Positions 1-64,000 of a DNA stretch of 64,000 nt are shown one piece after another. Source of the DNA: Lachnospiraceae bacterium (lineage in GTDB: Bacteria > Bacillota > Clostridia > Lachnospirales > Lachnospiraceae); NCBI GenBank assembly GCA_015057085.1, contig SVFB01000100.1, positions 1 through 64,000 on the forward strand. The letters run 5' to 3'. The notes beneath the pieces are model-generated. The model saw nothing but the letters and a program-made list of their open reading frames with translations, made no database searches and had not been told where the DNA came from. A program made the translations under genes and the position numbers. How positions within the stretch are numbered: the stretch's first letter is position 1; each line of letters begins with the position of its first letter.

Positions 1-50
1 ACTAGTTTTGCTTTGAATTCTGGTGAAAATGTTCTTCTTGTACGAGGCAT
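1..50 (-). CDS. IS3-family transposase OrfA, N-terminal fragment cut by the window edge
   Basis: Reading leftwards from the ATG at 50 gives MPRTRRTFSPEFKAKL before the sequence runs out. The RRTFSPEFKAKLV pattern is the classic start of the helix-turn-helix OrfA protein of IS3-family elements, which binds the terminal repeats and is fused by frameshifting to the DDE OrfB. A ribosome-binding site (GAAAGGA) lies about 8 bases before the ATG. Only about 16 codons are visible, so the subgroup and integrity of the element cannot be judged. The rest, including OrfB, should lie just outside the window. Confidence 0.72.
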   Translation of the reverse strand, partial: MPRTRRTFSPEFKAKL

Positions 51-101
51 AATAATGATTCCTTTCTTTGATAAATAGAGTGTATCAGATTCATTATTAA
101 A

Positions 102-120
102 TGTCTCAAAAAGTGTCTTA
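102..120 (-). repeat. Probable terminal inverted repeat of the IS3-family element
   Basis: Read on the minus strand, TAAGACACTTTTTGAGACA lies about 52-70 bases upstream of the OrfA start, which is the usual place for the left end of an IS3 element. The pattern resembles IS3-type ends in general form (short GACA-containing ends around a T-run). The partner repeat is outside the window, so the exact boundary and any 3-4 bp target duplication cannot be confirmed. Confidence 0.45.
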
Positions 121-132
121 AATTACGCTACC

Positions 133-138
133 ATTATA
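133..138 (-). promoter_or_regulatory. TATAAT -10 element just outside the IS end, pointing into it
   Basis: On the minus strand a perfect TATAAT sits 13-18 bases outside the putative IS boundary and about 80 bases before the OrfA ATG. No good -35 is visible. It may be a host -10 element exploited by the insertion, or chance in AT-rich DNA. Confidence 0.25.
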
Positions 139-152
139 GTATTTCTATTTTA

Positions 153-1202
153 TTATTCTTTTCGTAAATGAACATATTTTGCAGCCAGGCGACGCCTATC
201 ATCTTCAATCGCAGCATAATGCTTGCGCGTCGTATTAACATCCTTATGGCCTAAAACATCCGCAACCAGATAAATATCGCCTGTCTCACGATATAAAGAA
301 GTTCCATACGTACTTCTTAATTTATGAGGTGTAATATTTTTTAAGTTAGTAACAAGCTTTGAATATTTCTTTACAAGATTTTCTACAGCGCGAACACTAA
401 TTCGTTTGTTTTGAAGAGAGAGGAAGAGAGCGTTAACAGAACCAGGTTCTGCAGTAATTCCTCTTCGTTCGATCAAATAATCTTCCAGTGCAGCTGCCAC
501 TTCATCCCCAAAATATAAAACAACTTCAGCACCACCTTTACGATGCACCTTTACAGCATTATTTTTAAAATCCAAATCATCTAAATCAATTCCAACACAT
601 TCAGACACACGCATACCGGTACCTAGCAAAAGCGTTAAAAGGGCTAAATCACGCGTTTTCGTCTTTTCATGATACATTTGTTGTCTATCCGTCAAATGTT
701 CCCCAGATTCAACTGTATCAAGCAATTCAGCCACTTCATCCGGATCGAGTCTCACAATCGCTTTATCATGGATTTTGGGCATATCCACTTTAACAGCAGG
801 ATTGGTATCAATCAATTCATTTTTAAAGAAATAATTATAAAAAGTACGAAGAGAAGCAAGCTTTCGTTTTAAGCCTCGTTCATCATTGGTATGAGCAACT
901 CCATCCTTTTCATATACCTTTAAATAAAACAAATATTCTTCAATATCCAAAGGCGTAATTTGATCCAATACAGATAAAGGAATCTCATTAATCGCCATTT
1001 TCTTGCATAAAGGATTTGTCTCATGTAAATAATCAAAGAAACAGGCCAAATCATATGCATATGCAATGCGTGTACGAGAAGATGTATTAGCCTCAATTCC
1101 AATAAAAAACTGTCTGCAATAGGATGGAAGAGAGTTGATTAATTTTCTCAAACGCAATTCATTATTTGTATTTACACTTTCAAAATATGCTTTTTCTTTC
1201 AT
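153..1202 (-). CDS. Tyrosine recombinase, XerC/XerD-like
   Basis: A site-specific recombinase of the phage-integrase superfamily that breaks and rejoins DNA through a 3'-phosphotyrosine. The N-terminal SAM-like core-binding domain spans about residues 20-135 and the catalytic domain 150-345. All catalytic residues are visible: R198 in GMRVSE, K222 in RKGGAE, H293 and R296 in HKLRSTYGT, H319 in LGHKD and nucleophile Y329 in RKHYA. At 349 residues it is longer than classical XerC/D (about 300). No phage, excisionase or att-like repeat is nearby, so a housekeeping Xer-like role is more likely than a prophage integrase. A TATAAT (1239-1244, minus) and an AAAAGG ribosome-binding site precede it. 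The dif target is not seen here. Confidence 0.88.
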   Translation of the reverse strand: MKEKAYFESVNTNNELRLRKLINSLPSYCRQFFIGIEANTSSRTRIAYAYDLACFFDYLHETNPLCKKMAINEIPLSVLDQITPLDIEEYLFYLKVYEKDGVAHTNDERGLKRKLASLRTFYNYFFKNELIDTNPAVKVDMPKIHDKAIVRLDPDEVAELLDTVESGEHLTDRQQMYHEKTKTRDLALLTLLLGTGMRVSECVGIDLDDLDFKNNAVKVHRKGGAEVVLYFGDEVAAALEDYLIERRGITAEPGSVNALFLSLQNKRISVRAVENLVKKYSKLVTNLKNITPHKLRSTYGTSLYRETGDIYLVADVLGHKDVNTTRKHYAAIEDDRRRLAAKYVHLRKE

Positions 1203-1292
1203 CGATATTTTTCAACCTTTTGTATTTAATCTATTTGTATTATACTATATTTTGATTAAGAGTGAAATTTAAAATTCAAAGTGAGGACCATT

Positions 1293-1760
1293 ATGAAATT
1301 TATCATTCAAAGAGTACTTGATGCATCTTGCAAAGTAAACGGTGAAATCGTAGGCGAAATCAAAAATAATGGATTTTGTGTATTTATCGGAGTAACTGAT
1401 ACCGATACAAAGGAAATTGCTGATAAAATGATCCGTAAAATGATCGGTTTACGCATTTTTGCAGACGAAAATGACAAAACAAATCTTTCGTTAAATGATG
1501 TTAACGGAGAGCTTTTATTAATTTCGCAATTTACCTTATATGCAAATTGTAAAAAAGGCTTTCGTCCATCCTTTGATCAGGCTGGAAATCCCAAATTAGC
1601 AAATGAACTTTACGAATATATCATTGATAAATGTCGAAAAGAAATTCCTGTGGTACAAACCGGACGTTTTGGCGAACATATGGAAATTGCCATGCGTAAC
1701 AACGGACCATTTACAATTATTCTGGATTCCGATCAATTAATTGCACCAAAGAATAATTAA
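1293..1760 (+). CDS. dtd: D-aminoacyl-tRNA deacylase
   Basis: Hydrolyses the ester bond of D-aminoacyl-tRNAs, and glycyl-tRNA(Ala), to proofread chirality in translation. The two DTD signatures are present: SQFTLYANC (canonical SQFTLxA) and the Gly-cisPro motif in NNGPFTI (canonical NDGPVT). The ATG at 1293 is chosen over a GTG at 1281 because GTGAGGA at 1281-1287 is the ribosome-binding site. The resulting 155 residues fit the family (about 145-150). It is divergent from the recombinase and convergent with the kinase-like gene. In many Firmicutes dtd follows relA; here it appears monocistronic. Confidence 0.93.
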   Translation: MKFIIQRVLDASCKVNGEIVGEIKNNGFCVFIGVTDTDTKEIADKMIRKMIGLRIFADENDKTNLSLNDVNGELLLISQFTLYANCKKGFRPSFDQAGNPKLANELYEYIIDKCRKEIPVVQTGRFGEHMEIAMRNNGPFTIILDSDQLIAPKNN

Positions 1761-2012
1761 TACATTCAAGTGAAGAGGATTCAAAATCCTTGTATCTGGT
1801 TCAATGTATTTATTCGCAAAACACAAGTTTAACGAATAGTTTTACCTCTTTTTAAGGGATTATCCAGCATATTTCATATATTGCGGATAATCCCTTCATA
1901 CAGATTATTTAATAACTAAATAATCCTTCATTCATTCATTCATTCATTCATTTTTTCAACAATAAACAATAATAAACATCATTAAATAATTCCATTAATT
2001 TAGTTCATTAAT
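1761..2012. other. Convergent intergenic region with three hairpins and a (TTCA)6 tract
   Basis: No coding region is apparent. Visible structures are a short hairpin AGGATT-CAA-AATCCT near 1776-1790, TATTCG...CGAATA around 1809-1838, and a perfect 12-bp stem AAGGGATTATCC (1854-1865) / GGATAATCCCTT (1885-1896). The last has no U-run on either strand, so it is at best a weak terminator. A (TTCA)6 microsatellite lies at 1927-1950. A 13-bp direct duplication containing TTAGTTCATTAAT overlaps the 3' end of the kinase-like gene. Confidence 0.6.
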
Positions 2013-2636
2013 TTAGTTCATTAATTTCGTTGCATCAATAATCAGATCAACACTTTTTTCCAAAGAGATTTTGCTGGTATTGAAACACAAATCATAATGA
2101 CGTGCATCTCCCCATTTTTTGCTGGTGTAGTAATTATAATAGCTTGCACGTTGTTTATCTTGTTTCTGGCACATTTCTTTAGCCTTTTTCTCTGTGATAT
2201 TCAATCGTGTGCTTACATTCTTCACACGATCCTCCATATCAGCGTGAATAAAAATATTAATCACATTATCGCGTTCTGCAAGCGCATAATCAGCGCAGCG
2301 ACCAACAATAACGCAAGATCCTTGTTCCTCAGCAATTTTCTTAATTGCATCAAACTGCGCCAAAAATATTCTCTGATTAATTGGCATATCCAAAAAAGGT
2401 GCTGATGAATAACTTCCGCCTGAATATGTATCCATTACAAGGGAATACAAAAAGCTTGAAGTTGGTTTTTCATCGTGATTTTCGAGAATTTCCTCACAAA
2501 ATCCGGAATCTTTCGCAGCTTTTTGGAGTAATTCCTTATCATAAAACGGAATTCCCAAACGATCTGCAAGAATACGACCAACTTGTTTCCCGCCGCTTCC
2601 AAATTCTCGACCAATAGTATAAATATAGCCTGACAT
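2013..2636 (-). CDS. Cytidylate kinase-like family protein
   Basis: A P-loop protein of the cytidylate-kinase-like family (Pfam Cytidylate_kin2). The N-terminus carries YTIGREFGSGGKQVGRILADRLG, a kinase-type P-loop with the G-S-G-G-K core, followed by FYDKELL. The C-terminal part is helical. True Cmk has NMP-binding signatures that I do not see, so substrate and physiological role are unknown. The start at 2636 follows AGGAGGT by 7 bases; an upstream in-frame GTG overlaps that ribosome-binding site and is rejected. The 207 residues match the family. It stands alone between dtd (convergent) and rluD. Confidence 0.82.
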   Translation of the reverse strand: MSGYIYTIGREFGSGGKQVGRILADRLGIPFYDKELLQKAAKDSGFCEEILENHDEKPTSSFLYSLVMDTYSGGSYSSAPFLDMPINQRIFLAQFDAIKKIAEEQGSCVIVGRCADYALAERDNVINIFIHADMEDRVKNVSTRLNITEKKAKEMCQKQDKQRASYYNYYTSKKWGDARHYDLCFNTSKISLEKSVDLIIDATKLMN

Positions 2637-2734
2637 GATTAGCACCTCCTAACAATTTGTTAAATAAATCACAAATTATTATTTCTTTTCTTTTCCTTAT
2701 TATACCAAATTCGTAATTTAATTACACGAAATTT

Positions 2735-3667
2735 TTAGCTCATCGCCTCCAATTTCTGCAACAACGAAACGAAATATTCCGGCAAAGGCGCAGATACTTC
2801 AATATATTCGCCTGTAGAAGGATGAATAAAGCCAATTGTCTTTGCATGCAATGTCTGCCCCTGTAAATGTTTAAATTGCCCATACACTCCTTTTCCGGAG
2901 CCGTATACGTCATCTCCTAGAAGCGGATGTCCAATGGAAGCCATATGTACACGGATTTGGTGCGTACGACCGGTTTCTAAGCGAAATCTCACATAGGAAT
3001 AGTTTCCGAAATTTTGAATCACTTCATAATGCGTGATGGCGTCTTTCCCGTTTTTATCTACAATTGCCATCTTCTTTCGATCCTTTGGATTACGTCCTAT
3101 AGGAGCATGGATGACACCCGTTTGTTCTTTCGGACATCCAATTACAATGCCTTCATAAATTCGATTAACACTATGAACTTTTATTTGGTCTGCAATTTTG
3201 ATATGTGAATTGTCATTTTTGCAAACAATCAATGAACCTGTGGTATTCATATCTATTCTGTGAACGATACCTGGGCGGATTTCTCCGTTAATTCCGCTTA
3301 ACGAATCCTTACAATGATACATAATTGCATTTACCAGGGTACCGGAATAATGACCAATGGAAGGATGAACCACCATACCCTTTGGCTTATTTACCACAAG
3401 TAAATCCTCATCTTCATAAAGAATATCAAGTGGAATATTTTCCGGTTTAATATTCGTTTCTTCGGAGTCAGGGAAAATAATTGTGATAACATCATCCGCT
3501 TTCACCTGATAATTTGCTTTAATGCTTTGTTCATTTACAAGCACCTGGTCTGATTTAATTAACTTTTGAAAATAGGAACGGGATTTATCAGGATATAATA
3601 ATGAAATATATTTATCAATCCTTTGGTTTTCCTGCTCCGGAAGTACTTCGAAAACTTCTTTATTCAT
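2735..3667 (-). CDS. RluD-type 23S rRNA pseudouridine synthase (RluA family)
   Basis: Converts uridines in large-subunit rRNA (or tRNA) to pseudouridine. An N-terminal S4 RNA-binding domain (QRIDKYISLLYPDKSRSYFQKLI) is followed by the catalytic domain with HRIDMNTTG. This matches the family signature HRLDxxTSG and keeps the catalytic Asp, though TSG has become TTG. RTHQIRVHM and GDDVYG are further family motifs. It lies directly downstream of lspA, a very common Firmicute pair. Start choice is uncertain: ATG 3667 has AAAAAGG at about 10 bases, while an upstream ATG at 3691 lies 4 bases after the lspA stop with a poor ribosome-binding site. The exact rRNA target cannot be read from sequence. 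Confidence 0.9.
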   Translation of the reverse strand: MNKEVFEVLPEQENQRIDKYISLLYPDKSRSYFQKLIKSDQVLVNEQSIKANYQVKADDVITIIFPDSEETNIKPENIPLDILYEDEDLLVVNKPKGMVVHPSIGHYSGTLVNAIMYHCKDSLSGINGEIRPGIVHRIDMNTTGSLIVCKNDNSHIKIADQIKVHSVNRIYEGIVIGCPKEQTGVIHAPIGRNPKDRKKMAIVDKNGKDAITHYEVIQNFGNYSYVRFRLETGRTHQIRVHMASIGHPLLGDDVYGSGKGVYGQFKHLQGQTLHAKTIGFIHPSTGEYIEVSAPLPEYFVSLLQKLEAMS

Positions 3668-3697
3668 AAACAATATGCCTTTTTCACTCATTTAGAA

Positions 3698-4249
3698 TCA
3701 GACTTCTTTGAAATCTGCTTCTTTATAATAAAATAACAATAAAAGCACAAAAGATATTGCTGCACAAGTTACATAAATATCTGCCACATTAAAGATTGGG
3801 AAGTTGATTAATCTAAAATAGAAAAAGTCGATTACATAATTGTGCCAAATTCGATCAATACAATTACCGATTGCTCCTGCGAAAAAGAATTCAATTGTTA
3901 AATTCATCCAAATAAATTTCTTCCCGCTAGGTAATTTACGATATAAAAAAAATAAAAATACAAGTACTGCAATTGTTAATACCACAAAAAATACCATCTT
4001 GGCTCTTAAAAAAGTCTGCGGATTTTCAAATGCTTTGATAAGAAAAATGCGATGAATCAGTGTAATCGGATCAAGAGAGAATGCAGCACTTGTGTTTTCC
4101 AAATATCTCAATTCGAATACGTTTTTGATGATAGGGAAAGCATCGATTCCCTTTAAATATAAAGAAGCCAATATTTTAGTAATCTGATCCAAAAATATCA
4201 AGAAAACGACCAGAATTCCCGGTCTAATATAATCTTTTGCTTTTTTCAT
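3698..4249 (-). CDS. lspA: Prolipoprotein signal peptidase (signal peptidase II)
   Basis: A membrane aspartyl protease that cleaves signal peptides from diacylglyceryl-modified prolipoproteins. Four hydrophobic segments are evident (about residues 10-28, 90-112, 118-138, 153-175). Signatures include LDQITK near the N-terminus, ENTSAAFS (family NxGAAFS), GNCIDRI with one catalytic Asp, and FNVADIYV with the second. At 183 residues it is slightly longer than the family (about 160) because of an insertion in the first extracellular loop. It is co-oriented with rluD and separated from sepF by a strong terminator, so it starts its own unit. Confidence 0.93.
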   Translation of the reverse strand: MKKAKDYIRPGILVVFLIFLDQITKILASLYLKGIDAFPIIKNVFELRYLENTSAAFSLDPITLIHRIFLIKAFENPQTFLRAKMVFFVVLTIAVLVFLFFLYRKLPSGKKFIWMNLTIEFFFAGAIGNCIDRIWHNYVIDFFYFRLINFPIFNVADIYVTCAAISFVLLLLFYYKEADFKEV

Positions 4250-4280
4250 TTTATTTCTACTCCTATTCGTATCGCATTAT

Positions 4281-4314
4281 AAAAAAGAAGCATCAAAGAA
4301 GCTCTTTGATGCTT
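4281..4314 (-). terminator. Rho-independent terminator after sepF
   Basis: On the minus strand, the 11-bp perfect stem AAGCATCAAAG / CTTTGATGCTT (4288-4298 with 4304-4314) closes a 5-nt loop and is followed by a run of six U (A-run at 4281-4286). It ends the yggS-sepF transcript before lspA. Confidence 0.85.
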
Positions 4315-4326
4315 GATTTTATCATA

Positions 4327-4851
4327 TTACATATTCATGGTTCCAAGATCAAATCCATCGAACATTTCCTGAAGATCACCGCTGATATCAACATTAGACG
4401 GTGTAATAATAAATATATAATTGGAAACCTTCTGTAAATTACCGCTGATTGCAAAGCAAGAACCTGATGTAAAATCGATTATTCTCTGTGCAATCTCGAC
4501 ATTTAATCCTTCCATATTCAAAAATACGGTTCGGCCATTCAATAAAGTCTCGGTAATTTCACGTGCATCTTCAACAGAGGTCGGTCTTACCACAACAACT
4601 TCCATACCAAATGCTTGCTTGCGTGAGGATTTGCTAAATGCTGTGATATTAGGAGTTGTTTTAACAGGTGCTTTCTCCTTAATTGGCTCTTTTGCAAAGG
4701 AAGATTCCTTCATTGCTTTGCGAGAATGCTTCTTTTCCTCTTGGATTTCCTCTTCTAAATCATAATCGTCATTACCAAAAGTAAATTCATCATCTTCATC
4801 ATCATCTGTATTCAGATGCATGACATTCATAATTTTATCAATAAAGCTCAT
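4327..4851 (-). CDS. sepF: Cell division protein SepF
   Basis: SepF polymerises into rings that anchor and bundle FtsZ filaments at the septal membrane in Gram-positives. The N-terminal amphipathic membrane-targeting helix is MSFIDKIMNVM, followed by an acidic low-complexity linker (residues 14-45). The SepF domain (about 85-170) contains VVVVRPTSVEDAREI and LLNGRTVFLNMEGLN. A GGGG-type ribosome-binding site precedes the ATG. It lies 17 bases downstream of yggS, the classic yggS-sepF pair, but ylmG, ylmH and divIVA, which often follow in Firmicutes, are absent and a terminator follows directly. Confidence 0.94.
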   Translation of the reverse strand: MSFIDKIMNVMHLNTDDDEDDEFTFGNDDYDLEEEIQEEKKHSRKAMKESSFAKEPIKEKAPVKTTPNITAFSKSSRKQAFGMEVVVVRPTSVEDAREITETLLNGRTVFLNMEGLNVEIAQRIIDFTSGSCFAISGNLQKVSNYIFIITPSNVDISGDLQEMFDGFDLGTMNM

Positions 4852-4868
4852 CTTTCATTCCCCTTCAA

Positions 4869-5570
4869 TTAATGAATATTATAATTTCTTTCCCCAAATA
4901 TGCCGGTGCCCACACGAACCATCGTCGAACCTTCTTCGATTGCTACCATATAATCACCGGTCATACCCATAGATAAAATATCCATAGATACATTATGGAT
5001 GTTTTCGTTTTTTATGTCAACCGATAATTGCCATATTTGGTGGAAATATGCTCTATTTTCTTCAGAATCTTCAACATATGGTGCTATAGTCATAAGACCT
5101 TTGATTTGAACATGAGGAAGTTTTGCAATTTCCTTTACAAGTTCCATTGCCTGGGATCGATCAATTCCAAACTTTGTTTCTTCATTTGCGATATTGATTT
5201 CTACCAAAATCGGTACAATAACATCTGCTTTTTGAGCCTGCTTTTCGATTTCCTTCGCCAAATGAAGGGAATCAACGGAATGAATCAGCTCGCATTTTCC
5301 TACAATATATTTCACTTTATTAGTCTGGAGATGACCAATCATATGCCATTTGATATCAGACGGAAGCTGTTCCATCTTTTCGCACATCTCCTGTACTTTG
5401 TTTTCTCCAAAATCACGGGAACCTGCTTCATAAACTTCATTCAGCATTTCCACAGGCTTTGTTTTGCTGACAGCGATTAAGGTTACTTCTTTTGGGTCTC
5501 TTCCACTCTTCTCGCAAGCCTTTTTAATATTTTCCAAAACAATTTCGTAATTCTCTTTTAATAAAGACAT
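4869..5570 (-). CDS. yggS: PLP homeostasis protein, YggS family
   Basis: A single-domain alanine-racemase-fold protein that binds pyridoxal 5'-phosphate and buffers free PLP; no catalytic reaction is established for the family. The PLP lysine is in VSKTKP, and the downstream motifs FGENKVQE, WHMIGHLQTNKVK and the C-terminal LSMGMTGDYMVAIEEGSTMVR are typical. The 233-residue length fits the family. AAAGGA lies 8 bases before the ATG. It is co-transcribed with sepF and close behind the HlyD-like gene. Confidence 0.93.
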   Translation of the reverse strand: MSLLKENYEIVLENIKKACEKSGRDPKEVTLIAVSKTKPVEMLNEVYEAGSRDFGENKVQEMCEKMEQLPSDIKWHMIGHLQTNKVKYIVGKCELIHSVDSLHLAKEIEKQAQKADVIVPILVEINIANEETKFGIDRSQAMELVKEIAKLPHVQIKGLMTIAPYVEDSEENRAYFHQIWQLSVDIKNENIHNVSMDILSMGMTGDYMVAIEEGSTMVRVGTGIFGERNYNIH

Positions 5571-5628
5571 GATAAATCCTTTCTTTTCCTTTTTAGCCGT
5601 TTTCTTTATCCATTTTCTTTATCATCAA

Positions 5629-7032
5629 TTATTTAATAATCAATTCATTTTCGATCAAAGATGAAGCATCTAAAGCAATATGGTCATAAAGAGCAATTCC
5701 ATAAGCAGTTTTTTGCTCCACAATGGCATATTCTTCATTTTGATAAATGATATTGATTTGTTTAAAAATTGCATAACCCTTATTGATATTATAAACGCCG
5801 GTCAAGGTTCCAATCTCTGAACCGATTTCATAAACCTTCGATGAGTCGCCCGGCATCATAATCATATCGCCCTTTGAAACATCTTCAGAGTCTATATAAT
5901 AATATGTTTCATCCTCTGATTCATAATAAATTGTAGGTGCAACAAATTCATAACTGTCCGAATCATCATTGGCATAATTAACCAAAATTCCCAGACTATC
6001 GGAATCTCCACCCTGTGCAAAATAGGAAACCGGAACTGTGTAGAAATCTTTCGTCGTAATAGAAGAATTTGGTATTTTTAATCCGGATTCTTCGTTTATA
6101 ACAAGTTCTATATCAATAAACCGCTCTCCCGCATAACGAATCATTGCTTTTTTTAATTTGATATCCATAATATAATGACCGTTTTTCTTATTGACGGTAT
6201 AAGAAGCAGTCGTAGAATAATCATCTTCGCAAAAACGAATTTTTACATTGCTGGTATCAGACAAAAGCTCTACCACATCAGAAGATACTTCAATAAAAAT
6301 ATGCCATTCTTCGTCATTTACCAATTTGTAAATTGGACTATCCTTTTTTACTTGCGATTGCGTAATCAGATTCGTCTTTGTATAAGAATTACCGGACAAA
6401 TCATCTACTGTAATATCTGAATTAAATTGATAAGATTCATATCCATCAACATAATATAATACAACTCCGGGGGTCTTTGAATAGCCTTTGTAAAATGTTG
6501 CATTTTTTGTAGCAGCCTCGATTTCCTCGGTCATCTGAGAAAGCATTGTATTATTCACAGCTTGAATCACATCTGAATTCAAATCGTCTTTATAAATCAA
6601 TACATCATTAAAATTAAGAGACGAATAGCCGGTCATAAAGCTGGATATGGAAGTGGATAATTCGTTTAACACATCTCCGGAAAGGCCATTCTCCATCCCT
6701 TCCTGGGATTTCATTGCATTATAAATATTTCCGTCGGAATCAATTGTATAAATCATATCTAAGACTGATATTTTGCTGCCATTGGATACATAATAATTAA
6801 TATAACCATCGCGATCGGCATAAATTACAGTCTCATCTCGTACAGCCAAACCCTGATAAATATTATTTGAGGCAATGCTTCCTTGAACGACCTCATATTC
6901 AGCCACATCTTTATGGGTAAAAAAAGTGAATATATTAAATACCACATAGATGATGATAATAAAAAACAATATGAACCCTAAATTTAAAGAAAAAGGTTTT
7001 TTGTATTTAATTACATTTGAATTCTTGCCCAA
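5629..7032 (-). CDS. HlyD-like membrane-anchored protein of the yggS-sepF locus
   Basis: One transmembrane helix (about residues 20-40, FILFFIIIIYVVFNIFTFF) follows a short basic cytoplasmic tail (KYKKP). The outside part begins with the biotinyl-lipoyl-like strand pattern of HlyD adaptors (EYEVVQGSIASNNIYQGLAVRDETVIYADRDG...ISVLDMIYTI) and ends in a beta-rich domain resembling the matching half (IFKQINIIYQNEEYAIVEQ). No partner ABC transporter or outer-membrane channel is present, and a Gram-positive has no periplasm, so efflux is doubtful. The link with sepF suggests an envelope or division role (inference). TTG 7032 is preferred over TTG 7044 because TGAGGT is correctly spaced before it. 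There is almost no room for its own promoter behind the 7044-7073 hairpin. Confidence 0.65.
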   Translation of the reverse strand: MGKNSNVIKYKKPFSLNLGFILFFIIIIYVVFNIFTFFTHKDVAEYEVVQGSIASNNIYQGLAVRDETVIYADRDGYINYYVSNGSKISVLDMIYTIDSDGNIYNAMKSQEGMENGLSGDVLNELSTSISSFMTGYSSLNFNDVLIYKDDLNSDVIQAVNNTMLSQMTEEIEAATKNATFYKGYSKTPGVVLYYVDGYESYQFNSDITVDDLSGNSYTKTNLITQSQVKKDSPIYKLVNDEEWHIFIEVSSDVVELLSDTSNVKIRFCEDDYSTTASYTVNKKNGHYIMDIKLKKAMIRYAGERFIDIELVINEESGLKIPNSSITTKDFYTVPVSYFAQGGDSDSLGILVNYANDDSDSYEFVAPTIYYESEDETYYYIDSEDVSKGDMIMMPGDSSKVYEIGSEIGTLTGVYNINKGYAIFKQINIIYQNEEYAIVEQKTAYGIALYDHIALDASSLIENELIIK

Positions 7033-7042
7033 GGGATACCTC

Positions 7043-7073
7043 AAAAATTAAGGGACACCATTTCTGGCGTCCC
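7043..7073 (-). terminator. Hairpin after the small P-loop gene (terminator or attenuator)
   Basis: On the minus strand GGGACGCCA and TGGTGTCCC (7065-7073 with 7052-7060, one G-U pair) form a 9-bp stem with a GAAA tetraloop, followed by TTAATTTTT. Because the HlyD-like gene starts only about 20 bases on, partial readthrough or processing is likely rather than complete termination. Confidence 0.65.
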
Positions 7074-7110
7074 GTATCTTTCATTAAATTTTATTCACGT
7101 TTCGTGCATT

Positions 7111-7533
7111 CTAAAGAGAAATAATCACTTTTGCCTTTGCACATTCCGGTAAATCTGCTTCGTTTTTTGAAATGCATAAAACAAACTTCACTTTGAATTT
7201 CTCGCTAATTACATCTAATTTTTCAATGGCTTTTGTAATTTCCTCAGAAGTGCTAATGGAAGCCGTCGTCAAAAAGCTATCTAAATACATTTCTTCTAAA
7301 TCATTATCTTGTGAGACAATACCTGAAATAAATCCTACAAATTCATCTGCATTAGAAATCGGATAATCTGTTACATTAATCAAACGAATTTTGTTATTCA
7401 ATTCATACATATGCTTCTGACTTTTATCAAGGAAAACGATATTTCCAATTGCAGAGGCTACTGCATTGTTTACCTTGTTCAGAAGTTCTTTTGTCTTACC
7501 CTTGCCTTTTTCACCACATATTATTTCGATCAT
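7111..7533 (-). CDS. Small P-loop protein of unknown function
   Basis: I do not recognise a characterised family. The N-terminus MIEIICGEKGKGKTKELL holds a clear Walker A motif (G7-EKGKGK-T14). IVFLDKS and VKFVLCIS give the hydrophobic strands of a small NTPase core. No Walker B aspartate pair is obvious. At 140 residues it is a minimal ATPase with no membrane segment. It has its own promoter (TTGAAC-17-TATAAT) and ends at a GC hairpin just before the HlyD-like gene. It may work with the yggS-sepF-HlyD locus downstream, but only position supports this. Confidence 0.75.
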   Translation of the reverse strand: MIEIICGEKGKGKTKELLNKVNNAVASAIGNIVFLDKSQKHMYELNNKIRLINVTDYPISNADEFVGFISGIVSQDNDLEEMYLDSFLTTASISTSEEITKAIEKLDVISEKFKVKFVLCISKNEADLPECAKAKVIISL

Positions 7534-7593
7534 AATATTGTCCTCCCCAAATTGATAAGAAAAATGTACAAAACTTATTATTAAGTTATCTAA

Positions 7594-7622
7594 ATTATAG
7601 TATAGTTACTATAAAAGTTCAA
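7594..7622 (-). promoter_or_regulatory. Sigma-A-type promoter of the small P-loop gene, with a palindrome in its spacer
   Basis: On the minus strand, TTGAAC (7617-7622), a 17-bp spacer and a perfect TATAAT (7594-7599) lie about 60 bases upstream of the ATG at 7533. The spacer contains the palindrome TATAG-TTA-CTATA (7601-7613), placed where a repressor could block polymerase. No cognate regulator is identifiable. Confidence 0.6.
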
Positions 7623-7627
7623 TTGAT

Positions 7628-8596
7628 TTAGCTACAAAATGCACTCAAAATTTGGCTCATCAAAATATATAAATCAGATTTCGATTCTGCTTTTGCCACA
7701 ATAGAAATGATGCGCTCTCCACTGCTATTCTCGCTTAAAAGAATAAGACAATTTCCTGCAGCATCTGTAGTTCCTGTCTTGCCGCCAATAATGGTAAATC
7801 CGTTAGGAGAATCAACCGATCCGGATAGATAACGGTTTGTATTTTCATAAGTTTGATTCACCGACTCACCACGAATGTTCGTATATGAAACATCGATGGA
7901 TTTTGTACTGATGATTTCTACAAATACATCTGATTGGATGCATTTCTGAAAAATCAAATACAAATCATATACCGTTGTATAATGATTTTCTTCATGAAGT
8001 CCACTTGGATTTAAAAAGTGTGAATTTGTAGCACCCAACGCCTGAGCCTGTTGATTCATCACTTCTGCAAAAGCTTCCACTGAACCGGAATAATATTCAG
8101 CCAATGCGATTGCCGCATCATTTCCACTGGCAAGCAACAAACCGTAAAGCAAATTTTTTACAGTTGTAACATCACCGGCTGACAATCCGCAAGTTGATGC
8201 CTCCGCTTCTAAATCTACAGCATGATCACTAACTGTGACACTGTCATCTAAATTACAATTTTCAATGATAATAAGGGCTGTAAGGATTTTGGTTAAGCTT
8301 GCCGGATAAATCTGCTCATATATTTGATTGGCATAAACCACATCACATTTATCCACATTAAAGGCGCCTGAAGCAGCCGCCGTATATGCAGATACCTGAT
8401 CTGTACCAAAATCAGCCGTTCCTGTAACGCAAAGTCCCTCTGAAAAGAATCTTGCATCATATTGCACAGAACTGTTTTCCGCCATATATGCATTCGAATA
8501 AACCGGATAAGCATCTGTTATCGTTATTTTTTTCCCGCATGCAGTTAAAAAAACAGCTGCTATACATAAAATGCATAGCAGTCTGAATTTACGCAT
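7628..8596 (-). CDS. D-alanyl-D-alanine carboxypeptidase lipoprotein (S11 family)
   Basis: A DacA/DacF-type penicillin-binding protein that trims the terminal D-Ala of peptidoglycan stem peptides. The S11 motifs are present in order: SLTK (about residue 98) in PASLTKILTAL, SGN in LASGNDAA, and KTGTT (about 270). The N-terminus MRKFRLLCILCIAAVFLTACGKK is a lipoprotein signal with an LTAC lipobox, so the enzyme should be membrane-tethered. ATG 8596 starts 1 base after the mgsA stop, giving translational coupling. A TTG at 8623 inside mgsA, with AGAGGAG before it, would add nine residues ahead of the signal and is a real alternative. It is the last gene of the mre/mrd run. Confidence 0.88.
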   Translation of the reverse strand: MRKFRLLCILCIAAVFLTACGKKITITDAYPVYSNAYMAENSSVQYDARFFSEGLCVTGTADFGTDQVSAYTAAASGAFNVDKCDVVYANQIYEQIYPASLTKILTALIIIENCNLDDSVTVSDHAVDLEAEASTCGLSAGDVTTVKNLLYGLLLASGNDAAIALAEYYSGSVEAFAEVMNQQAQALGATNSHFLNPSGLHEENHYTTVYDLYLIFQKCIQSDVFVEIISTKSIDVSYTNIRGESVNQTYENTNRYLSGSVDSPNGFTIIGGKTGTTDAAGNCLILLSENSSGERIISIVAKAESKSDLYILMSQILSAFCS

Positions 8597-8597
8597 A

Positions 8598-8993
8598 TTA
8601 TTTGTACATATCACGCCAGTCAAGATCTCCTCTATCCAAAGCTCTAACTAAAAGCTCCGCAGTAGCAACATTTGTGGCAAGTGGAATATTATGCTCATCA
8701 CATAAGCGAACAATGCTATTGACATCAGGTTCATGAGATTTCGGCATTAACGGATCTCTCATAAATATAACAAGATCAATCTCGTTATGCTCAATTTGAG
8801 CGCCCAATTGCTGAGTTCCACCCAAACGACCAGCCAAATATTTATGAACCTGGAGATTTGCAACCTCTTCAATTAATCTACCGGTGGTTCCGGTCGCATA
8901 TAAATCGTTTTTACACAAAATCCCACGATAAGCGATACAAAAATTTTGCATTAACTTTTTCTTTGAATCATGTGCAACTAATCCGATATTCAT
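8598..8993 (-). CDS. mgsA: Methylglyoxal synthase homologue with a substituted catalytic Asp
   Basis: MgsA eliminates phosphate from dihydroxyacetone phosphate to give methylglyoxal. The fold signatures are clear: AHDSKK, YATGTTGRL (phosphate-binding), RDPLMPKSHEPD with D80, H87 and D90, and ATNVATAELL. The motif normally GGDQQ, whose Asp is the catalytic base (Asp71 in E. coli), reads GGTQQ here with T60. Activity is therefore doubtful unless a neighbouring residue substitutes. Its ATG overlaps the rodA stop by 4 bases, with a good GGGGAGG site inside rodA. mgsA next to rodA is a known clostridial arrangement. The function could have drifted towards regulation (inference). Confidence 0.88.
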   Translation of the reverse strand: MNIGLVAHDSKKKLMQNFCIAYRGILCKNDLYATGTTGRLIEEVANLQVHKYLAGRLGGTQQLGAQIEHNEIDLVIFMRDPLMPKSHEPDVNSIVRLCDEHNIPLATNVATAELLVRALDRGDLDWRDMYK

Positions 8994-10141
8994 AGAAAGC
9001 CTCCCCTATTATTGGATTTTGGCTGTAAGCCAACATTTAATACAATCCCAATTCCGATATAAAGCGAAACCAAAGAGGTAAGTCCATAGCTCACAAACGG
9101 TAATGGAATACCTGTATTCGGTAAAAAACCGATTGCTACAGATAAATTAATAATACTTTGAAATGCAACCAATGCTGCCATACCGCTGGCAATTAATCGT
9201 CCGGAAAATTCTTTTGATTTTCTGGCAATCAAAATGCATTCTATGCAAATCAAAATCAACAATCCGATGATAATAATCGCACCAACAAAGCCAAGTTCTT
9301 CACCGGCCACAGAAAAAATAAAATCTGTTTGCGGTTCCAAAATATAATTTGAATTCTTCATGGAAGTGGCCTGCGAATTGTTGAGTCCTTTACCCCACAA
9401 CTGTCCGGAACCAATTGCCATTATAGAATTTTGCTGTTGAATCGCTTTGCTGGAATATTTCACATTTGTCGGATCCAACCATGACATAATACGCTCTACC
9501 TGATACTTCAGTGAAGAATCTGATTCAATGATTGCATCAGCATGTTGAACAATATATATCAATACGATTGTTATGACAGGTACTACGATTCCTAAAACTG
9601 TCAATATTATTTTATAACTTAATCCTGCAATAAACAAGAGCGTTACAAAAATAATTGCTGTCATAATTGTGGTTGAAAGATCCGGCTGGATGACAATCAA
9701 AAGGAGCGGAACTGCTACCAGCACTCCGGAAAGCGCAAGAACTTTAAATGTATTTAGCTTTTCCCGATATTTTGATAAAAAATAAGCAAAAAACAATATG
9801 ATAAAAATCTTTGCGATTTCGGAAGGCTGAAATTTAATTCCTGCAATAGCGATCCATCTTGTGGAACCATTGCTGTTTGATCCAATGAGCTGAACAAGCC
9901 CCAGCAAAAAAATCATAAAGGCATAAATCGGCCATGCAAATTTTAGGATGAAGGTATAATCAATCAAAGAAATAAATACCATCAAAATAAATCCACCGAT
10001 AAAACCATAAATTTGCTTTCCCTGAACGGAGGACTCCGCACTACCGATTACCATAATTCCAACAATGGTCAATACAGTTACATATAAAATTAATAAAAAA
10101 TGATAATTACGTAAGCGATATCGTTTAAAACTATCAAACAT
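8990..10141 (-). CDS. rodA: Rod-shape SEDS glycosyltransferase RodA
   Basis: A SEDS-family peptidoglycan polymerase that makes glycan strands from lipid II with its partner class B PBP during elongation. About ten hydrophobic segments are visible. SEDS signatures include KFQPSEIAKIFII, the loop QPDLSTT (with the functionally important Asp), FIFSVAGEELGFVG and FLPNTGIPLPFVSYG near the C-terminus. The 383 residues match RodA/FtsW/SpoVE. The cognate PBP2 gene lies immediately upstream (39-base gap), which favours RodA over FtsW or SpoVE. The stop overlaps mgsA. Confidence 0.93.
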   Translation of the reverse strand: MFDSFKRYRLRNYHFLLILYVTVLTIVGIMVIGSAESSVQGKQIYGFIGGFILMVFISLIDYTFILKFAWPIYAFMIFLLGLVQLIGSNSNGSTRWIAIAGIKFQPSEIAKIFIILFFAYFLSKYREKLNTFKVLALSGVLVAVPLLLIVIQPDLSTTIMTAIIFVTLLFIAGLSYKIILTVLGIVVPVITIVLIYIVQHADAIIESDSSLKYQVERIMSWLDPTNVKYSSKAIQQQNSIMAIGSGQLWGKGLNNSQATSMKNSNYILEPQTDFIFSVAGEELGFVGAIIIIGLLILICIECILIARKSKEFSGRLIASGMAALVAFQSIINLSVAIGFLPNTGIPLPFVSYGLTSLVSLYIGIGIVLNVGLQPKSNNRGGFL

Positions 10142-10179
10142 GATTCAAACTACCTGCTCATTTCTAGTATAATGTCAAA

Positions 10180-13032
10180 TTAATCTGTAAAACTTGATGT
10201 TCCTGTATATGCATTTACTCCGGAAGCTTTCTTTGCCAAGAGGTCCTCCAATGAACTATCACCAAAGTAATATGCTAAAATATTGGCTGCGGCACCTTCT
10301 GCATTGTGAGATGTATAACCATAGGAAATACGAACCGAAATCGTGATTTCAGGATCTTCATATGGTGCATATCCCACAAACAATGCATGGTTTGGGCGGG
10401 TTTCAACCTGCTGTGCGGTACCGGTCTTTCCTGCTACATTCACAGATAAATCATCAAATATGGTGGATTCCTCCACTACCATTCTCATACCGGAATAAAT
10501 TGCATCCCACTGTTCATCATTTAATAAATCAGAAACATCTGAGGATGATTTTTCATATTGTTCTACTGTTTCTCCATTTGTGTCAACGATTTTGCTCATC
10601 AACTGATAATCATATAAATTACCGGAGACAAGTGCTGTCACATAGCGTGATAATGAAATCGTTGTATAGTTATTGTTTGACTGACCGATTGCAGCCATAA
10701 CAGGATATTCTGTAGCAATTTCCGGTGTGTTTTCTTCTATCTCAATTCCGGTTTTCTCACCAAGTCCGTATTGCTGTGCATATTTGGTTAAATAGGCAAT
10801 ACCTGATGCATCATCATATGTTCCATAATCTTTCAGTGCCAAATCATAACCTAAGGTATAGAAGAAAATATTACATGAATCACGCAGTGCTTCAGATACA
10901 TTAATATTTCCATGTGTACCTGGATATACCCAGCATCGTGGATGGTTATCAATTTGGTCGAAGATTCCTGTACATTGAATCTGTGTTGTGGTATCAATTA
11001 AACCTTCTGCCAATGCTGCAGTTGCGGTTACCATCTTAAATGTAGAACCACAAGCAGTTTTTTCCTGAGTTGCATAATTGTATAACGGATTAGACAAATC
11101 AGACTGCAGACTTGCATAATATTCTGCATCTACTCCATTCGCCATCTTATTATTATCATACCCCGGATAACTTACCAAAGCTTTGATTTCTCCGGTTTCC
11201 GTATCAGTGATAACGCAGCTGGCAGTGCATGGATCAAGTGCCAATTGCGCCGGTGTAATCTCAAGATTATCAATCTTCTCCAATAAGAAATCATAGGAAG
11301 ACATATTGCCGTTTTTTAGGGCAGATACATAATTTTCATCATAATCCAAAGCGCCCTGGTCATACAAAATAACACATAAATCACGACCGCTTATATTGCC
11401 GCCTTCCACCAAATATTGATAAATAATTTTAGCGAAATCTGTGCTTCCTTCCAAATCTTTCATGATATATTCCACCAAAGCATCATATACTTCGGAGGTA
11501 TCAGCATACTCTTCATCCACATCTAATGCTGTGATATCAATCCATTGCTTTGAAATACAATATTTAAAGTATTCTTCCGGACTGATTTTTCCGGCAGACC
11601 AATTGATATAGGTTTCATCGGACGTATCAATTTCCGAAGAAAGCAAAACCTCATTTGTACGAAGCATCTTTACAATATAAGTGATATAATCAAGCAACTC
11701 TTCACTCATATCATTATTGATGGTAGGATTTGATCCATATAATTCAGAATTCAGCTCTTCCAAAACCGTCTTCAGTCTGGATGAAAACGTTTGATAGATA
11801 GCTTTTTCTGTATCAGAAGCAGATTCACTATTAAAATGGTCAATATCCAAAATGCTGTTGTTGATTAACGAAAAATAAACATCCGAAATAGGAATATCTC
11901 CGGATTTGATATTGGTATATAAAATTCCGGCCAATTCTAATTCCAGTAATTCATATGTCGCTTTTTGTAATTCTGCATCAATTGACAAATAGATATCATT
12001 TCCGGCTACTGCATCCGTCTCACTGATGACAGAAGAAATTCTTCCTACATTGTCTACATATACAGATTGTTCTCCATTAACACCGCGCAGATAACTTTCA
12101 TAATACTGCTCGATGCCGGAGCGGCCAATGGTATCATTGATGGTATAAGAATCATCTTCCTCTTTTAGTGCTTCAAACTCTTCCGAAGAAATCGTTCCTG
12201 TATAACCGATGATACTTGAAAAATACTCACTGTAATTGTATTTACGAATCGTATCTTCTTCGATTGAAATATCAAGAATTGTATCGGAATGCTCATTGAT
12301 ATATGCAACTGTCTCATCTGACACATCTGAAGCTACGATGGAAGTGACATATCTTGAATATCTGTTTTCCAACAATGCAAAACGAAGTACTACCAAATAA
12401 TATGCAACTTCATCTGAATATTGTACCGGATCCGGATTCTTCTCTGTCGGCTCAAGATTGATACCGAAATGTTTGCTGTCATGCATGAGATAATCCATAA
12501 CCTGATCTGCAGTGGCTGTCGCTTCGTTAAAGCCAAAGGTTTCATTGTAGGTTAAATCATCATAGGAACTTGTTCCAAAGACATTTACCAAAAATGTTTT
12601 CAATGAAGATCCTGATACATTATAGGAATATGTATGATCGGATGCATTATAACTAATCCCAAATGAATTATAAATGGTTTCGTTGTGATCTAAAAGCATT
12701 TGAATCACTTCCGCAAGTTCTGCATTTAATAATAAATTCTTTTGAGATGTTGAATCATATGTTTGATTATCTGACATTACAACATTATATGACAATTCAT
12801 TATATGCCAAGAGGCGTCCTTCGCTATCATAAATATTTCCACGAGACGCTTCGATTGTAATATCTTTTTGTATTTTTAATGTGAAATTTTCCTGATAGGA
12901 TTCACCATTGATGATTTGCAATGAGAAAACTCTGCCAATCACCAATGCAAACAGAAGGCCGATTACGACCATAAGGACAAATAGTCTGGATGTAAAAAAA
13001 TTCTTCAGGAACTCTTTAATATCATAAATCAA
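10180..13032 (-). CDS. mrdA: Penicillin-binding protein 2, elongasome transpeptidase, unusually long
   Basis: A class B PBP that cross-links peptidoglycan with RodA. One N-terminal membrane helix (about residues 15-38) is followed by the pedestal domain (ASRGNIYDSEGRLLAYN, ...GRSGIEQYYESYLRG) and the transpeptidase with STFK (about 660), SCN (about 716) and KTGTAQ (about 867). Between pedestal and catalytic Ser lies an extra, mostly acidic and helical block (about 375-600), making 950 residues against about 600-700 in E. coli or Bacillus. The start is a TTG at 13032 overlapping mreD by 11 bases, with GAGGAG upstream. A large insert in this protein recurs in related clostridia as far as I recall; its role is unknown. 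Confidence 0.92.
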   Translation of the reverse strand: MIYDIKEFLKNFFTSRLFVLMVVIGLLFALVIGRVFSLQIINGESYQENFTLKIQKDITIEASRGNIYDSEGRLLAYNELSYNVVMSDNQTYDSTSQKNLLLNAELAEVIQMLLDHNETIYNSFGISYNASDHTYSYNVSGSSLKTFLVNVFGTSSYDDLTYNETFGFNEATATADQVMDYLMHDSKHFGINLEPTEKNPDPVQYSDEVAYYLVVLRFALLENRYSRYVTSIVASDVSDETVAYINEHSDTILDISIEEDTIRKYNYSEYFSSIIGYTGTISSEEFEALKEEDDSYTINDTIGRSGIEQYYESYLRGVNGEQSVYVDNVGRISSVISETDAVAGNDIYLSIDAELQKATYELLELELAGILYTNIKSGDIPISDVYFSLINNSILDIDHFNSESASDTEKAIYQTFSSRLKTVLEELNSELYGSNPTINNDMSEELLDYITYIVKMLRTNEVLLSSEIDTSDETYINWSAGKISPEEYFKYCISKQWIDITALDVDEEYADTSEVYDALVEYIMKDLEGSTDFAKIIYQYLVEGGNISGRDLCVILYDQGALDYDENYVSALKNGNMSSYDFLLEKIDNLEITPAQLALDPCTASCVITDTETGEIKALVSYPGYDNNKMANGVDAEYYASLQSDLSNPLYNYATQEKTACGSTFKMVTATAALAEGLIDTTTQIQCTGIFDQIDNHPRCWVYPGTHGNINVSEALRDSCNIFFYTLGYDLALKDYGTYDDASGIAYLTKYAQQYGLGEKTGIEIEENTPEIATEYPVMAAIGQSNNNYTTISLSRYVTALVSGNLYDYQLMSKIVDTNGETVEQYEKSSSDVSDLLNDEQWDAIYSGMRMVVEESTIFDDLSVNVAGKTGTAQQVETRPNHALFVGYAPYEDPEITISVRISYGYTSHNAEGAAANILAYYFGDSSLEDLLAKKASGVNAYTGTSSFTD

Positions 13033-13549
13033 ATTTCTTCGCGCTCCTCTTCTCTTTTTCTTCCAGTAATTGATTAATCTTTAATAAGACAAAATATAAT
13101 ACAATGGCTACCACCATGGTATAAACCAGTTCAGGAAGAATAATTGACTTCAAATAGTATAAGAAATGGAATCTGCCTCGCAACATAAACATGAAGAAAT
13201 ATGTAAACAAATTATAGACCACATCACTGAGTGAAATCAAAAGCACCGGAAGCTTGATATCATCCGGATAAAAATACTTTTGGAACAATCCGTTGATGAA
13301 TCCGATATACATATATAAAAGTGCATAGATTCCCACATAAAAGCCAAAAAACAAATCTACAATCAAGCCACAGATAAATCCAATGATCATGCCTTCTCGT
13401 GAACCGCGCATAAAACCAAATGCTGACACTACAATAATCAGCAAATTCGGAGAAATATTAGCGAAGGCCCAAACCTGGAAAACTGTGGTTTGAAGCAAAA
13501 AGCACAATATGATAATTAATAAAACTATTATTGTTCTGCGTAATCGCAT
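13022..13549 (-). CDS. mreD: Rod shape-determining membrane protein MreD
   Basis: A small polytopic membrane protein that links MreC and the SEDS-PBP machinery in the elongasome. The 175 residues hold five to six hydrophobic segments. The central stretch GMIIGFICGLIVDLFFGFYVG is typical of MreD. The ATG overlaps the mreC stop (TAATG) and its own 3' end overlaps PBP2, so the whole mre-mrd block is tightly coupled. The family is poorly conserved in sequence, so the call leans on topology and position. Confidence 0.88.
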   Translation of the reverse strand: MRLRRTIIVLLIIILCFLLQTTVFQVWAFANISPNLLIIVVSAFGFMRGSREGMIIGFICGLIVDLFFGFYVGIYALLYMYIGFINGLFQKYFYPDDIKLPVLLISLSDVVYNLFTYFFMFMLRGRFHFLYYLKSIILPELVYTMVVAIVLYFVLLKINQLLEEKEKRSAKKFDL

Positions 13550-14421
13550 TAGTCACTTGTTTCCTTTACTTCTAAAATCACAAGAACCGTTTGTAAATGT
13601 TCAAAATCAACAACAGGCGTAATGGTACCTGATTTTGTCAACCCATTCGAGTTTTCTTCAATGGATGTAATATATCCAATCAAAATTCCTTGTTGATATT
13701 GATCTGATACCGAACTGGTTACAACCGGATCTCCTACAGAGACTTTATCATCCGAATCTCTCAACTCGGAAAACTCAATCACCTGATTTTCTCTCATCTG
13801 CTGTAAATTTCCTGAGACATTAAAATTGTCTCCGGTTGTGGTTACCATAGCGCTGACATTATTGGAATCATCTATGATACTTCTAACAGTAGCATAATTC
13901 GGGCTTACATCCGTTACAATGCCAACCAAACCACTGCCGGCCAACACATTCATTCCCACTTCAATGCCGGAATTGGATCCGCGATTAATCGTAAATACAT
14001 CAAACCAGTTGCTGGAATCGGAAGCTACAACACTGGCAGCGATTTTCTCATAGCTTGGATAAGTTTCATCCAGTTCAAGAATTTCGCGATAATTATCTAC
14101 TTCATAGCTTTCAAGTCGCGAAATGGTAAGCTGAGAGGTTAAATCATCCACTTGCTTCTTTAATTCCTCGTTTTCAGCTTGAACCTCCGACAAAGTTTGG
14201 AAATCATTTACTTTGTCCGATACCCACTGTCCAATATTGTTAATTCCTGTTTGCATCGGCACAAAAACATAACCGGCCACCGCAGATAACGGTCCGCCGG
14301 AGATGTTAAATACCAAGCCGATAAAAATAGAAATTACACATATAAAAGAAAGAAGTATCAATAAAAATTTTGTAGGTATATTTTTTCTTTTTTTACTGCT
14401 AAATCTGTGTTTTCTCATCAT
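13549..14421 (-). CDS. mreC: Rod shape-determining protein MreC
   Basis: A membrane-anchored scaffold that binds PBP2 outside the membrane and activates RodA-PBP2. A basic N-terminus (RKHRFSSKKRKN) precedes one transmembrane helix (about residues 18-40). A coiled coil follows (about 70-110, VQAENEELKKQVDDLTSQL) and then the two-barrel MreC domain with VVASDSSNWFDVFTINRGSNSGIEVGM and GLVGIVTDVSPNYATV. The 290 residues are typical. The ribosome-binding site is weak, so translation may depend on the preceding mreB-like gene 8 bases away. Confidence 0.92.
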   Translation of the reverse strand: MMRKHRFSSKKRKNIPTKFLLILLSFICVISIFIGLVFNISGGPLSAVAGYVFVPMQTGINNIGQWVSDKVNDFQTLSEVQAENEELKKQVDDLTSQLTISRLESYEVDNYREILELDETYPSYEKIAASVVASDSSNWFDVFTINRGSNSGIEVGMNVLAGSGLVGIVTDVSPNYATVRSIIDDSNNVSAMVTTTGDNFNVSGNLQQMRENQVIEFSELRDSDDKVSVGDPVVTSSVSDQYQQGILIGYITSIEENSNGLTKSGTITPVVDFEHLQTVLVILEVKETSD

Positions 14422-14428
14422 TTTTGTA

Positions 14429-15445
14429 TTACTTTAAATCCAAACTCTTTAATTTGAATAATAATCTCTTGTATTTTGACTCAGAAACAATCTTTACCAA
14501 ACCACGAACTGCGGTCTCTTCCGGATTTTCTGCAATATTGACCTTGATATTTGTAATCTGAGTAAACAAATCTGCAAGGCGATCAATCTGAGAACCGCCA
14601 CCTGTGATATAAATTCCGGAATGAATAATATCCTTTGCCAATTCCGGCGGGGTTTTCTCCAAAATCAATTTGATGGAATAGCAAATATTCTCTAAGTTTG
14701 CCTGAAGAGCCTTGTAAACATCTTCCGCTTTAACTTCCATTTCAACAGGTAAACCGCTGACTACATTTCTTCCAACAATCACCATACTGTCTTCTCTTCC
14801 AGGAAGTCCGGAACCTAATGTCTCCTTTAAGGATTTTGCAGTTTTCTGGCCAATTACCAGATTATATTCTCTTCTCATATAAGAGATAATTGATTCATCA
14901 AAACGGTTTCCGCCAAAATGAAGCAATTCACTTAAAACCAGACCACCAAGAGAAATAACAGAGATTTCAGTGGTATCGGCACCAAGATTTACAATCATAA
15001 TACCGGTAGGTTCATTTGCATCCAGTCCCATTCCAACAGCATCTGCAATCGGTTTTTCGCAAAGATTGATAGAATGCGCTTTCACTTTGCTTTTGTCAAA
15101 GATTTCATAAAATGCTCTTTTTTCTACATTTGTGATATCAGTAGGTACAGCAACAACGAAATCAGCACCCTTTAAATTGCTTTTTGTATTATGTACTAAA
15201 AAGTTGAATACATAATTTTGAAGATTATTAAAGTCGGCGATTACACCATTTACAACAGGAAATGTAATTTGGATGCTTTCCGGAGCCTTCTCATACATCG
15301 CATAAGCTTCATCTCCATATGCGTAAATTTCATTTTTATTGATTAAGGCAATGGTATTTTTTTCATTTAAAATCTTACCATTTGACTTACAAAATACTTT
15401 TAAATTGCAAGTTCCGAAATCAATTCCGTATACGTTGTTGCTCAT
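14429..15445 (-). CDS. mreB: MreB-like actin homologue with a divergent phosphate-2 motif
   Basis: An actin-fold filament protein that guides the elongation machinery under the membrane. Phosphate-1 is YGIDFGTCN, the hydrolysis helix region is CEKPIADAVGMGL, and the adenosine motif is GIYITGGGSQIDRLADLF. Phosphate-2, normally VDIGGGTTE, reads VNLGADTTE, so the conserved Asp is Asn153 and the Gly triplet is broken. With 338 residues and the mreC-mreD order it is clearly of the MreB family, but nucleotide turnover may be slow or lost. A canonical MreB may exist elsewhere in the genome. AGAAGGAG precedes the ATG. Confidence 0.88.
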   Translation of the reverse strand: MSNNVYGIDFGTCNLKVFCKSNGKILNEKNTIALINKNEIYAYGDEAYAMYEKAPESIQITFPVVNGVIADFNNLQNYVFNFLVHNTKSNLKGADFVVAVPTDITNVEKRAFYEIFDKSKVKAHSINLCEKPIADAVGMGLDANEPTGIMIVNLGADTTEISVISLGGLVLSELLHFGGNRFDESIISYMRREYNLVIGQKTAKSLKETLGSGLPGREDSMVIVGRNVVSGLPVEMEVKAEDVYKALQANLENICYSIKLILEKTPPELAKDIIHSGIYITGGGSQIDRLADLFTQITNIKVNIAENPEETAVRGLVKIVSESKYKRLLFKLKSLDLK

Positions 15446-15458
15446 AATAAATCTCCTT

Positions 15459-16136
15459 CTAAATCAATTGATTTTCATAAAAACTATAGAATTGCTGGTC
15501 ACCGATAATAATATGATCGACCAGAACCAAATCTAAGAGATAGGCCTCCTGCTTCAGTCGGTTTGTTGTACGAATATCATCTTCGCTCGGACTAGGGTCT
15601 CCGGAAGGATGATTATGCAAAACCACAATATTCTTACCTCCGGAAAGCATTGCTTTCTTTAATATTTCCTGTCTGGGAAAGAATGCAAAATCCGTTGCAC
15701 CGGATGAGAAAATATCATCCTGTAAAAAACGACCTTTTGTATCAAAATATGCAGCAATCACAAATTCCGTTTGGGAATGACGCATTTGCTCCATATAATA
15801 ATCCGCAATGGTTTGGCTGCTTTCCATAAACATTCGAGTAGAATAATTCTGGCTTGCCATACGCTTCGATAATTCTGCAATTGCTTTTAATTGCATGCCT
15901 TTGATCTTGCCAATGCCGGAAATCCGAATCAATTCCTCATAAGGAATCGAATATAAATTCATCAAATTCCCATTGTGGGACGATAAAATATTTCTGGCAA
16001 TATCCAAAGCCGATTCATTTTTCGTTCCTGTTTTGATGATAACTGCCAACAACTCAGCATCTGACATACTGCTAACGCCCCTTTCAAAAAATTTCTCATA
16101 AGGGCGTTCTGAAACAGGTAAATTCTTCATTTTCAT
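15459..16136 (-). CDS. radC: RadC/YsxA-family JAMM-domain protein
   Basis: The N-terminus holds a helix-hairpin-helix pair (ELAVIIKTGTKNESA..., ISGIGKIKGMQLKAIAEL). The C-terminal JAB1/MPN-like domain has the metal motif HNHPSGDPSPSEDD. Despite the name, a role in DNA repair is not established for this family. The ATG at 16136 (MKMKNLPVSERPYEKF) is preferred since it matches the family start and has AAAGGA upstream; an open frame continues to 16187 without a suitable site. It lies 13 bases upstream of mreB, the common Firmicute order radC-mreB-mreC-mreD. Confidence 0.91.
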   Translation of the reverse strand: MKMKNLPVSERPYEKFFERGVSSMSDAELLAVIIKTGTKNESALDIARNILSSHNGNLMNLYSIPYEELIRISGIGKIKGMQLKAIAELSKRMASQNYSTRMFMESSQTIADYYMEQMRHSQTEFVIAAYFDTKGRFLQDDIFSSGATDFAFFPRQEILKKAMLSGGKNIVVLHNHPSGDPSPSEDDIRTTNRLKQEAYLLDLVLVDHIIIGDQQFYSFYENQLI

Positions 16137-16203
16137 AGGTTTGTGTGTCCTTTCTACTTTCTCGAACACGCCACAGTACAAACCCATAACATTCTTAATT
16201 TTA

Positions 16204-17496
16204 TCACATAGCCGGTAGCTTCACAAGATTTCGCTCATAAAGTTTCTGAAGAGACATCATAATTCCAAATTTCGCATGCGGATATGTCAATCCCCCCTGG
16301 AAATAAACAGCATAAGGAGGTTTCACCGGTCCATCTGCAGAAAGTTCAATCGATGAGCCGGATACGAAAGCACCTGCAGCCATTATGACATCACTGTCAT
16401 ATCCCGGCATTGCCCACGGTTCCGGAGTGACATAACTATCAACCGGTGCCGCGGCCTGAATTCCTTCACAAAAGGCAATCATGCTTTCTCTTTGCCCGAA
16501 TTCAACAGCCTGAATGATATCATGTCTGGATTCAGTCTTATTCGGAACAACTTTATATCCTAAGGTTTCATAGATATTTGCTGCAAAAATTGCGCCTTTT
16601 AAAGCCGATGCAGTCACTGTCGGTGCAAGGAAAAATCCCTGATAAAAAGAATTTAAAATTCCAAGAGAAGCTCCAACCTCTTTTCCCAGTCCGGGTGAAG
16701 TCAAACGGTAAGCCGCATTTTCAACACATTCTTTTTTGCCGCAAATATAACCACCGATTGGAGCCAAACCGCCGCCCGGATTCTTAATCAATGAACCAAC
16801 AATCATATCTGCACCAACCTCAAGCGGTTCCTTCTCTTCCACAAATTCGCCATAACAATTGTCTACCATAACCAGCACATCCGGCTTGATTTTCTTAACA
16901 AAAGAAACAAGTTCACCGATTTGATCCACAGAAAAAGTCGGTCTGGTCTGATAACCCTTTGAGCGTTGAATTGTCACCAATTTGGTCTTTTCGTTTATGG
17001 CTTTTTCGATGCCTGCAAAATCAAAACTACCATCCTCTAATAAATCCACTTGTCTGTAAGAAATTCCATATTCTTTTAAAGAACCCTTGGATGGTCGAAT
17101 TCCAATGACTTCTTCCAAGGTATCATATGGCTTACCGACAGGAGAAAGAAGTTCATCACCCGGTCTTAAATTGGACATTAATGCCAATGCCAGCGCGTGA
17201 GTTCCGCAAGTGATTTGTGGTCTCACAAGTGCATCTTCTCCTTTGAAACAATCAGCATAAACTTTTTCCAATGTTTCTCTGCCCATATCGTTATAGCCAT
17301 ATCCGCTTGTTCCGGAAAAACATTCTGCGCTCACACGATTCTTTTGCATTGCATTTAATACTTTTAACTGATTCAGTTCCGCATTTGCATCAATCTTTGC
17401 AAAACGCTCTTTTAAAGATTCTTCGATTTTTTCACAAAAATCAAAGACTTCATTGCAAATTCCCAACTGACTGTAATAATCTCTTAAATTACTCAT
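16204..17496 (-). CDS. PLP enzyme, methionine gamma-lyase/aluminium-resistance family
   Basis: A fold-type I PLP enzyme of the family once named aluminium resistance protein (Pfam Alum_res), distantly related to methionine gamma-lyase. Typical motifs are ECFSGTSGYGYNDMGRETLE, PQITCGTHALALAL, VMVDNCYGEF (Asp binding the PLP nitrogen) and the Schiff-base Lys in GSLIKNPGGGLAPIGGYI. At 430 residues it is full length. The substrate is not known from sequence. It overlaps the miaA start by 8 bases; this miaA-mutL-mutS neighbourhood is common for the family in clostridia. Confidence 0.88.
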   Translation of the reverse strand: MSNLRDYYSQLGICNEVFDFCEKIEESLKERFAKIDANAELNQLKVLNAMQKNRVSAECFSGTSGYGYNDMGRETLEKVYADCFKGEDALVRPQITCGTHALALALMSNLRPGDELLSPVGKPYDTLEEVIGIRPSKGSLKEYGISYRQVDLLEDGSFDFAGIEKAINEKTKLVTIQRSKGYQTRPTFSVDQIGELVSFVKKIKPDVLVMVDNCYGEFVEEKEPLEVGADMIVGSLIKNPGGGLAPIGGYICGKKECVENAAYRLTSPGLGKEVGASLGILNSFYQGFFLAPTVTASALKGAIFAANIYETLGYKVVPNKTESRHDIIQAVEFGQRESMIAFCEGIQAAAPVDSYVTPEPWAMPGYDSDVIMAAGAFVSGSSIELSADGPVKPPYAVYFQGGLTYPHAKFGIMMSLQKLYERNLVKLPAM

Positions 17497-18439
17497 AAAT
17501 CTTTTTGTCCTTTAACACTTCTAAAATATATGCAAGAATTTTATCATTATCTCTGTCGAAAGCTTGTTTATCGACCCAAATAACATCCTTTTCTCTTTTA
17601 AACCAGGTTATTTGACGCTTCGCAAAATGTCTGGAATCCCGCTTTATCAAATAAATCGCTCGCTCCAAAGAACATTCACCATTCAAATAATCTAAAATTT
17701 CTTTATATCCAAGGCCTTGCATCGAAATCATATCTCTTGTACATCCGCGACTTTTTAACGCAGCAACTTCCTCAACCAAGCCTTGTTCTATCATCAAATC
17801 CACACGACGATCAATTCGATCATAAAGGACTGCACGATCATCATTCAATACAAAATATGCAGATTGATATACAGATTCCTTCTCGCGTTCTGTCTGATTA
17901 TGTTTTGATATCGGTTCATGATTGATTTTATAATATTCAATCGCCCTGATCACACGTTTTAGATTGTTTTCATGAATCGTCTCATAAGAAATCGGATCAA
18001 TGTTTTTTAATTTTTCATGCATCGCATGCGCACCAATTTCTTCTGCTTCGCGTTCTAATTCTTCACGAATTTGAGAATTTTCACACTCATCCGAAAAATC
18101 AATGTCATATAAAAGCGATTGTATATAAAAGCCGGTTCCGCCTACAACCACAGGAATCTTCCCCTGCGCATAAATCTGTTTTAAAGCTTCTTTTGCCATT
18201 TCTTGAAAACGAACAATATTAAAAGCTTCTTCCGGCTCTAAACAATCGATTAAATAATGGTCAATGCCATCCATTTCCTCCGGCATAATCTTTGCGGAGC
18301 CAATGTCCATATGCTTATATACCTGCATCGAATCTGCTGAAATGACAGCTCCATTAATGGCATGACATAATTCAATTGACAAATCACTTTTTCCAACAGC
18401 GGTCGGACCTGTTAATACAACAAGCGGTGGTCTGTTCAT
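17489..18439 (-). CDS. miaA: tRNA dimethylallyltransferase
   Basis: Transfers a dimethylallyl group to N6 of A37 in tRNAs reading UNN codons, the first step of ms2i6A synthesis. The P-loop is GPTAVGKSDLS, followed by ISADSMQVYKHMDIGSAK (catalytic Asp and the DMAPP site) and GGTGFYIQSLLYDIDF. RDSRHFAKRQITWFKR near the C-terminus is the tRNA-contacting signature. The 316 residues are usual. Its ATG overlaps the mutL stop (TAATG), so it is translationally coupled within mutS-mutL-miaA. Confidence 0.95.
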   Translation of the reverse strand: MNRPPLVVLTGPTAVGKSDLSIELCHAINGAVISADSMQVYKHMDIGSAKIMPEEMDGIDHYLIDCLEPEEAFNIVRFQEMAKEALKQIYAQGKIPVVVGGTGFYIQSLLYDIDFSDECENSQIREELEREAEEIGAHAMHEKLKNIDPISYETIHENNLKRVIRAIEYYKINHEPISKHNQTEREKESVYQSAYFVLNDDRAVLYDRIDRRVDLMIEQGLVEEVAALKSRGCTRDMISMQGLGYKEILDYLNGECSLERAIYLIKRDSRHFAKRQITWFKREKDVIWVDKQAFDRDNDKILAYILEVLKDKKIYE

Positions 18440-20415
18440 TATACAATCCTCTTAAATTTCTTTTCTATCTCATATTTTGACATCGAAATAATCGTCGGTC
18501 TGCCATGCGGACAATTATATGGATTATCCAAAGTAAGCAATTCCGTAATTAACTCATCTACTTCCGCAAGGGAAAGCTTATTATTGCCTTTCACCGCAGC
18601 TTTACATGACATAGAAGCAACTTTCTCTTTGATTAAATCCGGGGTCTGTTTCCCGGAGAAATCATGAAAGTCATCCAACATTTGTGTAAATAAATCCTTC
18701 ATATCAAGATTAAACAAATTTCCCGGAATGCCTCGAATAATATACTCTCTTCCGCCGAAATTTTCAACAACATAGCCTAATTCTTCAATATATTCACGAT
18801 TCTCGTTGAATGCCTCTTCTTCTTTCGCATCAAGGCTGATAAATATTGGAGGTGTAATCATCTGCGTGGTTAATTCCTTTTTCTCCAATAATTTCATGGT
18901 ACGCTCATACAAAACTTTTTCATGAGCAGCATGCTGATCTATGATATACAATTGATTTTCATATTCAATCAACCAATAGGTATCAAATAGCTGTCCGATG
19001 ATGCGATGTTTCTTTCTTGCTTCCTCATTCATGAAACCTTTATCATATTCTGCTAACGTGATTTCATGATAATCATCCTTTACAGATTCTATATCTGCAC
19101 CTTCCGATATTGGGGGTTCAAATGTTCTCGAAGTTTCAACTATTGGTGTTTCAACTATTGGTGTTTCTGCTATTGGTGCTTCAGATTTAGGTGTCTCAGT
19201 TTGAAGCGACTCTAAAAAATTAGTATTTTCTTCTTTCACCCGATGATCATTGTAATGATTCTGCGGAATTGTATGATGCACATAGCGCGGCTCATAGGGA
19301 GAATCCTTTGCAATCGCACTTCTGATATCATTTAATCTGCGCTGTTCAAAAGGTTCAGGAATCGGTTCGGAATAAATTTTTCTTGCTTCCTTTTTTCCCT
19401 CTTCCACAGGGACCTGCGGAATCAATTCCTTATGGCTTAATGCATTAAATAAGCATTCATACAAACCTTTATAGATTTCCTGCTGATGATCGAAACGCAC
19501 TTCCATCTTTTGCGGATGCACATTGACATCCAAAGATTCATTTGGGAACGATAGATACAGCATGGTAAAAGGATATTGATGCTGCATCATATAATTCTTA
19601 TATGCTTCTTCAATCGCTTTCGCCAATACTTTGCTCTTAATATAGCGACCGTTAATAAAATAGTTTTCGTAATTGCGATTGCCTCTCGAAACAGTCGGAT
19701 TGGCAATAAAGCCTTCCACTTTAAACCATGAATTTTCAAAATTGATTTCAATCAGATTCGCAGCAATTTCTCTTCCAAACACATGATAAATCACATCTTT
19801 TAAGCTTCCGTTTCCGGAAGTGTGCAGCTTTGTTTGATTCTGCTGAATGTATTTAAATGATATATCAGGATGTGAAAGAGCCAATTTTTCAACGATATCT
19901 GCAATATAAGCAGCTTCCGTCTGATTGGATTTCAAAAATTTCTTTCTTGCCGGAACATTATAAAAAATGTCACGTACCAAAAATGTAGTACCATCCGGTG
20001 CGCCGATTTCCTCAAAGGAAACTTCATTTGATCCTTCAATCACATAACGATTTCCAGTCAATTCACTTAATGTCTTTGTAACCAATTCCACCCTTGATAC
20101 AGCAGCAATGCTCGAAAGTGCCTCCCCTCTGAATCCCAAGGATGATACTTTCATCAAGTCATCAATCGTTCGAATCTTGCTGGTGGAATGTCGCAAAAAC
20201 GCGGTCGGAATCTGGTCTCTGTCAATTCCGCATCCATTATCTGTAATTCGAATCAGAGAAGTACCGCCATCTTTTATTTCAACCGTAATTGCTGAAGCAT
20301 TTGCATCAATGGCATTTTCTACCAGCTCTTTTACGATGGAAGCAGGACGATCGACTACTTCTCCGGCAGCAATTTTATCAATGGTTTCCTGTGTCAGTAA
20401 TTGAATCTGTGGCAT
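18439..20415 (-). CDS. mutL: DNA mismatch repair protein MutL with endonuclease motif
   Basis: Links MutS recognition to strand removal. The N-terminal GHKL ATPase shows ENAIDA, DNGCGI and GFRGEALSSIA. The C-terminal domain has DQHAAHEKVLYE, the metal-binding DQHAxxE nuclease motif of MutL homologues from bacteria without MutH, so this protein should nick DNA itself. CPHGRP near the end completes the site. The linker (about residues 335-480) is acidic and Pro/Thr-rich and holds a small tandem repeat (see 19141-19185). It sits 11 bases after mutS. Confidence 0.95.
   Translation of the reverse strand: MPQIQLLTQETIDKIAAGEVVDRPASIVKELVENAIDANASAITVEIKDGGTSLIRITDNGCGIDRDQIPTAFLRHSTSKIRTIDDLMKVSSLGFRGEALSSIAAVSRVELVTKTLSELTGNRYVIEGSNEVSFEEIGAPDGTTFLVRDIFYNVPARKKFLKSNQTEAAYIADIVEKLALSHPDISFKYIQQNQTKLHTSGNGSLKDVIYHVFGREIAANLIEINFENSWFKVEGFIANPTVSRGNRNYENYFINGRYIKSKVLAKAIEEAYKNYMMQHQYPFTMLYLSFPNESLDVNVHPQKMEVRFDHQQEIYKGLYECLFNALSHKELIPQVPVEEGKKEARKIYSEPIPEPFEQRRLNDIRSAIAKDSPYEPRYVHHTIPQNHYNDHRVKEENTNFLESLQTETPKSEAPIAETPIVETPIVETSRTFEPPISEGADIESVKDDYHEITLAEYDKGFMNEEARKKHRIIGQLFDTYWLIEYENQLYIIDQHAAHEKVLYERTMKLLEKKELTTQMITPPIFISLDAKEEEAFNENREYIEELGYVVENFGGREYIIRGIPGNLFNLDMKDLFTQMLDDFHDFSGKQTPDLIKEKVASMSCKAAVKGNNKLSLAEVDELITELLTLDNPYNCPHGRPTIISMSKYEIEKKFKRIV
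19141..19185. repeat. 15-bp tandem repeat, three copies, inside the mutL linker
   Basis: Units beginning TATTGGTG at 19141, 19156 and 19171 are 15 bp each with one to four differences. They encode a repeating ETPIV/ETPIA pentapeptide in the unstructured linker of MutL. The unit length keeps the frame, so copy-number change would only alter linker length. Confidence 0.85.
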
Positions 20416-20426
20416 AATCTCTCCTA

Positions 20427-23084
20427 TTACCAGCGATTGATCAGTTTATTCTGCAATTCGCTAAGTTTGTTCATCGCATCGAGAGGCGTCATATTCTTAA
20501 GATCTAACATCTTGATTTCATCAATGATATCATCATCTTTAATGGTATCAAACAGAGACATTTGTGAAAGATCCACTTCATCCAATCGTTTCTGAGTCTG
20601 ACGCTTCGATCCGTTATCTACGGAAATGCTCTTGGCAATATCCGAGATATCATTGTTAATAAGTTCCTGAACAATCTCCTTAGCTCTCTCTACAACAGAA
20701 TCCGGAAGACCTGCAAGTTTGGCTACTTGAATACCGTAGCTCTTATCCGCTCCGCCCCTTACAATTTTGCGAAGAAAGACAATATCATCTCCGTTTTCTT
20801 TAACTGCAATGCAATAATTATTGACACCGCTTAGCTTTCCTTCTAATTCTGTCAATTCATGATAATGCGTAGCAAATAAAGTTTTCGCACCCAGCAAATT
20901 TTTATTGCTAATATGTTCTACAACTGCCCATGCAATACTCAAACCATCATAAGTACTTGTTCCGCGTCCGATTTCATCCAAAATCAAAAGGGAATTCGGA
21001 GTTGCATTTCGCAAAATATTTGCGACTTCATTCATCTCGACCATAAATGTACTCTGGCCGCTTGCAAGATCGTCCGAAGCACCGACTCTGGTAAAAATGC
21101 GATCCACAATACCAATATTTGCCTCTTCTGCCGGCACAAAACTACCGATTTGCGCCATTAAAACGATCAACGCGGTCTGTCTCATATATGTTGACTTACC
21201 GGCCATATTCGGACCTGTAATGATGGAAATACGATGTTTGTTATTATCAAGAAAAGTGTCATTATCAATGAACATATCATTTTTGATCATTTTTTCCACA
21301 ACAGGATGTCTGCCGCCCTTGATGTCAATGACACCACTCTCATTGATTCTTGGTTTGATATAACGATTCTGCTCCGCCACTGTGGCAAGAGATACGAAAC
21401 AATCCAGTTTCGCAATCGCTTTTGCAGTTTTTTGAATTTCAAATACTCGAGATGCAACTTGTTCTCTCACATCCGTAAACAAATTATATTCCAGTGAAGC
21501 CAATCGGTCTTCTGCCCCAAGAATGGTATCTTCTAATTCTTTTAATTCCGGTGTGATAAAGCGTTCCGCATTTGTTAAGGTCTGCTTACGCACAAAATAA
21601 TCCGGAACCTGTCCAAGAAATGAATTTGTCACTTCTAAAAAATAACCGAATACTTTATTATATTTGATTCTTAGATTTTTAATTCCGGTTTTTTCTCTTT
21701 CTTTTTCTTCGAGTTCTGCCAACCAGGTTTTGCCCTCAAGCTTCGCATTTCGCAAACGGTCCACTTCTTCGTTGAATCCCTCTTTGATGATATCGCCCTC
21801 GCGAACCGTAATCGGAGGTTCATCCGAAATTGCATCGGTCAGCAACTTGCATAAATCTTCAAAGCATTCAAAATCCTCGTCAATTTCCTTTGCCATCTCT
21901 CCGCTTAAGTCTTTTAACTGTGTTTTGATATATGGCAACATTTCCAAGGAATTGCGAAATGCAAGCAAATCTCTTGGATTTGCACTCTGATAAGTTACTC
22001 GGGTAATCAAACGCTCCAAATCGTAAATCGGAGAAAGGTATTCTTTGATTTCTTCTCTGGTGATTACATTTCTATTTAAGCATTCAATAAAATTCTGTCG
22101 CTTTAGAATTTCTTTCTTTTGAATCAAAGGCTGTTCAATGTAGCTTCTCAAAAGACGTGCTCCCATGGCGGTCTTCGTCTTATCCAAAACCCAAAGTAAT
22201 GAGCCTCTCTTAGCCTTTTCACGCATGGTTTCGCACAATTCCAAATTTCTGCGGGAGGATGAATCAATCATCATAAACATTCCAACACTGTAAGGATGGA
22301 TTTCCATAATATGAGACATTTCATTCTTTTGCGTCTCATACAAGTAGCGAAGCAATGCGCCTGCAGAAATTGTACCTGCCTCATAATCTTCCAATCCTAA
22401 TGGTTGAATAGACATTACATGAAAATGTTCCGTTAGAATTAGTTTTGCATTTTCTTCCGAAAAATAATGACTGTCAATCGCAGAAACAGGCATATGGAAT
22501 CGTTCGGATAACTCAGAAATATCCGTTCCGCTAATTAAAAAAGCTTCATTGCATACGATTTCCGAAGGCAAAAATTTATTAATCTCATCAATTAATTTAA
22601 TCGATTCATCTACCTCTGTCACAAAGAAATCTCCGGTTGTAATATCACAAATAGAAACACCATAGCGATCCTCGATATATACAATTCCCATAATATAATT
22701 ATTCTTTGTTTCATCTAAGGCTTGAATATCCGTATTGGTTCCGGGAGTGACAATTCGTACAACTTCACGTTTGACCATTCCTTTTGCCAATTTCGGATCT
22801 TCGACCTGTTCACAAATTGCTACTTTATAGCCCTTTGTGACCAAACGATTGATATAGACATCTGCTGCATGAAAAGGTACACCGCACATTGGTGCGCGTT
22901 CTTCAAGTCCGCAGCTTTTCCCTGTTAAAGTAAGTTCTAACTCCTTTGAAACCAATTTTGCATCATCAAAAAACATTTCATAAAAGTCACCTAATCTGTA
23001 AAACAAAATACAATCAGGATTTTCTTCCTTTGTTTTCAAATAATGTTGCATCATCGGTGTTGGTGTTTGTGATACTTCAGCCAA
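20427..23084 (-). CDS. mutS: DNA mismatch recognition ATPase MutS
   Basis: Recognises base mismatches and small loops and recruits MutL. The N-terminal mismatch-binding domain has the Phe-x-Glu wedge in YRLGDFYEMF (family GDFYExF). The ATPase has Walker A GPNMAGKSTYMRQ, Walker B LLILDEIGRGTSTYDGLS and FATHYHEL. The C-terminal tail (ending MSLFD...LQNKLINRW) includes a small helical tetramerisation-like segment. The 885 residues are standard. It is the first mismatch-repair gene of the mutS-mutL-miaA run and follows the FAD enzyme by about 23 bases. Confidence 0.96.
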   Translation of the reverse strand: MAEVSQTPTPMMQHYLKTKEENPDCILFYRLGDFYEMFFDDAKLVSKELELTLTGKSCGLEERAPMCGVPFHAADVYINRLVTKGYKVAICEQVEDPKLAKGMVKREVVRIVTPGTNTDIQALDETKNNYIMGIVYIEDRYGVSICDITTGDFFVTEVDESIKLIDEINKFLPSEIVCNEAFLISGTDISELSERFHMPVSAIDSHYFSEENAKLILTEHFHVMSIQPLGLEDYEAGTISAGALLRYLYETQKNEMSHIMEIHPYSVGMFMMIDSSSRRNLELCETMREKAKRGSLLWVLDKTKTAMGARLLRSYIEQPLIQKKEILKRQNFIECLNRNVITREEIKEYLSPIYDLERLITRVTYQSANPRDLLAFRNSLEMLPYIKTQLKDLSGEMAKEIDEDFECFEDLCKLLTDAISDEPPITVREGDIIKEGFNEEVDRLRNAKLEGKTWLAELEEKEREKTGIKNLRIKYNKVFGYFLEVTNSFLGQVPDYFVRKQTLTNAERFITPELKELEDTILGAEDRLASLEYNLFTDVREQVASRVFEIQKTAKAIAKLDCFVSLATVAEQNRYIKPRINESGVIDIKGGRHPVVEKMIKNDMFIDNDTFLDNNKHRISIITGPNMAGKSTYMRQTALIVLMAQIGSFVPAEEANIGIVDRIFTRVGASDDLASGQSTFMVEMNEVANILRNATPNSLLILDEIGRGTSTYDGLSIAWAVVEHISNKNLLGAKTLFATHYHELTELEGKLSGVNNYCIAVKENGDDIVFLRKIVRGGADKSYGIQVAKLAGLPDSVVERAKEIVQELINNDISDIAKSISVDNGSKRQTQKRLDEVDLSQMSLFDTIKDDDIIDEIKMLDLKNMTPLDAMNKLSELQNKLINRW

Positions 23085-23107
23085 TTTTATGTTCCTCTTT
23101 CTAAGAT

Positions 23108-24712
23108 TTATGCCATAGGGGCATATTTTAAAATGATTGCTTCAGCAACCTTCATCCCATCCACTGCAGCGGATGTAATTCCGCCGGCATATCCGGCGCC
23201 CTCTCCACAAGGATATAACCCTTTGATATTACTTTCAAATGCTTCATCCCGGCAAATGCGCACCGGTGAAGAAGTTCTTGTCTCTGTCCCTGATAAGATT
23301 GCATCATAGCGATCAAATTTCGGAATAATCTTTCCGAAATGTTCCATTCCGGCAATAAATGATTCTTCCATTTTTTTTGGCAGGATCCCTCTTAAATTTG
23401 CAAAAGCACGCGCGCCTTTGGTGCAGCTGTCATAATCGCCATAATCCTTTGAAACTTGATCCTTTTTGTAATCGCCAAATAATTGCTGAGGAATCTTTCC
23501 GTTTGCCAATTCAAAGGTTTTCGTTTCTAACATTTCCTGAAAACGCAAACCACCCAAAGGATTTTGTGCATCATAATCCTCCGGCTGAATCGAAACAATA
23601 ATCGCGCTGTTTGCTCGCTTTGAATTTCGGCCGGAATAGCTCATACCATTGACAACCAATCGCTTCTCTTCTGAAGAAGAATTGACAACATAACCTCCCG
23701 GACACATACAAAATGAATATACGCCACGTCCTCCCGGGAAATTTGAAGTCACTTTATAAGGAGATGCCGGAAGTTTGCCCGCATATTGATTTCCATAAGC
23801 AAAGGCATCTATCATGCTTTGCGGATGTTCTACTCGAAAACCAACCGCAAAGGGCTTTGATCGCATAAAAAGCCCTCTTTGATATAACAAATCAAAAGTA
23901 TCACGAGCGCCATGACCGGGTGCAATCACAAGGATATTCGTTTGCAAATGAGAAACGGTTTGATTCTTTAAATTGCGATAAGAAATTGATTGCAGCTTTC
24001 CATTATTTGTTTCAAATCCCACAAATTGAGAAGAAAAATGGATTTCACACCCCTTATTGATCAAAAAGTTACGCATATTCTTCATCACATCAATTAAGAC
24101 ATCTGTCCCGATATGAGGCTTATTTTCATAAAGAATAGAAGAATCTGCGCCAAACTTTACAAATGTTTCCAAGACATAGCGTATTTTTCCTGAAGGATCT
24201 TTAACCGAAGTATTCAATTTCCCATCAGAAAAAGTTCCGGCTCCACCTTCCCCAAATACAACATTTGAAGAAGGATCCAAAACTCCATTTTCCCAGAAAC
24301 GTAAAACATCTGTCTGACGTTCCTCAACAGGCTTTCCCCGCTCTAAAAGAATCGGGCAAAATCCCATCTCTGACAAAAGCAATGCGCAAAACAGTCCGGC
24401 CGGTCCTGCGCCGACCACAACCGGCCGATGCGTTTGCTTTTCTTTACCGCACTCAGGAAAATGATATATCTTTGGCTCATAGAAAGAAATGTCTTTCGAT
24501 TTCGCTTTATTCAAAATCTTTTTCTCATCCTTACAGCGAACTGCAACAGAATAGACATAATATAAATCAGGTTTCTTTCTCGAATCAATAGAGCGCTTGA
24601 TTACTTCAATCTCGAGCAAATTTGCATCTGTTTTTAAGATTGAAGCGACTTTACCGATCAAATCTTTTCTTGAATGTTCAATTGGCATTTTTAATTGATT
24701 GATTCGAATCAT
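23108..24712 (-). CDS. FAD-dependent dehydrogenase of the COG2509 type
   Basis: A flavoprotein whose FAD Rossmann motif is internal: VVVGAGPAGLFCALLL at about residue 98, after an N-terminal domain of about 90 residues (IEHSRKDLIGKVASIL...). The C-terminus has CGEGAGYAGGITSAAVDGMKVAEAI, the second FAD contact. Other blocks (GEGGAGTFSDGKL, VNGMSYSGRNS) are characteristic of this group. The physiological substrate is unknown. GGAG is correctly placed before the ATG at 24712. It lies 15 bases after the HI0933-like flavoprotein and 23 bases before mutS, so it may be co-transcribed with the repair genes. Confidence 0.87.
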   Translation of the reverse strand: MIRINQLKMPIEHSRKDLIGKVASILKTDANLLEIEVIKRSIDSRKKPDLYYVYSVAVRCKDEKKILNKAKSKDISFYEPKIYHFPECGKEKQTHRPVVVGAGPAGLFCALLLSEMGFCPILLERGKPVEERQTDVLRFWENGVLDPSSNVVFGEGGAGTFSDGKLNTSVKDPSGKIRYVLETFVKFGADSSILYENKPHIGTDVLIDVMKNMRNFLINKGCEIHFSSQFVGFETNNGKLQSISYRNLKNQTVSHLQTNILVIAPGHGARDTFDLLYQRGLFMRSKPFAVGFRVEHPQSMIDAFAYGNQYAGKLPASPYKVTSNFPGGRGVYSFCMCPGGYVVNSSSEEKRLVVNGMSYSGRNSKRANSAIIVSIQPEDYDAQNPLGGLRFQEMLETKTFELANGKIPQQLFGDYKKDQVSKDYGDYDSCTKGARAFANLRGILPKKMEESFIAGMEHFGKIIPKFDRYDAILSGTETRTSSPVRICRDEAFESNIKGLYPCGEGAGYAGGITSAAVDGMKVAEAIILKYAPMA

Positions 24713-24727
24713 TTTTTAACTCCTAAT

Positions 24728-25900
24728 TCAAATACAGCATCCAACCTGATGTCCGCTTGCCCATGCCCAATGCAAATTATAACCACCGCAATTTCCATCC
24801 ACATTTACCAATTCGCCGATGAAATACAATCCGTCAATCAATGCAGACTCAAGGGTGTTCTCTTTTAATTCATCATCGCAAATCCCGCCAACACATGTCT
24901 GCGCATATTTCAATTCTCTGTAATTTGTTACCTCAAAAGACAGATGGCAAATAATATCAATCAATGTTTCCGCAGAAACATCTGCTCCAGGATCTTTTAA
25001 AATAACATTCCAGAATTTATCCGGAAGGAGTCCGTTTAACGGATGTTTAAAATGTTTGATGCGATAATCCAGTTCTTCCAAAAGTGCTTTCTCATCAAAA
25101 TCCGGCAAAAGATTTACAGAAAAAGTAACCTGTTTTCGTTCCATTAATGCCCGCGTTGCAAGTCCTGAAAGCTGAAATACCGGAATCCCGGAAATGCCAT
25201 AATCATTCCACTGAAGTTCACCGATTTCTGACTGATGTTTGACTCCATTGATCAAAACTGAGATTTCTGACCGCGTGCGAACCCCTGCAACCTGTTTGAA
25301 ATCAAAACCGCTACAATAATAGCCGCATAAGGCAGGCCCGATTTTTGAAATATGATGTCCTAAGCCTTTGATCAAGGGAAATGGGCTCTCTTCGATACCT
25401 TTTAAATTTGAATTCAGCAAACCGGTGGCAAAAACCAATGATTTACCATAAAATTCTTGTGTACCATCCGATATGCAGAATTGATTATTTTCATAATTCA
25501 CTGTTTTGCATATAAATGAATGTACCAAAGTGATATGCGGATTATTCAGCGCATCTTCAAAGGCATTTACAACTGATTTTGCCTGATTGGACATGGGATA
25601 ATAATATCCGTCTCTTTGTGTACTGCTAATTCCAATTTCGTGAAAAAATTGAAGCGCATCTTCTGTCGAAAAATCATTCAGCACACTTTGAATGCGAGCT
25701 GAATTTCCATGAAAACAGGACGCATCCATCTTTTGATTGGTAAAATTACATCTGCCATTTCCAGTAGAAAGAATTTTTTTTGCAATATTCGGATTTTTTT
25801 CTAAGAGTAACACTTCTTTATTCCGCTTTGCAGCAGTGATTGCGCAAGCGCATCCGGAAGCTCCGGCCCCTATAATGATTGCATCATAGATTTGCTTCAT
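24728..25900 (-). CDS. HI0933-like NAD(P)/FAD-dependent oxidoreductase
   Basis: A flavoprotein of the HI0933/YhiN family, some members of which are annotated as aminoacetone oxidase. Signatures are AIIIGAGASGCACAI, STGNGRCNFTN (the family hallmark) and GELVNVDGNCGGYNLHWAWASG at the C-terminus. 390 residues is normal. The substrate cannot be deduced. GAGG precedes the ATG. It lies between the MurJ-like flippase and the second FAD enzyme on the same strand. Co-occurrence of two different flavoproteins here looks stable rather than a duplication, since they share only FAD motifs. Confidence 0.88.
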   Translation of the reverse strand: MKQIYDAIIIGAGASGCACAITAAKRNKEVLLLEKNPNIAKKILSTGNGRCNFTNQKMDASCFHGNSARIQSVLNDFSTEDALQFFHEIGISSTQRDGYYYPMSNQAKSVVNAFEDALNNPHITLVHSFICKTVNYENNQFCISDGTQEFYGKSLVFATGLLNSNLKGIEESPFPLIKGLGHHISKIGPALCGYYCSGFDFKQVAGVRTRSEISVLINGVKHQSEIGELQWNDYGISGIPVFQLSGLATRALMERKQVTFSVNLLPDFDEKALLEELDYRIKHFKHPLNGLLPDKFWNVILKDPGADVSAETLIDIICHLSFEVTNYRELKYAQTCVGGICDDELKENTLESALIDGLYFIGELVNVDGNCGGYNLHWAWASGHQVGCCI

Positions 25901-25935
25901 GCCAAACCTCTTTCTACTTTTTAATCTGATAATTA

Positions 25936-27600
25936 TTATTTCAGAAGATGTGTCTTCTTTGCGATTTTTACAAGCAATGCGCCCTTTGGGAATCCTAACA
26001 GATCTTGCTCATCCACGCCCTTCAAAAGCAATAAACTTACAAAATAAACAACCGCTGCAATTACGATTGCAAACAAAGTTGCCACTGCATTGGTATGTAA
26101 AAGCGCAAATATACCTTGGTATGTACCAAAAGCAAAAATTCCCATAATCACAGAGGCAACAAGCGGAAGCAAAAAGGTCTTTACCCACTCCTGGCGATAC
26201 CCACTGTACTTTGTAAGCGCAATTTGATTTAATACACACATCATTAATGCAAAAAATGCATTAGAAATAATAACTGCAAAGATTCTCAAATGGAATAACG
26301 CCATTAATATGACCAAAAGAATCGCGTGTGTAATCAGCGAAATAATTGCATTGGTCACCGGAATCTTCAAGCGGTTAATTCCTTGCAACAAACCGTTTGA
26401 AAGAGTCGACAGGGAATAAAACACAACCGCGATTGCGCCTAAATACATCATATTTCCGGCCAAATCCAATGTAGAAATGGTTCCCGGGAACAATAATTGA
26501 ATAATCGGTTTGCCAAGAACGCCTAATCCGACTGTACATGGGAATGCTATCACCATGACAAGTCGTGTTGCGGCATGTAGCTTATTTCTAACGCTCTCCA
26601 TATCTCCATTGCTAAATGAAGCCGTTAAGGTTGGCACTGATGAGGCAGCCATGGCAGATGCGATGGAAATCGGAACATTGATTAAAAGCTTATATTTTCC
26701 GGTAAAAACGCCCCACCAAATATTTACTTCCGAAGAGTCATATCCTTGAAGTGTCGCGATATTTTTAAACAAATACTGCTCTACAATACCGCTGATATTA
26801 TAAACAGTGGTACTGAGCAATACCGGAATTATCGTTATCACCAAAATCTTCATGGTATAGCTAAATGGCTCCACATTGACTCTGCGTTCCTTTTTCATTT
26901 TCTTTTTAAATACAGTCATATATGCAAGAAAAATGAGGAATACAAAAATCAGGCCGAAGAAGGCACCAATGTTGGTTCCCAAGGTTCCACCGGCAGCACC
27001 ATAAGCCGCAGCATAAGTATCAGGATCTCCTAATACAGCACCGACCTTTTTTCCATATTGAAATAGCACATAAGCTGCCCATACACTCACAATCGCATTG
27101 ACAATCTGCTCAATCACCTGCGAAATCGCACTTGGCATCATGGTTCCAAGACCTTGGAAGAACCCTCTCAATGCACCAAGCAAAGCAACCACCAATAAGG
27201 TAGGCGCCAGTACTTTAAGTGCATATTTTGCCTCAGGAGTCTGCAAAACATTGGCAAAAAATGATGCACCAAAGAAAAGTATTAAAGACACCAAAAGACC
27301 AGCTATTGCAGCAAAGAGCATCGCTCCTTTCAATAACTGGTAAATGTTTCGCTTCTGTCCCAATGCTCTTCTTGCCGATACAAGTTTCGATACCGCAAGT
27401 GGTAAACTGTATGACGAAATAATAAGCATGACATTATAAACTTCAAAAGCAGTTCCATAATAACCGTTTCCCTCATCACCAATAATATTGGTCATAGGAA
27501 TACGATAAATCAGTCCGATGATACGACTTATAATAGACGCCATCGCAAGAATCGAACCCTGAACCAAGAAATTCGATCCCTTAGATTTTGATTTTGACAT
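25936..27600 (-). CDS. Lipid flippase of the MurJ/SpoVB (MOP) superfamily
   Basis: A polytopic membrane protein with about 14 hydrophobic segments over 554 residues. It begins KGSNFLVQGSILAMASIISRIIGLIYRIPMTNIIGDEGNGYYG, the characteristic first two helices of SpoVB/MurJ-type exporters. Members flip lipid II or polysaccharide-lipid intermediates across the membrane. SpoVB, Amj and MurJ functions overlap and cannot be separated by reading alone. No polysaccharide cluster is nearby, so lipid II is the likelier cargo (inference). Confidence 0.87.
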   Translation of the reverse strand: MSKSKSKGSNFLVQGSILAMASIISRIIGLIYRIPMTNIIGDEGNGYYGTAFEVYNVMLIISSYSLPLAVSKLVSARRALGQKRNIYQLLKGAMLFAAIAGLLVSLILFFGASFFANVLQTPEAKYALKVLAPTLLVVALLGALRGFFQGLGTMMPSAISQVIEQIVNAIVSVWAAYVLFQYGKKVGAVLGDPDTYAAAYGAAGGTLGTNIGAFFGLIFVFLIFLAYMTVFKKKMKKERRVNVEPFSYTMKILVITIIPVLLSTTVYNISGIVEQYLFKNIATLQGYDSSEVNIWWGVFTGKYKLLINVPISIASAMAASSVPTLTASFSNGDMESVRNKLHAATRLVMVIAFPCTVGLGVLGKPIIQLLFPGTISTLDLAGNMMYLGAIAVVFYSLSTLSNGLLQGINRLKIPVTNAIISLITHAILLVILMALFHLRIFAVIISNAFFALMMCVLNQIALTKYSGYRQEWVKTFLLPLVASVIMGIFAFGTYQGIFALLHTNAVATLFAIVIAAVVYFVSLLLLKGVDEQDLLGFPKGALLVKIAKKTHLLK

Positions 27601-27612
27601 GATGATAAATTC

Positions 27613-28110
27613 CTATCTCAAAATATTTAACTCATTTAAAATGTTTTTTTGCAACGCTTCCATTTCCTCAGCTTCTGCCTCTTCCATGTGGTCATAGCCA
27701 AACAAATGCAGCATACTATGCGTAATCAAAAAAGCAAATTCGCGTTCTTTTGAATGTCCATATTCCTGCGCCTGTTCACTTACTTTTTCAACGGAAATAA
27801 TGATATCTCCAAGAATCGCTTCCCCTGTATCCGGATTGAAATCCTCTTCATGTTCTTCTAAAAGAAAAGAAAAATCTCCCGGTGTATCATAGGAAAGCAT
27901 TGGAAATGATAACACATCTGTAGGCCTATCAATCTCTCTAAATTCCCTATTAATTTTATGAATTCCTTCATTATCTGTCAAAGTCAGATTCACTTCGGCA
28001 TCATAAGGGAATTTTTCCCGTTCTAAGCAATAATCAATTACTTTTTGAGCCAATGCTTCATAATCAAACTCAAAATCAATTTTGCATTCCGTTTCAAGAT
28101 AAAAGCTCAT
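27613..28110 (-). CDS. ybeY: Endoribonuclease/rRNA maturation factor YbeY
   Basis: A metal-dependent endoribonuclease family needed for 16S rRNA 3'-end maturation and ribosome quality control. The zinc site THSMLHLFGYDHMEE carries the H-x3-H-x5-H pattern. NREFREIDRPTDVLSFPM is the family's N-terminal signature. The 165 residues are usual. It overlaps the upstream PgpH-like gene by 17 bases, and the order phoH-pgpH-ybeY is conserved in Firmicutes. Confidence 0.95.
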   Translation of the reverse strand: MSFYLETECKIDFEFDYEALAQKVIDYCLEREKFPYDAEVNLTLTDNEGIHKINREFREIDRPTDVLSFPMLSYDTPGDFSFLLEEHEEDFNPDTGEAILGDIIISVEKVSEQAQEYGHSKEREFAFLITHSMLHLFGYDHMEEAEAEEMEALQKNILNELNILR

Positions 28111-29305
28111 TAATATGCTCCTCCTTGACCAATAAATCTCTGATTTTCAAAAATTGATTCATTGACAATCCTGACTCATCATAAATACCTGATTGAGAAA
28201 ATTCATTCAGAGTCTGATAAATCAATAATTCTTTATTCCAACCGGAGGCTGTTGCCTCACTCTTTAATACCTGCAATTTCTTAATTGTCGCATCCACGAT
28301 ATGAACCAACGCAGATTCTCTGGTAGAAGGAAGCGCTTCCTCTCCATAATACTCTGATAAGATTTGTGTCAAATCCGTTGGAAAACAAAGCCGTTTTGCA
28401 AAATAAACACCATTTTGCACATGTGGCTCACCTTTCCACATACCCATTCGATAATAGAATCCCGCAGCAGCACACAAATCTACGCGAAGGCCAAGTTCTT
28501 TTGCGCATTCAAAACAGACTTTTGAAACAGTAATCGCATGCAAATACTCAGCTTTTGAATATAAACGAAGCTCAATCACTTCCGGATAAGAATCCGAGAG
28601 GACATCCACTAGCTGATTTTGAATTTCTTCTTCTGTGCCATTTCGTATACGCTTAAACATAAAGAAGCAGACGAAAAATATAATAACAGAATTAATACCG
28701 CTATACAATAACCGCTGAAATTCCAAAGTATGTGTTTCGAAGTACAAAAACAAAAGAGGCAGAAAAAAATTAACAACGGCTAATGCTGTACATACATGCA
28801 AATGATATTCCCGATCATCCAATGCGCGCACCCAAATCATACCTAGAACAATTAAAAGTAAGTAAAGTGCCGTCTCATATTCATGCATATTTGCAATCAA
28901 ACATATCTCTAATGCAAAATACAAGCTCACAGATACGCTGATGACAGTATTGCAAACCGTATACATAATAATCGGGAACAATAAAACCGGGCGAACATAC
29001 GCCGGCAAAAAATAAATGCCTGCAGCAATGAGTGTACATACTCCGAATCCCACCGCAATGCGAATAAAGGTGGTTTCTATATTACATGAAATTTTCGCTC
29101 TTTTGCGTTCATATTCCATTTGAAAAATGATTGCCAGGAAAAATAAGATATCGATTGTATAATTGCAAACCCAAATATCAAATCCGACCTTTTCGGCAAA
29201 ACAGTAAAAAGAAGTGATACTCATCATACATAAGGCAATCACCAAAAAAGAAATCACCCTGTAATGGCTAAGAGTTTCATTTTCTGTCATTTCATTTCCT
29301 GTCAT
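28094..29305 (-). CDS. PgpH-like membrane protein with a degenerate HD domain
   Basis: It occupies the place of PgpH, the 7TM-HD c-di-AMP phosphodiesterase, between phoH and ybeY. About seven hydrophobic segments (residues 15-220) are followed by a C-terminal domain aligning with HD hydrolases: LHAITVSKVCFECAKELGL keeps the first His (H256), and LVHIVDATIKKLQ keeps the last Asp (D338). The essential pair in YHDIGK has become YYRMG (R286-M287), and the HH region reads EYYGEE. The large extracellular domain of PgpH is also missing: 403 residues against about 700. It is probably catalytically dead, perhaps a sensor. Start is ATG 29305 (4-base overlap with phoH) or 29290. Confidence 0.72.
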   Translation of the reverse strand: MTGNEMTENETLSHYRVISFLVIALCMMSITSFYCFAEKVGFDIWVCNYTIDILFFLAIIFQMEYERKRAKISCNIETTFIRIAVGFGVCTLIAAGIYFLPAYVRPVLLFPIIMYTVCNTVISVSVSLYFALEICLIANMHEYETALYLLLIVLGMIWVRALDDREYHLHVCTALAVVNFFLPLLFLYFETHTLEFQRLLYSGINSVIIFFVCFFMFKRIRNGTEEEIQNQLVDVLSDSYPEVIELRLYSKAEYLHAITVSKVCFECAKELGLRVDLCAAAGFYYRMGMWKGEPHVQNGVYFAKRLCFPTDLTQILSEYYGEEALPSTRESALVHIVDATIKKLQVLKSEATASGWNKELLIYQTLNEFSQSGIYDESGLSMNQFLKIRDLLVKEEHINELLS

Positions 29306-30303
29306 TTCTTAGTCCCCTGTCTGCCGTTTCCTCTGCTTTTTCCCACAGCTTTTTTCTCATAATCGTCATAAGCCTGAACGATTTTCTGTACCAAAGGATG
29401 TCTCACAACATCTTTTCCTGTCAAAGTACAAATTCCAATATCATCAACTTTTTTAAGCACCTTCAGAGCAACATCTAAACCGGAAGTTTGCCCCGGTGCC
29501 AAATCCTTTTGTGTAGCATCGCCGGTAATTACAGCTTTCGATCCAAATCCGATTCTTGTTAAAAACATCTTCATCTGTGCCGGAGTCGTATTTTGAGCCT
29601 CATCCAAAATAATAAAAGCATTGTCTAATGTTCTTCCTCGCATATAAGCAAGAGGTGCCACCTCAATCAATCCTTTTTCCATATTTCTTTGAAAACTTTC
29701 AGCACCCATAATCTGATATAGAGCATCATAAAGCGGTCTTAAATACGGATCTACCTTACTCTGTAAATCTCCCGGCAAGAATCCCAGCTTTTCACCCGCT
29801 TCTATTGCAGGTCTGGTAAGAATGATACGACTGACATCTTCGTTTTTAAATGCAGTAATAGCCATAGCCATGGCAAGGTATGTTTTACCTGTTCCTGCCG
29901 GACCGATTCCAAAGGTAATCATGCGCTTTCTAATCGCATCGGTATATTCTTTTTGACCAATTGTCTTTGGCTTCACCGGTTTTCCATTTATGGTATGGCA
30001 AATCACATCTGAATCAATCTGCGATAATGCTCCGATTCGATTTTCCTGCTGTAATGCCAGTGCATAATTGACATTTTGTTCAGTGATACCATCACCTTTT
30101 TTCTGTAATTCGTACAATTCCAAAAATACAGCCTTTGCGCTTTCGCAATCAGAAGGAAGACCGATAATTTTCAATGTATCTTCACGTACCACGACGGTTA
30201 CATGAAGCGTTCTTTCAATCTTTTTCACATTTGCATCAAATTGTCCAAAAATTTCGGTCATCGCCGAACTTGGAATATCCACAAACACTTCTTGAATATT
30301 CAT
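29302..30303 (-). CDS. phoH: PhoH-like ATPase (YbeZ type)
   Basis: A P-loop ATPase related to superfamily 1 helicases, linked with YbeY in rRNA processing. An N-terminal KH-like region (LHVTVVVREDTLKIIGLPSDCESAK) precedes the PhoH domain with Walker A GPAGTGKTYLAMAMA, RPAIEAGEKLGFLPGDL, Walker B AFIILDEAQNTTPAQM and ITGDATQKDL. 333 residues is standard. AAAGGAG lies upstream. It begins the phoH-(PgpH-like)-ybeY run, all overlapping. Confidence 0.94.
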   Translation of the reverse strand: MNIQEVFVDIPSSAMTEIFGQFDANVKKIERTLHVTVVVREDTLKIIGLPSDCESAKAVFLELYELQKKGDGITEQNVNYALALQQENRIGALSQIDSDVICHTINGKPVKPKTIGQKEYTDAIRKRMITFGIGPAGTGKTYLAMAMAITAFKNEDVSRIILTRPAIEAGEKLGFLPGDLQSKVDPYLRPLYDALYQIMGAESFQRNMEKGLIEVAPLAYMRGRTLDNAFIILDEAQNTTPAQMKMFLTRIGFGSKAVITGDATQKDLAPGQTSGLDVALKVLKKVDDIGICTLTGKDVVRHPLVQKIVQAYDDYEKKAVGKSRGNGRQGTKK

Positions 30304-30345
30304 AGTGTTTTTGCAACTCCTTTATTTGTATTCCTTTATTTCTAC

Positions 30346-30825
30346 TCATTTATGATAAGGTTCATTCTTCATAATCCGAAAGCAGCGATAGATTTGTTCT
30401 GCCAAAATCACACGCATCAATTGATGCGGAAATGTGAAATCTGAAAAAGATAATGTTTCATGGCATTTCTTTAACACCTGATCGCTTAAGCCCAAAGAAC
30501 CCCCTATAATAAAACAGATATGGCTGTTTCCGGAGATTGTCAGACTTTCGATATGCTTTGAAAATGCTACAGAATCATAACTTTTCCCATTGATTGCAAG
30601 GGCTATCAAATGCATATCATCTTTGATATTTGCAAGTATGCGCTCGCCTTCTTTATCTTTAATCATATTTTCTTCTGCCTGGGAAGGATTTTCAATGGTC
30701 TTTTCGTCATTGACTTCTATGATTTGAAATTTAGTATATCGACTGAGACGCTTCTCATACTCTGCCACTGCTTCTCGATAGAATTTTTCCTTTGTTTTAC
30801 CGACACATATTATTGTAATTTTCAT
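30346..30825 (-). CDS. rlmH: 23S rRNA (pseudouridine-1915 N3) methyltransferase
   Basis: A SPOUT-class enzyme methylating pseudouridine 1915 in helix 69 of assembled 70S ribosomes. It starts MKITIICVGKTKEKF, has the SAM-binding trefoil-knot signature CFIIGGSLGLSDQV, and ends LMRVILAEQIYRCFRIMKNEPYHK, all diagnostic. ATG 30825 gives 159 residues, the usual RlmH size; the open frame extends upstream through a terminator and is not used. There is no Shine-Dalgarno site, and the -10 element is only 6 bases away, suggesting a leaderless message. Confidence 0.95.
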   Translation of the reverse strand: MKITIICVGKTKEKFYREAVAEYEKRLSRYTKFQIIEVNDEKTIENPSQAEENMIKDKEGERILANIKDDMHLIALAINGKSYDSVAFSKHIESLTISGNSHICFIIGGSLGLSDQVLKKCHETLSFSDFTFPHQLMRVILAEQIYRCFRIMKNEPYHK

Positions 30826-30831
30826 AGAAAC

Positions 30832-30840
30832 ATTATACCA
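30832..30840 (-). promoter_or_regulatory. Extended -10 promoter of rlmH, implying a leaderless mRNA
   Basis: On the minus strand TGGTATAAT is a perfect extended -10 (TGnTATAAT). Its last base is 6 bases before the ATG, so the usual start at +7 would fall on the A of the initiation codon. No good -35 lies 17 bases upstream, as expected for an extended -10 promoter. A terminator stem lies directly upstream (30855-30886). Confidence 0.65.
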
Positions 30841-30854
30841 TATAATAGACAAAT

Positions 30855-30886
30855 AAAAACCATGCAGAATGAACTGCATGGTTTTT
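30855..30886 (-). terminator. Bidirectional-looking terminator after the zinc-ribbon/TPR gene
   Basis: A 13-bp perfect stem AAAAACCATGCAG (30855-30867) / CTGCATGGTTTTT (30874-30886) with a 6-nt loop. T-runs are present on both strands. It sits directly after the stop at 30890 and upstream of the rlmH promoter. Confidence 0.88.
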
Positions 30887-30889
30887 TGA

Positions 30890-32071
30890 TTATTCTTCTG
30901 TGGCATAATAAACAAAATTTCCGCGATAGACATCGCTTGTCAATTTTGTTTGTTCATCATATAAAATAACTGTCAACACATTATTTCCTTCCGGAATAGA
31001 AATCGGATTATAATATTTATTGGCTGATTCCGATGTCGGATCAGGTACATTTCCATCCCATGAATAATAAGCAGTACAACCTTCCGGAACTGTCACTTCT
31101 ATTTTAGAATTCTCAGCAATGGAACCATCAGACGCTGTATTAATAATCTTCACTTCTGGTCGTTCCGGTGCATCGATTTCGATAACAAATTCCTTTTCTA
31201 CAATTTCACTGAAAAGACCTTTGTCATTCTTGCAAACAGCTTTGATTGTGAAAGTTCCGAGTGAATCCAGATCTATGGAATTTACATATTTATATCCACC
31301 TAAAGTCGGATCCGAACCATCGGTCGTATAATAAATATCATTATTTCCGGCCGAGGACAATTTCAATTCCAAAAATTCATGATATGTGCCCTCGTCCTTC
31401 GAGAATTCCGGTGCAGTTACAATATAATCCGCAAATAAAGACAATACCGCATTATCAGTAATTCCTGAAGCCAAATCTACAATCGAATCAATATCATTTT
31501 TCATATTGTAAATTTCAATCATTGTTTTATAAGCTTCCAGGTTCGAAGAATCAATGCGAATAATCTCCTGACATAATACCAAAGCGGAATCATATTCTAG
31601 CTCTTTCATATAACAATCCACCAGGAGAGCTCTTGAATCTACATCATCCTTGTCAATTGAGATGGCCTTTTCAAGATATGATATTGCGGAATCATATTCC
31701 TGAGCTTTAACCGCTTCTACAGCCTTCTGATATTGATAATCAAAGGATTGTGCATTTCTGGATTTATGCGCAGCAACGATCAAAATGCTAATGATGATAA
31801 TCAAAGCAATTCCAAGAGAGATTCCCGCAACGATCAAAATCTTCTGACGATGCTTTTGCTCATTTGCTTTTTGAATTCGCTCTTGCTCTTTTTGCTTTTC
31901 ACGCAACATTTCTTCATTGCGTTTTTCATTGGCATTTTCTTCCTCAAAGATTTCTCTTAATAAATCTTCTTCAAAGGCATTATAATCCGGCACCATCTGA
32001 ATGGCTTTCCCGCATTTTGGACAATATACCTTTCCATCTTCAATCGGTGTTCCGCAATGAGTACACTTCAT
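30890..32071 (-). CDS. Zinc-ribbon, single-TM, TPR and chitobiase-C-like repeat protein
   Basis: Domains in order: a zinc ribbon with C3-x2-C6 and C17-x2-C20; a charged coiled coil (about residues 33-75); one transmembrane helix (about 78-100); TPR-like helices (about 110-215, DYQYQKAVEAVKAQEYDSAISYLEKAISI); then two beta-sandwich repeats (about 220-300 and 305-390) with IYYTTDGSDPT and AYYSWDGNVPDPTS, the hallmark of chitobiase/hexosaminidase C-terminal domains. The ribbon is cytoplasmic and the rest outside. It could be a cell-surface scaffold or sugar-binding protein; the function is unknown. It has its own terminator. Confidence 0.8.
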   Translation of the reverse strand: MKCTHCGTPIEDGKVYCPKCGKAIQMVPDYNAFEEDLLREIFEEENANEKRNEEMLREKQKEQERIQKANEQKHRQKILIVAGISLGIALIIIISILIVAAHKSRNAQSFDYQYQKAVEAVKAQEYDSAISYLEKAISIDKDDVDSRALLVDCYMKELEYDSALVLCQEIIRIDSSNLEAYKTMIEIYNMKNDIDSIVDLASGITDNAVLSLFADYIVTAPEFSKDEGTYHEFLELKLSSAGNNDIYYTTDGSDPTLGGYKYVNSIDLDSLGTFTIKAVCKNDKGLFSEIVEKEFVIEIDAPERPEVKIINTASDGSIAENSKIEVTVPEGCTAYYSWDGNVPDPTSESANKYYNPISIPEGNNVLTVILYDEQTKLTSDVYRGNFVYYATEE

Positions 32072-32104
32072 AAAATCAATTACTCCTTTAATCGGACGAC
32101 AAAA

Positions 32105-33775
32105 CTAGAACAAACCTGTAATCACGCCGTCATCATTGACATCAATTCCATATGCCGCAGGTGTCTTTGGCAATCCCGGCATCGTCATAATTGAACCATT
32201 AACTGCAACTACAAATCCTGCGCCGGCAGAAACATATACTTCTCTCACATTCAAAGTGAAATTGGAAGGACGACCAAGCTTCTTTGGATCATCCGATAAT
32301 GAATACTGTGTTTTTGCCATACAAACAGGGAAATCTCCCATTCCAAGGTCTGTAATACGCTTTAATTCTTTTTCTGCAGCTGCTGAATATGAAACATCGC
32401 TGGCTCCGTAGATTTCACGTGCAATGGTTTCGATTTTTTCTTTTAATGATAATGAATAATCATATAACTGCTGATACTCAGACTTCTTATTTTCTAAAGT
32501 CTCAAGCACTTTATTGGCAAGAGCGATTCCACCTTCGCCACCTTTTTCCCAAACTTCAGAAAGTGCAAAATCACATCCGCGTTCTTTGCAGAAGTTCTCT
32601 ACAAAAGAGGTTTCAGCCTCTGTATCGGTCACAAAAGAGTTTAAGGTAACTACTACAGGAATCTTGTATTTCTGCAAATTCTCGATATGCTTTTCAATAT
32701 TCACAATACCCTTTTTCAAAGCATCTACATTTTCTGCTGAAAGCTGATCCTTTGGAACTCCTCCATTATATTTTAATGCGCGAATGGTTGCAACCAAAAC
32801 AACTGCATCAGGATGAAGTCCTGCCATTGGACACTTAATATCAAGGAACTTCTCAGCGCCTAAATCTGCGCCGAATCCTGCCTCTGTCACAACATAATCA
32901 GCAAGTTTCAAAGCTGTTTTTGTTGCGCGAACACTGTTGCAGCCATGAGCAATATTTGCAAAAGGACCACCATGTACCAATGCCGGTGTGTGTTCAAGTG
33001 TTTGAATCAAATTTGGCTTTAGCGCATCTTTTAAGAGAGCCGCCATAGAACCTACTGCTTTTAAATCCTTTGCTGTTACAGGCTTGCCATCAAATGTATA
33101 AGCTACAATGATATTGCTTAAACGCTTCTTCAAATCATCCATATCATCCGCAAGGCAAAGGATTGCCATGATTTCAGAAGCAACAGTAATGACAAAATGA
33201 TCCTCTCGAACCATTCCATCCATTTTATTTCCCAATCCTACAACCACATTACGTAAAACACGGTCATTAATATCCAAACAACGTTTCCAAACAACCTGTC
33301 TTGGATCAATTCCAAGTTCATTTCCCTGCTGAATATGATTATCCAACAATGCGGCTAATAAATTGTTTGCAGAGGTGATTGCATGAAAATCTCCGGTAAA
33401 ATGAAGATTTAAATCTTCCATCGGTACAACCTGTGCATATCCACCACCGGCTGCTCCACCCTTGATTCCAAAACACGGTCCCAAAGAAGGCTCACGAAGA
33501 GCAAGAATTGCTTTCTTACCCAGTTTGCCAAAAGCTTCACCCAGTCCCACACTGGTGGTTGTCTTACCCTCTCCTGCCGGAGTCGGATTAATCGCAGTGA
33601 CAAGAATTAACTTTCCATCCGGATTGTTTTTGGTTCGCTCAATCAGTTCATCAGAAATCTTCGCCTTGTATTTTCCGTAAAATTCAAGGTCTTCTGCATC
33701 AATACCGATTGTTTTTGCAACATCACCGATATTCCACATCTGTGCACTCTGTGCAATTTCAATGTCCGTTTTCAT
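32105..33775 (-). CDS. fhs: Formate-tetrahydrofolate ligase
   Basis: Makes 10-formyl-THF from formate, THF and ATP, a key step of one-carbon metabolism and of the methyl branch of the Wood-Ljungdahl pathway. The P-loop is [20 protein letters not shown]. Other family blocks are [38 protein letters not shown] and the C-terminal [24 protein letters not shown]. At 556 residues it is full length. AGGAGG is 5 bases before the ATG. No other one-carbon genes adjoin it, so acetogenesis cannot be inferred. Confidence 0.97.
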
Positions 33776-33829
33776 TCTGGCCTCCTAATCATAAAACTCT
33801 CTCAAATCTCACAAGAAACAGTATCATGT

Positions 33830-36301
33830 TTATCCGTTTTCTTCAAGATAATTTTCAAATTGTTCCATAGACATCAAAACCGTTCTCGGTTTCGTACCCA
33901 TTTCCGGTCCGACAACTCCGGCCTCTTCCAATTCGTCCATTATTCTTGCAGCACGGTTAAAACCAATCTTTAAATAACGTTGAAGCATACCAATAGAAGC
34001 TTTTTCTTTATCCACCACAACTCTGGCTGCATCAACAAACAATGGGTCTCCTCCATCGGAAGCATCCCCACCGCCAATTGCGACTGTTTGATTCGATGAT
34101 GAAGTGATCGTCTCCATTTTGCTTTGTACTTCTTCGTTGTATCCCGGATGAGAATTATGTTCTTTCAAGAAGGATACCACATTCTCAACCTCTTGATCTG
34201 TCACAAAAGCGCCTTGCACACGAACAGGCTTCGGTAATCCTTGAGGTGCAAATAGCATATCTCCTTTACCCAGAAGTTTCTCCGCTCCACCCATATCAAG
34301 AATGGTTCGAGAATCAACACTGGATGTAACAGCAAAGGCGATACGGCTCGGCATATTCGCCTTAATCAAACCGGTGATGACATCCACCGATGGTCTCTGT
34401 GTTGCTATAATCAAATGAATTCCTGCCGCACGAGCCAACTGCGCCAATCGACAAATCGCTTCTTCCACTTCGTTAGAAGCCACCATCATCAAATCTGCCA
34501 ACTCATCAACAATCACTACAATATGAGGCATCTTCTTTTCGCCTTCCGGCAGTGAAGCATTATATCCCTTGATTTCACGACAGCCTGTTTCAGCAAATTT
34601 TTGATAACGATCACTCATTTCTGCAACTGCCCATTGAAGAGCGCCGGCTGCTTTCTTCGGATCTGTTACAACAGGAATAATCAGATGCGGAATGCCATTA
34701 TAAACAGATAATTCCACCACCTTCGGGTCAATCATCAATAATTTCACATCTTCCGGATTGGATTTGTATAATAAACTCATAATAATCGTATTAATACAAA
34801 CTGATTTACCGGAACCTGTTGAACCGGCAATCAAAAGATGCGGCATTTTTGCAATATCCGTAATCATAATCTTTCCTGCAATATCTTTACCAACAGCAAA
34901 GGTTAAAGTTGCTTTTGAATTCTTAAAATCATCTGATTCCACAACTTCTCTAAATGGAACTGCAACATTTTCTTTGTTTGGTACTTCAATTCCAACCGCC
35001 GCTTTTCCCGGGATTGGAGCTTCAATACGAATATCTGCAGCTGCAAGATTTAGTTTGATATCATCTTCAAGATTCTTAATCTTTGAAACTTTCACTCCAA
35101 GCTTCGGCTCTAATTCATATCGAGTAACAGCAGGTCCACAGCTGACATTCGTTACTGTCGCCTCTACACCAAAGGTTGCAAGCGTCTGCTCCAATTTAAC
35201 GGCAGTGTTGCGCAAATCGCTTTCCGTATTTCCGGCACGCTTCCCTTTTCCCGGTTTTAGCAAATCAATTGGAGGAAATTCATAATCTTTATATGACACC
35301 TGTCCTTCTGCTGCTTCAGAAACCTTTTTGATTTCTGAATCCAATTCTTCTTTCGATATTTTCTCTTTGACCGGAGCTTCTTTTTTTGCTGCAGGTTTTG
35401 GTTCCTCTGCCGGAATATCCTTTGTAAAATCTCCGGAAATATTCAGTTTTGAAGCAACTTCTTTCGCATTTACGCTCTCCGGCTTCATAAAACTTTCTTC
35501 GGAGACAAGCTTTGCATCACCATTGGCATTCAAAGCCATCTTACGCTCGTATTGAACCTCCGGAATATCAAGTTCAGGTTCTGCCTGTAACTCTTTCATT
35601 GCATCAGATTTTCTCTTTTTATGCGATTTCTTTAATGTGATATCCGGGGTAACGCCACTATATCGATTATTCTTTCGTTCTTCACGCTCTAAACGTCTTT
35701 CCTCTCTACGTTCCTCTGATAATGCGCGCATCTCTTCGGTTTTTTTGCGCATAAACAGAATTGGCGTACGCTCAAAAATAATCACAATACAGATTGCGAG
35801 CACAATCACATCAATGACATAGGCACCGATTAAACCGAAGGCAGGTTCAATCAAATAGGCAAGCACACCACCGATTAATCCTCCACCATTTTTAGATGTA
35901 CGACTGTATTTAAAACAATCAATCGGTTTTACAATATCGCTTTCATATACCACAAGGGTCATAAACATACAAATAAAAAACAGCAATACAATTGCAGCAA
36001 TCAATTTAACGACTGCATAATGATTATTCCCTCTTACAACATTGATTACGGACAATGTGATATAGACCAATACAAATGGTAACACATATTGAAACAGTCC
36101 AAACAAACCAAAGAAAAAGCCTGAAACTGCATTGCCGACAGCTCCGCCAAGACCAAAATTGCTAATAAGCAATAATATTGCAATTGCTGTTGCAACCAAT
36201 AGATAAATCGTCTCTTTGATTTCACTCTGTTGCTCTATATTTTTGGCACGATTGCCTCCGGTTCTTCTTTTAGTGCCGGAAGACTTTCTTTTTGTCGCCA
36301 T
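33830..36301 (-). CDS. ftsK: DNA translocase FtsK/SpoIIIE
   Basis: A septal DNA pump that clears chromosome ends during division. Four to five N-terminal membrane helices (about residues 30-180) are followed by a charged linker (about 185-330) rich in Lys/Glu. The motor domain has Walker A AGSTGSGKSVCINTII, Walker B IVVIVDELADLMM, and IIATQRPSVDVITGLIKANMPSRIAF. The C-terminal gamma winged helix (YLKIGFNRAARIMDELEEAGVVG) binds polar KOPS-type motifs. FtsK and SpoIIIE cannot be distinguished here. GGAGG precedes the ATG; no neighbour shares the operon obviously. Confidence 0.95.
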   Translation of the reverse strand: MATKRKSSGTKRRTGGNRAKNIEQQSEIKETIYLLVATAIAILLLISNFGLGGAVGNAVSGFFFGLFGLFQYVLPFVLVYITLSVINVVRGNNHYAVVKLIAAIVLLFFICMFMTLVVYESDIVKPIDCFKYSRTSKNGGGLIGGVLAYLIEPAFGLIGAYVIDVIVLAICIVIIFERTPILFMRKKTEEMRALSEERREERRLEREERKNNRYSGVTPDITLKKSHKKRKSDAMKELQAEPELDIPEVQYERKMALNANGDAKLVSEESFMKPESVNAKEVASKLNISGDFTKDIPAEEPKPAAKKEAPVKEKISKEELDSEIKKVSEAAEGQVSYKDYEFPPIDLLKPGKGKRAGNTESDLRNTAVKLEQTLATFGVEATVTNVSCGPAVTRYELEPKLGVKVSKIKNLEDDIKLNLAAADIRIEAPIPGKAAVGIEVPNKENVAVPFREVVESDDFKNSKATLTFAVGKDIAGKIMITDIAKMPHLLIAGSTGSGKSVCINTIIMSLLYKSNPEDVKLLMIDPKVVELSVYNGIPHLIIPVVTDPKKAAGALQWAVAEMSDRYQKFAETGCREIKGYNASLPEGEKKMPHIVVIVDELADLMMVASNEVEEAICRLAQLARAAGIHLIIATQRPSVDVITGLIKANMPSRIAFAVTSSVDSRTILDMGGAEKLLGKGDMLFAPQGLPKPVRVQGAFVTDQEVENVVSFLKEHNSHPGYNEEVQSKMETITSSSNQTVAIGGGDASDGGDPLFVDAARVVVDKEKASIGMLQRYLKIGFNRAARIMDELEEAGVVGPEMGTKPRTVLMSMEQFENYLEENG

Positions 36302-36436
36302 ATATAATCCTCCAAAATTACATAAACTAACTAGTTTAATATACCATATTTAGATGTTATTGTCATTCATCCAATCAAAAATCTACCACATTTTGATTTT
36401 TTTACAAATTTTAAAACAATTATTGTATAAACTCAC

Positions 36437-36484
36437 AAAAAAGCATCAGACTAATGAAAAGGATTTCCTCCAAGTCTGATGCTT
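36437..36484 (-). terminator. Rho-independent terminator after glgA
   Basis: On the minus strand a 12-bp stem AAGCATCAGACT / AGTCTGATGCTT (36441-36452 with 36473-36484) closes a 20-nt loop and is followed by a U-run (A-run from 36437). It lies directly after the glgA stop at 36493. The rest of the 36302-36492 gap is AT-rich without further clear signals. Confidence 0.85.
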
Positions 36485-36492
36485 ATTTGTAA

Positions 36493-37950
36493 TTAATCAT
36501 ATAATCCCAATAGATAATCGTACAATCCCTCATAGCGGAATTTTGAAGCATTCCATGAGAAATCTTTTTGAATGCCTCTATCAATGATCTGATTCCAAGC
36601 ACGTTTCTTGTCATAATAAATATGCTTTGAATAATTGATAATATTTAACATTTCATGAGCATTATAATTTGTGAAAGAGAATCCATCACCGGTATTCTCA
36701 TATTCGTTATAAGGAATTACTGTATCCTTCAAGCCACCGGTTTCTCTTACAATCGGAACAGTTCCATATCTGAAAGAAATCAACTGCGTCAATCCACATG
36801 GTTCAAACAGCGATGGCATCAAGAATGCATCTGCTGCGGCATAAAGCTTACGAGCCAGTTCATCAGAATAGCAAATATTGGCAGATACTCGATCCGGATA
36901 CTTCCATGCATAATGGCGGAACATGTTCTCATATTGCGCATCACCTGTACCGATTACCACGAATTGCGTAAACTCATCAACAATGCCATCCATCACACAA
37001 TTGACAAGATCCAGGCCCTTTTGATCAGTCAGTCTGGAAACAAGTCCAATCATGTATTTCTTCTTATCGACCGCAAGACCAAGTTCCTCTTGCAGTTTTT
37101 CTTTGTTCGATGCCTTCTTTTTACGGAAATTGTCTTTGTTGTAATTTGTAAAAATCTTTGAATCCGTTTCCGGATTATAGGAATCATAATCAATTCCGTT
37201 GACAATTCCCTGCATGTCAAAGTGTCTGGCAGAAAGTAAACCATCCAATCCCTCTCCGTAAAAAGGCATCTGAATTTCATTTGCATAACTGTCGCTTACA
37301 GTGGTGATATAGTCTGCATATACAATACCACCCTTTAACATGTTCGCATCTTTTTTGAATTCCAGTTTGTCCGGTGTAAATAATGATTTTGAAAAACCGG
37401 TAAGCCCTTCCATAGTCTCGCAATCCCAAACACCTTGGAATTTCAAATTATGAATGGTTATTATGCTCTTCATTCCCCAGAAGAAGGAATTCCCCTGGAA
37501 TTCATTTTTTAAATATACAGGAATCAATCCTGTTTCCCAGTCATGACAATGGATAATCTGTGGCTGGAAATCAATCAAAGGCAACATCGATAAGACTGCC
37601 TTATCAAAAAATACGAATTTCTCGATATCAAAACGAATATCACCATAAGGTGCACTACAGGTGAAATATTCCTCGTTATCGATGAAATAATAGGTTACGC
37701 CATCTAATTTATATTGCAAAACACCTACGTACTTATCCTGAATATAATTTCCGGCGCTCATATAAAAATGAGTCACATATTCAAATTTGCTGCGGAATTT
37801 CTCCGGTATACAACTGTAGTTCGGAATCACAACACGAACATCCCAGTATTCCGGGTCAAATTCTTTCGGCAAGGCCCCGCAAACATCGGCAAGACCTCCT
37901 GTTTTAATAAATGGTACACATTCAGATGCAGCAAATAGAATCTTTTTCAT
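36493..37950 (-). CDS. glgA: Glycogen synthase (ADP-glucose type)
   Basis: A GT5 retaining glucosyltransferase that extends alpha-1,4-glucan from ADP-glucose. The N-terminal ADP-glucose motif reads KTGGLADVCGALP (family K-x-G-G-L). The C-terminal half has VSRLTDQKGLDLV and the catalytic/nucleotide block SLFEPCGLTQLISFRYGTVPIVRETGGLKDTV. 485 residues is standard. Its ribosome-binding site (GAAGAGG) lies in the end of yebC, 3 bases upstream. No other glycogen genes (glgB, C, D, P) are present in the window, which is unusual for glgA. Confidence 0.95.
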   Translation of the reverse strand: MKKILFAASECVPFIKTGGLADVCGALPKEFDPEYWDVRVVIPNYSCIPEKFRSKFEYVTHFYMSAGNYIQDKYVGVLQYKLDGVTYYFIDNEEYFTCSAPYGDIRFDIEKFVFFDKAVLSMLPLIDFQPQIIHCHDWETGLIPVYLKNEFQGNSFFWGMKSIITIHNLKFQGVWDCETMEGLTGFSKSLFTPDKLEFKKDANMLKGGIVYADYITTVSDSYANEIQMPFYGEGLDGLLSARHFDMQGIVNGIDYDSYNPETDSKIFTNYNKDNFRKKKASNKEKLQEELGLAVDKKKYMIGLVSRLTDQKGLDLVNCVMDGIVDEFTQFVVIGTGDAQYENMFRHYAWKYPDRVSANICYSDELARKLYAAADAFLMPSLFEPCGLTQLISFRYGTVPIVRETGGLKDTVIPYNEYENTGDGFSFTNYNAHEMLNIINYSKHIYYDKKRAWNQIIDRGIQKDFSWNASKFRYEGLYDYLLGLYD

Positions 37951-37953
37951 AAT

Positions 37954-38685
37954 TTATGCCTCTTCCATATTGTGATATACTTCCTGTACATCATCATCTT
38001 CATCCAACAGGTCAATAATTCTCTCGAAATTCTTAATATCCGTTTCATCGGAAAGTGTTACTGTGTTTTGCGGAATCATAGTTACTTCAGCAGAAACCAT
38101 CGGTACATTTTCTTTTTCCAAAGCTTCTCGAACCGCTTCGAAGTCAGCAGGATCGGTTGTAATCTCATAACTGTCATCTTCTTCGGTAAAGTCTTCAGCA
38201 CCCGCATCCAATGCAAGCATCATAAATTCATCTGCATCAGTTTCATACTGCTCTTTATCTACGATAATCTGTCCCTTTTCATCAAACATGAAGGAAACAC
38301 AACCCTGTGTTCCAATACTTCCATGTCCCTTTGTAAAGCAATTACGAACATTTGCAGCAGTACGGTTTTTATTATCAGTCAAACACTTTACGATAATTGC
38401 GGTACCGGATGGTCCATATCCTTCGTATGTGGCAGATTCGTAATTAACTGCACCGCCTTCTCCGGAAGCTTTCTTGATACCTCTTTCAATGGTATCATTT
38501 GGAACATTGTTAGCCTTTGCTTTTGCAATAACCTGTGCAAGCTTAAAATTATTTGATGGATCAGGTCCACCCTCTTTTACAGCTACGGCAATTTCTCTAC
38601 CAATCATAGTAAAGATTTTACCCTTAGCCGCATCATTTTTCTCTTTCTTATGTTTGATATTCGCGAACTTTGAATGTCCTGACAT
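37954..38685 (-). CDS. yebC: YebC/PmpR-family protein (TACO1 type)
   Basis: A member of the YebC/TACO1 family, described both as DNA-binding regulators and as factors that help ribosomes through proline stretches. It begins [25 protein letters not shown], the near-invariant family start. [27 protein letters not shown] and [19 protein letters not shown] follow. 243 residues is normal. GAGG is correctly spaced. It is followed after 3 bases by glgA, so the two are co-translated, although a functional link is not evident. Confidence 0.95.
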
Positions 38686-38739
38686 ATTACATTCCTCATC
38701 TTTCTATTTATAAATTAACTACCAAAAATAATAACAAAC

Positions 38740-40227
38740 TTATCTCAAATACGCAAGTTTCGTGAGCCCATCTATGATATCCGAGGCCATCATCGGAGTT
38801 TTCCCCACTGTCTGAGCAGCAAAATCGCCGGCATCCGCATGAATTTTTGCCCCGGCTGCAGCCGCCAGATCATAGGATGCGCCGCGAGCCATCAACGAAG
38901 CAATGATACCGGATAGCACATCTCCACTTCCGGCAGTGGCCATACCGCTATTGCCTGCAATATTGATATAAGAATTTCCATATGGAACTGCAGTAATGCT
39001 TCTAGCATCTTTCAAATGACATACCACATTGTATTTATCTGCGAATTCCCTTGCAGTTTCAACAAAATGCGTCTGAATATAAGAAACAGGGGCATTAAGA
39101 AGTCTAGACATTTCTCCGATATGTGGTGTCACAACAATATCCAGATGCGGTTTCAACAATTGATCCGTTTCTTCGGATATCAGATTCAATGCATCTGCAT
39201 CCATAATCATCGGCACTGTCACATTTGCTGTCACCAGCTTAAGTAACTGCTTTGCATGCTGATCTGTGCCCAATCCGGGTCCGATTAAAACTGCATTCGC
39301 CCAATTCAAAGCCTCCAACACAGTTGATTGTTCAATCGATTTTCCATAGGTTGTGATAATCGCTTCAGGAATCAAAGTCTGCAAAACTACACGATTGTCT
39401 TCCGGGGTAAGGATTTTGACCAAACCTGTACCGGTTCTGTAAGCTGCTTTTGCCGCAAGATAGGCAGCTCCGGCCATTCCAACACTTCCTGCTACAATTA
39501 ATAATTTACCGTATGTACCTTTATGAGAATTCGGAATCTGCTTTGGCAAAATTTCAAATAAATCATTTTCTTCCAGATATAATGCACGAGGTTTACGTTC
39601 CGCAGCACTTTCCAATGTGATTCCAATTGGTACGCAGCGAACTTCTCCTGCATAAGATGCTCCCGGAAACAAATACAATCCCAATTTTTCGAATGAAAAT
39701 GTGATTGTATAATCAGCCTTAAAAGCACAACCTAAAATTTGACCATCATCAGCAGCAATGCCTGATGGAATATCCACAGATACTTTTAATGCATTTAATG
39801 AATTCAGTCGATTCAGAATTGCACTGTAATTTCCTTCGATTTTTCTGGACAAACCCGTTCCAAAAACTGCATCAATCACAACATCAAATTCACTGAATTG
39901 ATCTAATGAATCAACAATAGGATATTCATATGCCTGATACGCTTTTAATTGTTTTCCGGGCAAACCGGAAAGATTCGGATTACATAAATAAATAGAAGCA
40001 TCTATTCCGGCCTGACGCAACAATCTTGCGATTGCAATGCCATCTCCGCCGTTATTTCCGGATCCACAGACCACCAAATAGCGAGATTTCTGATTTGAAA
40101 ACAAAAGAAGCTCTCGGACAAATGCATTCGCAGCCTGTTCCATCAAAATCTCTGATGGAACAAAAAACTGTTGCGAAGTTCCTTCATCTAAAAGCTTCAT
40201 TTCTTTTCCGGTTACAAGATATTTCAT
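38740..40227 (-). CDS. nnr: Bifunctional NAD(P)H-hydrate epimerase/dehydratase
   Basis: Repairs hydrated NADH and NADPH. The N-terminal YjeF_N epimerase (about residues 1-215) has VVCGSGNNGGDGIAIARLL and VDIPSGIAADDG. The C-terminal ADP-dependent dehydratase (about 225-490) has AGSVGMAGAAYLAAKAAYRTGTGLV, VLIGPGLGTD and NSGMATAGSGDVLSGIIA. At 495 residues the fusion is full length. GAGGAG precedes the ATG, which overlaps the stop of the upstream coiled-coil gene by 4 bases. Confidence 0.96.
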   Translation of the reverse strand: MKYLVTGKEMKLLDEGTSQQFFVPSEILMEQAANAFVRELLLFSNQKSRYLVVCGSGNNGGDGIAIARLLRQAGIDASIYLCNPNLSGLPGKQLKAYQAYEYPIVDSLDQFSEFDVVIDAVFGTGLSRKIEGNYSAILNRLNSLNALKVSVDIPSGIAADDGQILGCAFKADYTITFSFEKLGLYLFPGASYAGEVRCVPIGITLESAAERKPRALYLEENDLFEILPKQIPNSHKGTYGKLLIVAGSVGMAGAAYLAAKAAYRTGTGLVKILTPEDNRVVLQTLIPEAIITTYGKSIEQSTVLEALNWANAVLIGPGLGTDQHAKQLLKLVTANVTVPMIMDADALNLISEETDQLLKPHLDIVVTPHIGEMSRLLNAPVSYIQTHFVETAREFADKYNVVCHLKDARSITAVPYGNSYINIAGNSGMATAGSGDVLSGIIASLMARGASYDLAAAAGAKIHADAGDFAAQTVGKTPMMASDIIDGLTKLAYLR

Positions 40228-40865
40228 GCCTTCTCCTCTTCTGATTTAGATTCTTCCACAATTCGTGTCTCTTCTTTCAGATCGAACATATCTAATATTT
40301 CCGCGCCGAAAATGTCATGAAGATAAGAATACATTTCTTTGTTGTTAATATCCCGGTTCTGTTTCCTGATAATATTTTTCTTTAACTCTATTCGAATCTG
40401 TTTAATCCAATCGTCAATTTCATCCGCTTCTTGTTTATTCAAACGAAGAATATCATAGCAATAGTCCATTGTCTCAAGCATTAATGCTTCATTGGTCTTT
40501 GCAATCTGATTTGGAATTTCAAGGAGCTCATCTTCACACTGTTCCAGACGTTCATTAATATCATCGATCAGGCGCTTATTATCTTCCATTTTCTTATCAC
40601 GAGTGGATTTATCCATCTCATCTTCAGCGCCATCCATATGATTCATTATATCATTCATCAGGTTATTCTTTAACTTTTTTAATTCTTTTAAGTCATTATT
40701 TAATTTGCCCTGACGACCTAACAGTCCGTTCAGCTCACTTTCAACACTTTTCACCGTTTCCGGTTTCCCATGAATTGCAAAAAGTCTGTGCCACTTTTGG
40801 TCCAAAACCAATACCGGGATTCGTTTTCCCACAATCGCACTTTTGAAATATTGCTGGTCTTTCAT
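40224..40865 (-). CDS. Coiled-coil protein of unknown function upstream of nnr
   Basis: I do not recognise a named family. The first 40 residues are mixed alpha/beta (IVGKRIPVLVLDQKWHRLFAIHGKP). Residues about 42-130 form a long heptad-rich coiled coil (VESELNGLLGRQGKLNNDLKELKKLKNNL...), then a second helical part ends in an acidic tail (EESKSEEEKA). There is no signal peptide or membrane helix, so it should be cytoplasmic. It starts after AGAGGA, 12 bases from rex, and overlaps nnr by 4 bases, forming a rex-(this gene)-nnr unit. The redox-linked neighbours suggest a housekeeping context but no specific function. Confidence 0.8.
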   Translation of the reverse strand: MKDQQYFKSAIVGKRIPVLVLDQKWHRLFAIHGKPETVKSVESELNGLLGRQGKLNNDLKELKKLKNNLMNDIMNHMDGAEDEMDKSTRDKKMEDNKRLIDDINERLEQCEDELLEIPNQIAKTNEALMLETMDYCYDILRLNKQEADEIDDWIKQIRIELKKNIIRKQNRDINNKEMYSYLHDIFGAEILDMFDLKEETRIVEESKSEEEKA

Positions 40866-40877
40866 CTGTTAATCCTC

Positions 40878-41507
40878 TTAATGATTTTTAACAATATTGT
40901 ATGATAACTGCATCAAACTATCCGATAAATGAACATTCTCGACTACGACATCAGTTGCATCGATAGAAAGATCCACATGCGCGAAGTTCCAAATTGCATG
41001 AATTCCAAGCGATACCAGACGATTAGCGATATCATCTGCAGATGACTTCGGCATGGTTAAAGCCGCAATGTCGATATTATGATCTTTGACAAAATCATCG
41101 AGTTCATTGATATGATGAACATCGATTCCACGAATCTTTGTACCTACCAAATCATCACGCACATCAAACAATGCAATGGTATGAAATCCGAGTTTTTCAA
41201 ATTTCATATAGTTTGCAATTGCTTGTCCTAAATTACCGGCACCGATGATGATAATATTATGTGTTTCATTCAATCCTAAGATTTTACCGATTTCTTCGTA
41301 GAGATAAGATACATTATATCCATATCCCTGCTGACCGAAACCACCAAAATTATTTAAATCCTGTCTGATTTGTGATGCTGTCACAGACATACGCTCACTT
41401 AATTCACCGGAAGAAATACGCTCCACACCTTCATCAAGTAATTCTCCCAAGTATCTGTAATAACGAGGCATTCTGCGAATAACAGCCTGTGAAATTTCCT
41501 TTTCCAA
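40878..41507 (-). CDS. rex: Redox-sensing transcriptional repressor Rex
   Basis: A dimeric repressor that binds DNA at a low NADH/NAD+ ratio and is released by NADH. The N-terminal winged helix (RMPRYYRYLGELLDEGVERISSGELSERMSVTASQIRQDL) is followed by the Rossmann fold with IIIGAGNLGQAIANY. The start is assigned to TTG 41507 because GGAGG lies 8 bases before it; an upstream in-frame TTG (41522) overlaps that site. This gives 209 residues, the usual size. It has a consensus promoter and a probable own operator upstream. Confidence 0.94.
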   Translation of the reverse strand: MEKEISQAVIRRMPRYYRYLGELLDEGVERISSGELSERMSVTASQIRQDLNNFGGFGQQGYGYNVSYLYEEIGKILGLNETHNIIIIGAGNLGQAIANYMKFEKLGFHTIALFDVRDDLVGTKIRGIDVHHINELDDFVKDHNIDIAALTMPKSSADDIANRLVSLGIHAIWNFAHVDLSIDATDVVVENVHLSDSLMQLSYNIVKNH

Positions 41508-41551
41508 CTTTATATCCTCCAAAACCCTAAATGTTTTTGGTATTCACCTAA

Positions 41552-41586
41552 TTGTTAATTATAGGAAAATACACACAGGCTGTCAA
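41552..41586 (-). promoter_or_regulatory. Consensus sigma-A promoter of rex
   Basis: On the minus strand TTGACA (41581-41586), exactly 17 bp, then TATAAT (41558-41563): a perfect consensus promoter, about 50 bases before the rex start. On the plus strand a Rex-type half-site TTGTTAA (41552-41558) abuts the -10. Confidence 0.85.
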
Positions 41587-41603
41587 TGTGAAATAATTAA
41601 CGA
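41586..41603. promoter_or_regulatory. Candidate Rex operator (autoregulation)
   Basis: ATGTGAA-ATAA-TTAACGA is an 18-bp near match to the Rex operator form TTGTGAA/TTGTTAA-N4-TTAACAA/TTCACAA, with one mismatch in each half. It abuts the -35 of the rex promoter and covers the last codons of icd. A half-site also touches the -10. Together these suggest NADH-controlled autoregulation. Confidence 0.55.
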
Positions 41604-42808
41604 ATATGTTTCTCCAATTCTTCCCTGATTGCAAGAATGAAATCTTTACTGTTCAAAACGGTCGGATTTTCAATGGTTGTAATCAAAGCCAAATCCTTTG
41701 TCATCTTTCCGGATTCAATTGTCGAGATACATGCTTTTTCCAATGCATCGGCAAAATCAACCAACTCTTTGGTATTGTCAAGTTCGCCACGCTTTCTTAA
41801 AGCCCCACTCCACGCAAAAATTGTTGCGACTGAGTTCGTAGAAGTTTCTTCTCCCTTTAAATGCTTATAATAATGGCGCTGAACAGTGCCATGTGCGGCT
41901 TCGTACTCATAGTATCCGTTCGGAGATACAAGAACAGAGGTCATCATTGCAAGTGAGCCAAATGCTGAGCTAATCATATCACTCATAACATCTCCGTCAT
42001 AATTCTTGCATGCCCAAATATATCCACCCTCAGATTTCATTACTCGAGCAACAGCATCATCAATCAAAGTATAGAAATAAGTAATGCCGGCTTTTTCGAA
42101 AGCATCCTTGTAATCTTTTTCAAAGATTTCAGCAAAGATATCTTTAAATGTATGATCATACTTCTTAGAAATAGTATCTTTTGTTGCAAACCATAAATCT
42201 TGCTTTGTATCCAATGCATATTTAAAGCAACTATGTGCAAAGCTTTCAATAGAATCGCATAAATTATGCTGTCCCTGAATCACACCGGCACCGGTGAAAT
42301 TATGAATCAATTCACGTGTTTCAGTTCCATCTTCTGCAGTATAAACAAGTTCTGCCTTTCCGGCTCCCGGGATTTTCATTTCAGTCGCTTTATATACATC
42401 ACCATAAGCATGTCTGGCAATGGTAATCGGCTTCTTCCATGTCTTAACATTCGGCTCAATTCCCTTTACAACAATCGGAGCACGGAATACTGTACCATCT
42501 AACATAGCACGAATGGTACCATTTGGACTCTTCCACATCTCTTTTAAATTGTATTCGGTCATTCTTGCCGCATTTGGTGTAATCGTTGCACACTTAACTG
42601 CTACGCCATATTTCTTAGTCGCATTTGCAGAGTCTACGGTCACCTGATCATTTGTACGATTTCTTTCCTCTAAACCAAGGTCGTAGTATTCTGTCTTCAA
42701 ATCGATAAACGGAATCAATAATTCATCTTTAATCATCTGCCAGAGAATTCTGGTCATTTCATCTCCGTCCATCTCTACCAACGGGGTTACCATCTTAATT
42801 TTGTTCAT
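41597..42808 (-). CDS. icd: NADP-dependent isocitrate dehydrogenase, eukaryotic-type dimer
   Basis: Oxidatively decarboxylates isocitrate to 2-oxoglutarate, supplying glutamate carbon. [23 protein letters not shown] and [21 protein letters not shown] are hallmarks of the eukaryotic-type homodimeric NADP enzyme rather than the E. coli type. [22 protein letters not shown] carries the metal-binding Asp residues, and [12 protein letters not shown] the coenzyme region. 403 residues is standard. AAAGGAG precedes the ATG. Its stop lies inside the candidate Rex operator of the next gene, with no terminator visible, so readthrough into rex is possible. Confidence 0.95.
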
Positions 42809-42871
42809 AATCTCTCCTTTGACGCAAACTCAATTTATCAAATTAAAGTATAAAAACATGTTAAAAGTTCG

Positions 42872-44164
42872 TCAAGGATAAATTTGACCTTCTATATCAC
42901 TAATGACCAATAATTCATCCAATGGATATTCCGCAACTCCTTTTCCATCAGTTCCCAGATAATATTTTTCTCCTGCAGTTTCAAAAATAATATATAAATT
43001 ATTTTCGGAATCCATATCCAGTTCCTCAGATCCCGGAGGCATTTCTACAACTGCATCAGGACGAGTTGGGGTGGATGAAAGCTCTGCGATATTTTTATAT
43101 ATTTTCAAATAGGAGGAAGAATTTCTGCCATAGGAAGTACTTAAATATACATGCCCGTCTTCGTCAAATGCAATCCCCTGGACTTTTGGTGGAAGAACAT
43201 ATCCCCCCATTTTATATAGTTTGTTCTCTACATCGTCATAATAATATGACACAACTTTCCCATTCATAACCACACGATGTGTTCCCACCCAGATTCGTCC
43301 ATCATAATATGTGATACAAGATGGTATATTTTTTACTTTATAGGAATCCACCACTTCTGATGCATCAACAACTTCTCCTTTGTTTTTGTTCACCAACAGA
43401 TCAACAAAATCAATAGAAATGCGCTCAATGGTCATTTTTTCGGAGTTACATACCCATACATTTGTACCATCATAGGTTACTCCTCCCAAATGACTTTGAG
43501 GATCCATAGCCAAAGTAGCCAGATAACGATAATTGTCGCGGTCAAAAACCATCAGCGAACCTGTAGCATTTTCTTCCGTAGAATAGGCCGTAATCAAAAC
43601 ATAATCTTCCGTAAAGCAAAACCCCTGTGGCAGCTGACTGGTGCTAGAAATCATACTACTGAGAAGATCTGTTTCCTTTGTGGAAGGCATTCCGGGAATC
43701 TGTAACTTTTCCACAAAGTCAAATATCATATTCTTTAAAAGTAGTTTTTTGGCACCACGCCCCGTTTTTCCAAAGGATTTGGTATATGGATACTCATTTA
43801 CATTTGCATAATTATCAATATTGGCATCCCAACGCGCATACAAAACCAGATTCATTGCCTGATTGCAATGAATGATTTTCACTTTCTTTGTATAATGCTG
43901 ATCAAAATACCATCCTTTAAATGTAAAACCAAATCGATGTGGTGCTCTTAATAAAATCGGATCATCCCCAACCTTGTAAAATTGCTGGTTTTTCGGATTA
44001 TTTGCCCCACCGAAGGTAACATATACAATCCGTCCCTCCTCCGCATTAAAATCGCTAATTTCCTGATTTTCATTGCTTGCATTGTAAGAAGAGGGAGCGA
44101 AAAAGATCGCTCCCCCGAAAACAATCAAAAACAGTATGCATTTCAAAAAATTACTCTTCTGCAT
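42872..44164 (-). CDS. Secreted InlB-repeat/beta-propeller-like protein
   Basis: An N-terminal signal sequence (KCILFLIVFGGAIFFAPSSYNA) is followed at about residues 48-115 by an InlB B-repeat (Listeria-Bacteroides repeat): VYVTFGGANN...FGFTFKGWYFDQHYTKKV...LVLYARWD. Residues about 130-430 are a repetitive beta-rich region with blade-like strands (GVTYDGTNVWVCNSEKMTIERI, GIAFDEDGHVYLSTSYGR), suggesting a propeller. No sortase motif or lipobox is seen, so it is probably secreted. The start overlaps the 3' end of the EF-G-like gene; ATG 44164 and TTG 44167 are both possible, with no clear ribosome-binding site. Function unknown. Confidence 0.72.
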   Translation of the reverse strand: MQKSNFLKCILFLIVFGGAIFFAPSSYNASNENQEISDFNAEEGRIVYVTFGGANNPKNQQFYKVGDDPILLRAPHRFGFTFKGWYFDQHYTKKVKIIHCNQAMNLVLYARWDANIDNYANVNEYPYTKSFGKTGRGAKKLLLKNMIFDFVEKLQIPGMPSTKETDLLSSMISSTSQLPQGFCFTEDYVLITAYSTEENATGSLMVFDRDNYRYLATLAMDPQSHLGGVTYDGTNVWVCNSEKMTIERISIDFVDLLVNKNKGEVVDASEVVDSYKVKNIPSCITYYDGRIWVGTHRVVMNGKVVSYYYDDVENKLYKMGGYVLPPKVQGIAFDEDGHVYLSTSYGRNSSSYLKIYKNIAELSSTPTRPDAVVEMPPGSEELDMDSENNLYIIFETAGEKYYLGTDGKGVAEYPLDELLVISDIEGQIYP

Positions 44165-46238
44165 CAACTATCTTGTTTGCCCTTTCCTGAATTTCTTTCT
44201 CTGCAACTTCGCTAGGTGCCTGCTCGTATCTGGAAAATTCATATGAGAATGTACCACTTCCACTTGTCATGGAACGAAGCTGCGTATTGTAGCCAAACAA
44301 TTCGATATATGGAATATCAGCCACAATTTCCTGGCCTTCCGCAACAGGATTCATACCCATCACACGACCTCGACGCTTGTTTAAATCACCCATGATATCA
44401 CCTGTATACTGATCCGGCACCACAACTTTTAATGTTGCGATTGGCTCAAGCAATACAGGATTTCCTTTCATAAATCCATCTTTAAATGCGCCCTTTGCTG
44501 CTACCTTAAATGCCATTTCCGAAGAATCAACCGGATGATATGAACCATCATATAACATTGCTTTTACACCGATAACAGGATAAGCAGCAAGAGGACCGCT
44601 CTTTACAGCCTCTGCAATTCCTTTCTCAACTGCCGGGAAAAAGTTCTTTGGAACAGCCCCTCCAACAACACATTGATCAAACTCATATGATTCATCCAAA
44701 TTTCCGGATGGTTCAAAAGTCATCTTAACATGACCATACTGTCCATGTCCTCCGGATTGCTTTTTATATTTGTATTCTACATCCGCTTTCTGACGGATAG
44801 TCTCGCGAAATGCAACCTTTGGACGCTTCAGCTCAATATCTACTTTGTATTTATCAAGCAAAATTGATTTAATTACATCTAAATGCTGATCTCCCATACC
44901 ATAGAGAAGTGTCTGACCGTTTTCACTGTCATTCTCGTGCTTTAAGGTCAAATCTTCCATCATGATTTTCTGAATTGCCTGAGAAATCTTATCTTCATCT
45001 CCCTTGTTTACAGCTTTGTATCGCATGGAAACATAAGGCTTTGAAATATTTGTTCTTAAATAGGCAACCGGATGCGCCTTTGTAGATAAAGTATCCGTTG
45101 TCAATGTTTTAGAAAGTTTCTGTAATGCACCGATATCACCTGCATGAAGTTCGTTTACTTCTTCAGCCTTACCTCCGAACATTACATACAAATGACCAAT
45201 TTTTTCTTCCGTATCACGATGATAATTATATAATACATCATCCGGTTTAATCACACCGGAATTCACTTTAATCAGAGAATATTTACCAATAAAAGGATCC
45301 ACGATGGTTTTAAATACATATGCGGATTTCGGTTTTGAGAAATCATAATTTGCCTCGAATACTTCGTTTGTCTTCGTCTCAATTCCTGCACATTCAACCT
45401 TTTCCGGAGAAGGAAAATATTTCACAATATCTGCCATTAAGGTATACATACCACGCGCCAAAATATTAGATCCCATCAATACCGGGACAATTGAGCCGTC
45501 AATAACATTCACTCGCAAAGCTGAACGAATTTCATCATCTGAAAATTCGTCTCCGTTAAAATAGCGATCCATAAATTCTTCACTCGTCTCCGCAACAGCT
45601 TCGAGCAATGCTTCTCTGCAAAGTTTTAAATTATCCATTGAGTAATCCGGAACATCAAATTTATCAACTGTTCCTGACTTATTCCATCTCTTGGCTTTCT
45701 GCTGGATTACATTAACATAACCAACAAATTCCTGATTCTCGCGAATTGGCAAATGGAATGGTGCAATTTTCTTGCCATATAATTCCTGAAGGTCTTCGAC
45801 CACCTGTCTGTAGCTGGCATTATCGATATCCATCTCTGTGACAAAAATCATACGTGGCAATTTGTATTTTTCACAAATTTCCCATGCCTTCTTTGTACCG
45901 GTTTCAATACCGCTTTTTCCTGAAACAACAATAATTGCGGCATCTGCAACTGAAACGGCTTCTTCCACTTCTCCAACGAAATCAAAATAGCCCGGAGTGT
46001 CTAAGATATTGATTTTGTATTCTCCCCAAGGAATCGGAAGGACTGAAGTAAAAATTGAAAATTGTCTCTTCTGCTCTTCTTTGTCAAAATCGCTTATGGT
46101 ATTCTTATCTGCAACAGTTCCCATGCGATTAGTGCATCCTGCTAAGTAAGCCATTGCTTCCGCAAGAGATGTCTTACCGCAGCTTCCATGTCCTAAGAGT
46201 ACTACATTTCGAATCTTATCGGTTGTGTAAACGTTCAT
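44151..46238 (-). CDS. Elongation factor G-like GTPase, non-canonical paralogue
   Basis: All five EF-G domains appear to be present in 695 residues, with the domain IV tip GGHGQYGHV and domain V GDIMGDLNKRRGRVMGM. The GTPase motifs differ: G1 is GHGSCGKTS (16-24), G3 is DTPGYFDF (80-87) where the catalytic His of DTPGH is Tyr84, and G4 is TEMD (134-137) in place of NKxD, which normally confers guanine specificity. It belongs to the EF-G-like clade found beside true EF-G in many bacteria, with an unclear role. GGGAGG precedes the ATG. It is divergent from tyrA and overlaps the secreted-protein gene by 14 bases. Confidence 0.85.
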   Translation of the reverse strand: MNVYTTDKIRNVVLLGHGSCGKTSLAEAMAYLAGCTNRMGTVADKNTISDFDKEEQKRQFSIFTSVLPIPWGEYKINILDTPGYFDFVGEVEEAVSVADAAIIVVSGKSGIETGTKKAWEICEKYKLPRMIFVTEMDIDNASYRQVVEDLQELYGKKIAPFHLPIRENQEFVGYVNVIQQKAKRWNKSGTVDKFDVPDYSMDNLKLCREALLEAVAETSEEFMDRYFNGDEFSDDEIRSALRVNVIDGSIVPVLMGSNILARGMYTLMADIVKYFPSPEKVECAGIETKTNEVFEANYDFSKPKSAYVFKTIVDPFIGKYSLIKVNSGVIKPDDVLYNYHRDTEEKIGHLYVMFGGKAEEVNELHAGDIGALQKLSKTLTTDTLSTKAHPVAYLRTNISKPYVSMRYKAVNKGDEDKISQAIQKIMMEDLTLKHENDSENGQTLLYGMGDQHLDVIKSILLDKYKVDIELKRPKVAFRETIRQKADVEYKYKKQSGGHGQYGHVKMTFEPSGNLDESYEFDQCVVGGAVPKNFFPAVEKGIAEAVKSGPLAAYPVIGVKAMLYDGSYHPVDSSEMAFKVAAKGAFKDGFMKGNPVLLEPIATLKVVVPDQYTGDIMGDLNKRRGRVMGMNPVAEGQEIVADIPYIELFGYNTQLRSMTSGSGTFSYEFSRYEQAPSEVAEKEIQERANKIVDAEE

Positions 46239-46391
46239 AGCAAAATATCCTCCCGTATATAATTTAAGTATGGTTATATTTTACTAATAGTAATTCGATT
46301 TTACAATAGATTTATGCAAATTTACCATATATTCTTCTATTCTACATCAATTACAATGTTTCTAAATACAAAAAATAAGGAAACTAAGGAA

Positions 46392-47489
46392 ATGAACTTT
46401 AAGAAAATCGGCTTTATCGGATTGGGCTTAATTGGCGGGTCTATCGCCCTAAAATTAAAAGAATTGTATCCAACCGCTAACATAATTGCAACTTCACACG
46501 GACAATCCACAATTTCAAACGCTTATAAGATGGGGATTATCTCAAATCAAAAAAAATTGGATATAAAAGATTTCTCAGACTGTGATTTTATCTATCTTTG
46601 TGCCCCAGTAGAAAATAATATTGAATACTTATCACAATTAAAAGAGGTCATCTCTCCAAATTGTATCATCACAGATGTAGGTAGCACGAAAACAAAGATT
46701 CACAAGCGCGTTCAGGAGTTAGGCCTAGAAGCAAACTTTATCGGCGGACATCCAATGACAGGTTCCGAAAAAACCGGAATCGCTTATGCCAATCCTATCT
46801 TTTTAGAAAACGCATATTATATCATCACCCCAACAGAACAAACAAAAAAAGAACAATTAGACGATTATATACAAATGGTATCTTCTTTTGGCTCTATTCC
46901 TTTGGTATTAGACTATATTCAGCATGATCGTGCAACCGCAGCCATTAGTCATTTACCTCACATGATTGCTTTTTCGCTGACCAATTTTATTGCATCAATC
47001 GACGATTCGAATGAAACAATGAAAACCATCGCTGCAGGCAGTTTTCGCGACATGACCCGAGTAGCAGCCTCAAGCCCTGCGATGTGGGAAAGTATTGCTG
47101 CCACAAATAAAGAACAGATTTCTATCCTAATGGACGAATATATATCTATGTTTCAGGATTTAAAAGAGCATATTCAAAATTATGACAAGGACCATTTACT
47201 TCATTTTTTTGAAGAGGCTAAGAATTATCGTGATTCCCTTAATCTTCCGGGCAAACAAGTTAAGCGTCTTGTTCATGAAATCTATTTGGATTTGAATGAT
47301 GAAGCCGGCGGAATCGCAACCATAGCAACCATTATGGCCTTTAAAAATATCAATATCAAAAATATTGGAATCATTAATAACCGTGAATTTGAAGAAGGTG
47401 TTTTACGCATAGAATTTTATGAAGAACATGCAAAAGAAAAAGCACTAAAATTATTAAAAGAACGAAATTATGTGATTCATGAACGATAG
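46392..47489 (+). CDS. tyrA: Prephenate dehydrogenase with C-terminal ACT domain
   Basis: Converts prephenate to 4-hydroxyphenylpyruvate in tyrosine synthesis. The N-terminal NAD domain has KIGFIGLGLIGGSIALKLK, and GGHPMTGSEKTG is the substrate/cofactor block. A C-terminal ACT domain (GGIATIATIMAFKNINIKNIGI...LRIEFYE) suggests feedback control by an aromatic amino acid. ATG 46392 matches the family start and has AAGGA about 10 bases upstream; the frame extends to 46314 but with no suitable signal. This gives 365 residues. It faces aroA, another aromatic-pathway gene, tail to tail. Confidence 0.92.
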   Translation: MNFKKIGFIGLGLIGGSIALKLKELYPTANIIATSHGQSTISNAYKMGIISNQKKLDIKDFSDCDFIYLCAPVENNIEYLSQLKEVISPNCIITDVGSTKTKIHKRVQELGLEANFIGGHPMTGSEKTGIAYANPIFLENAYYIITPTEQTKKEQLDDYIQMVSSFGSIPLVLDYIQHDRATAAISHLPHMIAFSLTNFIASIDDSNETMKTIAAGSFRDMTRVAASSPAMWESIAATNKEQISILMDEYISMFQDLKEHIQNYDKDHLLHFFEEAKNYRDSLNLPGKQVKRLVHEIYLDLNDEAGGIATIATIMAFKNINIKNIGIINNREFEEGVLRIEFYEEHAKEKALKLLKERNYVIHER

Positions 47490-47503
47490 AATCAATAGAA
47501 AAC

Positions 47504-47545
47504 AAAAAACATTTACTTCGGAGTAATGTCACTCCGAAGTAAATG
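47504..47545 (-). terminator. Strong terminator between convergent tyrA and aroA
   Basis: A 15-bp perfect stem CATTTACTTCGGAGT (47510-47524) / ACTCCGAAGTAAATG (47531-47545) with a 6-nt loop. The U-run lies on the minus strand (A-run 47504-47509), so it terminates aroA. On the plus strand it has no T-run but may still protect the tyrA 3' end. Confidence 0.88.
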
Positions 47546-47561
47546 CCATTCATTAAACAAA

Positions 47562-48812
47562 TCAAACAAACCAAACAAATCGCTCTAAGCATTCAAAATA
47601 ATTTTCAAATGTTTTTCGACAACACATAGGATTTAAAATTCTAACCCCCTCTGTCATCAATCCGGGAATTGTAAATGACATCGCAACACGATGATCTTCA
47701 TAGGTTTCGATATCAGCACCATGTATCACTCCCGGGTGAATCAAAATATCGCCATCTTTCTCTTCAACCTTCACACCTAAAGCGAAAAGATTGGAGCAAA
47801 TTGCCTGTATACGATCGCATTCCTGAAAACGAATATGTCCAATTCCGGTGATACTGACAGGTGTTTTTGCAAAAGGTGCTATGGCTGCCAATGTCAAAGC
47901 CTGATCCGAAAACGCAGACAAGTCAAAGCACCCTCCTTCTAATCCATCTTTTGGAGGATATAATACAATTCCCTGTAAGTGTTCTTCCAAGGAACATCCC
48001 ATTTTTTCCAAAACTTTTAAGAATTGAATGTCACCTTGAAGAGTATCAAAATTTACCCCCTTCACCTGTGCTTGTACTCCTAATACCGCACCCATGGCAT
48101 AAAAATAGCAAGCCGCCGATAAATCCGGTTCTACTTCATACACTCCGGGTGCAAAATCCGAAATCATCTGCTTTGTCATTGATACATACTTCATTCCATG
48201 GGTACCTTCAATTTGAATATCAAAGTCCTTTGGTAATAACTTTGAAACGATTAAAAGCGCGCTTAAAAACTGACTGCTCTTTTCAATATTTACTCTTGTA
48301 CTATGACTTTTTAATTTATCAAATCCAATCACAAAAGGAAAATGATAAATCTCTTCTTCGTATTGAATTTCCGATCCGATTTCTTCTAATGCGATTAATA
48401 GTTCTTTCATAGGACGTTTTTTCATTTGCTCGGATGAAGTAATTCGAAAACGCCCTTTAGACAAGCCCAAAAAAGCAGTCAAAAAACGGGCAGCAGTTCC
48501 GGCGCTCCCAACATATATTTCTGTTGGTTCCTCCGCTTTATCTGCACATAAATTTTGAGGCAATGCACCTCCAAATCCGGTAATGGTAACACTTTTTTGA
48601 TTTTCATCTATGTCAATCGGAAACCCCAAATCCTTCAATGCTTTCATAAAAACTCTTGAATCATCAGAAAACAATACTCCATTGATTTTTGTCGTTCCTT
48701 CAGCCATTGCAGCTAAAAGAAGTGCTCTGTTTGTAATGCTTTTCGAGCCAGGTACTTCCGCATGAATTTCCTTTGGATTTACTATCTTTTTTACTTGATA
48801 AATCTGGTTCAT
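47562..48812 (-). CDS. aroA: 3-Phosphoshikimate 1-carboxyvinyltransferase (EPSP synthase)
   Basis: Joins shikimate-3-phosphate and PEP in the chorismate pathway. Motifs include GSKSITNRALLLAAMAEG (substrate lysine and arginine), VGSAGTAARFLTAFL (family LGNAGTAxR), EPDLSAACYF with the catalytic Asp, SDQALTLAAIAPFA and YEDHRVAMSFT near the C-terminus. The 416 residues are usual. GGGAG lies about 10 bases before the ATG. It is followed by the 47504-47545 terminator. Confidence 0.94.
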   Translation of the reverse strand: MNQIYQVKKIVNPKEIHAEVPGSKSITNRALLLAAMAEGTTKINGVLFSDDSRVFMKALKDLGFPIDIDENQKSVTITGFGGALPQNLCADKAEEPTEIYVGSAGTAARFLTAFLGLSKGRFRITSSEQMKKRPMKELLIALEEIGSEIQYEEEIYHFPFVIGFDKLKSHSTRVNIEKSSQFLSALLIVSKLLPKDFDIQIEGTHGMKYVSMTKQMISDFAPGVYEVEPDLSAACYFYAMGAVLGVQAQVKGVNFDTLQGDIQFLKVLEKMGCSLEEHLQGIVLYPPKDGLEGGCFDLSAFSDQALTLAAIAPFAKTPVSITGIGHIRFQECDRIQAICSNLFALGVKVEEKDGDILIHPGVIHGADIETYEDHRVAMSFTIPGLMTEGVRILNPMCCRKTFENYFECLERFVWFV

Positions 48813-48848
48813 TTAGTCAAAACTCCCTACCTGTGATTTATATAAAAA

Positions 48849-48875
48849 TAGCCCTGCCAAAAAGCAGGGCTTTTT
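48849..48875 (-). terminator. Terminator after the PilZ gene
   Basis: An 8-bp GC-rich stem AGCCCTGC (48850-48857) / GCAGGGCT (48864-48871) with a 6-nt loop. T-rich runs flank it on both strands. It separates the PilZ gene from aroA downstream. Confidence 0.8.
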
Positions 48876-48876
48876 A

Positions 48877-49215
48877 TTAAAGATCGTTGAAAATTTGATA
48901 AATATCAATCTTTAAGGCATCTGTATCAGTCATTCCGATAAAGATTGCACCATAATGATATTCTCCATCCTTTTCTTCCACACGTACAATTTCGATTACA
49001 GCATCGACAACTTCTTTTGTCCAAATCTGAATCTTAGTATCGTAATAAGTTCCTACATCCAGTTTTTGGTTTGCCTTAAACCCGAGTCCGCTTCTTGAGA
49101 TGTCGGTTACAGTTACATGTACATATTTCAAAGTTGTAACGCCATCTTCATCAAGTCTTTCTAATTGAATGGAAACATCAAGGTCTAATCTTTTATGTTT
49201 TCTCTTTTCTTCCAT
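48877..49215 (-). CDS. PilZ-domain protein
   Basis: A single PilZ domain of 112 residues, a fold that commonly binds cyclic di-GMP. The start MEEKRKHKRLDLDVSIQLERL contains an RxxxR-like element (KRKHKR), and VTDISRSGLGFKANQKL matches the second motif (D/N-x-S-x-x-G), so c-di-GMP binding is plausible. It has no other domain. GGGAGAA precedes the ATG. No cyclase or phosphodiesterase for c-di-GMP lies in the window. It is monocistronic with its own terminator. Confidence 0.85.
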   Translation of the reverse strand: MEEKRKHKRLDLDVSIQLERLDEDGVTTLKYVHVTVTDISRSGLGFKANQKLDVGTYYDTKIQIWTKEVVDAVIEIVRVEEKDGEYHYGAIFIGMTDTDALKIDIYQIFNDL

Positions 49216-49290
49216 GCTAAAATTCTCCCGTCAAAAGTTGATACAAATCTCCTACTAAACTACTATTATCATAGTACATGAGACAACTTT

Positions 49291-50337
49291 TTACAAGTTT
49301 ATTTTTTCGTTGTCAGTGATGAACATCGCGTCTCCAAAACTAAAGAAACGATAACGTTCTTCCACTGCTTTTTCGTATGCAGCAAGGACATGTTCCCTTC
49401 CCGCAAGTGCGGAAACAAGCATAACCAAAGTAGATTCCGGAAGATGAAAATTCGTAATCAGGCAATCAATGACTTTAAACTGATATCCGGGATAAATAAA
49501 TATCTGAGTCCATCCGCTTTGCGCTTTCACTAAACCATTTTCATCTGCAGCAGACTCTAACGTTCTTGTACTTGTGGTTCCGACTGAAATTACACGCTTT
49601 CCATTCGCCTTAGTCTGATTGATTAGATCAGCAGCTTCCTGTGTGATTTGATAATATTCGGAATGCATATGATGATCTAATACATTTTCAACTTTTACCG
49701 GTCTGAAGGTGCCAAGTCCCACATGAAGCGTAACTTCAGCAATTTGCACGCCTTTATCTTTTACTTTTTGAAGCAATTCTTTCGTAAAATGAAGCCCTGC
49801 TGTAGGCGCAGCTGCAGAACCATCATATTTTGCATATACTGTTTGATAACGATTCTTGTCCTTAAGTTCATGCGTAATATATGGTGGAAGCGGCATTTGG
49901 CCAAGTTGATCCAGGATTTCTTCAAAAATTCCATCATAGATAAAATGAATTTCACGATTACCTTCATCTAAAACATCTGTGATTTCACCTTTCAACAAAC
50001 CATCTCCAAATATTACTTTTGCGCCCGGACGAAGTTTCTTTCCCGGTCTAACCAAGCATTCCCAGCAATCGTTTTCCTTACGCTTTAATAAAAGGACCTC
50101 CACATGTGCTCCGGTCTCTTCTTTTACACCAAATAAACGAGCCGGAATGACCTTTGTGTTATTCAACACAAGACAGTCTCCAGGATTTAAATAATCAATA
50201 ATATCAGAGAAAATCTTATTTTGAATGGCACCGGTTGTTTTGTTTAATACCATCAGGCGAGATGAACTGCGATCCTCCAATGGATCCTGTGCAATTAATT
50301 CCTGAGGCAAATCATAATAAAAATCTTTTACATCCAT
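49291..50337 (-). CDS. queA: S-adenosylmethionine:tRNA ribosyltransferase-isomerase
   Basis: Transfers and isomerises the ribosyl moiety of SAM onto preQ1-modified tRNA to form epoxyqueuosine. It starts [31 protein letters not shown], and has the blocks [29 protein letters not shown] and [11 protein letters not shown] plus the C-terminal [18 protein letters not shown]. 348 residues is usual. It lies 18 bases after pheT on the same strand and may be read through from the Phe T-box promoter. No tgt or queuosine transport gene is adjacent. Confidence 0.95.
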
Positions 50338-50355
50338 AATCTGTTTTCACTCCGA

Positions 50356-52776
50356 TTATGCTCGCAATGTAGCTCCAAGATTGTCTTTCAAATCATTTAA
50401 AATATTTTCAACAAAGCCCTCGATTTTCTTACCTTTAAGCTTTTCATCTCTTGGAGTAAATACAACATTGAATGCCATACTCTTCTTGTCTGCCGGAAGC
50501 TGTGCGCCTTCATAGACATCGAACAATTTAACATCTGTAACATAATCACATGCTGCATAAATACGTTTCTCGATTTCTGCACAAGTTGTATTCTTATCAA
50601 CTACAAAAGCAAAATCTCTCTTTTCTTCATCGAATTTTGAAATCGGTACAAATACCTGTGGCTTTCCATAATACTGTGAAAGAATACGTAAGTCAAGCTC
50701 CATAACAAAGGAATCCACGGTCATATCCAATTCATCGGCAACTTCGTATGCTACTTTTCCAACATAACCAATCTTTTCGCCATTGCAAGAAATCTCAGCA
50801 GTTTGGTATGGATGAAGAAATGTCTTTTGTGTTGCTTCATAATCAAATTTTACGCCTAAGGTTTCTGCAATCACATCTCCAAATCCTTTAATGTCAAAGA
50901 AGGTAGCCTCTTTGCCAAATACACCCACACAAATAGTCTCGCGCTCATCCGGATATTCAGTAAGAGGAAGATCCTTCGGGATAAAGATATTACCCATTTC
51001 AAAAATCTTTCCTTCAAGGATTCCCTTCTTTTGATTTCCTGCCATCGCACGAAGCATCTCCGGCGCAAGTGTTGTTCGCATCAGAGACAAATCAATATTA
51101 ATTGGATTAATCAAAGAAATCGCATGTCTTTCAGGTGCATCTTCCGGTAAGCGAAGCAAATCAAGATCGCTTGGTGAAAAGAATGAATAATGCATTCCTT
51201 CGTAGGCTCCTGCAGCACAAAGTGCTCTCTTAATCTTTAACTCGTTTTTCTGACGAAGGTTAAGGCCTCCCATTGTCACCTGTGCAGTTGGCATAAATGT
51301 CGGAATTACGTGATCATAACCATACATACGAATCACTTCTTCTGCCACATCCGGATATGATTCCATATCTTCACGATAAGCCGGAATCTGTAGAATCAAT
51401 TCATCTCCATTGATTTTCGGCTGCATATTCAGATTTGTCAAAATGCGGACAATTTCATCATCAGGAACTGTAATTCCAAGAACACCATTGACCTTCTTAA
51501 CGCTTACTTTCAATTCCGTAGGTTCAATAGAATTTCCTGTATTTGCTTCATAATGAGAAGAAGATACTTTTCCGCATCCTAGTTCATCAATCAAATGAAG
51601 TGCTCTCTTCATTGCCATAACGGTTGTATATTCATATACACCTTTTGAATATAAAGCACTCGAATCTGACGCCTGTCCTAATGCTCTTGAAGACTTTCTG
51701 ATATTGTCACGTGCAAATTTTGCAGCCTCAAACATAACAGCAGTTGTATCTTCTTTGATTTCAGAATTCAATCCGCCCATGATTCCGGCAAGCGCAACTG
51801 GTTTTTTACCATCACAGATGACTAAATTTTGATCGTTTAATTCGAATTCTTTTTCGTCTAAAGTTACAATTTTTTCACCATTATGTGCACGTCTGACATT
51901 GATTTGATTTCCTTCAAGATAGCTATAATCGAATGCATGCATCGGTTGTCCAAGTTCTTTTAATACATAATTTGTAATATCTACAATATTAGAAATAGAG
52001 CCAATACCGGTCAAAGCAAGACGACGTCTCATCCAAGCAGGGGACTGTCCAATTTTGACATCATATACGTAATGTGCGCTGTATCGAGGACAAATATCAG
52101 TCGCATCAACAGATACCTTAAAATCATCTGCCAGAGCATCCTGCTCCTTATAATCCAATGCCGGAGCCTTTAACTGCTTGCCCAATACTGCAGCAACTTC
52201 ACGTGCAATACCATAAATGCTTTGACAATCAGGTCTATTTGCAGTAATTGCAATATCATAAATCTGATCATCTAATCCAAGAATCGGCTTTACATCTGCA
52301 CCGATTGGCGCATCATCCGGAAGAACCAGTAAACCGTTATAGCCGGCGCCTGGATAAAGATCTTCATTTAATCCAAGTTCCACACCTGAACAAAGCATAC
52401 CAAAAGAATCATATCCGCGTAATTTGCCCTGTCCGATTTCCATAACGCCTTCAATTGTCACATGATCTTTTGCTGTTGCATAAACGGTCGCTCCGATTAA
52501 AGCAAGCGGATACTTTCCACCGGCTTTTACATTGTCTGCGCCACAGCAAATCTGAAGAATTCCAGCCTCACCCGCATCAACTTTGCAAAGATGAAGATGT
52601 GTTTCCGGAATCGGTTCGCATTCCTTTACATATCCAACGACAACCTTAGAAATATCCTTTCCTACTTCATAACGTTCTTCCACTTCGAAACCGCAGGAAA
52701 ACAATTTATCTTCCAACTCCTGAGGAGTCACATCAATATCTACATATTCTTTTAACCAACTAAGTGGTGCTAACAT
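50356..52776 (-). CDS. pheT: Phenylalanyl-tRNA synthetase beta subunit
   Basis: The beta chain of the alpha2-beta2 synthetase, with editing of misacylated Tyr-tRNA(Phe). The N-terminal tRNA-binding (EMAP-like) domain spans about residues 40-150 (VVGYVKECEPIPETHLHLCKVDAG). The B3/B4 editing domain (about 215-380), B5 (about 405-475) and the C-terminal anticodon-binding FDX-ACB domain (about 710-806, PISKFDEEKRDFAFVVD) follow. 806 residues is typical. AAAGGAG precedes the ATG. It is 21 bases after pheS. Confidence 0.96.
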   Translation of the reverse strand: MLAPLSWLKEYVDIDVTPQELEDKLFSCGFEVEERYEVGKDISKVVVGYVKECEPIPETHLHLCKVDAGEAGILQICCGADNVKAGGKYPLALIGATVYATAKDHVTIEGVMEIGQGKLRGYDSFGMLCSGVELGLNEDLYPGAGYNGLLVLPDDAPIGADVKPILGLDDQIYDIAITANRPDCQSIYGIAREVAAVLGKQLKAPALDYKEQDALADDFKVSVDATDICPRYSAHYVYDVKIGQSPAWMRRRLALTGIGSISNIVDITNYVLKELGQPMHAFDYSYLEGNQINVRRAHNGEKIVTLDEKEFELNDQNLVICDGKKPVALAGIMGGLNSEIKEDTTAVMFEAAKFARDNIRKSSRALGQASDSSALYSKGVYEYTTVMAMKRALHLIDELGCGKVSSSHYEANTGNSIEPTELKVSVKKVNGVLGITVPDDEIVRILTNLNMQPKINGDELILQIPAYREDMESYPDVAEEVIRMYGYDHVIPTFMPTAQVTMGGLNLRQKNELKIKRALCAAGAYEGMHYSFFSPSDLDLLRLPEDAPERHAISLINPINIDLSLMRTTLAPEMLRAMAGNQKKGILEGKIFEMGNIFIPKDLPLTEYPDERETICVGVFGKEATFFDIKGFGDVIAETLGVKFDYEATQKTFLHPYQTAEISCNGEKIGYVGKVAYEVADELDMTVDSFVMELDLRILSQYYGKPQVFVPISKFDEEKRDFAFVVDKNTTCAEIEKRIYAACDYVTDVKLFDVYEGAQLPADKKSMAFNVVFTPRDEKLKGKKIEGFVENILNDLKDNLGATLRA

Positions 52777-52797
52777 AATACTTGCTCCTTTCCAATC

Positions 52798-53826
52798 CTA
52801 TTTCTCATCATCCAACTGCTTTAACACACGTAAATCGGATTCAAACAACAACTTGATATTATTGATGCCGTATTTTAACATCGCAATACGTTCAATACCG
52901 ATACCAAATGCAAATCCGCTATAAACATCCGTATCGATTCCGCAGCCCTCAAGTACCTTATTGTTTACCACTCCGGCTCCAAGTACTTCAATCCAGCCTG
53001 TTCCTTTGCAAAGCTTGCAGCCTTTTCCATGACACTGGAAACAACTTACATCAACTTCTACGGAAGGCTCGGTAAATGGGAAATAAGATGGTCTTAATCT
53101 TGTGGTTGTCTCTTGTCCAAATACTTCTTTTACAAATTCATCAAGCATACCCTTTAAATCACAAAGGGTGATGCCTTTATCAACAACAAGACCTTCCATC
53201 TGTGAGAACATCGGTGAATGTGTAGCATCATCATCTGAACGGAACACTTTACCAGGTGAAATAATCTTGATAGGTGGCTTTTCATTTTCCATTACATGAA
53301 TCTGGCCTGATGAAGTCTGTGTACGCAATAAAAATTCCGGTGAAAGATAAAAAGTATCCTGCATATCACGTGCCGGATGATCCTGCGGTGTATTCAATGC
53401 AGTGAAGTTATAGTAATCGGTCTCGATTTCTGTTCCTTCATATACTTCAAATCCCATAGAGCCAAAAATATCTGTTATTTGATTGCGAACCTGAGTGATT
53501 GGATGCAAATTACCATGCTCTTTCTTTGTGGAAGGCATTGTAACATCAATCTTCTCTGATTCATAGCGGCGCTTCATCGCCTCTTGTTCAAATTTAATTT
53601 TCTTTTCTTCCAATAATTTCTCGATGGCTTCACGTGTTTCATTCACCATCTGTCCAACCTTAGGTCTATCCTCCGGCGCAACATCCTTCATTCCTTTTAG
53701 CACAGATGTTAATTCTCCGGTTTTTCCGAGTACAGACATGCGGACATCATTTAACATTTCAAGTCCATTGGTCTGTTCGATTGCTGCAATTGCTTTTTCT
53801 TTGATTTGCTGCAGTTTTTCTTTCAT
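52798..53826 (-). CDS. pheS: Phenylalanyl-tRNA synthetase alpha subunit
   Basis: The catalytic chain that activates phenylalanine. The N-terminal coiled coil (about residues 1-85) binds tRNA. Class II motifs include [44 protein letters not shown] and the C-terminal motif 3 region [18 protein letters not shown] Cys-rich loop, [16 protein letters not shown], suggests a structural metal or redox loop also known in other Firmicute PheS. GAGGAG precedes the ATG. A Phe T-box leader lies directly upstream. Confidence 0.96.
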
Positions 53827-54134
53827 TGTCGTTCTCCTCTTCTAAATTTATTCAAGTTTAAAAATCTTTGAAGGGACAAAAAAAAGGTTTCATCCCTAGT
53901 ATAGGGACGAAACCATTACATTCCGCGTTACCACCCTGATTCCTATATGAAATACATATAGACACTCGGTTTTGCTTAACGTGCAATCTCCGTCGCAAAC
54001 TACTGCATATTTCATCTGCGAAGCTCCTGTGCGAAATTCAATTCCCATCCTGCTTAAGAAGACTTGCAGCCGGTGATCTTCTCTCTCTGAAAGCGGTATT
54101 AAAAATCTACTTAACACATTCAATGCCTTTAACT
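53827..54134 (-). promoter_or_regulatory. Phenylalanine T-box riboswitch leader of pheST
   Basis: On the minus strand this leader of about 300 nt has the T-box core AGGGTGGTAACGCGG (53923-53937), whose TGGT pairs with the ACCA end of uncharged tRNA (discriminator A, as in tRNA-Phe). The terminator follows (53886-53914). Upstream lies the Stem I region, including GAGAGAGAAG...CTTCTT and a specifier-loop-like segment GAATTTCGC (about 54030-54038), from which UUC or UUU can be read; both are Phe codons. Uncharged tRNA-Phe should stabilise the antiterminator and switch on pheS, pheT and probably queA. Confidence 0.9.
53878..53914 (-). terminator. Intrinsic terminator of the Phe T-box
   Basis: On the minus strand GGTTTCGTCCCTA and TAGGGATGAAACC form a stem (53886-53914, one G-U pair) followed by eight or more U (53878-53885). 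It overlaps the downstream arm of the T-box antiterminator, as expected for tRNA-controlled attenuation. Confidence 0.88.
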
Positions 54135-54140
54135 TTTGTC

Positions 54141-54169
54141 ATTTTACCACAGCAAAATTTGAAGTTCAA
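54141..54169 (-). promoter_or_regulatory. Promoter of the pheST T-box leader
   Basis: On the minus strand TTGAAC (54164-54169), 17 bp, then TAAAAT (54141-54146), placing the start near 54134. It begins about 23 bases downstream of the U-run that ends the neighbouring structured RNA. Confidence 0.72.
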
Positions 54170-54191
54170 GCACCAAAATCTAATTTTGGGC

Positions 54192-54423
54192 AAAAAATAG
54201 CCCGGACGTGCCGGTTCTCGCGATTTAGACTCCTAGCGCTAAGCCAGGTGGGTAACCGCAACTCCACATCTGCCTTCCCCTGGCCTGTCGTACGGTGGCT
54301 GACGGCTCCGAACAAGTTCGGCATGGCCAGCCCAGGGGGGCTTGACATTAATGAAGCAATTTAAGAATCCCATTAAAAGTAAATGTAGGTTCTAAATAGC
54401 AAGAGTTGTCGTGCACTCCAGGT
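54192..54423 (-). ncRNA. Structured non-coding RNA, family not assigned
   Basis: A transcript of about 232 nt is predicted from the promoter at 54430-54458 to a U6 run at 54192-54197. Its ends pair: CCTGGA-GTGC (54413-54422) with GCACGTCCGGG (54201-54211), 10 bp with one bulged G and one G-U, directly before CTATTTTTT. Inside are CCAGGGG/CCCCTGG (54332-54338 with 54277-54283), GGCTG/CAGCC (54297-54301 with 54328-54332) and the hairpin CCGAA-CAAG-TTCGG (54308-54321). The core is strikingly GC-rich in AT-rich surroundings. No open frame or Shine-Dalgarno site is apparent. It lacks the SRP (GGAA loop, AGCAGC), RNase P and tmRNA signatures. 6S RNA or the raiA-type motif are candidates. Confidence 0.78.
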
Positions 54424-54429
54424 AAATAT

Positions 54430-54458
54430 ATTATACTTTTTGATCATCAAAAATTCAA
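54430..54458 (-). promoter_or_regulatory. Near-consensus promoter of the structured RNA
   Basis: On the minus strand TTGAAT (54453-54458), exactly 17 bp, then TATAAT (54430-54435). The start should be near 54423, right at the 5' strand of the RNA's closing helix. The spacer holds a TTTTTGATGATCAAAAA inverted repeat. Confidence 0.82.
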
Positions 54459-54490
54459 CTGATTTCAGAACATTTCATTCATCCAAACAG

Positions 54491-54835
54491 CTAAGATTCT
54501 TTAAAATATTTCTTCACTGCACGCTTATACTGTACAATAAAAACCACAAAAACTACCAAAAAGACACCAAGCGTCGGATAATTCGCCCATCCTCCCACTT
54601 TTAAATAGTCCAAAATAAATCCGACTACTCCGGCCACAAAAGATGCGACCGCAAAGAAAATCATCCATGGATAAATGGAATTGATAAAAGCTTTTTCATC
54701 TATGCAATTCTTAATCAATTCCTCTCCCATAACAGATTTATGGATTTTCCCGGAATTTTTCATTTTAATTGCAAGTACAAATAAATAGACTGCGGCAACC
54801 AAAATACATGCATCAATAATATAAATCGAATTCAT
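54491..54835 (-). CDS. Small membrane protein of unknown function
   Basis: 114 residues with three hydrophobic segments: about 5-24 (IYIIDACILVAAVYLFVLAI), 55-78 (PWMIFFAVASFVAGVVGFIL) and 86-104 (YPTLGVFLVVFVVFIVQYK), ending in a basic tail (KRAVKKYFKES). The loop after the first helix is charged (KMKNSGKIHKSVMGEELIKNCIDEKAF). I do not recognise the family. GGAGG correctly precedes the ATG. It is the first gene upstream of the structured RNA but separated from it by that RNA's own promoter, and is divergent from the CheY-like gene. Confidence 0.78.
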   Translation of the reverse strand: MNSIYIIDACILVAAVYLFVLAIKMKNSGKIHKSVMGEELIKNCIDEKAFINSIYPWMIFFAVASFVAGVVGFILDYLKVGGWANYPTLGVFLVVFVVFIVQYKRAVKKYFKES

Positions 54836-54991
54836 TATTCATCCTCCAAATTCATGATATTTCTATCATACTCTATTTATTCTTCGAATAAAAGAAAATT
54901 TCCATAAATAATTCTCCGGATTCAAAAGAAAAACCGTTGAAATGACTAATTGTTTGGGTTAAAATATTTTTATATTGATGAGGTGGAAACT

Positions 54992-55369
54992 ATGGATATT
55001 AATACAAGCAAAATTTTAATCACAGACGACTCCATTTTGGCAAGAAAACAATTAAAAGATATTATTCTCACCATGGGAAACCCGACCTTTATTGAAGCTG
55101 TCGATGGTGCAGATTGTGTAGAGAAATATAAGGAGTATTCTCCTGACATTATTTTTCTTGATATTGTTATGCCAAAAAAAGATGGTAACACTGCAATCAG
55201 AGAAATTATGGATATCAATCCCAATGCGTTAATTATTATCTGCTCTTCGATTGGAACGAAATCACAGTTAAAATCCGCACTGGAATCCGGAGCAACTGAG
55301 TTCATCCAAAAACCTATCAGCAAAGAGCAAGTGATAGAAACTATTACAAAAGTAATCAAGGGGAGATAA
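54992..55369 (+). CDS. Single-domain CheY-like response regulator
   Basis: A 125-residue receiver with no output domain. Key residues are the acidic pair D12-D13, phosphoacceptor D57 in IIFLDIVMP, S85/S86 in IICSSIG and K107 in FIQKPIS, so it should be phosphorylatable. ATG 54992 has GAGGTGG upstream and matches the domain start; the frame extends to 54950 but without a site. It is followed after 3 bases by the CheX-domain gene, implying a regulator-phosphatase pair. No histidine kinase or other chemotaxis gene is in the window. Confidence 0.92.
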   Translation: MDINTSKILITDDSILARKQLKDIILTMGNPTFIEAVDGADCVEKYKEYSPDIIFLDIVMPKKDGNTAIREIMDINPNALIIICSSIGTKSQLKSALESGATEFIQKPISKEQVIETITKVIKGR

Positions 55370-55372
55370 TCT

Positions 55373-56254
55373 ATGTACACACAATTTTTCGGGAATTATT
55401 TATTATCCCATAGCTATGTAACTCAAGATCAGCTATTTAGTGCAATGCAGCGAGAAGCTGATGCACGCATGCGCCTTGGTACATTAGCAATAAACAGCGG
55501 TTTTATGACAGCACAGGAAGTTGATGAGGTCATAATCGCTCAAACTCACGAAAGCAAGAAATTCGGCGAAATTGCTGTAGAATGCGGTTATTTGACAGAA
55601 GAACAGGTCATGGATCTTTTGCGAGAACAAAGTCCCGACTTTTTATTACTCGGACAAGTTCTTGTGGATGACGGTATTATTACCAATTCAGATTTGGAAA
55701 ATATTATTGCTGATTATCGCTCCGAAAATGAAATCCTTGATTTTGATATTACATCCGATAATCATGAGATCATCAGACGTCTCATCGAGAATCTGTTTAA
55801 TCAAGATTCTACTATGACAATCGAAAGTAAATCTTACTTTGAATTGCTTTTTAATGATTTTGTACGCTTTGTTGGCGAAGATTTCACTCCACTTCCTGCA
55901 GACAAAATCAAAGCATTTCCTGTCGACAAATGTATTCGTCAGGAAATTCAAGGTAATTATCAAATTCGATCCTTTATTTCAATGGACGAAGAAACCGCTA
56001 TTGCATTTGCATCAAGATATGTCGGGGATACATTTACCGAATACGACGAATATGTACAGGCTTCCCTGGAGGATTTCTTAAATCTTCATAACGGATTATT
56101 CATTGTGAATATTTCAAATGATTCTTCTATAGAATTAACCATTACAGCACCGGAGCTGGTGGAGGATCCTATTTTAGATTTTGATAATCCGGTTTATCAT
56201 TTCCAGGTATTATATTCCTTTGGTATCGTTCATTTCTTAATTGAATTAGTTTAA
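55373..56254 (+). CDS. MshEN-like N-terminus fused to a CheX-type domain
   Basis: Residues about 1-110 hold repeated helical units (FGNYLLSHSYVTQDQLFSAMQ..., FGEIAVECGYLTEEQVMDLLREQ, LGQVLVDDGIITNSDLENII) like the N-terminal domain of GspE/MshE ATPases, where such motifs can bind c-di-GMP. Residues about 145-293 resemble CheX phosphatases (FVRFVGEDFTPLP..., ISMDEETAIAFASRYVG...EYVQASLEDFLNLHNGLF). It probably dephosphorylates the CheY-like partner encoded 3 bases upstream (inference). GGGGAG precedes the ATG. CheX assignment is moderate since the catalytic Glu-x-x-Asn is only loosely matched (EDFLN). Confidence 0.68.
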   Translation: MYTQFFGNYLLSHSYVTQDQLFSAMQREADARMRLGTLAINSGFMTAQEVDEVIIAQTHESKKFGEIAVECGYLTEEQVMDLLREQSPDFLLLGQVLVDDGIITNSDLENIIADYRSENEILDFDITSDNHEIIRRLIENLFNQDSTMTIESKSYFELLFNDFVRFVGEDFTPLPADKIKAFPVDKCIRQEIQGNYQIRSFISMDEETAIAFASRYVGDTFTEYDEYVQASLEDFLNLHNGLFIVNISNDSSIELTITAPELVEDPILDFDNPVYHFQVLYSFGIVHFLIELV

Positions 56255-56258
56255 CCAT

Positions 56259-56295
56259 AAAAAATAGCTGTTGCAAATTGCAACAGCTATTTTTT
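56259..56295. terminator. Bidirectional terminator between the CheX-type gene and thrC
   Basis: Stem TAGCTGTTGC (56265-56274) / GCAACAGCTA (56280-56289) with a 5-nt loop, extended by six A-T pairs so that each strand ends in a U-run. It serves the two convergent genes on either side. Confidence 0.9.
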
Positions 56296-56314
56296 ATTCA
56301 TATTCTATAACCCA

Positions 56315-57811
56315 TTATTGAATTCCAAGAAATTTCTTTACAACTGAAGGCATCTCTTCCACTTCGCAAACTGTGTCATGTAAAACAGGTGCGGTTCTAA
56401 TCTCTTCAATCGCATTTGGAACCTTAACATTTCCGATTTTGCTTAATTCATCTACCAACTCAAAATCGCTCATCTTGTCATATTTTGCTTCATCAATGGC
56501 ATTCATTACACTTCTGGTGAACTTAAACGGGCTTGCAGTAGATGCAATCACAGTTTTGGTATTTGTATCATTGCTTGCCTTTTGATATTTCTTAAATACA
56601 CCTGTAGCAACTGCAGTATGGGTATCAATAATATAGCCTGTCTTTTCGTATAAGTCCTTGATCACAGAAGCAGTTTCTTCCTCACTTGTGTAATTGCCAT
56701 AAAAATCAGCAAGCTTCGCTTTCATCTCATCTGTGATTTCATATTTTCCGTCCTTTGTTAAGGCGCCCATGAATTCACGATTCTTTGAAACGTCATCTCC
56801 GGCAATTCTGTAAATCAAACGCTCTAAATTAGAGCTGATTAAAATATCCATTGAAGGTGAACTGGTCAAAATGAATTCTCTGTTGCGATCATAAATACCG
56901 GTCTGAAAGAAATCATATAAAACTTTATTTTCATTTGATGCGCAAATTAATTTTGCAATCGGAATTCCCATATTCTTCGCATAATATGCAGCAAGAATAT
57001 TTCCGAAATTACCTGTCGGAACAACAACATTAATCTTCTCATCCTTTTGGATTGCGCCATTTGCATATAACTTAGCATATGCATAGACATAATAGACAAC
57101 CTGAGGAACAAGACGTCCGATATTAATGGAGTTGGCTGATGAGAACTGAAATCCCGCCTGATCCAATTCTGCTTTTAAAGCAGCATCATTGAACATTTGC
57201 TTAACTCCGGTCTGAGCCTGATCAAAGTTTCCTTCAATTCCGACAACGCAGGTATTGTCCCCCTTCTGGGTTACCATCTGCTTCTCTTGAATCGGGCTTA
57301 CACCATGCTTCGGATAAAATACCACGATCTTGGTGCCTTCCACGCCGGCAAAACCTGCCAATGCAGCTTTTCCTGTATCACCTGATGTTGCTGTTAAAAT
57401 TACAATATCATTTTTGATTTGATTCTTTCTTGCAGAAGTAATCAAAAGATGCGGCAAAATAGATAATGCCATATCTTTAAAAGCAATTGTTGATCCATGG
57501 AATAATTCAAGATAATATGCGCCATCCGCTTGAACAAGCGGCGCAATCTCTTCCACGTCAAATTTGCTATCATATGCTTTATTAATACAATTTTTCAGTT
57601 CTTCCTCAGTAAAGTCAGAAAGAAGCAATTTCATAACTTCGTATGCTGTCTCTTGATAGGAAAGATTCGCAAGTTCGTCGATACTTTTGTCCAAAGCCGG
57701 GATATGATCCGGTACAAAAAGTCCTCCGTCCTCTGCCAGTCCCTGAAGAATAGCCTGTGAAGCAGTTAATTTTTTACTGTCGTCTCTGGTGCTGGAATAT
57801 AATACGCTCAT
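56315..57811 (-). CDS. thrC: Threonine synthase
   Basis: Converts O-phosphohomoserine to threonine with PLP. It starts MSVLYSSTRD and has FHGSTIAFKDMALS with the PLP lysine, TATSGDTGKAALAGF (phosphate-binding) and PTGNFGNILAAYYAKNMG. 498 residues is typical of the longer bacterial/fungal-type class. GGTAGG precedes the ATG. No hom or thrB is adjacent. A promoter with a perfect TTGACA lies upstream, so it is probably monocistronic. Confidence 0.95.
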   Translation of the reverse strand: MSVLYSSTRDDSKKLTASQAILQGLAEDGGLFVPDHIPALDKSIDELANLSYQETAYEVMKLLLSDFTEEELKNCINKAYDSKFDVEEIAPLVQADGAYYLELFHGSTIAFKDMALSILPHLLITSARKNQIKNDIVILTATSGDTGKAALAGFAGVEGTKIVVFYPKHGVSPIQEKQMVTQKGDNTCVVGIEGNFDQAQTGVKQMFNDAALKAELDQAGFQFSSANSINIGRLVPQVVYYVYAYAKLYANGAIQKDEKINVVVPTGNFGNILAAYYAKNMGIPIAKLICASNENKVLYDFFQTGIYDRNREFILTSSPSMDILISSNLERLIYRIAGDDVSKNREFMGALTKDGKYEITDEMKAKLADFYGNYTSEEETASVIKDLYEKTGYIIDTHTAVATGVFKKYQKASNDTNTKTVIASTASPFKFTRSVMNAIDEAKYDKMSDFELVDELSKIGNVKVPNAIEEIRTAPVLHDTVCEVEEMPSVVKKFLGIQ

Positions 57812-57839
57812 CGCCTACCTACCTTTCTATCTCTGAAAT

Positions 57840-57868
57840 ATATTATCTAAATAGTTTTATACTGTCAA
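57840..57868 (-). promoter_or_regulatory. Promoter of thrC
   Basis: On the minus strand a perfect TTGACA (57863-57868), 17 bp, then TAATAT (57840-57845, four of six matches). The start near 57833 gives a leader of about 22 bases before the ATG. Confidence 0.6.
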
Positions 57869-57883
57869 TCAAAAAGCAAGAAT

Positions 57884-57891
57884 GCTATACT
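57884..57891 (+). promoter_or_regulatory. Extended -10 element of the AP2-domain gene
   Basis: TGCTATACT matches the extended -10 form TG-n-TATAAT with one mismatch and lies about 30 bases before the ATG at 57922. No clear -35 is present; it overlaps the thrC promoter region, so the two divergent genes may influence each other. Confidence 0.45.
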
Positions 57892-57921
57892 AAATTTATC
57901 GAAAAGAAAAGGAGACACTCT

Positions 57922-58722
57922 ATGCTTCCCGGAACTTATAAAGCATACAAGAAGGACGGTACTTTATATTACCGTGCCAGTATTACATATAAGAACAAAC
58001 ATATCAGTCTAGGCAGTTACGCCACTGAAGAAGATGCAAGCCATGCTTACTTCAATGCCGACAAGCTGCTAAAGAGTGATCTTTCTATTGAAAACGCCTT
58101 TTATTTAACGCGTTATCTTCCATTTGAAAAAATAGTCAGTCTCTGTAACTTTCGAGACAATCATATGTATGTTGCGACTCCGATTTATTTAAGACGCAAC
58201 TACTTTAGTTATTATCTTTCGATTCAAAAAGAATTAAAATTTGATATTGATGACCTGTTTTATTATGCTGAAAAAACCATTATGCAGCGAAGAGGCCATC
58301 TATTTGTCAATGATTACGGAATGCAAGTTACGATATTGAGCCGTTATGGAATCAAGCCGCATGCGGTCTTAGGCCGCGACTATGAGTTTGCCAACGGTGA
58401 TGATACCGATTATCGCTATTCCAATGTCATTGTCATCAATCCCTATTTCGGTGTATCGCGCATCGGAGAAGCGCCAAATTATAAATATAAAGCTATGATT
58501 CATATCAACGGCAATTATATCATCGGCACCTACGATACGCAGGAAAATGCCGCCATCGCCTATAACAAAGCCGTCGATTTGGCTTGGGATGCCGGCATTT
58601 CAAGAAACTACCAAAAGAATTATATCAATTCCTATTCCACAGCCCAGTATCTGGAAGCCTATAACAAAATCAAACTTCGCAAAAAATATCTGGACTATCT
58701 AAAAGGATTTATTTCTGATTAA
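57922..58722 (+). CDS. Stand-alone protein with two AP2-like DNA-binding domains
   Basis: The first AP2-like domain (about residues 5-52) reads [32 protein letters not shown]. The second (about 175-222) reads [34 protein letters not shown]. Both follow the three-strand plus helix pattern of AP2/ERF domains (LGTYDTxExAAxAYNxA). The middle 120 residues are mixed and contain no HNH or integrase motif. Bacterial AP2 domains usually ride on HNH homing endonucleases or tyrosine integrases; a 266-residue protein with only AP2 copies could be a regulator or a relic. ATG 57922 follows AAAAGGAG. Its 3' end overlaps leuD by 14 bases. Confidence 0.75.
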
Positions 58723-59197
58723 TATAATTAACCAGTCCTTCACAATCAATAATCTTTTGCATAAATTCCGGGAAGGCCTGTCCTTGGAAGGTTTTCCCGG
58801 TGGTTACATCCGTAATCACTCCGGTATCAAAGTTAACCTCAACTTCATCTCCTGCTGAAATATTTTTTGCAGCCTCCGGACACTCGATAATCGGGAGTCC
58901 GATATTAATTGCATTTCTGTAGAAGATGCGGGCAAAGGTTTCTGCGATTACACAGCTAACACCTGATGCTTTAATCGAAATCGGCGCATGTTCTCTTGAT
59001 GAACCGCATCCAAAATTCTTGTTTGCAACGATGATATCGCCTTCTTGAACCTTCTTTACAAATTCAATATCGATATCTTCCATACAATGTGTAGCCAGTT
59101 CCTTAGGATCTGAGGAATTCAGATATCTTGCAGGAATGATTACATCCGTATCTACGTTATCTCCGTATTTAAATACACGACCATGTGCATCCTTCAT
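58709..59197 (-). CDS. leuD: 3-Isopropylmalate dehydratase small subunit
   Basis: With LeuC isomerises 2-isopropylmalate to 3-isopropylmalate in leucine synthesis. It starts [26 protein letters not shown] and has [19 protein letters not shown] with the substrate-contacting loop. The 162 residues are standard for the short bacterial/archaeal type. AGGAGG precedes the ATG, 17 bases after leuC. Its tail overlaps the convergent AP2 gene and no terminator is visible. Confidence 0.95.
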
Positions 59198-59214
59198 ATC
59201 TCTTTCCTCCTAAA

Positions 59215-60477
59215 CTAAACAACTTCATCAGGGCCGGAAATCTTACCGGTCAATGCACTTGCAGCAGCCACTGCCGGGCTTGCAAGATAAACTTCAGATT
59301 CAACATGTCCCATTCGGCCAACAAAGTTTCTGTTGGTGGTAGAAACGCATCTCTCACCTTCAGCCATAACACCCATATGTCCGCCAAGACACGGTCCGCA
59401 GGTTGGTGTGCTGACGATTGCGCCTGCCTGAATAAAATCCTTTAACAAGCCTTCTTCCATCGCCTGCAAATAAATCTTTTGTGTAGCCGGAATCACAATC
59501 ACGCGAACGCCCTTCGCCACTTTCTTACCACGCATAATTTCCGCAGCAATACGAAGATCATCCATTCTACCATTAGTGCAGGAACCGATTACAACCTGAT
59601 CGATTTTTACATCGCCGACTTCATCAATCGTTCTTGTATTTTCCGGAAGATGAGGAAAAGCTACAGTAGGCTTTAATGCGGATAAATCAATCGTATATTC
59701 CTCATCATATTCTGCATCCGGATCCGCCTCAAATACTTTGTAAGGTCTCTTTGAATGCTCTTTCATATACTGTTCGGTCAATTCGTCAACCGGGAAGATT
59801 CCATTTTTACCACCGGCTTCAATTGCCATATTCGCAATGGTAAAACGATCATCCATAGAAAGATAAGAAATACCATCTCCTACAAATTCCATAGAGCGAT
59901 AAAGCGCACCATCCACACCAATCATACCGATGATATGAAGAATAATATCCTTACCGCTTATCCATTTTGCAGGTTTTCCTGTCAAATTAAATTTAATGGC
60001 ACTTGGCACTTTAAACCATGCCTGTCCTGTTGCCATTCCTGCAGCCATATCTGTACTTCCAACGCCGGTTGAAAATGCACCCAAAGCGCCGTATGTACAA
60101 GTATGGGAATCCGCACCGATGACGACATCGCCGGCAACTGTCAGACCCTGTTCTGGGAGAAGTGCATGCTCAATACCCATTTCTCCAACATCAAAGAAGT
60201 TAGAGATTTCGTTCTTGCAAGCAAACTCACGAACACATTTGCAGTGTTGCGCAGACTTGATATCTTTATTCGGGGCGAAATGATCCATTACCAGTGCAAT
60301 CTTATCCTTGTGGAATACCCCATCAACCTTCATCTTCTCAATTTCATGGATTGCAACCGGGGAAGTGATATCATTTCCAAGCACCAGATCTAAATCCGCC
60401 ATAATCAGCTGTCCGGCTTTCACGCTTTCAAGCCCTGCATGAGCGGCTAATATCTTCTGGGTCATAGTCATTCCCAT
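59215..60477 (-). CDS. leuC: 3-Isopropylmalate dehydratase large subunit
   Basis: The [4Fe-4S] aconitase-type catalytic subunit of isopropylmalate isomerase. It starts [15 protein letters not shown]. The cluster ligands are the Cys in VIGSCTNGR and the two in [28 protein letters not shown] is a further family block. 420 residues corresponds to the shorter LeuC type. AGGAGG is 7 bases from the first ATG. It is divergent from a LysR-type regulator, the usual arrangement for a controlled leuCD operon; leuA and leuB are not in the window. Confidence 0.95.
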
Positions 60478-60570
60478 TGTTCATTCCTCCTAGTTTCATA
60501 ATATGTTATTTTAGAATAGATTTTTTAGACACATCAATACTAACATACCTAATTCTATAAAAACAATACA

Positions 60571-60588
60571 TAATAAACATATTTATTA
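60571..60588. promoter_or_regulatory. Palindromic candidate operator between leuC and the LysR gene
   Basis: A perfect inverted repeat TAATAAA-CATA-TTTATTA lies in the divergent intergenic region, 16 bases before the -10 of the regulator gene, so it overlaps that gene's -35 position. AT-rich palindromes of this kind with a T-N11-A core are typical LysR-type sites. It may serve both autoregulation and control of leuCD. Confidence 0.5.
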
Positions 60589-60601
60589 TAACTGACTCTT
60601 A

Positions 60602-60610
60602 TGCTATAAT
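60602..60610 (+). promoter_or_regulatory. Extended -10 promoter of the LysR-type gene
   Basis: TGCTATAAT is a perfect extended -10 (TGnTATAAT), with TATAAT at 60605-60610 and the ATG at 60633. The -35 region is weak and lies in the palindrome at 60571-60588. Confidence 0.65.
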
Positions 60611-60632
60611 GTTGCAAAATGGAGGTAAGGAT

Positions 60633-61550
60633 ATGAATCAGAATTTATCGTCTTATTACATCTTTTATACCGTTGCAAAGGCCGGTAACATTTCAAAAGC
60701 AGCAAAAGAACTCTATATCAGTCAGCCTGCGATTTCCAAGTCCATTCAAAAACTTGAGGAATCCTTAAATTGCAAGCTTTTCACTCGCAGCTCCAGAGGT
60801 GTGTTATTAACCGACGAAGGTGAAATCCTCTATGACCATGTACGAGAAGCTTTTACATCACTAAACGAAGGTGAACGTAAATTAAAAGAGTCTATTGATC
60901 TTGGCATTGGAAAAATCAAAATCGGTGTCAGCTCAACGCTGTGCAAGTATATACTATTGCCTTACCTTGAGGAATTTGTACACCAAAATCCTCATATTAA
61001 CATTTCGATTCAATGTCAGTCTACCAATGAAACCCTAAAATTATTAGACGAAAATCAAATTGATATCGGATTAATTGGTAAGCCATCCGGAAATCGAAAT
61101 CTTACATTTGATTTCATAGAAGAAATCGAAGATGTATTTGTGGCAAATAAAGATTATTTAAAAAATCTAAAGGCACGCAATATCTCTGAAGACGAAATTC
61201 TGACAAAGGGAAATTTGATTCTTCTGGATTCTAATAATATGACGCGTCAATATATTGATCATTATTTAAAGGATCAAGAAATCGAAATTTCTGAATCCAT
61301 TGAAATTTCAAGCCTTGATCTGGTTATTGAATTTGCAAAGATTGGACTTGGTGTCTCCGCAGTCATCAAGCAGTTTGTGCAAAAGGAATTAGAGGATGAA
61401 ACCCTTGTGGAAATTCCACTTAAAGTTCCAATGTATAAAAGACAGGTTGGTTTTGCATACAAGCCTCATAAGACAAAGACAAAGGCTCTTGCAACCTTTA
61501 TCCAATACTATCAGTTAAAACAACAAGAATATCAAAACCATCCGTTATAA
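60633..61550 (+). CDS. LysR-family transcriptional regulator
   Basis: An N-terminal winged helix-turn-helix (about residues 5-65: YIFYTVAKAGNISKAAKELYISQPAISKSIQKLEESLNCKLF) is followed by a periplasmic-binding-like effector domain (about 90-300). The divergent leuCD genes and the palindrome between them suggest it controls leucine synthesis, perhaps sensing a pathway intermediate; CysL/YtlI-like roles cannot be excluded. ATG 60633 follows GGAGG; an upstream frame start overlaps the promoter. 305 residues is usual. Confidence 0.9.
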   Translation: MNQNLSSYYIFYTVAKAGNISKAAKELYISQPAISKSIQKLEESLNCKLFTRSSRGVLLTDEGEILYDHVREAFTSLNEGERKLKESIDLGIGKIKIGVSSTLCKYILLPYLEEFVHQNPHINISIQCQSTNETLKLLDENQIDIGLIGKPSGNRNLTFDFIEEIEDVFVANKDYLKNLKARNISEDEILTKGNLILLDSNNMTRQYIDHYLKDQEIEISESIEISSLDLVIEFAKIGLGVSAVIKQFVQKELEDETLVEIPLKVPMYKRQVGFAYKPHKTKTKALATFIQYYQLKQQEYQNHPL

Positions 61551-61574
61551 ATTAATTTGCAAAGGAAAAAAACA

Positions 61575-62342
61575 ATGAAAGAACAATTACATACCATACC
61601 AATCCATGATGCCATGACACATGCCGGAGAATGTCCGTTTTGCTATATCGAACGAAAAACCGAAGAACATGCGATGGACTTCGTATTAGGCCACGGTGCC
61701 TCCTATATGGAGGCAGATATTCGCGAAATGACCGACAAAGAAGGTTTCTGTCGCAATCATTTCAAAAAGATGTTTGATTACGGAAATGCATTGGGGAATG
61801 CATGGATTCTAAAAACCATGTATATGCGTTATTTGGAAGAAGCAGACAAAGAATTCAAAAATTTCAAACCGCAAGCTTCCTCAAAGAAGAGTCTTTTTTC
61901 AAAAGACAAAAACCCTCAAGACTCAAATTCTATTGTAAACTGGATTAAGCACCGCGAAGAAAGCTGCTTTATCTGCAAAATGGTAGATCAAACCTTTCAT
62001 GCATATATGAAAACCTTCTTTGAACTCTACAAAAAAGATGCTACATTTAAAGATCAGATCAAAGCAACACAAGGATTCTGCCTCAATCATTTTAAAATTT
62101 TGCTCTCTTATGCGGATGAAGTCTTAAAAGATCAAGCGAAACAAGAATTTTATGATATTGTACTTCCTCTAGAACGCGAAAATCTAGAAAGAATTTTTGA
62201 AGATGTTTCCTGGTTTGTGGAGAAATTCGATTATAAAAACAAAGATGCGGACTGGAAGAACTCGAAGGATGCCGTACAACGCGGTATGCAAAAATTAAAA
62301 GGTTCCGATCCTTCTCTTCCTGCTTATGTGATGAAAAAATAA
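61575..62342 (+). CDS. DUF6062-like protein with duplicated Cys/His motifs
   Basis: The protein is an internal duplication. Each half has a C-x2-C near its start (C20-PF-C23; C131-FI-C134) and a downstream GFCxNHF block (C59-RN-H62; C169-LN-H172). GFCRNHFKKMFDYGNALG and GFCLNHFKILLSYADEVL align closely. The spacing implies two C-x2-C...C-x2-H metal or cluster sites. It has no signal peptide or membrane helix. I believe it belongs to DUF6062, a family of unknown function. AAAGGA precedes ATG 61575, 24 bases after the LysR gene, so co-transcription with that regulator is likely. Confidence 0.75.
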   Translation: MKEQLHTIPIHDAMTHAGECPFCYIERKTEEHAMDFVLGHGASYMEADIREMTDKEGFCRNHFKKMFDYGNALGNAWILKTMYMRYLEEADKEFKNFKPQASSKKSLFSKDKNPQDSNSIVNWIKHREESCFICKMVDQTFHAYMKTFFELYKKDATFKDQIKATQGFCLNHFKILLSYADEVLKDQAKQEFYDIVLPLERENLERIFEDVSWFVEKFDYKNKDADWKNSKDAVQRGMQKLKGSDPSLPAYVMKK

Positions 62343-62345
62343 AAA

Positions 62346-62380
62346 TAAGAACTGCGAAAATTTTTTTCGCAGTTCTTTTT
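62346..62380. terminator. Bidirectional terminator between the DUF6062-like gene and leuS
   Basis: Stem AAGAACTGCGAAA (62347-62359) / TTTCGCAGTTCTT (62365-62377) with a short A/T loop, flanked by A5 on the left and T5 on the right. It ends both convergent genes. Confidence 0.88.
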
Positions 62381-62385
62381 AAATT

Positions 62386-64000
62386 TTATTTTGCAACAAT
62401 ATTTACGATTTTACCAGGTACATAAATCTCTTTAATAATATTGCCTGAAAGCTTATCTCCCAATGCCTCTTTTGCCATTGCAAGAACATCATCTTTTGCA
62501 GCATCTTTTGCAATATTAATCGTTGCTCGAACCTTACCATTGATCTGTACTGCAATTTCAACAGAATCATCAACCAATGCAGATTCATCATAAGTCGGCC
62601 ATGATTCATAAGCAATGGTATCCTGATGTCCCATCAATTGCCAGATTTCCTCGCCAACGTGCGGACATACGCATGAAAGCATCTTAATCAGGCCTTCTGC
62701 GAATTCACGTGGGCACTTGCCTACTTTATATACTTCATTGACGAAAATCATCATTTGACTGATTGCAGTATTATAACCTAAGGATTCAAAGTCATCTGTA
62801 ACCTTCTTAACAGTCTGATTATAAATCTTTGTCAATGAGCCATCATCGGTATCTGTCAAGTTATCAGCTTCTGTAAAGAAATTCCACACACGTGTGATAA
62901 AACGCTTAGCACCCTGAACATTATTATCATTCCATGGTTTAGAAACCTCCAAAGGTCCCATGAACATTTCGTATAAACGAAGGGTGTCAGCACCGTACTC
63001 TTCTACGACATCACTTGGATTTACAACAAATTCAGGGAATCTCTTACCCATCTTAATTCCGTTTGATCCAAGAATCATACCTTGATGAACCAGTTTCTTG
63101 AATGGCTCTTTAACAGGTGAAAGGCCGTTATCGTATAAGAATCTGTTCCAGATACGTGCATACATCAAATGTCCAACCGCATGCTCCGGTCCACCTACGT
63201 AAAGGTCAACAGGAAGCCAATGCTTTAAGAGTTCCTGATTTGCAAATTCTTTGTCATTATGAGGATCGATATATCTCATATAATACCAAGAAGATCCGGC
63301 TGAACCAGGCATTGTAGATGTCTCTCTGGTTCCTTTCACACCGTTCTTATCATACTGCTTCCACTCGGTTGCATTTTCCAGCGGAGCCTGACCATTCTTG
63401 CCCTTATAGTCTTCAAGTTCCGGAAGAACAAGCGGAAGTTCCTCATCCGGAAGGAAATAAATTGAACCATCTTCCTTATATACACAAGGAACAGGCTCAC
63501 CCCAATATCTCTGACGCGCAAAAATCCACTCACGGAATTTATAATTTACTTTTCTTCTTGCAACGCCCATGCCCTCAAGCTTTGTTGTGATAGCTTCCTT
63601 TGCTTCTTCAACTGTCATACCGGTAAATTCTTCAGAATTCATCAGTTTGCAGCCCTTCCCAAGATAATCCTGCTTCTCGAAGGCACATTCAGAAACATCT
63701 CTTCCTTCGATAACCTGAATCATATCAATATTATGAGCAATCGCATATTCAAAGTCACGCTGATCATGAGAAGGAACTGCCATAACAGCACCTGTTCCGT
63801 AGCTTGCAAGTACGAAATCACCGATAAAAACAGGCACTTTTTTTCCGTTAACAGGGTTAATTGCATAAATACCCTTCAAGCAACATCCGGACTTCGTTTT
63901 ATTTAATTCAGTTCTGTCCATATCGCTCTTCTTAATGGTCTCGTCGATATAAGCCTGAACTTCTTCTTTGTTTTCCACACGATCCATCAGACCCTTTACG
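62386..64000 (-). CDS. leuS: Leucyl-tRNA synthetase, C-terminal part (runs off the window)
   Basis: The reading frame continues past 64000; about 537 C-terminal residues of a normal 800 are visible, and the N-terminus with the HIGH motif lies outside. Seen here are the end of the CP1 editing domain (YGTGAVMAVPSHDQRDFEYA, with the Asp of the editing site), the catalytic block WYYMRYIDPHN...GGPEHAVGHLMYARIW, and the anticodon-binding and C-terminal domains. The second class I signature KMSKS reads KMGKR in GIKMGKRFPEFVVNP. This may be a lineage variant of LeuS. It is not a pseudogene as far as visible. Confidence 0.94.
   Translation of the reverse strand, partial: VKGLMDRVENKEEVQAYIDETIKKSDMDRTELNKTKSGCCLKGIYAINPVNGKKVPVFIGDFVLASYGTGAVMAVPSHDQRDFEYAIAHNIDMIQVIEGRDVSECAFEKQDYLGKGCKLMNSEEFTGMTVEEAKEAITTKLEGMGVARRKVNYKFREWIFARQRYWGEPVPCVYKEDGSIYFLPDEELPLVLPELEDYKGKNGQAPLENATEWKQYDKNGVKGTRETSTMPGSAGSSWYYMRYIDPHNDKEFANQELLKHWLPVDLYVGGPEHAVGHLMYARIWNRFLYDNGLSPVKEPFKKLVHQGMILGSNGIKMGKRFPEFVVNPSDVVEEYGADTLRLYEMFMGPLEVSKPWNDNNVQGAKRFITRVWNFFTEADNLTDTDDGSLTKIYNQTVKKVTDDFESLGYNTAISQMMIFVNEVYKVGKCPREFAEGLIKMLSCVCPHVGEEIWQLMGHQDTIAYESWPTYDESALVDDSVEIAVQINGKVRATINIAKDAAKDDVLAMAKEALGDKLSGNIIKEIYVPGKIVNIVAK

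What the first reader, a model, noticed from the sequence alone, without database searches (positions are those of the whole stretch)
54192..54423. Unassigned structured RNA with its own promoter and self-pairing ends
Seen: a TTGAAT-17-TATAAT promoter; a transcript of about 232 nt whose first 10 bases pair with bases just before a U6 run; several internal helices; a GC-rich core in AT-rich DNA; no plausible open frame. Known: signature motifs of SRP RNA, RNase P, tmRNA and 5S rRNA are absent. Inference: an abundant stand-alone RNA such as 6S RNA, a raiA-type motif RNA, or an undescribed class. Its position between a membrane-protein gene and the Phe T-box leader does not indicate a cis-regulatory role.
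Basis: partly seen in the sequence, partly recalled or inferred. Interest (0 to 1): 0.72.

Follow-up and report, generated by a model that had tools for sequence, protein, structure and literature searches.

The report
6S RNA with enlarged apical hairpin
This is an ordinary 6S RNA gene, the well-known bacterial RNA that ties up RNA polymerase when growth stops, with a small extra hairpin at its tip that one sister species shares.

Summary
On the minus strand, window 54427-54195 matches Rfam 6S/SsrS RNA (RF00013) over the whole model, 60.1 bits against a curated cut-off of 46.4, E 2.1e-9. The RNA folds into the canonical 6S shape. The consensus fold of 21 genus sequences has 12 of 48 pairs with changes on both sides; no shuffle or slid version reaches it. 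It is the only 6S match found in its genome. Homologues are found in 55 of 62 genus genomes, including 30 of 30 nearly complete ones. Upstream neighbours are kept in 7-8 of 29 genus loci. These two are the longest of the 55 genus 6S RNAs, and the A. ruminis copy falls below Rfam's cut-off. Ordinary gene; the extension is a small lineage-specific variation. Transcription and polymerase binding were not tested.

The parts
54192..54423 (-). 6S (SsrS) RNA gene, about 232 nt; the Rfam RF00013 match spans 54427-54195
   Evidence: cmscan 60.1 bits, cut-off 46.4, E 2.1e-9, model 1-187 of 187; genus model R1 172.2 bits (the window sequence is one of the 21 that the model was built from)
54430..54458 (-). 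sigma-70/sigma-A type promoter-like site TTGAAT-17-TATAAT
   Evidence: 10 of 12 consensus matches; transcription start inferred at A54423
54410..54423 (-). closing stem, 5' arm
   Evidence: helix 1 of the genus consensus, 96.3% of cells paired
54201..54213 (-). closing stem, 3' arm, followed by the U run
   Evidence: helix 1 of the genus consensus; sequence
54372..54390 (-). 5' central bulge, the expected template for product RNA; a product RNA start near 54384-54385 on the + strand is inferred (RNA nt 39-40)
   Evidence: unpaired; GAACCTACA invariant in 21 of 21 rows; start inferred by comparison with PMC8414754 section 12 and passages of PMC8876501
54232..54248 (-). 3' central-bulge hairpin
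   Evidence: helix 8 of the genus consensus, 99.2% of cells paired, no pair with a change on both sides
54283..54338 (-). GC-rich apical extension (about 50 nt more than in most of the 29 genus relatives aligned), folding into an extra hairpin
   Evidence: alignment; fold -30 kcal/mol but z only -1.47 for 54275-54350; one copy in the genome; shared with A. ruminis L034

Best explanation
The sequence is the organism's 6S RNA. By established knowledge of the family, it mimics an open promoter: the rod-shaped RNA binds the housekeeping sigma-A RNA polymerase when growth slows and holds it off DNA promoters. When nutrients return, the polymerase uses the central bulge as template for a short product RNA, which refolds the 6S RNA and frees the polymerase. 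Shown here: sequence and structure membership, orthology, a single match in the genome, canonical predicted fold. Inferred: transcription, polymerase binding, product RNA synthesis, and that the apical extension lengthens the distal arm without changing this cycle.
For: Full-length RF00013 match above the curated cut-off. In the family, 185 of 200 genomes match at E<=0.001 and 171 of 200 over the cut-off. 55 of 62 genus genomes match the window sequence and 55 of 62 the genus model, 30 of 30 among the nearly complete ones in both. Covariation: 96.7% of cells paired, 12 of 48 pairs with changes on both sides, 0 of 500 shuffles reach any of the five measures, slid versions pair 33.0-49.0%. The fold matches the layout described for Bacillota 6S RNAs (passages of PMC8414754; passages of PMC8876501). 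Upstream neighbours are kept in part of the genus: response regulator in 8 of 29 loci, the protein with a weak CheX match in 8 of 29, the small membrane protein in 7 of 29; 7 of the 29 loci are shorter than 3 kb.
Against: At 232 nt it is longer than the 160-200 nt usually quoted (PMC8414754), and its sister in A. ruminis scores 42.9 bits, below the cut-off. Helix 5 of the apical stem is the least well kept (87.3% of cells paired). The consensus was derived from these same sequences, and the shuffle control does not remove shared ancestry. The promoter scan is barely above chance. In 21 of 29 genus loci the upstream neighbours were not found. No expression data were available.
Confidence: 0.97

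Rival explanations
1. A 6S RNA whose apical extension has gained an added function in this species pair, such as docking a protein or altering polymerase affinity.
For: The extension is kept in two species, and between them one hairpin pair is missing on both sides in L034, which leaves the hairpin intact. One C to U change in the outer stem turns G-C into G-U.
Against: Only two sequences; the stretch with the hairpin is not clearly more stable than shuffled sequence (z -1.47 in the window with 16 of 200 shuffles as good, -0.76 in L034 with 40 of 200). Six other genus loci have apical extensions that do not look like this one (L051, L052, L055-L057, L061), so the tip seems free to vary. In B. 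subtilis, 6S-1 RNA cut down to the central bubble and two short arms still runs the cycle in vitro, with about 10-fold lower affinity (abstract of PMC8876501).
Confidence: 0.1
2. A stand-alone RNA of an undescribed class, or a raiA motif RNA.
Against: Full-length RF00013 match and no other Rfam family over its cut-off at this place.
Confidence: 0.01
3. Part of the pheST leader that regulates phenylalanyl-tRNA synthetase together with the T-box.
For: The T-box begins about 60 bases downstream on the same strand, and a T-box follows 6S in A. ruminis too.
Against: The RNA ends in a closing stem followed by a U run; a second promoter-like site lies between it and the T-box; no T-box reaches the cut-off in the other 19 of 20 loci scanned.
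Confidence: 0.02

Closest known systems
6S / SsrS RNA, Rfam RF00013
   Same: Full-length match over the curated cut-off; closing stem, central bulge, opposite hairpin, apical stem.
   Different: 53 bases at the tip where the model has 3 positions; 232 bases by the genus model against 183-218 in 53 other genus members and 231 in A. ruminis.
Bacillus subtilis 6S-1 RNA (passages of PMC8876501)
   Same: A hairpin in the 3' central bubble of the free RNA; product RNA starts at nt 40 there, and nt 40 lies in the 5' central bulge here.
   Different: Apical arm extended. Against the product RNA hallmarks in PMC8414754 section 12, a start at nt 40 keeps the upstream A and GG at 5/6 but not AA at 9/10. 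No direct alignment with the B. subtilis RNA was made.
6S RNA of Agathobacter ruminis JK623 (L034 = G208, L064)
   Same: 92% identical over query bases 31-280 of 321, same extension, same neighbours on both sides.
   Different: Scores 42.9 bits, below the Rfam cut-off.

Membership tests
6S / SsrS RNA (RF00013) | Covariance-model score over the curated cut-off, full length | tested here: met
   60.1 against 46.4 bits, positions 1-187 of 187
6S / SsrS RNA (RF00013) | Rod shape: closing stem, central bulge, apical stem | tested here: met
   predicted folds and consensus
6S / SsrS RNA (RF00013) | Compensatory changes that support the helices in homologues | tested here: met
   12 of 48 pairs with changes on both sides in 21 sequences; helices 3, 4, 6 and 8 have none
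6S / SsrS RNA (RF00013) | Typical, not defining: length of about 160-200 nt (PMC8414754) | tested here: inconclusive
   232 nt as a whole; about 180 without the apical extension
6S / SsrS RNA (RF00013) | Binding to housekeeping RNA polymerase | not testable with these tools
   needs biochemistry
6S / SsrS RNA (RF00013) | Template for product RNA | not testable with these tools
   the candidate template stretch is invariant in 21 of 21 rows; synthesis itself needs RNA data
raiA motif RNA | Match to its Rfam model | tested here: not met
   no such match in the window at the gathering threshold
SRP RNA, RNase P RNA, tmRNA, 5S rRNA | Match to their Rfam models | tested here: not met
   only T-box and 6S reported in the window at the gathering threshold

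The most novel reading that the evidence does not exclude
The apical extension is a lineage-specific functional module on 6S RNA: an added GC-rich hairpin, kept under structural selection in two sister species, that tunes polymerase binding or recruits another factor.
Probability: 0.08. Interest if true: 0.4.

Novelty: new member of a known kind. Interest (0 to 1): 0.1.

Why it matters
It closes the question: the RNA is a standard housekeeping regulator. The small practical point is that a lineage-specific apical extension can leave a true 6S gene below Rfam's cut-off, as in A. ruminis (42.9 against 46.4 bits). That the extension is the cause there is inferred: the window copy carries it too and still passes.

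Tried and rejected
Rejected: undescribed RNA class and raiA; a pheST leader role; a repeat or mobile element as source of the GC-rich tip. For the last, the tip has one match in its own genome at E<=10; a 26-base stretch of it occurs in one record of genome contigs, A. ruminis (the tool warns that records of the window's own genome may be left out); the whole RNA has no match in plasmids at E<=0.01. In phages one unannotated 5205-base record matches bases 1-56 only, at 82.1%, up to the record's very end; this does not reach the tip and was not followed up.

The plus-strand fold came first and was the wrong strand; the minus strand was then folded.

Of the 15 family genomes without an RF00013 match, the genus model found 6S in 2, G078 and G117. 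Both are 181 bases, so without a long extension, and differed in E-value limit (0.01 against 0.001) and in the first-look candidates scored (150 against at most 12), so the model alone need not explain the gain. Four that are at least 90% complete still show none (G083, G143, G162, G165); only 150 of their 398-1163 first-look candidates were scored, so absence is not shown.

Rows left out: of the genus genomes with a match, one search gave loci for 29 besides the window's own. and alignment A1 used 20 of these 29 (left out: L036, L040, L042, L044, L049, L054, L057, L060, L061). All 29 were. The listing was cut short, so family lengths come from listed rows only.

Papers: a search for '6S RNA' with 'Lachnospiraceae' gave one paper, PMC5171806. 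Passages seen there (a supplementary-file legend) say that Clostridium phytofermentans, of that family, has a 6S RNA predicted by Rfam. Searches were seen as listings. PMC8414754 was seen as passages and section 12, PMC8876501 as passages. No claim is made that the extension is absent from print. Helix names such as closing stem and apical stem follow these papers; the link of helix 2 to P2 is my inference.

Full report
Observation. The promoter-like site is at 54458-54430. The RNA of 54423-54192 folds with z -2.72, against -0.68 for the plus strand. Its ends pair, and the last nine bases including U6 are free. The tip of the RNA is unusually GC-rich for this window: 67.9% against 37.6%, reached by 9 of 63944 56-mers, its own overlaps included.

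Identity. cmscan of the whole window against 4227 Rfam families gives two matches over the cut-offs: a T-box at 54132-53900 (125.1 bits) and 6S RNA at 54427-54195 (60.1 bits, cut-off 46.4, E 2.1e-9), both on the minus strand. The 6S match spans the whole model, with 53 bases at the tip where the model has 3 positions. The genome of the window (96.71% complete) has one 6S match, even at E<=10.

Relatives. In the family, 185 of 200 genomes have a match to RF00013 at E<=0.001 and 171 of 200 have one over the cut-off. In the genus, 55 of 62 genomes match the window's RNA, and 55 of 62 match a model built from 21 genus sequences. The same seven lack a match in both; their completeness is 58 to 84. 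All 30 genomes that are at least 90% complete and at most 5% contaminated have it. One genus member is named: G208 is Agathobacter ruminis JK623, by its contig of the same length. The window's species itself is not named by any search.

Structure. The consensus of 21 sequences has 48 pairs in 8 helices: closing stem, a second helix below the central bulge, apical helices, and a hairpin on the 3' side of the central bulge. Of the cells, 96.7% are standard pairs, 12 pairs have changes on both sides, and 0 of 500 shuffles reach any of the five measures. Sliding the partners by one to three columns lowers pairing to 33.0-49.0%. The consensus comes from these sequences and they are related, so these numbers lean towards the structure. 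The Rfam match supports the same layout. That layout is the one that PMC8414754 (passages) describes for lactic acid bacteria and PMC8876501 (passages) for B. subtilis 6S-1.

Product RNA, inferred. Counting from A54423, nt 40 falls on window 54384, in the 5' central bulge. A product RNA starting there, read on the plus strand, has an A just upstream and GG at positions 5/6. These are two of three hallmarks named in PMC8414754 section 12. The third, AA at 9/10, is not met; AA begins at position 11. The template stretch GAACCTACA is invariant in 21 of 21 rows. B. subtilis 6S-1 starts its product RNA at nt 40.

The tip. Of the 29 genus relatives aligned, most have a short apical loop. The window and A. 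ruminis (G208, L034) share an extension of about 50 nt. Among the 55 genus 6S RNAs found by the model these two are the longest (232 and 231 bases), the other 53 spanning 183-218. Among the family matches listed the next longest span is 210 (G089); that list is cut short, and long extensions may lower the score. Between the window and A. ruminis one hairpin pair is missing on both sides, so the hairpin is kept. But the stability of that stretch is not beyond shuffled sequence (z -1.47 and -0.76). Apical extensions unlike this one occur in L051, L052, L055-L057 and L061, so the tip appears free to vary. The A. ruminis copy scores 42.9 bits, below the cut-off.

Neighbours. Upstream lie a small membrane protein without a Pfam match, a response regulator and a protein with a sub-threshold CheX match. 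These are found beside 6S in 7, 8 and 8 of 29 genus loci, A. ruminis included, which supports orthology there; in the rest other genes lie upstream or the locus is cut short. pheS is near 6S in 1 of 29, A. ruminis, and the T-box in 1 of 20 scanned. Adjacency to the pheST T-box is therefore a local feature of the species pair and gives no hint of function.

Mechanism. From established knowledge of the family (passages of PMC8876501 and PMC8414754): the RNA occupies housekeeping RNA polymerase as an open-promoter mimic and is released by product RNA synthesis when nutrients return. None of these steps was tested here. Verdict: a standard 6S RNA gene with a small, lineage-specific tip extension.

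Noticed in passing
window 54430-54423 against L036, L037, L056, L061: In these relatives the TATAAT-like box lies clearly further upstream of the 6S start than in the window, so their primary transcript may carry a 5' leader that is trimmed; here the box sits directly before the RNA. Seen by eye.
   Followed up: no
flanks of 6S in L040, L046, L048, L051, L054: Short motifs loosely of the form ACAAAAGATAA recur around the 6S gene in several genus members, not seen around the window's copy. Seen by eye, not counted.
   Followed up: no
G083, G143, G162, G165: Four family genomes at least 90% complete in which neither RF00013 nor the genus model finds a 6S RNA; loss, divergence, assembly gap or limits of the search not resolved.
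   Followed up: partly
G024, G132: Two family genomes with two 6S matches each over the cut-off, possible duplicates like B. subtilis 6S-1 and 6S-2.
   Followed up: no
window 53900-54132 (-): T-box leader (125.1 bits) with its own promoter-like site ahead of pheS.
   Followed up: partly
phage record MT838488.1, 5150-5205: An unannotated 5205-base record from human faecal samples ends in a stretch 82.1% identical to the first 56 bases of the 6S RNA; it may be a bacterial or integration-site fragment.
   Followed up: no
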